A stretch of DNA of 22,301 nucleotides, from IMG/VR virus record IMGVR_UViG_3300009183_004431, positions 1 to 22,301 of that record. One strand, given 5' to 3'. Made by a program: the position numbers and the translations under genes. Position 1 is the first letter of the stretch. Each line of letters opens with the position of its first letter. The notes under the pieces were generated by a model. That model was not told where the DNA came from. It worked only from the letters and a program-made list of their open reading frames with translations, and did not search any database. Shown piece by piece: positions 1 through 22,301 of this stretch. This DNA is from a virus.

Positions 1-2
1 CA

Positions 3-758
3 AGTTATGCCAACTCGTGGTTCGACGACCGAGGTTACAATGTCAACGTAATGGGTGTAGAACATAATGATGTTGACCATGATTTAAAATGGTACATTGT
101 TGGTAGTTTCCAGAATGATAACTTTGCTAAAAAAGACGTGCCGGAAGACAGTTACAAAAATTCACAGGCATATCGTGCAGATGGCGGTGCCAATGATGAA
201 GATCATGAAGGCGATGCACGTCGTGAAAAAATAGAAAAGTCTGGTACATGGTATATTCGCCTTAACGGAAAACTAATCAAAGACAAACAAGGCAATCCTT
301 ACTCATTCCGTGGCAAAGCTGCTGCCAACAAGGCCGCACTAACAATGCAGGCTAAACTGTTTAATCAGGGTAAAGAGTTTATGTTGACTACTAACCCCAA
401 CGATAAACCTCAAGGTGTAGCGGAAGGTCCGGCCGTAGATGCATACATGGCAGGCAAGAGTCCAGCACTTGCTCACTTTGCCGATCAATTAGACAAAAGT
501 ACTGGTGTGGCGGAAGCTTCACAGAGAGTTGATTCACTGGTCACAGACGCACTGAAAATTATGCAAGGGTCGGAAGTAACTGATGCTGTGTCAGCATTAA
601 AGACTGTGCTGGGAGATAGAGAATACAATGGCCGACGTGGCTATTATAATTTCTATGTTAGACAACTGGTTGATATGTATGGTCAGCAAGATGTGGCCGA
701 AGGTGCCAACTTAGTTGAAAGCAAAATTTCTTATAAACCAAAACATCGTAGACTTTGA
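3..758 (+). CDS. Phage protein with repeated VAE motifs (5'-truncated)
   Basis: The frame is open to the left edge and the residues before the first ATG (51) look like ordinary protein, so this is probably the C-terminal part of a longer gene. That ATG has no well-placed ribosome binding site. The middle has a compact segment (GTWYIRLNGK followed by SFRGKAAANKAA) that looks like a small folded domain. The C-terminal half carries VAE-G (Glu codon 423-425), VAE-A (513-515), VAE-G (699-701) and LVE-S (717-719). T4 prohead protease cuts after (L/I)-x-E, so these could be maturation cleavage sites in a capsid-internal protein. This role is inferred; no homologue is recognised with certainty. Ends in a basic tail (KPKHRRL). 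Confidence 0.7.
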   Translation, partial: SYANSWFDDRGYNVNVMGVEHNDVDHDLKWYIVGSFQNDNFAKKDVPEDSYKNSQAYRADGGANDEDHEGDARREKIEKSGTWYIRLNGKLIKDKQGNPYSFRGKAAANKAALTMQAKLFNQGKEFMLTTNPNDKPQGVAEGPAVDAYMAGKSPALAHFADQLDKSTGVAEASQRVDSLVTDALKIMQGSEVTDAVSALKTVLGDREYNGRRGYYNFYVRQLVDMYGQQDVAEGANLVESKISYKPKHRRL

Positions 759-997
759 TGAGCAATCTAGCTCCAGGCAAAACTTACATTTATGAACGAG
801 CAAATGGCATAATCTATGCTCGTGGCATTGGTGAAACTGATCGTACAATTATTGGGTACGACACCGATCATACTGCACAACATCAACGACTTATTTCCAA
901 ATGGAACGAAATACTTCGACTGTCAGAATCTGACCCCGCCCTTAAAGAAATGATAAATCAAATAGAGGTATACTATACTTTAAAGAACACACCTTAG
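758..997 (+). CDS. Small conserved phage protein of unknown function
   Basis: About 79 residues, starting at an ATG that overlaps the preceding stop by one base (TGATG); a TTG three bases upstream is an alternative start. The N-terminal half looks like a short beta-sheet segment (KTYIYERANGIIYARGIGE), followed by an amphipathic helix (HQRLISKWNEILRLSE). Proteins of this general look are common in marine T4-like phages, but I can assign no function. Its overlap with the upstream gene suggests coupled translation. No signal peptide or membrane segment is visible. Confidence 0.7.
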   Translation: MSNLAPGKTYIYERANGIIYARGIGETDRTIIGYDTDHTAQHQRLISKWNEILRLSESDPALKEMINQIEVYYTLKNTP

Positions 998-1086
998 GAC
1001 CGGTACTCGTTACCGAGTGTGTAGGCGGCTGCTGCCTTGGCTTTGAGATTCGCTACCTTTGTAGTCAAAAGTGAGCATTAACATTG
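998..1086. other. Short intergenic region with two alternative hairpins and a weak promoter candidate
   Basis: This is the longest gap in the window. Two mutually exclusive small stems are visible: CGGTA (1001-1005) with TACCG (1011-1015), and ACTCG (1005-1009) with CGAGT (1014-1018). No T-run follows, so it is not a standard terminator. A weak sigma-70-like pair, TTGGCT (1037-1042) and TGTAGT (1060-1065), has a 17-base spacer but matches only 4 of 6 bases at each box. It might serve the radical SAM gene. No tRNA fold is seen. Confidence 0.3.
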
Positions 1087-2160
1087 ATGAAAATTATTCC
1101 CATCTCCTCCCGTACAAAATTTGCAAAGAAAAATTTGCAGGGAAAAATTTGTTTCAGTCCCTATGTTGTTATAGAAGTTGGAGTTGACGGGGAGGTGGGA
1201 CTTTGTGACTGCAGGGCCTGGCTGCCAAGTTCAGTGGGGAATTTGTTTGAACAAACTCTTCCTGATATTTTATCAAACAATCTCAGCCAGGCAATAAGAC
1301 AAAGCATTGCTGATGGCAGCTATGAATACTGCAACGAATCTAGATGCGGTGTAATAAATGACGGACAACTAGTTGATGGTGCTAGGCTTGATGATCCTGT
1401 GTTGTTAAATTTGATAGACAATTCTAGTCAATGGATCATGCCCAGAGAGATTTGGATTGCCGGGGATAGAACCTGCAATCTCAGTTGCCCCAGTTGTAGA
1501 ACCAGGGTGATTAAAAATTCTCCTGAAGATACAAAAAAATTAGAAGAGCTAGGGCGAATACTAAAAAACAACCTGTTTGCACAACCCAGCGACGAAAAAA
1601 TAACATTGAATATCAGCACCACTGGTGAAGTGTTTGCCAGTCCCATGTTGATGTCATTCCTCAATGATGTTGATGTTGTTGCTTTCCCAAATATATACCT
1701 ACATGTACAAACAAATGGACTCATGGCTGAAAAGAACTGGCATAGACTGGGCGCATTGCAGGATCGAGTCAAGAAGATAACAGTCACAGTTGATGCTGCC
1801 ACTGCTGGCACCTATGAAAAACTACGTCGAGGTGGCCACTGGCCGGACCTACAACAAGCATTGTCATGGATTGCCAATAAAAAATTAGAGAACGGCATGG
1901 AAATTAGTTTGCGCATGGTGTTACAACACGACAACTATCGTGAAATTACACCATTCTATGACATGTGTAAATCAGTTGGTGTTGACTTGGTGGAGTACAC
2001 AAGGATCTTAAATTGGAATACATTTACCAAACAAGAGTTTAAGGACATTGATGTATTTGATCCTGGTCACCCAGATTACCAAGCAGCCAGGCGGGAACTG
2101 GACCAAGTGGCAGATTTTCCAGATGTATTTTTACACGGCGGTCTGGTAAAGTCTGTGTAG
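1087..2160 (+). CDS. Radical SAM enzyme with N-terminal cysteine-rich (SPASM-like) segment
   Basis: A 357-residue protein. The radical SAM CX3CX2C motif is at C130, C134 and C137, directly after a strand ending in GDRT. These cysteines would bind the 4Fe-4S cluster that cleaves S-adenosylmethionine. Five further cysteines precede it (C22, C40, C42, C82, C87) in a segment with a VGN motif that resembles the auxiliary-cluster SPASM/twitch domain usually found after the core. The rest fits a partial TIM barrel (e.g. NISTTGE, HVQTNG, ITVTVDAAT). ATG 1087 is chosen; TTG 1084 immediately before it is possible. Substrate unknown. It is not obviously QueE, which is much shorter and lacks such an N-terminal domain. 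No candidate precursor peptide was found next to it. Confidence 0.88.
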   Translation: MKIIPISSRTKFAKKNLQGKICFSPYVVIEVGVDGEVGLCDCRAWLPSSVGNLFEQTLPDILSNNLSQAIRQSIADGSYEYCNESRCGVINDGQLVDGARLDDPVLLNLIDNSSQWIMPREIWIAGDRTCNLSCPSCRTRVIKNSPEDTKKLEELGRILKNNLFAQPSDEKITLNISTTGEVFASPMLMSFLNDVDVVAFPNIYLHVQTNGLMAEKNWHRLGALQDRVKKITVTVDAATAGTYEKLRRGGHWPDLQQALSWIANKKLENGMEISLRMVLQHDNYREITPFYDMCKSVGVDLVEYTRILNWNTFTKQEFKDIDVFDPGHPDYQAARRELDQVADFPDVFLHGGLVKSV

Positions 2161-2167
2161 ACAGCCA

Positions 2168-2196
2168 TTGACCCAACAACATAACTGTGCTATACT
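2168..2196 (+). promoter_or_regulatory. Sigma-70-type promoter with extended -10
   Basis: TTGACC (2168-2173), a 17-base spacer, then TATACT (2191-2196), preceded by TGC, which makes an extended -10. The expected start, near 2203, leaves a leader of about 15 bases that is almost only the AGGAG (2207-2211) ribosome binding site of the next gene. Likely drives the small DsbA-like gene, DNA polymerase and the methyltransferase-like gene. Its near-consensus form suggests use by unmodified host RNA polymerase. Confidence 0.8.
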
Positions 2197-2217
2197 AGCA
2201 CACTACAGGAGAACTAC

Positions 2218-2478
2218 ATGGACACCAAGTCATTTAACGGTGAGCAAAAGCTCAAACTCACACAAATCATCAACGAAGGCATGCAAGTCATGCACGAAGT
2301 TGAAACACTCAACGCTGGTCTCAATGACACCATAAAGGCCATTGCTGAGGAAATGGAAATCAAACCTGCTGTGCTTAAAAAGGCAATTCGAATTGCACAC
2401 AAGGCCGAGTTTGGCAAGGCCAAGCAAGACCATGAATTGTTAGAAACAATTCTAGAAACTGTTGGCAAAACTCTATAA
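2218..2478 (+). CDS. Small helical protein, DsbA-like (putative dsDNA-binding)
   Basis: 86 residues, start fixed by AGGAG seven bases upstream and by the promoter just before it. Predicted to be almost all helical, with a segment (EMEIKPAVLKKAIRIAHKAE) that looks like a helix-turn-helix-type DNA-binding unit. Size, composition and position next to replication genes resemble the small DsbA-type double-stranded DNA-binding proteins of T4-like phages, which act in late transcription. The link rests on pattern only; the sequence is too short for certainty. It is followed by a 67-base gap and then DNA polymerase, with no terminator between them, so co-transcription is likely. Confidence 0.75.
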   Translation: MDTKSFNGEQKLKLTQIINEGMQVMHEVETLNAGLNDTIKAIAEEMEIKPAVLKKAIRIAHKAEFGKAKQDHELLETILETVGKTL

Positions 2479-2533
2479 GTATACACGAGTCGCTCACGTT
2501 AAGAGCATGTACAACGGCTAACCGGCCACAAGC

Positions 2534-2548
2534 GGAGGAATAAATTTG
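2534..2548 (+). promoter_or_regulatory. Ribosome binding site that sets a TTG start for DNA polymerase
   Basis: GGAGG (2534-2538) sits seven bases before TTG (2546-2548). The next residues (SYVDALFDRE) already belong to the polymerase fold, so the TTG is the best start. In T4 the gp43 start region is also a translational operator bound by gp43 itself. I looked for a comparable hairpin in 2500-2545 and found only three-base-pair stems. Confidence 0.7.
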
Positions 2549-5206
2549 AGTTATGTTGACGCACTTTTTGATCGTGAACACGATCGTATACATATTGTAG
2601 AGCGCCGCAATGGCGTTCGTACATACCAAGAGTACCCGGCCAATTATATTTTTTACTACGACGATCCACGTGGCAAATTTCAAAGCATCTATGGCACACC
2701 AGTGTCAAGATTTAGCACACGCAACAACAAAGAGTTTCGCAAGGAAATTCGCATGCAGTCGGGCAAACAGCTTTATGAAAGTGACATCAATCCCATCTTT
2801 CGTTGTCTAGAAGAAAACTACAAAGATCAGGATGCGCCAGAATTACACACTGCGTTTTTTGACATTGAAGTGGACTTTGATAAAGAGCGAGGATTCTCGC
2901 CAGTTGAAGATCCATTCAATCCCATCACAGCCATCTCAGTTTATCTAGACTGGCTGGATCAACTAGTCACCCTGGCTGTGCCTCCGCGTGGATTGACCTG
3001 GGAGACGGCACAAGAGCTGGTCAAGGACTTTGACAACACCATCTTGTTTGATCGAGAAGAGGACATGATCAAAACATTTCTTGACTTGATTGACGACGCT
3101 GATGTGCTGAGTGGCTGGAACTCAGAAGGTTATGATATTCCCTACACCATCAATAGGTGTATTAGAGTGTTGAGCAAAGATGATACTCGCAAGTTTTGCC
3201 TCTGGGGACAACTGCCCAAAAAGAGATTGTTTGAACGTTTTGGTGCTGAAAAAGAAACGTATGACTTGGTGGGTCGTGTGCACATGGACTATATGCAACT
3301 GTATCGCAAATACACTTACGAAGAACGTCACAGTTATAGTTTGGATGCCATTGGTGAATACGAACTCAATGAGCGCAAGACACAGTTTGAAGGCACACTG
3401 GATCAGTTGTATAATCAACACTTCAAAAAGTTCATTGAATACAACAGACAAGATACGTTGTTGTTGCACAAATTGGATCGTAAACTACAGTTCTTGAGCC
3501 TAGCGTGTGAACTAGCCCATGCCAACACTGTGCTACTACAAACCACAATGGGTGCTGTGGCTGTGACTGAACAGGCCATCATCAACGAAGCTCACGAACG
3601 TGGCATGGTTGTACCCAATCGCAAGCAAAGACTCACAGATGATGACACCCAGGCCGCAGGTGCTTATGTTGCCTATCCCAAGAAGGGCTTGCATGATTGG
3701 ATTGGGTCAGTTGACATTAACTCCTTGTATCCGTCTGCGATTCGTGCCATGAACATGGGACCAGAAACTGTGGTGGGACAACTGCGTCCCATCATGACTG
3801 ATCGATATATTAAAACTAAAATTTCTGACGGAGCAAGTTTTGCGGCTGCTTGGGAGGGCCTGTTTGGCAGTTTGGAATACACTGCTGTGATGGATCAGCA
3901 ACGTGGCACTGAGATCACCATTGACTGGCAAAATGGTGAAGAAAGTGTGCACAGTGCCGCTGAAATTTGGCAACTAATTTTTGACAGTAATCATCCTTGG
4001 ATTCTCAGTGCCAACGGTACTATAATGACTTATGAGAAGAAGGGCATCATTCCTGGCTTGTTGGAACGTTGGTACAGCGAGCGTAAAGAACTGCAGGCCA
4101 AGAAAAAAGAAGCCAAGGACAAAAAAGAAGAAGCATTCTGGGACAAGCGTCAACTGGTCAAGAAGATTAACTTGAACAGTTTGTATGGTGCTATTTTGAA
4201 CCCAGGTTGTAGGTTCTTTGATCACAGAATTGGACAGAGTACCACGCTAACTGGTCGTGCTATTGCCCGGCACATGGATGCACACATCAATGAATGTATC
4301 ACCGGCAAGTATGATCACACAGGTGAAGCCATCATCTATGGTGACACAGACTCCTGCTACTTTACTGCATGGCCGGCACTAAAGAAGGAAGTAGCGGAAG
4401 GTCGCATGGAATGGAGCAAGGAAACTGCCATTGCTTTATACGACTCAATTGCCGAACAAGTTAATGCCAGTTTCCCGGGCTTTATGGAACAAGCATTCCA
4501 CTGCCCCAGAGAAATGGGTGCGTTGATTGCGGCAGGTCGAGAACTGGTTGCTGATCGCGGATTGTTTATCACAAAGAAACGCTATGCTGTAAACATCATT
4601 GACCTTGAGGGCAAGCGGCTAGATGTTGAAGGCAAGCAAGGCAAGACCAAGGCCATGGGCTTGGATTTGAAACGCAGTGATACTCCCAAAGTTATTCAAG
4701 ACTTTTTGTTAGAAATTCTAAATACTGTGCTGGGCGGTGTTCAACGAGATGCCATCATTGAACGCATTCGTGAATTCAAATATGAATTTGCAGAACGGCC
4801 GGGATGGGAGAAAGGTAGTCCCAAGCGTGTGAACAACTTGACCAAGTATGCGGCCGAAGAAGCCAGACTTGGAAAAGCAAACATGCCCGGGCATGTCAGG
4901 GCCGCACTAAACTGGAATCAAATGCGCAAGATGAACGGCGACAACTATAGTATGCAGATCGTAGATGGCATGAAGACCATTGTATGCAAGCTCAAAGGCA
5001 ATGCCTTGGGCTGGACAAGTATTGGTTACCCCACTGACGAGCAAAGACTGCCTGCTTGGTTTACTGAATTGCCGTTTGACGATGGGCTCATGGAAGCAAC
5101 TGTTGTAGATCAAAAAGTTGATAACTTGCTGGGTGTACTGGAATGGAACCTGGCGGCGGCTACCAACACAGAAAACACATTCCAAACATTATTTGAATTC
5201 ACATGA
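2546..5206 (+). CDS. 43: Family B DNA polymerase, T4 gp43 type
   Basis: 886 residues, against 898 in T4 gp43. All expected motifs are present in order. Proofreading exonuclease: Exo I FFDIE (D106, E108), Exo II GWNSEGYD, and Exo III in YNRQD. Polymerase: motif A DINSLYPS (D390), motif B KKINLNSLYG (K540, N544-G548), motif C YGDTDS (Y598-S603), then KKRY. Both catalytic centres therefore look intact. It replicates the phage genome, probably tethered to the clamp encoded at 6175. A highly charged helix (QAKKKEAKDKKEEAFWDKRQ) precedes motif B, where the fingers lie. The stop overlaps the next start (ATGA). Confidence 0.98.
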   Translation: MSYVDALFDREHDRIHIVERRNGVRTYQEYPANYIFYYDDPRGKFQSIYGTPVSRFSTRNNKEFRKEIRMQSGKQLYESDINPIFRCLEENYKDQDAPELHTAFFDIEVDFDKERGFSPVEDPFNPITAISVYLDWLDQLVTLAVPPRGLTWETAQELVKDFDNTILFDREEDMIKTFLDLIDDADVLSGWNSEGYDIPYTINRCIRVLSKDDTRKFCLWGQLPKKRLFERFGAEKETYDLVGRVHMDYMQLYRKYTYEERHSYSLDAIGEYELNERKTQFEGTLDQLYNQHFKKFIEYNRQDTLLLHKLDRKLQFLSLACELAHANTVLLQTTMGAVAVTEQAIINEAHERGMVVPNRKQRLTDDDTQAAGAYVAYPKKGLHDWIGSVDINSLYPSAIRAMNMGPETVVGQLRPIMTDRYIKTKISDGASFAAAWEGLFGSLEYTAVMDQQRGTEITIDWQNGEESVHSAAEIWQLIFDSNHPWILSANGTIMTYEKKGIIPGLLERWYSERKELQAKKKEAKDKKEEAFWDKRQLVKKINLNSLYGAILNPGCRFFDHRIGQSTTLTGRAIARHMDAHINECITGKYDHTGEAIIYGDTDSCYFTAWPALKKEVAEGRMEWSKETAIALYDSIAEQVNASFPGFMEQAFHCPREMGALIAAGRELVADRGLFITKKRYAVNIIDLEGKRLDVEGKQGKTKAMGLDLKRSDTPKVIQDFLLEILNTVLGGVQRDAIIERIREFKYEFAERPGWEKGSPKRVNNLTKYAAEEARLGKANMPGHVRAALNWNQMRKMNGDNYSMQIVDGMKTIVCKLKGNALGWTSIGYPTDEQRLPAWFTELPFDDGLMEATVVDQKVDNLLGVLEWNLAAATNTENTFQTLFEFT

Positions 5207-6138
5207 AAATCAGCGAATTAGTAAATTATCTTGAGGAACTTGACAAGTTTGATGTTGATCAAAGTCAGTTGGCTTTGCGGCAAACCATGACTCCGGTGAT
5301 TCATCAGATTCTGTCAAACGCAATGCAGTTTGATGGTTTGGCTGAAAGCGTGAATCAACAATTTTTTGATCTAACTGATCGTGTTAACCATTTTGCCAAC
5401 ACCGTGGACTCGGTCAAACAAGCAGTAAAAAATGCCATTCAGCAATTGGAGCCAGCGTATTTTGGCAATAGTGCTGACCTGTATCGAGACATGCGTTACG
5501 ATACAGTGGAATGGATACTTTCTCGAAAATTATCGTTGACTCCCGAGTCAGAAAAATTTATTTTAGAAAGACTGTTGCGATGCACAGACTGGCGCTGGCC
5601 TGGATTAATAATTAGACCAGGAGAAGAGAATTGGATTGATCATCTTGTGGGACTAGATCCATTGTATCTTGTAGATCAACAACCGGAACTTTTGGCACCG
5701 GCTGTGGCAAAATTTAATGGATTCTACCAACGTAGATTGAGAACGTACACTGCCCCAGAATACTCCAGTGATCCGTTGCTGGAATCAATTCCTGACAACC
5801 AAATTGGATTTTGTTTTGTTTACAACTTTTTTAATTTTAAACCGATTAATATAATACACAGTTATCTAGAAGAAATATATCAAAAACTGCGACCAGGCGG
5901 TGTAGTTATTTTTACCTATAACGACTGTGATAGAACCGGTGGGGTCAGAAATGCTGAAAATTTTTACAACTGCTATACACCTGGACACAGTATTCAAACA
6001 ACGCTTGACGAATTGGGCTACAAAGTACTTGCCAAACATCATATCGATGCGGCAAATACTTGGTTGGAAGTTAAGAAACCCGGAGAGTTGACAACCATGC
6101 GTGGTGGTCAAGTTTTAGCCGAAATACTTGCTTACTAA
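5203..6138 (+). CDS. Putative SAM-dependent methyltransferase-like protein
   Basis: 311 residues, overlapping the polymerase stop by four bases, so probably translationally coupled to it. Residues 45-85 form a long helix or coiled coil. The C-terminal two thirds resemble a class I methyltransferase: a degenerate glycine motif (GLIIRPGEENW, about 134-144), an acidic strand end (YLVDQQPELL, 155-164), a hydrophobic strand (IGFCFVYNFF, 201-210) and the typical post-IV segment LRPGGVVIFTYND (229-241). The cofactor loop lacks the usual GxGxG, so activity is uncertain. Substrate unknown; position between polymerase and clamp suggests a link to phage DNA or replication, but this is inference only. 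Confidence 0.75.
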   Translation: MKISELVNYLEELDKFDVDQSQLALRQTMTPVIHQILSNAMQFDGLAESVNQQFFDLTDRVNHFANTVDSVKQAVKNAIQQLEPAYFGNSADLYRDMRYDTVEWILSRKLSLTPESEKFILERLLRCTDWRWPGLIIRPGEENWIDHLVGLDPLYLVDQQPELLAPAVAKFNGFYQRRLRTYTAPEYSSDPLLESIPDNQIGFCFVYNFFNFKPINIIHSYLEEIYQKLRPGGVVIFTYNDCDRTGGVRNAENFYNCYTPGHSIQTTLDELGYKVLAKHHIDAANTWLEVKKPGELTTMRGGQVLAEILAY

Positions 6139-6156
6139 CAACATTGTCTATATAAT
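6128..6156 (+). promoter_or_regulatory. Sigma-70-type promoter for the sliding clamp
   Basis: TTGCTT (6128-6133), a 17-base spacer, then a perfect TATAAT (6151-6156). The -35 box lies inside the end of the preceding gene. The expected start near 6163 coincides with the AAAGGAGA ribosome binding site, so the leader is only about 12 bases. The TGCTT core also recalls the T4 MotA box, but its distance to the -10 is larger than in T4 middle promoters, so I read it as an ordinary -35. Confidence 0.8.
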
Positions 6157-6174
6157 ACAATTAAAGGAGAACGT

Positions 6175-6906
6175 ATGAGAGATCATTTACTTGACCTAGT
6201 AGGTCACACACACGATTTAGGTTGCATCAGCCTGGTCAAAATTACTGGCACTGACAGTGAAACTACCATTGATGGTTTGGCCGAGGACCGTAGCGTTGTT
6301 GTGCAAGGACAGTTTGCTGGCCCAGTGTCAGATTTTATTGGTGTATTTGGTATGCCAAATTTGGACAAACTCAAAATTCTATTGGGTTTACAAGAGTATC
6401 GAGAAGATGCTAAAATCACAGTTACCCGACAAAATCGCAACAATGTTGATGTTCCAGTGGGACTACATTTTGAAAACAAAATTGGTGACTTTAAAAACGA
6501 CTATCGTTTTATGACCAGCGAGATTGTTTCTGAAAAGCTTAAAACTGCCAAGTTCAAAGGAGTGAATTGGCACATTGAGTTTGAGCCAACAGTTGCCAGC
6601 ATTCAACGACTCAAGATGCAGGCACAAGCCAACAGCGAAGAGCCAAACTTTACAGTACGTATTGACAACGGCGATCTAAAATTTAGTTTTGGTGACCATT
6701 CGACACACGCCGGTGAGTTTGTGTTTTATCCCAGTGTGACTGGAGCATTGAAACGTAGTTGGGCCTGGCCAGTGTCGCAAGTGATGTCAATACTTTCATT
6801 AGTAGGCGACAAAACTATGCGAATCAGCGATGATGGCGCTATGCAAATCACTGTTAAATCTGGGATCGCCGAGTACAATTATATCTTACCGGCACAAAGC
6901 AAATAA
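6175..6906 (+). CDS. 45: DNA polymerase sliding clamp, T4 gp45-like
   Basis: 243 residues (T4 gp45 has 228). The sequence alternates short strands and helices in the two-domain clamp pattern. It has a typical N-terminal helix followed by strands (LGCISLVKITGTDSETTI), an interdomain segment, and a C-terminal strand pair ending in KSGIAEYNYILPA, which matches the end of clamp folds. The clamp would form a ring that holds the gp43-type polymerase on DNA; in T4 it also activates late transcription. It has its own strong promoter and the best ribosome binding site in the region (AAAGGAGA, 6163-6170), consistent with a need for many copies. No clamp-loader genes lie in the window. Assignment rests on fold pattern and neighbourhood. 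Confidence 0.8.
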   Translation: MRDHLLDLVGHTHDLGCISLVKITGTDSETTIDGLAEDRSVVVQGQFAGPVSDFIGVFGMPNLDKLKILLGLQEYREDAKITVTRQNRNNVDVPVGLHFENKIGDFKNDYRFMTSEIVSEKLKTAKFKGVNWHIEFEPTVASIQRLKMQAQANSEEPNFTVRIDNGDLKFSFGDHSTHAGEFVFYPSVTGALKRSWAWPVSQVMSILSLVGDKTMRISDDGAMQITVKSGIAEYNYILPAQSK

Positions 6907-6914
6907 GGTACGCA

Positions 6915-7376
6915 ATGAAGTGGTTTCTAAATATGATGGAGCGTCTGGGACGCAAACGTATTGTAATGGACAGAGTCAGTGACGAGCCATATCTTGAACG
7001 CTATTATGTTTTCCTCAAGGATAGAAATCGCTTCCCTTTTAACGTGTTCCTGCACAAGTTTCTTAAGTCTGATCCCGATGACGTACACGATCATCCTTGG
7101 CCTTACGCTACACTTATCTTAAAAGGTGGATACCATGAATGGACTCCTGTCTTTGATGGTACAGGTACCAAGATCGGTGAAACACGGCATTGGCGTGGTC
7201 CTGGGCACTTCCGTATTTGCCCTGCTAATAGCTATCACCGTGTTGAGCTTGAAGCAGGAACAGACTGCTGGACAATGTTCGTGCCTGGTCCCAAGCAACG
7301 TGATTGGGGATTCCTGGTTCAGAACACATGGGTGCAGTGGGAACAATACCTAGCAGATAGAAAGATAAAAGTATGA
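6915..7376 (+). CDS. Cupin-fold phage protein
   Basis: 153 residues with TAAGG just upstream of the ATG. The beta-rich sequence carries a cupin-like metal site: HDHPW (H58, H60), followed by the glycine turn LILKGGYHEW (67-76) and a later histidine in ANSYHRVEL (H108). This fits a small single-domain cupin, either a metal-dependent enzyme or a binding protein. The substrate cannot be told. The start, MKWF, is shared with the next gene, MKWF, which may reflect a common membrane- or protein-contacting N-terminus, or chance. The end overlaps the next start by ATGA. Confidence 0.8.
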   Translation: MKWFLNMMERLGRKRIVMDRVSDEPYLERYYVFLKDRNRFPFNVFLHKFLKSDPDDVHDHPWPYATLILKGGYHEWTPVFDGTGTKIGETRHWRGPGHFRICPANSYHRVELEAGTDCWTMFVPGPKQRDWGFLVQNTWVQWEQYLADRKIKV

Positions 7377-7702
7377 AATGGTTTGATCACTGGTTTACTA
7401 AGAAGTGTAAACAATCATTGGGCATTGAAGAGGATACTCGTGAAGACGATGCCTACGTGCCCATGACAAGTTCAAAACAAAGACGAAATAGTATTATTAG
7501 AAGTCGAGATGACAACAACGACTTGCCCGACGGCGGCCTAAATATTCAAGTAAAATCTGCACATGGTGGAAAGATTGTTATTTTCCGTACCTATGATGAA
7601 CGCAACGATCGTAACTTGTTCACCACTTATCTAATTCATGATGGTGAAAACTTTGAGTCTAGCCTGGGCAAGATTATTACCATGGAAAGTATGAAGCTAT
7701 GA
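7373..7702 (+). CDS. Small phage protein of unknown function
   Basis: 109 residues, starting in an ATGA overlap with the cupin gene and ending in an ATGA overlap with the next gene. The N-terminal third is polar and probably disordered (SSKQRRNSIIRSRDDNN); the C-terminal half has a likely beta domain (LNIQVKSAHGGKIVIFRTYD and TTYLIHDGENFESSLGKII). The start is supported by a purine-rich stretch (GAAAGATAAAAG) upstream. No function is recognised. Confidence 0.7.
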   Translation: MKWFDHWFTKKCKQSLGIEEDTREDDAYVPMTSSKQRRNSIIRSRDDNNDLPDGGLNIQVKSAHGGKIVIFRTYDERNDRNLFTTYLIHDGENFESSLGKIITMESMKL

Positions 7703-8049
7703 TTAAATCTATTGCTCCCATGGGCCGCTACATGCAAACTACTGGTGGTAGCCCGATGACACCATATATCAGTCCCGGAGCACAAGGTGCTGGCCAAGTT
7801 AGATACAATACTAATGCCAGTAACATGGAAGTTTGGGATGGTGTTGCTTGGAAGGAAATCAGTGCCAACTATGCCAGCATTGGATTAACTGGCGAAGCTG
7901 AATCGTTGTTGGATTGGGTTCGAGTCAAACGTGATGAAGAGACCAAGTTCAAATCTTTAATGGAATTGCACCCAGGCATCCAAGACTTGAAAGAAAAATT
8001 AGATATGATGGTTGCGTTGGTGACAAAGGAGCAAGATGGAACAAGATAA
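7699..8049 (+). CDS. Phage protein with fibre/decoration-like RYNT...WDGVAW motif
   Basis: 116 residues in a tight overlapping array. Residues about 28-55 read GQVRYNTNASNMEVWDGVAWKEI. This recalls a short motif often seen in phage tail-fibre, head-fibre and other virion surface proteins (G-x-R-Y-N-T followed by an aromatic strand ending in W). The C-terminal half is helical and charged (DWVRVKRDEETKFKSLMELH, then KEKLDMMVALV). It may be a small virion or decoration protein, but it is placed among non-structural genes and no full homologue is recognised. Overlaps the dpdA-like gene by 14 bases. Confidence 0.7.
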   Translation: MIKSIAPMGRYMQTTGGSPMTPYISPGAQGAGQVRYNTNASNMEVWDGVAWKEISANYASIGLTGEAESLLDWVRVKRDEETKFKSLMELHPGIQDLKEKLDMMVALVTKEQDGTR

Positions 8050-9553
8050 TTTAACAGCAAAACAAAACGACTACGCAGTATTTTTACCTGCCATCAGCAG
8101 TTTTTATTCCACGTATGTGGGCAAACAGAGATTTGAAAAATTTGTGCCCGATGATCGTATGCCTGCTGGCCTCCAAGACATGGAACAATTAAATTGGCTA
8201 AACAGTCAAAAAGCATTGTTTCCCTACAAGTGGAGCCTGTACTCTGCAGGACACGCTGATTTAGATTTAACACGCAAATCTCCCAAAGAAGACATGGTTC
8301 GCAATCGTGAAGCTGGCACAACATTGTTGTGTGACTCAGGAGGGTTCCAAATTGCCAAAGGTGTTTGGCCCGGAGAGTGGGCCAACCCCAAAGACAAGAA
8401 CGCTGAAAAGAAACGCAGAGCTGTGTTGGAATGGCAGTGCGGTATTGCCACACATGGCATGACCATGGATATCCCCACTTGGACTTGTACCAATCCTGAG
8501 TGGGCCAAAGCATCAGGCATCTACAGCTACGATGATGCTGTAAATGCCACCAAGTTCAACAATGAATACTGGATGCACAATCGACACGGCGATACTAAAA
8601 TCCTAAATGTATTACAGGGTGCCAACCATGCTGATGCAGATCATTGGTACGAGACCATGAAGGACTACTGTAATCCCAACAAGCATCAGCGTCCGTTCGA
8701 TGGATGGGGCATGGGTGGACAAAACATGTGTGATGTTCACTTGGTGTTGCGACGCCTAGTAAACCTCATGCATGATGGATTGTTGGAATCGGGCTTGCAC
8801 GATTGGATGCACTTCTTGGGCACTAGCAAATTAGAGTGGGCAGTGTTGCTCACTGACATTCAACGTGCTGTACGCTATCACCACAACCCCACATTTACAA
8901 TTAGTTTTGATTGCGCAAGTCCTTTCCTGGCCACTGCAAATGGACAATTGTATCACAGCATTGTCACTAAAAATCGTGACAAGTGGAGTTATCGTATGAG
9001 CTCTACTGTGGACAATAAAAAATACGCAGTTGATAGCAGATTGTTCGGCGATGCTGTACGCCAAGATGGTATCCACAAAGTGTTTGAAGATAGCCCAATT
9101 TCACAACGTCTCAAAGTTTCAGATATTTGTTACTACAAGCCCGGTGACCTAAATAAAATTGGCAAGGAAGGCAAGACATCGTGGGACAGTTTCAGCTACG
9201 CATTACTAATGGGTCATAATGTTTGGATGCACCTTGAAGCAGTGCAACGAGCAAACCGAATCTATGATGGTGGTGAAGGGCCAGACATGCTGTTGCACCC
9301 AAATGACCGTTGGTATGATTTCCGTAGTGTAATTAATCGAGTATTTGCGGCCCGGGATCGCCAGAAGAGCTTGCAAATAATTGATGATCATGCTAATATA
9401 TGGGAACGTGTGATTGGCACCCGTGGCTATACCGGTAAGCGAGCAGTGAATGCTCATACCATGTTTAACAACTTGTTTGAGGTCGACAACTCCTCAGACG
9501 CCGATGATGACCTTAACCCAGAACTGCTAGAAGCATTAGAGGACAGTGTATAA
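8036..9553 (+). CDS. dpdA: DpdA-type 7-deazaguanine DNA transglycosylase (TGT paralogue)
   Basis: 505 residues. ATG 8036 has AAAGGAG nine bases before it. Hallmarks of the tRNA-guanine transglycosylase barrel are present in order: CDSGGFQ (D100, the base-recognition or acid/base Asp), NVLQG, a GMGG substrate loop (G225-G228), and ISFDCASPF with the likely nucleophile D292. H394 in MGHNVWMHLEAVQ aligns with the TGT zinc histidine, but the CxCxxC zinc motif is missing (only one Cys, in DICYY). Extra length and this divergence point to the DpdA branch, which swaps guanine in DNA for preQ0 or a derivative, rather than to a bacterial tRNA enzyme (about 375 residues). Modification protects phage DNA from restriction. 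FolE later in the window fits this. A tRNA-directed role cannot be excluded. Confidence 0.85.
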   Translation: MEQDNLTAKQNDYAVFLPAISSFYSTYVGKQRFEKFVPDDRMPAGLQDMEQLNWLNSQKALFPYKWSLYSAGHADLDLTRKSPKEDMVRNREAGTTLLCDSGGFQIAKGVWPGEWANPKDKNAEKKRRAVLEWQCGIATHGMTMDIPTWTCTNPEWAKASGIYSYDDAVNATKFNNEYWMHNRHGDTKILNVLQGANHADADHWYETMKDYCNPNKHQRPFDGWGMGGQNMCDVHLVLRRLVNLMHDGLLESGLHDWMHFLGTSKLEWAVLLTDIQRAVRYHHNPTFTISFDCASPFLATANGQLYHSIVTKNRDKWSYRMSSTVDNKKYAVDSRLFGDAVRQDGIHKVFEDSPISQRLKVSDICYYKPGDLNKIGKEGKTSWDSFSYALLMGHNVWMHLEAVQRANRIYDGGEGPDMLLHPNDRWYDFRSVINRVFAARDRQKSLQIIDDHANIWERVIGTRGYTGKRAVNAHTMFNNLFEVDNSSDADDDLNPELLEALEDSV

Positions 9554-10059
9554 TGAATCGAGATGGACACAGCAATGTTGATTTTTTTACCGGCATTGAG
9601 GTAGAGCGCACACCTGCATTTGGTAAACGCACTTTGTTTGTTGTAGGCATACAGCCTGTTGCTGACATTGAAGCAAAACTCATTGGTGCTGAACACATTT
9701 TCTTTGGGGCCAATCATAGTTTTAATCCACGGCGCGATGATCATTTAGAATGGCAACGATGGGAAAGTATGATACAACGCTTTCTTGACAAGGGTTATCT
9801 ATGCTCGTTGGATATTCCAATGTCGGCAGTTGAGCAGTTTAATGACGGTGGATTAAACGAGTACAACAATTTTATTCCACAAATCCGAATCAGCTTGCCC
9901 TACATCCGCTTATGGAATTATAATACAATGATCAAGCTTGATGATCGAGACTTTGCGGCAACCAATCCTGGAGTTTGGTGTCATCGACTACACAATTTAA
10001 TGGACCCGGCTGTATTTACAGATTGGGATCATTACGAACAAGACAAGGTATTAAAATAA
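9553..10059 (+). CDS. Conserved unknown protein paired with dpdA
   Basis: 168 residues; its ATG overlaps the dpdA-like stop by one base (TAATG), with AGAGGA upstream, so the two are almost certainly made together. The sequence has strands and helices in alternation (TLFVVGIQPVADIEA, HIFFGANHSF, YLCSLDIPMSAVEQF) and a motif-rich C-terminal half with RLWNYNTMIKLDDRDF and NPGVWCHRLHN. The density of W, H, D and C there suggests a functional site. I cannot name the family. Tight pairing suggests it supports base modification, for instance as a partner subunit or in substrate handling. Confidence 0.75.
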   Translation: MNRDGHSNVDFFTGIEVERTPAFGKRTLFVVGIQPVADIEAKLIGAEHIFFGANHSFNPRRDDHLEWQRWESMIQRFLDKGYLCSLDIPMSAVEQFNDGGLNEYNNFIPQIRISLPYIRLWNYNTMIKLDDRDFAATNPGVWCHRLHNLMDPAVFTDWDHYEQDKVLK

Positions 10060-10064
10060 GCAGT

Positions 10065-10871
10065 ATGACCAAATTAGCAGTTTGCGGTGATAGCTGGTTT
10101 AGCTCTGATCTTGAATGGCCTGATCGTAGCTTTGGTGAGATTCTTGCCAGGCAACTCAACTATGATTTAATTAGTCTTGCAAGAGGAGGTTGTAGCAATG
10201 TTGCTATAGCCTTGCAAATAGATCAAGCCATTGCCATGAAAGCCGATGTTGTGATTATTGGTACAACAACTCCTGACAGAATTGAAATTCCAATTTTAAC
10301 AAAAAATCAAAACATGTGGAACGCTTTGAAATCTGCATTTAATTGGGCAAGCTTTGATGAGCGACAATTGGCTATCTATAAAAAATCACGCAAGCTAGCA
10401 AACATTAAATATAGTCCACATCCTGATCTAAGTTCCAAGCATGACTTTTTGATTGACCCCTGTATTATCAGTGAGAGCATGAATAATCTTGCGTTTCACG
10501 GACCAAACTCAGACAACTACAAAGACGATTTGACATCAGATCAATATCAAGCATTGCAGGCTTACATGTTGTACCTTTATGATTCCAATTTAAAACGCCA
10601 GACCGACGCCTGGATTATCGGTGCCGCGTGTCACCGATTAACTAATGCAAAGATTCCTTTTTTGCTGTTTATTGAGTCGTTGTTTACCGACGATTTTAGG
10701 CCAGACATTGAATGGATCCCGCATGAAAATATTGTGGAGCCCCGGGAATTTAGTTACGGTAAGATGGTCAAACAGGATTTACCAAGATTTCATTACTGTC
10801 CAGAAGTTGGTGGTAAAATATTTGCCAACTTTATCCAGTCACGTTTACCAGAACTTAAAGGCAGCTTATGA
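10065..10871 (+). CDS. SGNH/GDSL-type hydrolase-like protein
   Basis: 268 residues from ATG 10065; an in-frame GTG far upstream (9975) would overlap the previous gene and is unlikely. The N-terminus has the block I motif CGDSWFS (G8, D9, S10 nucleophile), then a GG-C-S-N segment (ARGGCSN) like block II, a strand DVVIIGTTTPDR, and near the C-terminus a D238...H243 pair in QDLPRFHY followed by a GGKIFANFI helix, which fits the catalytic Asp-His region. Such enzymes are often esterases or acyltransferases on sugars. Its place between dpdA and the sugar genes may mean it acts on a glycan, but no substrate can be assigned. Confidence 0.7.
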   Translation: MTKLAVCGDSWFSSDLEWPDRSFGEILARQLNYDLISLARGGCSNVAIALQIDQAIAMKADVVIIGTTTPDRIEIPILTKNQNMWNALKSAFNWASFDERQLAIYKKSRKLANIKYSPHPDLSSKHDFLIDPCIISESMNNLAFHGPNSDNYKDDLTSDQYQALQAYMLYLYDSNLKRQTDAWIIGAACHRLTNAKIPFLLFIESLFTDDFRPDIEWIPHENIVEPREFSYGKMVKQDLPRFHYCPEVGGKIFANFIQSRLPELKGSL

Positions 10872-11065
10872 GCAAAGGATCAAGATCAAGACCATTTAGT
10901 GTAAGCCAAAAACAGTTTGGCAACAACTTTGATGCAATCTTTCGCAAGCCTGATCCAAGAGTGATTGAAGACCAAAAGAACGAAGATGAAGCATTTGAAA
11001 AAATTTTATTAAAACAGGAAACTAACAATGAATCAAGCACAGAGAGAAACAGTGGAAAGAATTAA
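10868..11065 (+). CDS. Small charged phage protein of unknown function
   Basis: 65 residues, overlapping the previous stop by ATGA with AAAGG six bases before the ATG. The start MSKGSRSRPFSVSQ and the following FGNNFDAIFRK are typical of a short protein seen next to replication or modification genes in marine T4-like phages. The rest is charged, probably disordered, and rich in N, S and K at the end. It overlaps the next gene by 38 bases. No function recognised. Confidence 0.65.
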   Translation: MSKGSRSRPFSVSQKQFGNNFDAIFRKPDPRVIEDQKNEDEAFEKILLKQETNNESSTERNSGKN

Positions 11066-11468
11066 ACAACGTGCAGATAGAAAAATTTGGGTCACCTTCC
11101 GCAAAGAAGGCATCCACAAGTATCCAGCTGCCGCCTCGGATCCTGCATTGGCAACCGGTGATGAGTACGATGTCAGTTTTCTTGGCGTGCCTCATAGACA
11201 CATCTTTCATTTCCGTGTGTGGATTGATGTATTTCACAACGATCGCGACATTGAGTTTATCCAATTCAAACGCTGGTTAGAGAAACTCTATGCTGGCGGA
11301 ACACTGGAACTTAATTTTAAATCCTGCGAGATGATTGCAGATGATCTGTATCTACAAATTGCCGATCGTTATCCTGATCGTGCAGTATGGATTGAAGTGG
11401 CCGAAGATGGTGAAAACGGCTGCATCATTAAATATGAAACTCACCGCCCTCAACTTGTTAGTGTTTAA
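11028..11468 (+). CDS. Possible QueD/6-pyruvoyl-tetrahydropterin synthase-like (T-fold) protein
   Basis: 146 residues, with AGGAAA ahead of ATG 11028. Spacing of key residues recalls the T-fold of QueD: H30 in KEGIHKYP and H56/H58 in GVPHRHIFHFRVWID as a potential zinc triad, then IEFIQFKRWLE in place of the usual DF-x2-LK helix, LELN in place of LDHxxLN, SCEMIAD (E101) in place of PTxE, and IEVAEDGENG near the end in place of the VxET strand. The catalytic Asp-His pair of QueD is not seen, so chemistry may differ or the resemblance may be misleading. In the queuosine pathway QueD works between FolE and QueE; the nearby dpdA and folE genes make this reading attractive. This is an inference. 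Confidence 0.6.
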   Translation: MNQAQRETVERIKQRADRKIWVTFRKEGIHKYPAAASDPALATGDEYDVSFLGVPHRHIFHFRVWIDVFHNDRDIEFIQFKRWLEKLYAGGTLELNFKSCEMIADDLYLQIADRYPDRAVWIEVAEDGENGCIIKYETHRPQLVSV

Positions 11469-11482
11469 GAGAGAAAAACAAA

Positions 11483-11704
11483 ATGGCAAAACCTACATTT
11501 GCACCCAACCCCCGTGTTCAACAAATTTTTGAAGACTTGGAAAAGTTTTTAGAATTTTGTCAAGATTATGGGTATCGTTACAACGAAACTGACCTATATA
11601 ATTGGAAAAGTTATGCCTACCAACAGTTCAGTAAATTTGCACAAGGCAAGTTTGCCAAGGACATGTGGCTGCAAGATTCTCGCCCAGTATTTCGTAGGTA
11701 TTGA
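11483..11704 (+). CDS. Small conserved phage protein of unknown function
   Basis: 73 residues. ATG 11483 follows AAGAGAG. Mostly helical (RVQQIFEDLEKFLEFCQDYGYRY, then LYNWKSYAYQQFSKFAQGK), ending in a basic tail with aromatic residues (PVFRRY). It looks like a compact, soluble helical protein. I recognise the general type from other marine phages but know of no function. It closes the tightly packed modification block; six bases separate it from the glycosyltransferase. Confidence 0.7.
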   Translation: MAKPTFAPNPRVQQIFEDLEKFLEFCQDYGYRYNETDLYNWKSYAYQQFSKFAQGKFAKDMWLQDSRPVFRRY

Positions 11705-11710
11705 TTATAA

Positions 11711-12904
11711 ATGAGAAAACTCTACTACATGGGCTTGGAGAGCTACGAAGCCCGTTATACACTACAACTAACAGAGTGGAACCGACGTGTGTTTGACCGT
11801 AGAGGTCTCGACGTGGTGTATGTTCCCGGAACTACTATTGATAACAGCCAAGCTATCTCAGTAGGACAAGTGCTAGACGCACATGGACGCAGTTATTTTG
11901 GCATGAGCCAGATGATGAATCTGGTTCAACTGATGAAGAATGGAGAGGTCACCAGTGCGGATGTTATCTATTTTGAAGACATGTTTCAGCCCGGTATCGA
12001 AAGTCTTCCTTATATCCTTAATCAGGTTCCTGCTGATCAACGTCCTCGTGTGTATGTGCGCTGTCTTGCTCAGTCCATTGATCCTGATGACTTCGTGCAT
12101 GTATGGGGTATGGCGAAATGGATGGGCCTCTACGAACAAATGGTTAACGAGTTCGTGGACGGAGTTCTTGCCACAAACGAGGAGATGGTTGCTCATATGC
12201 GCATTGCTGGATGGCGTGCTCCTATATATAATATTAGTGGCCTAGCATTTGGCAAAGAGGAAGTGTTAGAACGCATTGGCGGCGCAGAGAATATCAAACC
12301 TTTTGACCAACGCAGTATGCGTGTTGGGTTTGCGGCACGATTCGATCAAGAGAAACAACCAGGTTTCTTTATGGACTTGGCACAACATATCCAGGAAGAC
12401 CGACCTTGGATTAAGTTTGCTATTTTCTCAGGTGGTCCGTTACGTAGTAACAATCCAGACTATGTAACTCGCGCTTGCCAAATGATGGCAGATGGTAAAT
12501 TAGAAATTTACGATAACATAAGCAAAAATAATTACTACGCCCATCTCAATGATACTCGTGTGCTTTTTAATTGTGCGTTACAAGACTGGGTTTCTAACAC
12601 AGTCTCTGAAGCAGACACTCTTGGTGCTAATGTATTATATCCTGCATATCGCAGTTTCCCTGAAACTTTTGCAAATGATGCTGATAGACTTTATGTTCCC
12701 TGGAGCATAGAAGATGCGACATCAAAACTTTTAAGATTGTTAGAGGACAAACATTCTAACATTGGCAAGATTAGCGACTGGAACAATGGCACAATCGATC
12801 GTGTAGTTGACATCATCCAGGGCAAAGGTGAACAGTGGAATCGTGCGGGTAATAGATACCGCGACCATGTGGCGGCGGCTAAGTATCATATGAGAAAGGA
12901 TTGA
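11711..12904 (+). CDS. GT-B fold glycosyltransferase
   Basis: 397 residues. The C-terminal half follows the GT-B nucleotide-sugar domain: MRVGFAARFDQEKQPGFF (203-220), with R210 and EK (214-215) typical of GT4-like donors sites, IKFAIFSGG (234-242), LEIYDNIS, then SNTVSEADTLGANVLYP and FPE, giving the Glu pair (E300, E318) around the donor sugar. The N-terminal half is the acceptor domain. The enzyme would move a sugar from a nucleotide donor, plausibly the one built by the genes that follow. Phage enzymes of this fold can act on modified DNA bases (as in T4), on proteins or on surface glycans; the acceptor cannot be told here. Confidence 0.85.
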   Translation: MRKLYYMGLESYEARYTLQLTEWNRRVFDRRGLDVVYVPGTTIDNSQAISVGQVLDAHGRSYFGMSQMMNLVQLMKNGEVTSADVIYFEDMFQPGIESLPYILNQVPADQRPRVYVRCLAQSIDPDDFVHVWGMAKWMGLYEQMVNEFVDGVLATNEEMVAHMRIAGWRAPIYNISGLAFGKEEVLERIGGAENIKPFDQRSMRVGFAARFDQEKQPGFFMDLAQHIQEDRPWIKFAIFSGGPLRSNNPDYVTRACQMMADGKLEIYDNISKNNYYAHLNDTRVLFNCALQDWVSNTVSEADTLGANVLYPAYRSFPETFANDADRLYVPWSIEDATSKLLRLLEDKHSNIGKISDWNNGTIDRVVDIIQGKGEQWNRAGNRYRDHVAAAKYHMRKD

Positions 12905-12907
12905 TAC

Positions 12908-13855
12908 TTGAAAATAGTTTATGTTACCGGATGCTTGGGATTTATAGGTGGACATGTAACTCAACAATGTCTTGAACGTGGTTGGCGTGTGATGGGTGTG
13001 GACAAAAAAACCTACGCTAGCAACCCAGAGTTGTTAGATGAGTTTGAGGCAAATCCAAACTTTAAATTTTTACAACAAGATATCAATGATCTTGAATTGC
13101 TCTACGACTGTGATTATGTGATTAACACCGCGGCTGAATCTCATGTAGACAACAGCATCATGAGTAGCGATGTGTTTTTGCGGAGTAACATTAATGGAGT
13201 GCATCACTTGCTTGAATTAATTCGAGCAATGCCGCCAGTTCGTAGACCAATTTTCTTGCATTTCAGTACTGATGAAGTTTATGGAGACATTGTTGAAGGT
13301 AGTCACACCGAGCTTGACATCCTAACACCAAGTAATCCATACAGTGCCAGCAAGGCTGCAGCCGACATGCTGGTCTTGGCCTGGGCACGTACTCACAACA
13401 TTCGTTATGTGATTGTTAGACCCACAAACAATTATGGTATTGGTCAGTATGTAGAAAAACTAATTCCAAAATCAATCAAATTCTTATCACTAAATCGCAA
13501 AATTGATTTGCATGACAATGGAAATCCCAGTCGAGTTTGGCTGCATGCAGGTGACACTGCTCGTGCTGTGATACACATCATTGATCAAGGGGTCACTGAT
13601 GAAATCTACAACATAAGTGGCAATGCTGAAATGCCAAATCGAGAAGTAATAAAAAAAATACTGTCTTGCTATTTTGGAGTTGATCACGATCATGACTGGG
13701 AATCTTTTGTTACCCCCAGTTCTAGACAAGGGCAAGACGTAAGATATGCCATCGATGATAGCAAACTAAAAAAACTGGGCTGGTCAGCAACTGCTGATTT
13801 TGATCAAGAATTGAGCCAGGTAGTCAACCACTACAGGAATAATTTTGTATGGTAA
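12908..13855 (+). CDS. NDP-glucose 4,6-dehydratase, RmlB-like
   Basis: 315 residues from TTG 12908, set by AAGGA (12896-12900) seven bases earlier; the first residues already form the nucleotide-binding strand. It is an extended short-chain dehydrogenase with TGCLGFIGG (NAD binding), DKKTYASN and AAESHVDNSI as in RmlB, STDEVYG with the dehydratase-specific Asp-Glu pair (D122, E123), YSASK (Y145, K149) and RPTNNYG. These predict conversion of an NDP-glucose to the 4-keto-6-deoxy sugar, the first step of most deoxysugar routes. The nucleotide (dTDP, UDP or CDP) is not certain. It is somewhat shorter than E. coli RmlB (361). It feeds naturally into the E1-type enzyme two genes on. Confidence 0.9.
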   Translation: MKIVYVTGCLGFIGGHVTQQCLERGWRVMGVDKKTYASNPELLDEFEANPNFKFLQQDINDLELLYDCDYVINTAAESHVDNSIMSSDVFLRSNINGVHHLLELIRAMPPVRRPIFLHFSTDEVYGDIVEGSHTELDILTPSNPYSASKAAADMLVLAWARTHNIRYVIVRPTNNYGIGQYVEKLIPKSIKFLSLNRKIDLHDNGNPSRVWLHAGDTARAVIHIIDQGVTDEIYNISGNAEMPNREVIKKILSCYFGVDHDHDWESFVTPSSRQGQDVRYAIDDSKLKKLGWSATADFDQELSQVVNHYRNNFVW

Positions 13856-14574
13856 AGAATTATTTGGTATGTTCGGTTCGGCCTATTTCAGAAAATTGGA
13901 TGGGCAATGATAGTTCACAATTATATTTAGACTATCAAGAAATGTATCATTTAAGACTGGCCAGTTTTCGACATTTTGTAAAAGAACCATTTGAAACAAT
14001 ACTGTGGACGGATCCTGCCACCAACGGCGATACTTGTGCATATCAAAATTGGCTAGATATCAAAGAATTGTGGCACCGGGAACCTTGCAACATATTTTGG
14101 GCAGGGGCCGACACACTTATGATCCGACCCACAGAATTGTTTTCTGACAGATTCTCCCAGTATCGATTGTTTAATTATACTGATCCAAAAAGTTATAAAG
14201 ATTGTATACACCATTTCAACGATGATATACAATATTATCCACATACCATGTTGGACCAGGTATGGAAACTTGGAGAAGACTGGCTAGAACTAAGAGAAAC
14301 TCATCCTGACCGTAATTGGGGTTTTGATCAGTTAAGGCATAATGCTATGTTTTGGAGCCAAGACATTGACGAGTCTGATCGATTACATCCAGAGATGGCC
14401 TATCAAGCAATGCGTTTAAGGTTCTTGGATCAAAATGCAATAACTTGGCACGATGAATGGAACCGTATATCCATAAATCAGGCACACATATTGCATTTTC
14501 ACGGCAGTCGAGGTAGTCAGGAAGTGATAAACATCATGAGAGAAATTTCTAATCAGTTTGGAATTAAATTATGA
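13849..14574 (+). CDS. Glycosyltransferase-like (GT-A type) protein, tentative
   Basis: 241 residues, overlapping the dehydratase by seven bases, with AGGAA upstream. The strand NIFWAGADTLMIRPTELF (81-98) resembles the metal-binding strand of GT-A enzymes that use simple donors (AD-x-L in place of DxD). It is followed by an aromatic acceptor-like region (YRLFNYTD) and WGFDQLRHNAMFW, which recalls the DQ segment after the active site in GT8/GT32-type proteins. The C-terminal HILHFHGSRG contains the late histidine strand also common in that group. Location inside the sugar island supports the reading. A glycosyltransferase of another family, or a non-enzymatic relative, is possible. Confidence 0.65.
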   Translation: MVKNYLVCSVRPISENWMGNDSSQLYLDYQEMYHLRLASFRHFVKEPFETILWTDPATNGDTCAYQNWLDIKELWHREPCNIFWAGADTLMIRPTELFSDRFSQYRLFNYTDPKSYKDCIHHFNDDIQYYPHTMLDQVWKLGEDWLELRETHPDRNWGFDQLRHNAMFWSQDIDESDRLHPEMAYQAMRLRFLDQNAITWHDEWNRISINQAHILHFHGSRGSQEVINIMREISNQFGIKL

Positions 14575-15893
14575 AACAAATATTAGAAGACATTAAAAAA
14601 TATATTGATGCTAAACATGCTGCCAAGACTTGGGAAGCAGGTAAAGACTTTGTAAATTATGCAGGTCCGCACTTCGACTCAGATGAGTATGTGGCTGCCG
14701 CAGAAGCATTGTTAAACGGTTGGCTAGTAATGGGCAATAAAAGTCTAGCATTTGAACGCAGTTTTCCTGAACAGTTTGGCAAGACTCGTGGAGTGTTGAC
14801 CAATTCAGGTAGTAGTGCCAACTTGCTCATGATGGCTGCCATGAAGTCCAAGCGTGGTTACAATTTTCCTGCTGGCACCAAGGTGTTGATGCCCATTGCT
14901 GGATTTCCCACCACATTGAATCCAACTATTCAAAATAATTTTACACCTGTATTTTGCGACATTGAAATTGATACCTTGAACATTGATCTAGTTCAGGCTG
15001 AACAACTACTTGCCAACGATCCTGACATACGAATTATTACATTTGCTCATGTGTTGGGCAATCCTCCTAACATGGACCATGTCATGGAACTAGTTGAACG
15101 ACACAATCTTGTGTTGCTTGAGGATTGTTGCGATGGCCTAGGTACCACCTACAAAGGACAACCCCTGGGCAGTTTTGGTCTCATGGCATCATGCAGTTTT
15201 TATCCAGCACATCATATGACCATGGGTGAAGGTGGTTTTGTGGCCATGAACGATGCTCAACAAGAAGTTATTGTGCGCTCGCTACGTGAATGGGGTCGTG
15301 GATGCTACTGTGTTGGACCCGATGCCAACAAGTTAAAATGTGGCACATGCGGCAAACGTTTTAACGAGTGGATCCCAGAAATGCCCGGAGAAATATTTGA
15401 CCACAAGTATGTGTATGACGAGATTGGTTACAATCTAAAACCCATCGAACTACAAGCAGCCATGGGTCTTGAACAAATCAAGAAACTGCCCGAAATACAT
15501 GCTTTGCGTCAACGCAACTACAATTTGTTGTTTGCCATTTACGAAAAGTACGAAGAGTTTTTCCACTTGCCACGTGCTAGAGAACATGCAGATGTAAGTT
15601 GGTTTGCATTTCCTCTTACCATTAGAGCAGGAGCACCGTTCACACGCAACGACATTGTAGACTACTTGGAAGAGCGTTTGATTCAAACTCGTCCTTACTT
15701 TGCTGGTAACATCATGTTGCAACCTGCTTACAGTCATTTGATGAATCCTGCAGACGCACGTGACAATTACCCTGTGGCCACTTTCACCATGAAGAACACA
15801 TTCTTCCACGGATGCAGCCCAGTTATCACGCCGGAACAAATTGAGTACATTGGTGAACAGGTGGATGGTTTTATGAGTTTGTTTGGAGGTTAA
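14571..15893 (+). CDS. rfbH: CDP-4-keto-6-deoxyglucose-3-dehydratase (E1) family, RfbH-like
   Basis: 440 residues, the size of RfbH/E1. It has the DegT/StrS aminotransferase fold, but the PLP lysine is replaced: SFYPAHHMTMGEGG has H214-H215, where the first His takes the Lys position. This marks PMP-dependent 3-dehydratases. The iron-sulfur ligands keep the E1 spacing: C187, 57 residues, C245, one residue, C247, then C260 in CGTCGKRF, with an extra Cys at 257 and a slightly longer loop than E1 (12 instead of 7 residues). The reaction removes the C3 hydroxyl of a 4-keto-6-deoxy sugar with electrons from a separate reductase (E3), not seen here. Related SpnQ uses a TDP sugar, so the nucleotide is open. 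Overlaps the previous gene by ATGA. Confidence 0.93.
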   Translation: MKQILEDIKKYIDAKHAAKTWEAGKDFVNYAGPHFDSDEYVAAAEALLNGWLVMGNKSLAFERSFPEQFGKTRGVLTNSGSSANLLMMAAMKSKRGYNFPAGTKVLMPIAGFPTTLNPTIQNNFTPVFCDIEIDTLNIDLVQAEQLLANDPDIRIITFAHVLGNPPNMDHVMELVERHNLVLLEDCCDGLGTTYKGQPLGSFGLMASCSFYPAHHMTMGEGGFVAMNDAQQEVIVRSLREWGRGCYCVGPDANKLKCGTCGKRFNEWIPEMPGEIFDHKYVYDEIGYNLKPIELQAAMGLEQIKKLPEIHALRQRNYNLLFAIYEKYEEFFHLPRAREHADVSWFAFPLTIRAGAPFTRNDIVDYLEERLIQTRPYFAGNIMLQPAYSHLMNPADARDNYPVATFTMKNTFFHGCSPVITPEQIEYIGEQVDGFMSLFGG

Positions 15894-15894
15894 T

Positions 15895-16902
15895 ATGCGT
15901 GTTTGCGATTGGATTGCTGAATATTTGTATAGTATAGGTGTATTGCGGGTGCACGGTCTTATGGGCGGTGGTGCAAGTGGACTTAATGATGGGTTTATTA
16001 AACAAGGTAAGATTCAATACATCTGCTATCATAATGAACAAGGCGCAGGTCATTCTGCAATAGGGGAAGCTAAATTTTCCGGAAACATTGCAGTTGTCAA
16101 TCCCACAACTGGATGTGCAGGAACAAATTGCGCTACATCTGTTTTAAATGCTTGGCAAGATTCCACGCCAGTATTATTCATTTCCGGCAATGTTAAAACT
16201 TCTACTTGTTCTAGTTTTATAAATGAAACCAAGAATTTAAACATTCGAAAATATGGCGTACAGGAACACAATGTTGTTGAAACTTATAAGTCAATGACAA
16301 AGTTTAGTAAGTTTATTACTAGAGCGGAAGATGTTCCTTTTATGTTACAATTAGCTATCCACATTGCTAAGAGCGATAGACCAGGCCCTGTTTGGTTGGA
16401 CATTCCTAGCGATGTTCAAACAGCACAAATGCCAAAAGAGTATTTAGAGTTTGAAATTGATAAACGAAAACGTCCTATTGATGTTGCACCTATTAAACGA
16501 GCTCTTGAAAAGTCTCAACGACCTATTGTAGTTGCAGGGTATGGTATCCGACAATCTAATTCAGTTCAGAAATTCAATCAGTTTCTTGAGAAATATAAAA
16601 TCCCATACGTTAGTACATATGGCGCAAGAGATTATAATGATTTCTACCATCCATTGAACGTAGGCGCAGTTGGAATTAAAGGTAGTCGTGCAGGTAACTT
16701 TGCCATGCAGAATGCCGATCTATTATTGATTTTAGGTAGCAGCCTGGGAAGTAGTGTTATTGGTTATGACCCTAAACAGTTTAGTCCTGAGAGTTATAAA
16801 ATCATGATTGACATTGATGCAGACGAATATAACAAAAATATTATTCATATAGACGAAGCATACAATACTACATTGACTGAGTTTTTTGGAGCAATGCTAT
16901 GA
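15895..16902 (+). CDS. Thiamine-diphosphate enzyme, PYR and middle domains (first half of split enzyme)
   Basis: 335 residues from ATG 15895; GGAGG (15885-15889) lies inside the end of the E1 gene, and TTG 15883 would be an unneeded extension. The N-terminal half is the pyrimidine-binding domain of acetolactate synthase-like enzymes: HNEQGAGHSAIGEA with catalytic Glu E48, then NPTTGCAGTNCATSVLNAW and TPVLFISG. The second half is the middle domain (RPGPVWLDIPSDVQ, RPIVVAGYG, DLLLILGSSLGSS, IDIDADE). It ends where a full-length enzyme would run on into its diphosphate-binding domain, which is the next gene. Such enzymes transfer two-carbon units from pyruvate; YerE does so onto the product of E1 to make yersiniose. 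That role is likely but inferred. Confidence 0.88.
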   Translation: MRVCDWIAEYLYSIGVLRVHGLMGGGASGLNDGFIKQGKIQYICYHNEQGAGHSAIGEAKFSGNIAVVNPTTGCAGTNCATSVLNAWQDSTPVLFISGNVKTSTCSSFINETKNLNIRKYGVQEHNVVETYKSMTKFSKFITRAEDVPFMLQLAIHIAKSDRPGPVWLDIPSDVQTAQMPKEYLEFEIDKRKRPIDVAPIKRALEKSQRPIVVAGYGIRQSNSVQKFNQFLEKYKIPYVSTYGARDYNDFYHPLNVGAVGIKGSRAGNFAMQNADLLLILGSSLGSSVIGYDPKQFSPESYKIMIDIDADEYNKNIIHIDEAYNTTLTEFFGAML

Positions 16903-17642
16903 CAAGAGACGAATGGATTGAAAAATGCAACCACTGGAAAGCCAAATGGCCGGTAATGCAGGAAGAATATCGTCCAACTGAAAATGATTTTCAGTTAAAC
17001 ATCTATGCCATACTTGATGCAGTTAATCAACATAGTTCAGCCGATGACATTTTAATGGGCGATGCCGGCAGCATTAGCTATGCAGGTCCTGTTGCATTAA
17101 ATGCTAAACACGGACAAAGATTTATTTTTAGTCCAGCTCAAGCTGACATGGGCTGGGCCTTGCCTGGAGCAATTGGAGTTAGTTTGGCAAGCAAACAGCC
17201 TGTTATTGCTATCATTGGCGATGGTAGTTTTATGAGTAACATTCAAGAATTAGCAACAGTCAAACAACACGAGTTGGATATCAAGTTTGTTATTCTCAAT
17301 AACAACGGTTACCTAAGTATTAAAAATACACAGACAAAATACTTTGAAGGAAGGGTGCATGGGACCAGTTCCGAAAGTGGACTATGGTTTCCCAGCTTTA
17401 AAAGTATTGCAGTAGCATTTGGCATGCCTTGTGTGGATATTAGAACAAAAGAAGATCTGCGTCTTCATTTTCCCAATGCCCTTAAGAAAAAAGGTCCAGT
17501 CATTATAGACTGCCAATGTCTTAACGAGCAAGAAATACTTCCTGCACAAGCATTAAAAAATGGAAAACAAGCAGGACTACATGATCTAACGCCATTCTTG
17601 TCAGATGAAGAGTTAGCACAGGAAATGATTGTTAAAATTTAA
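16899..17642 (+). CDS. Thiamine-diphosphate enzyme, PP domain (second half of split enzyme)
   Basis: 247 residues. The start ATG overlaps the preceding stop (ATGA) and has its own GGAG eight bases upstream, so it is probably translated independently. It contains the diphosphate/Mg-binding motif GDGSFMSNIQELATVKQHEL (107-126) closed by LNNNGY (N134-N136), preceded by MGWALPGAIGVSLA, all typical of acetolactate synthase-like C-terminal domains. With the previous gene it adds up to about 582 residues, the normal length of a single-chain enzyme. The active site forms between PYR and PP domains, so the two products must assemble. The first 35 residues correspond to the usual interdomain linker (EWIEKCNHWKAKWP). 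Confidence 0.9.
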   Translation: MTRDEWIEKCNHWKAKWPVMQEEYRPTENDFQLNIYAILDAVNQHSSADDILMGDAGSISYAGPVALNAKHGQRFIFSPAQADMGWALPGAIGVSLASKQPVIAIIGDGSFMSNIQELATVKQHELDIKFVILNNNGYLSIKNTQTKYFEGRVHGTSSESGLWFPSFKSIAVAFGMPCVDIRTKEDLRLHFPNALKKKGPVIIDCQCLNEQEILPAQALKNGKQAGLHDLTPFLSDEELAQEMIVKI

Positions 17643-17648
17643 ATCACC

Positions 17649-18332
17649 ATGACAAATTCCTCATACCAAAAGATTCCTGGACTAGAAAACCTAATTGAAT
17701 TAAGAGACAGTTCGCCTTACCCGGAATTAAAAAATCTGTGGTGGCCTCAGTACGATTGGAGCATGTGGGATTACATGCACAAGCACCGCATAACCCCAGA
17801 GTTTTTTGATGAGTTGATGACACATGTCACTGGCAGTGGTGTTGTGATACAAGCCGGCGGCAACTGTGGACAGTATGTAAGGCAGTTTAGTCAAAGATTT
17901 GGTACAGTGTATACATTTGAACCAGATCCAATAAATTTTTTGTGTTTGACTTTGAACTGCGGTAATAACGTAATAAAAACACAGGCCTGTGTGGGCAATG
18001 AAAGAAAATTTGTAAACATTCACAGAGGCCATGATTCGGGCGCTATTCACGTAAGCGGCTCAGGTAATGTACCCACAGTAATCATTGATGATATGAATTT
18101 ACCGGCCTGTGATCTCATACAGTTAGATATTGAAGGCTATGAACTTTTTGCGTTGCAAGGCGCACAACGTACTATTGAAAAATATCATCCCTTACTTATG
18201 ATAGAATGGTACGAGCCGTGGGCCGTAAGATACAACACAAATAAAAAAATGCTTGACAAGTTCTTAAATGATCTAGGATATAGTCAAGTGTTAAGCCACA
18301 CATCTGATCTTATTTACAAATACAAATCATGA
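17649..18332 (+). CDS. FkbM-family methyltransferase
   Basis: 227 residues. No clear ribosome binding site precedes ATG 17649, so it may depend on coupling to the gene six bases upstream. The fold motifs are clear: GVVIQAGGNCGQYVRQF (64-80, SAM loop), VYTFEPDP (87-94, acidic end of strand 2), TVIIDDMNLPACDLIQLDIEGYE (143-165, with the family-typical QLDIEG-E stretch), then ALQGA and PLLMIEW. FkbM enzymes are O-methyltransferases, often acting on sugars in polysaccharide or antibiotic clusters; here it could methylate the sugar or glycan made by this island. The N-terminal 50 residues are aromatic-rich (WWPQYDWSMWDYM). Confidence 0.9.
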   Translation: MTNSSYQKIPGLENLIELRDSSPYPELKNLWWPQYDWSMWDYMHKHRITPEFFDELMTHVTGSGVVIQAGGNCGQYVRQFSQRFGTVYTFEPDPINFLCLTLNCGNNVIKTQACVGNERKFVNIHRGHDSGAIHVSGSGNVPTVIIDDMNLPACDLIQLDIEGYELFALQGAQRTIEKYHPLLMIEWYEPWAVRYNTNKKMLDKFLNDLGYSQVLSHTSDLIYKYKS

Positions 18333-19258
18333 AAACAGTATTGATTACTGGAGCCAATGGATTCATTGGACACTACTTAGTAGAGGAATTTCTTAAAGAC
18401 CATCGTGTGATCTGCGTGGTACGACCTGGTTCAATTAATATGGAACGGATCAACCACATGCTTGATCGTGTCACTGTTCTTGAGCACGACATTAAAAATT
18501 CTTGTAGGCACTTGCCACCGGCAGATATTATATTACACGCTGGCGCTAATCCCAGTTCAGCCGACAGCTTGAGTGACCCCACAGCGTCTGTCATGGACAA
18601 TGTGCTGGGTACATTGAACTTGTTGGAACATGCCCGTCATACTGGAGTTGAAAGATTTGTATATTATAGCAGTGCCGAAGTGTTTGGCCCTATATCCATT
18701 GGACAGGATAGTCAACCCAACGATGCCTACAACAGCAATAGTCCTTATGCGGCTGGAAAAGCAGCCGGTGAAGAATTATGCCTGGCCTATGCCAACTCGT
18801 TCAATGTCCCTGCCAGCATCATACACATCAACAATACCTTTGGGCCACGTTGCCAAAGCAATCGCTTGCCGGTGATTATCATACGCAAATTACTCAACAA
18901 CGAAACTGTAGATATACACGTGGGCGCCAGCGAGATAATCGGCGGACGTCGTTGGTTCTATGCCGGCGATGTGGCCAGCCATACTCGATTTATATTAGAA
19001 ACACAATCCGTCCGTTGTGAAAAATGGAACAGTGCTGGACCAAAATTTATTGACAATCTAGAGTTTGCAAAGTTGATTGCACAGTTGATGGGCAAAGAGT
19101 TAAAGTATCGATTGGTGCCAATTGACCGGCCTGGCCATGATTTATGTTTCTCTGTGGATCCCAGTAAACTGTATGATCTAGGTTGGAGAGAGCCAGTATC
19201 ATTTGAACAACGATTGTTGCAAACAGTCAACTGGTATTTGGAAAATCCCAATTGTTAA
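18329..19258 (+). CDS. NAD-dependent epimerase/dehydratase (extended SDR)
   Basis: 309 residues, beginning in an ATGA overlap with the methyltransferase. TGANGFIG (7-14) binds NAD(P); the catalytic set is S114/S115 in YYSSAEVFG with Y140 and K144 in PYAAGKAAGE. The position that is Asp in 4,6-dehydratases (STDE) is Ala here (SSAE), so a plain 4,6-dehydratase is less likely than a decarboxylase, epimerase or reductase. HINNTFGPR and the C-terminal RPGHDLCFSVDPSKLYDLGW are typical of nucleotide-sugar SDRs. It could process a keto sugar later in the same pathway. Exact substrate unknown. Confidence 0.87.
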   Translation: MKTVLITGANGFIGHYLVEEFLKDHRVICVVRPGSINMERINHMLDRVTVLEHDIKNSCRHLPPADIILHAGANPSSADSLSDPTASVMDNVLGTLNLLEHARHTGVERFVYYSSAEVFGPISIGQDSQPNDAYNSNSPYAAGKAAGEELCLAYANSFNVPASIIHINNTFGPRCQSNRLPVIIIRKLLNNETVDIHVGASEIIGGRRWFYAGDVASHTRFILETQSVRCEKWNSAGPKFIDNLEFAKLIAQLMGKELKYRLVPIDRPGHDLCFSVDPSKLYDLGWREPVSFEQRLLQTVNWYLENPNC

Positions 19259-19277
19259 TTAACATTATATAAATTTT

Positions 19278-20090
19278 ATGAAAATACTAATCACAGGCGC
19301 CGGGGGCTTTGTTGGATCTTACCTAACAAACAATCTACCTGGGTACGATGTCACTGCCATCAATCATCAAGACTTGGATTTGTTAGATCGAGAGATGGTA
19401 CAGGCCTTTTTTGCTGGCAAAAACTTTCATACCATAATACATTGTGCCGCTTATGGACGCAGGGCTGTTCGTACATTAAATCCAACAATATTTCACAATA
19501 ATCTTTTTATGTTTAACAACCTGGCCAGTTGTAAACAGCATTACCAACAGTTTATAAATCTGGCATCAGGCGCTGAGTTTGATGTTGATGCAGTCAATGA
19601 TCAAACCACTGAGGAACAATTGTTTCAACGGTATCCGGCCCAATCTCATGGTTGTAGTAAAAATATTATTGCTAGACTAGTGACACAAATACCAAACTTT
19701 TATAACTTGCGAATGTTTGGTAGTTTTGGTCAACCTGATACAGCATATATTAGCCCGTTACAAGATGTGGTAAAAAATATATCCACCAATCGCCGCTTTC
19801 GATTTGAGAATGACAGATTTCTTGACTTGTTTAGTTTGCATGATCTTGCAGTGGTAATTGATCAAACCATACAAGGTAATTTAAAATGCAATGATGTAAA
19901 TCTTGTCTATGATCAGAAACATAGACTAAGTGATGTATTGCGTGTATACTACGAGCAACACGGAGTTGATCCCAGCCTTGTAAAATTTTTATCCACCAGT
20001 GATCATTGTTTCACTGGCAACGGTGCTAGATTAGCATCACATAATTTTCCCCTATGGGGCCTTGAGCGATCTTTGAAAGAATATATATGA
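19278..20090 (+). CDS. Extended SDR lacking the catalytic tyrosine
   Basis: 270 residues. TGAGGFVGSYL (7-17) gives the nucleotide-binding loop, and IIHCAAYG, FINLASGAEFD and LRMFGSFG follow the order seen in RmlD/GDP-fucose-synthase-like reductases. The expected Tyr-x3-Lys is HGCSK: H124 stands where the Tyr should be (codon CAT, one base from TAT), while K128 is kept. So the enzyme may be impaired, use His in its place, or be a non-catalytic partner; a sequencing error would also explain it. No ribosome binding site is visible before ATG 19278, 19 bases after the previous gene. The stop overlaps the next ATG (ATGA). Confidence 0.82.
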   Translation: MKILITGAGGFVGSYLTNNLPGYDVTAINHQDLDLLDREMVQAFFAGKNFHTIIHCAAYGRRAVRTLNPTIFHNNLFMFNNLASCKQHYQQFINLASGAEFDVDAVNDQTTEEQLFQRYPAQSHGCSKNIIARLVTQIPNFYNLRMFGSFGQPDTAYISPLQDVVKNISTNRRFRFENDRFLDLFSLHDLAVVIDQTIQGNLKCNDVNLVYDQKHRLSDVLRVYYEQHGVDPSLVKFLSTSDHCFTGNGARLASHNFPLWGLERSLKEYI

Positions 20091-21046
20091 CAAAAACTGT
20101 AGTTGTTACCGGAAGCTCGGGCTACATTGGAGGGCAAACTGCACTTCAATTAAACGATTTAGGTTACCGAGTAATTGGTGTTGACATTCGTCCATGTACT
20201 ACAAATGTACAAACGGCATTGTCTCACGTATACCAAGGAGATTTTGCCAGCCAAGGTGCCATTGACTTTATGTTTCAGCATCAGCCATCGGCAATTATTC
20301 ATTGTGCCGGAACAAGTTTAGTTGGTCCTAGTGTCAGTGATCCGGAACTGTACTATCAAAACAACTTTGTACGTACAAAAAAGATGATAGATGCTGTTGT
20401 TTCGGCCAAGTTGCAATCTAGCATTCGAATCATTTTCAGCAGTTCGGCATCGGTCTACGGCGAACCCATCATGGGTGCGTGTCAGGAAGAAGATCCAGCA
20501 CTGCCATTAAGTCCCTACGGCGAAAGCAAACTCATGACTGAGATGATGTTGCAAAGTTATTTCCGTGCATATGGATTGCAACCAGTGATTTTCCGATACT
20601 TCAATGCTTGCGGTGCAGATATTCAAGCACGACATGGTCAAGAACCTGGTGCCACACACATCATTGCTAGAGTGTTAGAAAGCCTGCGTGACGACAAAGA
20701 GTTTGTGTTAAACGGGAATCAATTTAACACCTTTGACGGAACCTGTGTTCGAGATTACGTGCACGTTGAGGACATTGCAAGAGCACATATTCGTGCGCTG
20801 GATGATGATATTCCAACCGGTGTCTACAATCTTGGCAGCAACAAAGGTACCAGCAATCAGGAAATTATTTCTGTAGCCGAATCAATTACTGGACGCAAAC
20901 TCAAAGTTACCATAGGTGATCCTAGACCCGGAGATCCAAGCGAGCTCACAGCCAATGCTGGCAGATTTGAAAAAGTCGCTGGCAAGTGGCAATATAATAC
21001 ACTTCACTACATTGTGCAACATGCCTGGAATTGGTATGTTCGATAA
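20087..21046 (+). CDS. galE: UDP-glucose 4-epimerase-like (GalE family)
   Basis: 319 residues. TGSSGYIGG (8-16), SSSASVYGE (118-126), YGESK (Y144, K148), FRYFNACGAD (GalE signature), GATHIIARVL, then GTCVRDYVHVEDIARAH, all in the GalE order. The catalytic Ser/Tyr/Lys set is intact. GalE interconverts UDP-glucose and UDP-galactose (or the GlcNAc/GalNAc pair, or a uronic acid) by oxidation and reduction at C4. It is a little shorter than E. coli GalE (338). It would adjust the stereochemistry of a sugar in this island. Whether the nucleotide is UDP here is assumed from the family. Confidence 0.92.
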   Translation: MTKTVVVTGSSGYIGGQTALQLNDLGYRVIGVDIRPCTTNVQTALSHVYQGDFASQGAIDFMFQHQPSAIIHCAGTSLVGPSVSDPELYYQNNFVRTKKMIDAVVSAKLQSSIRIIFSSSASVYGEPIMGACQEEDPALPLSPYGESKLMTEMMLQSYFRAYGLQPVIFRYFNACGADIQARHGQEPGATHIIARVLESLRDDKEFVLNGNQFNTFDGTCVRDYVHVEDIARAHIRALDDDIPTGVYNLGSNKGTSNQEIISVAESITGRKLKVTIGDPRPGDPSELTANAGRFEKVAGKWQYNTLHYIVQHAWNWYVR

Positions 21047-21632
21047 AATACTACAGTTTGAACGAGCACTAGCAGAGTTTACAGGTGCTCCGTATGCAAT
21101 CATGACCGATTGCTGTACACACGCTATTGAAATGTGTTTACGATATGATCAAGTCAAGGAATGCAAGTTTACTCCTTATACCTACTTGAGTATTCCAATG
21201 ACCATGCACAAGCTAGGTATCAAATACGAGTACCTTGATCATGCCTGGCAACGTTGGATTGGTGAATATCCCATACTTGAAACACGCATTTGGGACAGTG
21301 CTCGCAGACTTGAACAGGACATGTATCGCCCAGATACACTAACCTGTTTGAGCTTTGGACATGGCAAGCCACTCCACATCGGCCGTGGTGGAGCTATCTT
21401 GTTAGATGATGTAAAAGCGTACGATACTATGCTAGCACAACGTTACGATGGCAGAGATTTGACCATCACGCCGTGGGAATCACAACAGGTGTTTCGAGTT
21501 GGCTATCACTACAAACCCACCATCGAAGAAGCCATTCAAGGCCTTGCATTGTTAGAAGGTGTCAAGGCAAATCGGCCAACTCCCGTCCCAGTAGATTATC
21601 CAGATTGTAGAAAAATAACTATTGTGCCTTGA
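21036..21632 (+). CDS. Miniature DegT/DnrJ/EryC1-like PLP protein
   Basis: About 198 residues from ATG 21036 (overlapping GalE by 11 bases); ATG 21021 and a start further up at 20916 are possible but overlap more. It has the main marks of sugar aminotransferases in compressed form: GAPYAIMTDCCTHAIEMCLR (18-36, phosphate-binding turn), D87 in WDSARRLE (PLP pyridine Asp), and LSFGHGKPLHIGRGG with the likely PLP lysine K111, then VGYHYKPTIEEAIQGLALLE. The family is normally 370-440 residues; the central strands and the whole C-terminal small domain are missing. The open frame has no internal stop. It may be a genuine mini-enzyme, a PLP-binding regulator, or a decaying gene. Confidence 0.75.
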   Translation: MFDKILQFERALAEFTGAPYAIMTDCCTHAIEMCLRYDQVKECKFTPYTYLSIPMTMHKLGIKYEYLDHAWQRWIGEYPILETRIWDSARRLEQDMYRPDTLTCLSFGHGKPLHIGRGGAILLDDVKAYDTMLAQRYDGRDLTITPWESQQVFRVGYHYKPTIEEAIQGLALLEGVKANRPTPVPVDYPDCRKITIVP

Positions 21633-21657
21633 CAACGACCTAAATATATTATATAAT
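21629..21657 (+). promoter_or_regulatory. Perfect consensus sigma-70 promoter for folE
   Basis: TTGACA (21629-21634), exactly 17 bases, then TATAAT (21652-21657). The -35 overlaps the end of the preceding gene's stop codon. Within the spacer is CTAAATA (21640-21646), which resembles late-promoter elements described in marine T4-like phages, so late use is also possible. The expected start, near 21664, gives a leader of about 35 bases before the folE start. Confidence 0.85.
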
Positions 21658-21663
21658 AACACA

Positions 21664-21702
21664 ATGGCAATCCACTGCCTTAACATCGGAGATTATGATT
21701 GA
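21664..21702 (+). CDS. Possible leaderless 12-codon leader ORF ahead of folE
   Basis: The ATG at 21664 lies where transcription from the promoter at 21629-21657 should begin, so the message would start with or very near this codon. It encodes 12 residues (MAIHCLNIGDYD) and its TGA stop overlaps the TTG start of folE by four bases (TTGA), the overlap form used for translational coupling. It may raise or regulate folE translation. It could equally be chance in a 35-base leader. Confidence 0.3.
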   Translation: MAIHCLNIGDYD

Positions 21703-22301
21703 AAAAAGAGTTTGCACCACATCCAGTGTTTCACTCGGATACCAAAAAGAAATTTATACCAGACCGCCACGGCGATACAGTCACAGACACATTAGCAATT
21801 ACAACAGCAACTGAAATTATGTCAGACAAAGATTACAAAGAAGGTTACCTAGGCGATGCTATTCGCTTTAAAATGAAACGTGACAACAAACGTTTTTGGG
21901 CCGGCGACAACGTCAGTGACTATCTGCACGATGGTGATGTAGAACGACTGATTGACGAAGCCGCAGAAGCATTTGAAACTGTGTTAGATCGATTGCTTAT
22001 TGATCGTGAAACAGATCCCAACTCTCAAGGCACGGCTCGACGTCTTGCTAAAATGTACTTTAACGAAATAATGGCAGGAAGATATGAACCGGCACCCGAC
22101 GCAACAGCATTTCCCAATGACTCAACGGACCGCTACGAAGGAATGCTTGTGGTACGTAGTGAGCTTCGCAGTATGTGTAGTCATCACCACCAACCTGTCA
22201 GTGGCGTTGCTTATATCGGGATTATTGCCGCTCAAAAGCTCATTGGCCTTAGCAAGTACACTCGTATTGCTCAGTGGTGTGCTCGTCGTGGCACACTACA
22301 A
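21699..22301 (+). CDS. folE: GTP cyclohydrolase I (FolE), 3'-truncated by the window
   Basis: The first 201 residues are present; the gene runs off the right edge. TTG 21699 is chosen because GGAG (21688-21691) is seven bases away; ATG 21695 leads to another frame that stops early, and the next in-frame ATG (residue 41) has no binding site. LIDEAAEAFETVLDRLLIDR (84-103) and TARRLAKMYFNEIMAGRY (112-129) match the FolE helices. VRSELRSMCSHHHQPVSG carries the zinc ligands C160 and H163, then IGLSKYTRIAQWCARR is the signature after them. The usual Cys-Glu-His-His is Cys-Ser-His-His-His. About 50 extra N-terminal residues precede the core compared with E. coli. Converts GTP to dihydroneopterin triphosphate, the first step to folate and 7-deazaguanines. 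Confidence 0.93.
   Translation, partial: MKKEFAPHPVFHSDTKKKFIPDRHGDTVTDTLAITTATEIMSDKDYKEGYLGDAIRFKMKRDNKRFWAGDNVSDYLHDGDVERLIDEAAEAFETVLDRLLIDRETDPNSQGTARRLAKMYFNEIMAGRYEPAPDATAFPNDSTDRYEGMLVVRSELRSMCSHHHQPVSGVAYIGIIAAQKLIGLSKYTRIAQWCARRGTLQ

Follow-up and report, generated by a model that had tools for sequence, protein, structure and literature searches.

A probable phage cassette for a C-branched dideoxysugar, with a split YerE-like ThDP enzyme that is exchanged among related phages

Background

Can a bacteriophage carry a pathway to a branched-chain dideoxysugar? Branched-chain sugars made by ThDP enzymes are already known from bacterial lipopolysaccharide and from antibiotics. The question is raised here by a locus combining an RmlB-like 4,6-dehydratase, an E1-type C3 dehydratase and a ThDP enzyme, for which an original prediction had proposed such a pathway, modelled on that of yersiniose. 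We analysed the complete virus record IMGVR_UViG_3300009183_004431 (22,301 bases, referred to as the window), part of a giant phage genome, together with related phage and bacterial loci. Our analysis indicates that the locus is probably a phage cassette for making a C-branched (3,6-)dideoxysugar and transferring it to a glycan (Table 1).

Table 1. Features of the cassette and its surroundings, with positions in the window
Feature	Position	Strand	Evidence
RmlB-like NDP-glucose 4,6-dehydratase, dTDP type	12908..13855	+	TIGR01181; TDE and YxxxK motifs
GT-A-fold glycosyltransferase candidate, between RmlB and RfbH	13849..14574	+	AlphaFold and Foldseek
E1/RfbH-type PMP and Fe-S NDP-4-keto-6-deoxyglucose 3-dehydratase	14571..15893	+	NF011936; PDB 3bcx/3bb8
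ThDP carboligase N-subunit (putative), PYR and R domains	15895..16902	+	Pfam TPP_N, TPP_M
GGAG ribosome-site-like sequence (16888-16891) and ATGA stop-start overlap of ThDP subunits	16888..16902	+	Junction sequences
ThDP carboligase C-subunit (putative), PP domain	16899..17642	+	Pfam TPP_C
FkbM-family methyltransferase, putative sugar O-methyltransferase	17649..18332	+	PF05050, TIGR01444 over cut-off
SDR, candidate branch ketoreductase or C4 reductase/epimerase	18329..19258	+	Pfam Epimerase, NCBIfam
RmlD-like SDR reductase	19278..20090	+	PF04321/PF01370
GalE-type epimerase	20087..21046	+	TIGR01179, 267.5 against a cut-off of 262.3
Short DegT-like protein, lysine kept, accessory	21036..21632	+	Partial PF01041 match; ATG start at 21036 is our reading
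FolE	21699		

Results

The dehydratases and the gene between them

All ten PDB matches listed for the RmlB-like protein are dTDP-glucose 4,6-dehydratases, and the CDP-glucose 4,6-dehydratase model gives it only 68 bits. Its TIGR01181 score of 300 bits lies under the cut-off of 365, so that by its sequence the product is RmlB-like and not the TIGR01181 equivalog. Related proteins are present in 82 loci. The ORF that follows, in a conserved position before RfbH, encodes a product that matched no Pfam or PHROG family. Its AlphaFold model (pLDDT 88.7) resembles glycogenin/GT8 and the PBCV-1 capsid glycosyltransferase 2p73 in Foldseek (E 1e-6 to 2e-5, TM about 0.5-0.6), and a GT-A glycosyltransferase fold is predicted. 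The original prediction had described the three enzymes as adjacent; all three lie where it had put them, but this glycosyltransferase-like gene separates RmlB from RfbH, and the ThDP enzyme is encoded by two genes.

The reading of the second enzyme as an E1-type C3 dehydratase, with His for Lys and Fe-S cysteines, was borne out. The window RfbH scores 431 bits with NF011936, just above the cut-off of 423 (bacterial RfbH reaches about 750), and its best solved relatives are the E1 structures 3bcx/3bb8 (E 1e-94). It carries SFYPAHHMTMGEGG, with His214 in place of the PLP lysine and aligned with the His of E1. The four cysteines are spaced Cys187-x57-Cys245-x1-Cys247-x12-Cys260; the Fe-S cysteines of E1 follow C-x57-C-x1-C-x7-C, the last spacing being shorter than in the phage protein. 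The HH signature is present in 156 phage ORFs, and the window gene is under purifying selection (dN/dS about 0.03). Bacterial E1 requires an electron donor. Because the neighbouring dehydratase is of the dTDP type, a dTDP-linked substrate is favoured for RfbH over a CDP-linked one.

A ThDP enzyme split into two subunits

The usual, but not defining, form of a YerE-like enzyme is a single chain of about 600 residues; the window and all close phage relatives have two ORFs instead, lying in different frames and joined by an ATGA overlap. Pfam TPP_N and TPP_M span 15883-16899, and TPP_C spans 16899-17639. As the start of the N-subunit, ATG at 15895, with a GGAGG ribosome site directly upstream, is favoured over TTG at 15883. 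Across all split loci (63-100% identity) the ATGA overlap and the frame are constant, and nearly all have a GGAG-like sequence 6-7 bases upstream. Purifying selection acts on both halves, with dN/dS of 0.06-0.08 for the N-subunit and about 0.1 for the C-subunit against its nearest relative. The constant overlap and frame, together with the low dN/dS in both halves, rule out a frameshift, sequencing error or pseudogene. A programmed -1 frameshift is less likely than two proteins, since no slippery heptamer was seen just before the stop and the second start has a ribosome site. The split form was found in none of the bacterial genomes scanned, and the bacterial relatives with a complete ORF have single ORFs.

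Kinship of the ThDP enzyme

The catalytic Glu52 of the N-subunit is invariant, and the C-subunit has the ThDP motif (GDG at 107-109, NN at 134-135) and the string NNxGYLSIKxTQ, similar to a stretch of JanthE. By sequence, JanthE is the best PDB relative of both halves (for the C-subunit, E 5e-34 with 8rph and 1e-19 with the next PDB match), and Foldseek of the N-subunit placed the JanthE entries 8rph/8rpj/8rpi on top; 8rph is JanthE (PMC12188165). The N-subunit has an R domain in which GSRAGNF is retained; Y268 and P293, near FAD in JanthE, are apparently not kept. PHROG 11199, which has no assigned function, matches both halves.

In a tree without YpYerE, PpYerE and ErwE, the ThDP protein clusters with bacterial proteins that are often encoded beside RfbH, and the E. 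coli enzymes IlvB, IlvI, Gcl, PoxB and Oxc fall elsewhere (support 99/94). A grouping with true acetolactate synthases or unrelated decarboxylases, named beforehand as counter-evidence, was not seen. These bacterial relatives were found with a broader alignment; a bacterial scan with the split-clade alignment gave none. An RfbH/DegT homologue lies no more than 8 kb away in 48 of the 80 nearest (most at 32-42% identity, many on short contigs). Furthermore, L254 and L255 carry complete CDP sets, RfbF, RfbG and RfbH, all far above cut-off, beside a YerE-like gene. The phage collection also gave matches to the ThDP protein, none above about 35% identity; these were rejected as phage relatives and taken for host sequence because many of the records are annotated with ilv genes or lack annotation. 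By its kinship the protein is YerE-like, and carboligation to a ketone is its putative activity.

A constant core with an exchanged ThDP enzyme

Within five ORFs downstream of RfbH, a ThDP enzyme is found in 78 of 92 RfbH phage loci, all contigs compared being fragments or of unestablished completeness. Split YerE-like, split transketolase-like, mini PDH-E1-like and fused YerE-like enzymes occupy this slot, and these three ThDP superfamilies have been reported or proposed to C-branch keto-sugars (PMC12247030). When transketolase-like subunits alone were used as the query, RfbH was present in 37 of the 41 loci found; distant PDH-like matches (36-43% identity; L149-L201) showed no RfbH. A JanthE-like ThDP gene occurs in 44 contigs, nearly all of which also carry RmlB, acetaldehyde dehydrogenase and 4-hydroxy-2-oxovalerate aldolase (the last two above cut-off in L057); in at least 29 a close RfbH lies within the stretch examined. 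On the RfbH tree the ThDP class in the slot requires 24 changes, and different classes occur even in RfbH pairs up to 97.7% identical. More than 100 related uncultured phage sequences have the same core and a swapped ThDP enzyme, which suggests a previously undescribed way for phages to vary a sugar of the surface or of the virion.

Further downstream, an FkbM gene comes after the ThDP slot in many loci. In the SDR at 18329-19258, as read from the sequence, SAE replaces the dehydratase TDE motif and YxxxK is retained. Related proteins occur in 50 loci for this SDR and in 35 for the RmlD-like one.

Discussion

The exchange of the slot, the ThDP tree and the JanthE kinship all support the proposal of a branched-chain dideoxysugar pathway in a phage, for which we infer the chemical steps, nucleotide, branch position, product and attachment site as follows. 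The RmlB-like enzyme would convert host NDP-glucose, most likely dTDP-glucose, to NDP-4-keto-6-deoxyglucose, and the PMP/Fe-S RfbH would remove the C3 hydroxyl with electrons from the host. The two-subunit carboligase could then decarboxylate pyruvate or another 2-keto acid and join the resulting acyl unit to the ketone at C4. Reduction of the branch ketone by an SDR would come next, followed by methylation by the FkbM enzyme and transfer of the sugar by the GT-A protein. The sequences show that related phages retain the RmlB-RfbH core and exchange the ThDP enzyme, some with their own donor-making genes; the branch therefore presumably differs between phages.

A CDP pathway of the yersiniose type, in contrast, was not supported. 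It requires RfbF and RfbG, and here the dTDP-type RmlB-like protein stands in for RfbG. No E3-type/ferredoxin-reductase module (NAD_binding_1) was present in 25 larger related contigs, nor a Fer2 domain in 35 related contigs, which may be fragments; no clear nucleotidylyltransferase lies beside the cassette, and NTP_transferase matches in larger relatives are few and weak. These gaps also weigh against the branched-sugar reading as a whole, as do the narrow margin by which RfbH passes its cut-off and the apparent replacement of Y268 and P293. A wider reading, which we advance tentatively and hold at somewhat below even chances, is a combinatorial system of jumbo phages: a fixed RmlB-RfbH pair would supply a 3,6-dideoxy-4-ketosugar, linked to dTDP and not to CDP, to interchangeable carboligases of three ThDP superfamilies, giving closely related phages chemically different branched sugars, with the two-subunit YerE so far found only in phages.

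That the contig is bacterial or chimeric, and the cassette a normal bacterial sugar cluster, is scarcely credible. Its 22 kb come from a metagenome and represent a fragment, and related clusters do exist in bacteria, but the DNA polymerase upstream of the cassette is of the T4-like phage type, closest to the jumbo phages Phosso and Atu_ph07; the gene order recurs in L024-L026; related cassettes lie on virus contigs of 100-337 kb; and the split form is missing from the bacterial genomes scanned. It is also very improbable that the phage uses an acetolactate synthase as an auxiliary metabolic gene, whether to serve carbon metabolism or to make branched-chain amino acids. Acetolactate synthases are the top NCBIfam models of both halves, yet the best scores fall far under the cut-offs (174 against 738 and 106 against 538), as do those for the curated biosynthetic enzyme (168 and 106 against 538). 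The protein stands outside the IlvB/IlvI group, neither a regulatory subunit nor a further ilv gene was seen in the window, and transketolase- and PDH-like enzymes take the same place beside RfbH in relatives.

We also consider it unlikely that the product of RmlB and RfbH is a simple 3,6-dideoxysugar without a branch, and that the ThDP enzyme acts on another substrate, for instance to form an acyl or hydroxyketone building block. In loci L028, L029, L033-L036, L049 and L063, RmlB-RfbH is indeed accompanied by a short SDR alone, with no ThDP gene close by, and cyanophage S-H68, which carries a dTDP-glucose dehydratase and RfbH, gave no ThDP match. Against this stand the filling of one slot beside RfbH by three ThDP superfamilies in turn, the pairing of YerE-like genes with RfbH in bacterial relatives, and the donor-making genes that travel with the ThDP gene in JanthE-like phage loci. 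A separate matter, compatible with a branched-sugar cassette, is the destination: phage DNA or the virion, rather than the host surface, has perhaps one chance in four. FolE and QueE can serve 7-deazaguanine DNA modification; FolE is encoded in the window, QueE-like genes occur in 36 related loci, and the GT fold also resembles a viral capsid glycosyltransferase. A 505-residue protein contains, on inspection of its sequence, the TGT/DpdA-like string DSGGFQ, but it matched no family or structure, and DpdA was rejected for it. The FolE/QueE neighbours may have no connection. FkbM, GalE and several SDR and glycosyltransferase genes are usual for surface glycans.

If the branched-sugar cassette is real, phages would be a source of glycan diversification, through receptor masking, superinfection exclusion or virion decoration, and biocatalysis would gain ThDP carboligases that nature has already split and miniaturised. 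Two further questions become testable: whether E1/RfbH can accept dTDP-sugars when the host supplies the electrons, and whether one ThDP class can functionally replace another on a single keto-sugar.

In agreement with the earlier statement that no phage had been described with this set, our search of open papers found none with RfbH and a ThDP branching enzyme. The rfbH gene itself has been named as a viral auxiliary gene (PMC10653327, PMC11295528). In its sugar cluster, Synechococcus phage S-H68 combines an RmlB-type dehydratase with an RfbH homologue (about 40% identical), but no ThDP enzyme occurs within the stretch examined. Among antibiotic pathways, alpha-keto acid dehydrogenase 2 enzymes and split-gene transketolases branch, or are proposed to branch, the sugars of aldgamycin, kibdelomycin and miharamycin (PMC12247030). 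Related phages likewise have, next to a keto-deoxysugar pathway, ThDP enzymes encoded by two genes, both PDH-E1-like and transketolase-like; unlike the antibiotic enzymes, these versions, absent from the window, are short, lack the C-terminal transketolase domain and lie beside RfbH. A further close parallel is with pathways of the yersiniose A and erwiniose type and their YerE-like enzymes YerE, ErwE and JanthE (PMC12247030, PMC12188165). Common to these and the phage are the 4,6-dehydratase, the E1/RfbH C3-dehydratase and the YerE-like ThDP enzyme. Among solved structures JanthE is closest, and a roughly 70% identical JanthE homologue with the CDG motif occurs in one related phage group. The phage differs in its split ThDP gene, in a dTDP-type dehydratase in place of the CDP-type RfbG, and in that RfbF and E3 were not found; its pathway is borne by a virus, and its ThDP enzyme is swapped among phages.

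The sugar gene block

Within the window, which spans the complete virus record (22,301 bases), the RmlB-like, E1/RfbH and ThDP genes recognized in the original prediction were confirmed as parts of a larger block. It opens with the RmlB-like dehydratase, followed by an ORF without an assigned family and by E1/RfbH; two ThDP ORFs come next, then genes for an FkbM methyltransferase, three SDR proteins and, last, a short DegT protein. The window's DNA polymerase is T4-like, its nearest isolates being the jumbo phages Phosso (51% identical) and Atu_ph07 (47%). RfbH passed its curated cut-off (431 against 423) and matched the E1 structures 3bcx and 3bb8, with His214 in the lysine's place and the four-cysteine pattern present. 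The dehydratase scored 300 bits with the dTDP model versus 68 bits with the CDP model and all ten PDB matches listed for it were dTDP-type; it is thus dTDP-like, not CDP-like.

FolE in the window and QueE-like genes in 36 related loci hint at 7-deazaguanine metabolism. Family and structure searches with the 505-residue protein gave no match.

Features of the window and of related loci (L-numbers: phage or bacterial relatives gathered by searches)
Feature	Locus	Position	Remarks
Radical SAM/SPASM protein	window	1084-2160	5' of polymerase
505-residue protein	window	8036-9553	DSGGFQ string like TGT/DpdA enzymes
Sugar gene block	window	12908-21632	single strand
GT-A candidate	window	13849-14574	confidently modelled (pLDDT 88.7) as resembling glycogenin and PBCV-1 capsid glycosyltransferase
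ThDP first half	window	15895-16902	PYR and R domains
ThDP second half	window	16899-17642	PP domain
ThDP mosaic	window	15874-17642	first-half gene nearest L082, second-half gene nearest L003
FolE	window	21699-22301	window end
QueE-like gene	L014	13973-14836	
NeuB-like synthase adjoining fused ThDP enzyme	L039	8232-11771	
Miniature ThDP enzymes of two genes each, transketolase-like or PDH-E1-like	L018; L037; L014	8293-9377; 11317-12401; 11317-12470	no C-terminal transketolase domain
Split transketolase-like pair, twice per locus	L109, L110	6.0-7.1 kb and 9.4-10.5 kb	

A split YerE-like enzyme

The ThDP domains are divided between separate ORFs in different frames, which overlap at an ATGA joint identical across all split loci, with GGAG 7 bases 5' of the second start. 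Catalytic residues are conserved in alignments, and purifying selection acts on both halves. By sequence, the best solved relative of both is JanthE (8rph), a characterised YerE-like enzyme (PMC12188165), which is also the best by fold for the first half. The anticipated separation from acetolactate synthase was borne out in the tree, where E. coli IlvB, IlvI, Gcl, PoxB and Oxc lie outside the protein's clade. The same tree gives the split a single origin (support 100/99); the fused phage protein L071 is sister to the split group, and both are nested within a clade of bacterial proteins.

Relative to L003, nucleotide identity is 50-76% in the first half and, from about 16954, mostly 89-98% in the second, with one 90-base step at 74%; L082 is closer in the first half than in the second. 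This mosaic suggests that exchange affected the first-half gene independently, as if the subunits were swapped separately.

An RfbH/DegT homologue lies within 8 kb of the ThDP gene in 48 of the 80 nearest bacterial relatives, most at 32-42% identity. In the two inspected in detail, from Thiomicrorhabdus (L254) and Methylophilaceae (L255), RfbF, RfbG and RfbH scored far above cut-off, and the former additionally encodes an E3-like ferredoxin reductase.

The ThDP slot across phages

Scanning virus contigs for RfbH gave 134 relatives, of which 80 were kept. Slot contents downstream of RfbH were counted at 92 loci, which include some near-identical copies drawn from different samples; one further locus, the 93rd, is cut off by the contig edge. 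At 22 loci the slot holds a split transketolase-like pair, at 17 a pair resembling PDH-E1 alpha/beta, and at 7 a fused YerE-like gene. The split YerE-like pair occupies it alone at 18 (the window among them), together with a class-I aminotransferase at 12 and with the PDH pair at 2; at 14 loci no ThDP gene occurs within five ORFs after RfbH. Different classes stand beside RfbH proteins as alike as 97.7% identity, and parsimony requires at least 24 label changes on the RfbH tree, a number that may truly be lower because many branches are weakly supported. RfbH was present in 37 of 41 loci found via the transketolase-like subunit alone; distant PDH-like matches, the negative control, lay in loci without RfbH.

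Possible donor supply

The JanthE-like gene of L057 is 71% identical to JanthE and has the CDG motif. Throughout a 44-contig set, such genes are accompanied by acetaldehyde dehydrogenase and 4-hydroxy-2-oxovalerate aldolase in nearly all contigs, and by RmlB in most. The enzyme pair is predicted to supply a 4-hydroxy-2-oxo acid type donor, which ErwE prefers and JanthE accepts (PMC12247030, PMC12188165).

A NeuB-like synthase adjoins the fused ThDP enzyme in L039, L041 (with a HAD-type phosphatase-like protein) and L060, and in bacterial loci such as L269, L271 and L280; it possibly provides a different 2-keto acid donor. A class-I aminotransferase lies immediately 5' of the ThDP gene in phages (L022-L031, L043, L046, L068) and bacteria (L248, L250, L252, L255, L256, L273, L275), and might convert an amino acid into a 2-keto acid donor.

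Proposed pathway and known systems

Taken together, the sequence comparisons support a predicted branched-dideoxysugar pathway, as originally proposed; the yersiniose/CDP form was not supported. Among the larger related contigs, where a nucleotidylyltransferase and an E3 reductase were sought, 25 yielded no E3-like reductase, and NTP-transferase matches were few and weak. Nor was a Fer2 domain found in 35 related contigs. We read this as a phage cassette that would draw on host dTDP-glucose and host electron carriers. Reliance on host supply is known for SpnQ-type relatives.

The ThDP classes listed as branching keto-sugars are the YerE-like enzymes, the alpha-keto acid dehydrogenases 2 and, as a proposal only, the split-gene transketolases (PMC12247030). 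That the phage slot contents agree with this list is, as an inference from context, the strongest argument presented here. Cyanophages, S-H68 for instance, are among the isolate phages that encode RfbH (about 40% identity); the stretch of S-H68 examined has no ThDP gene. On its own, rfbH has already been recorded among viral genes (PMC10653327, PMC11295528).
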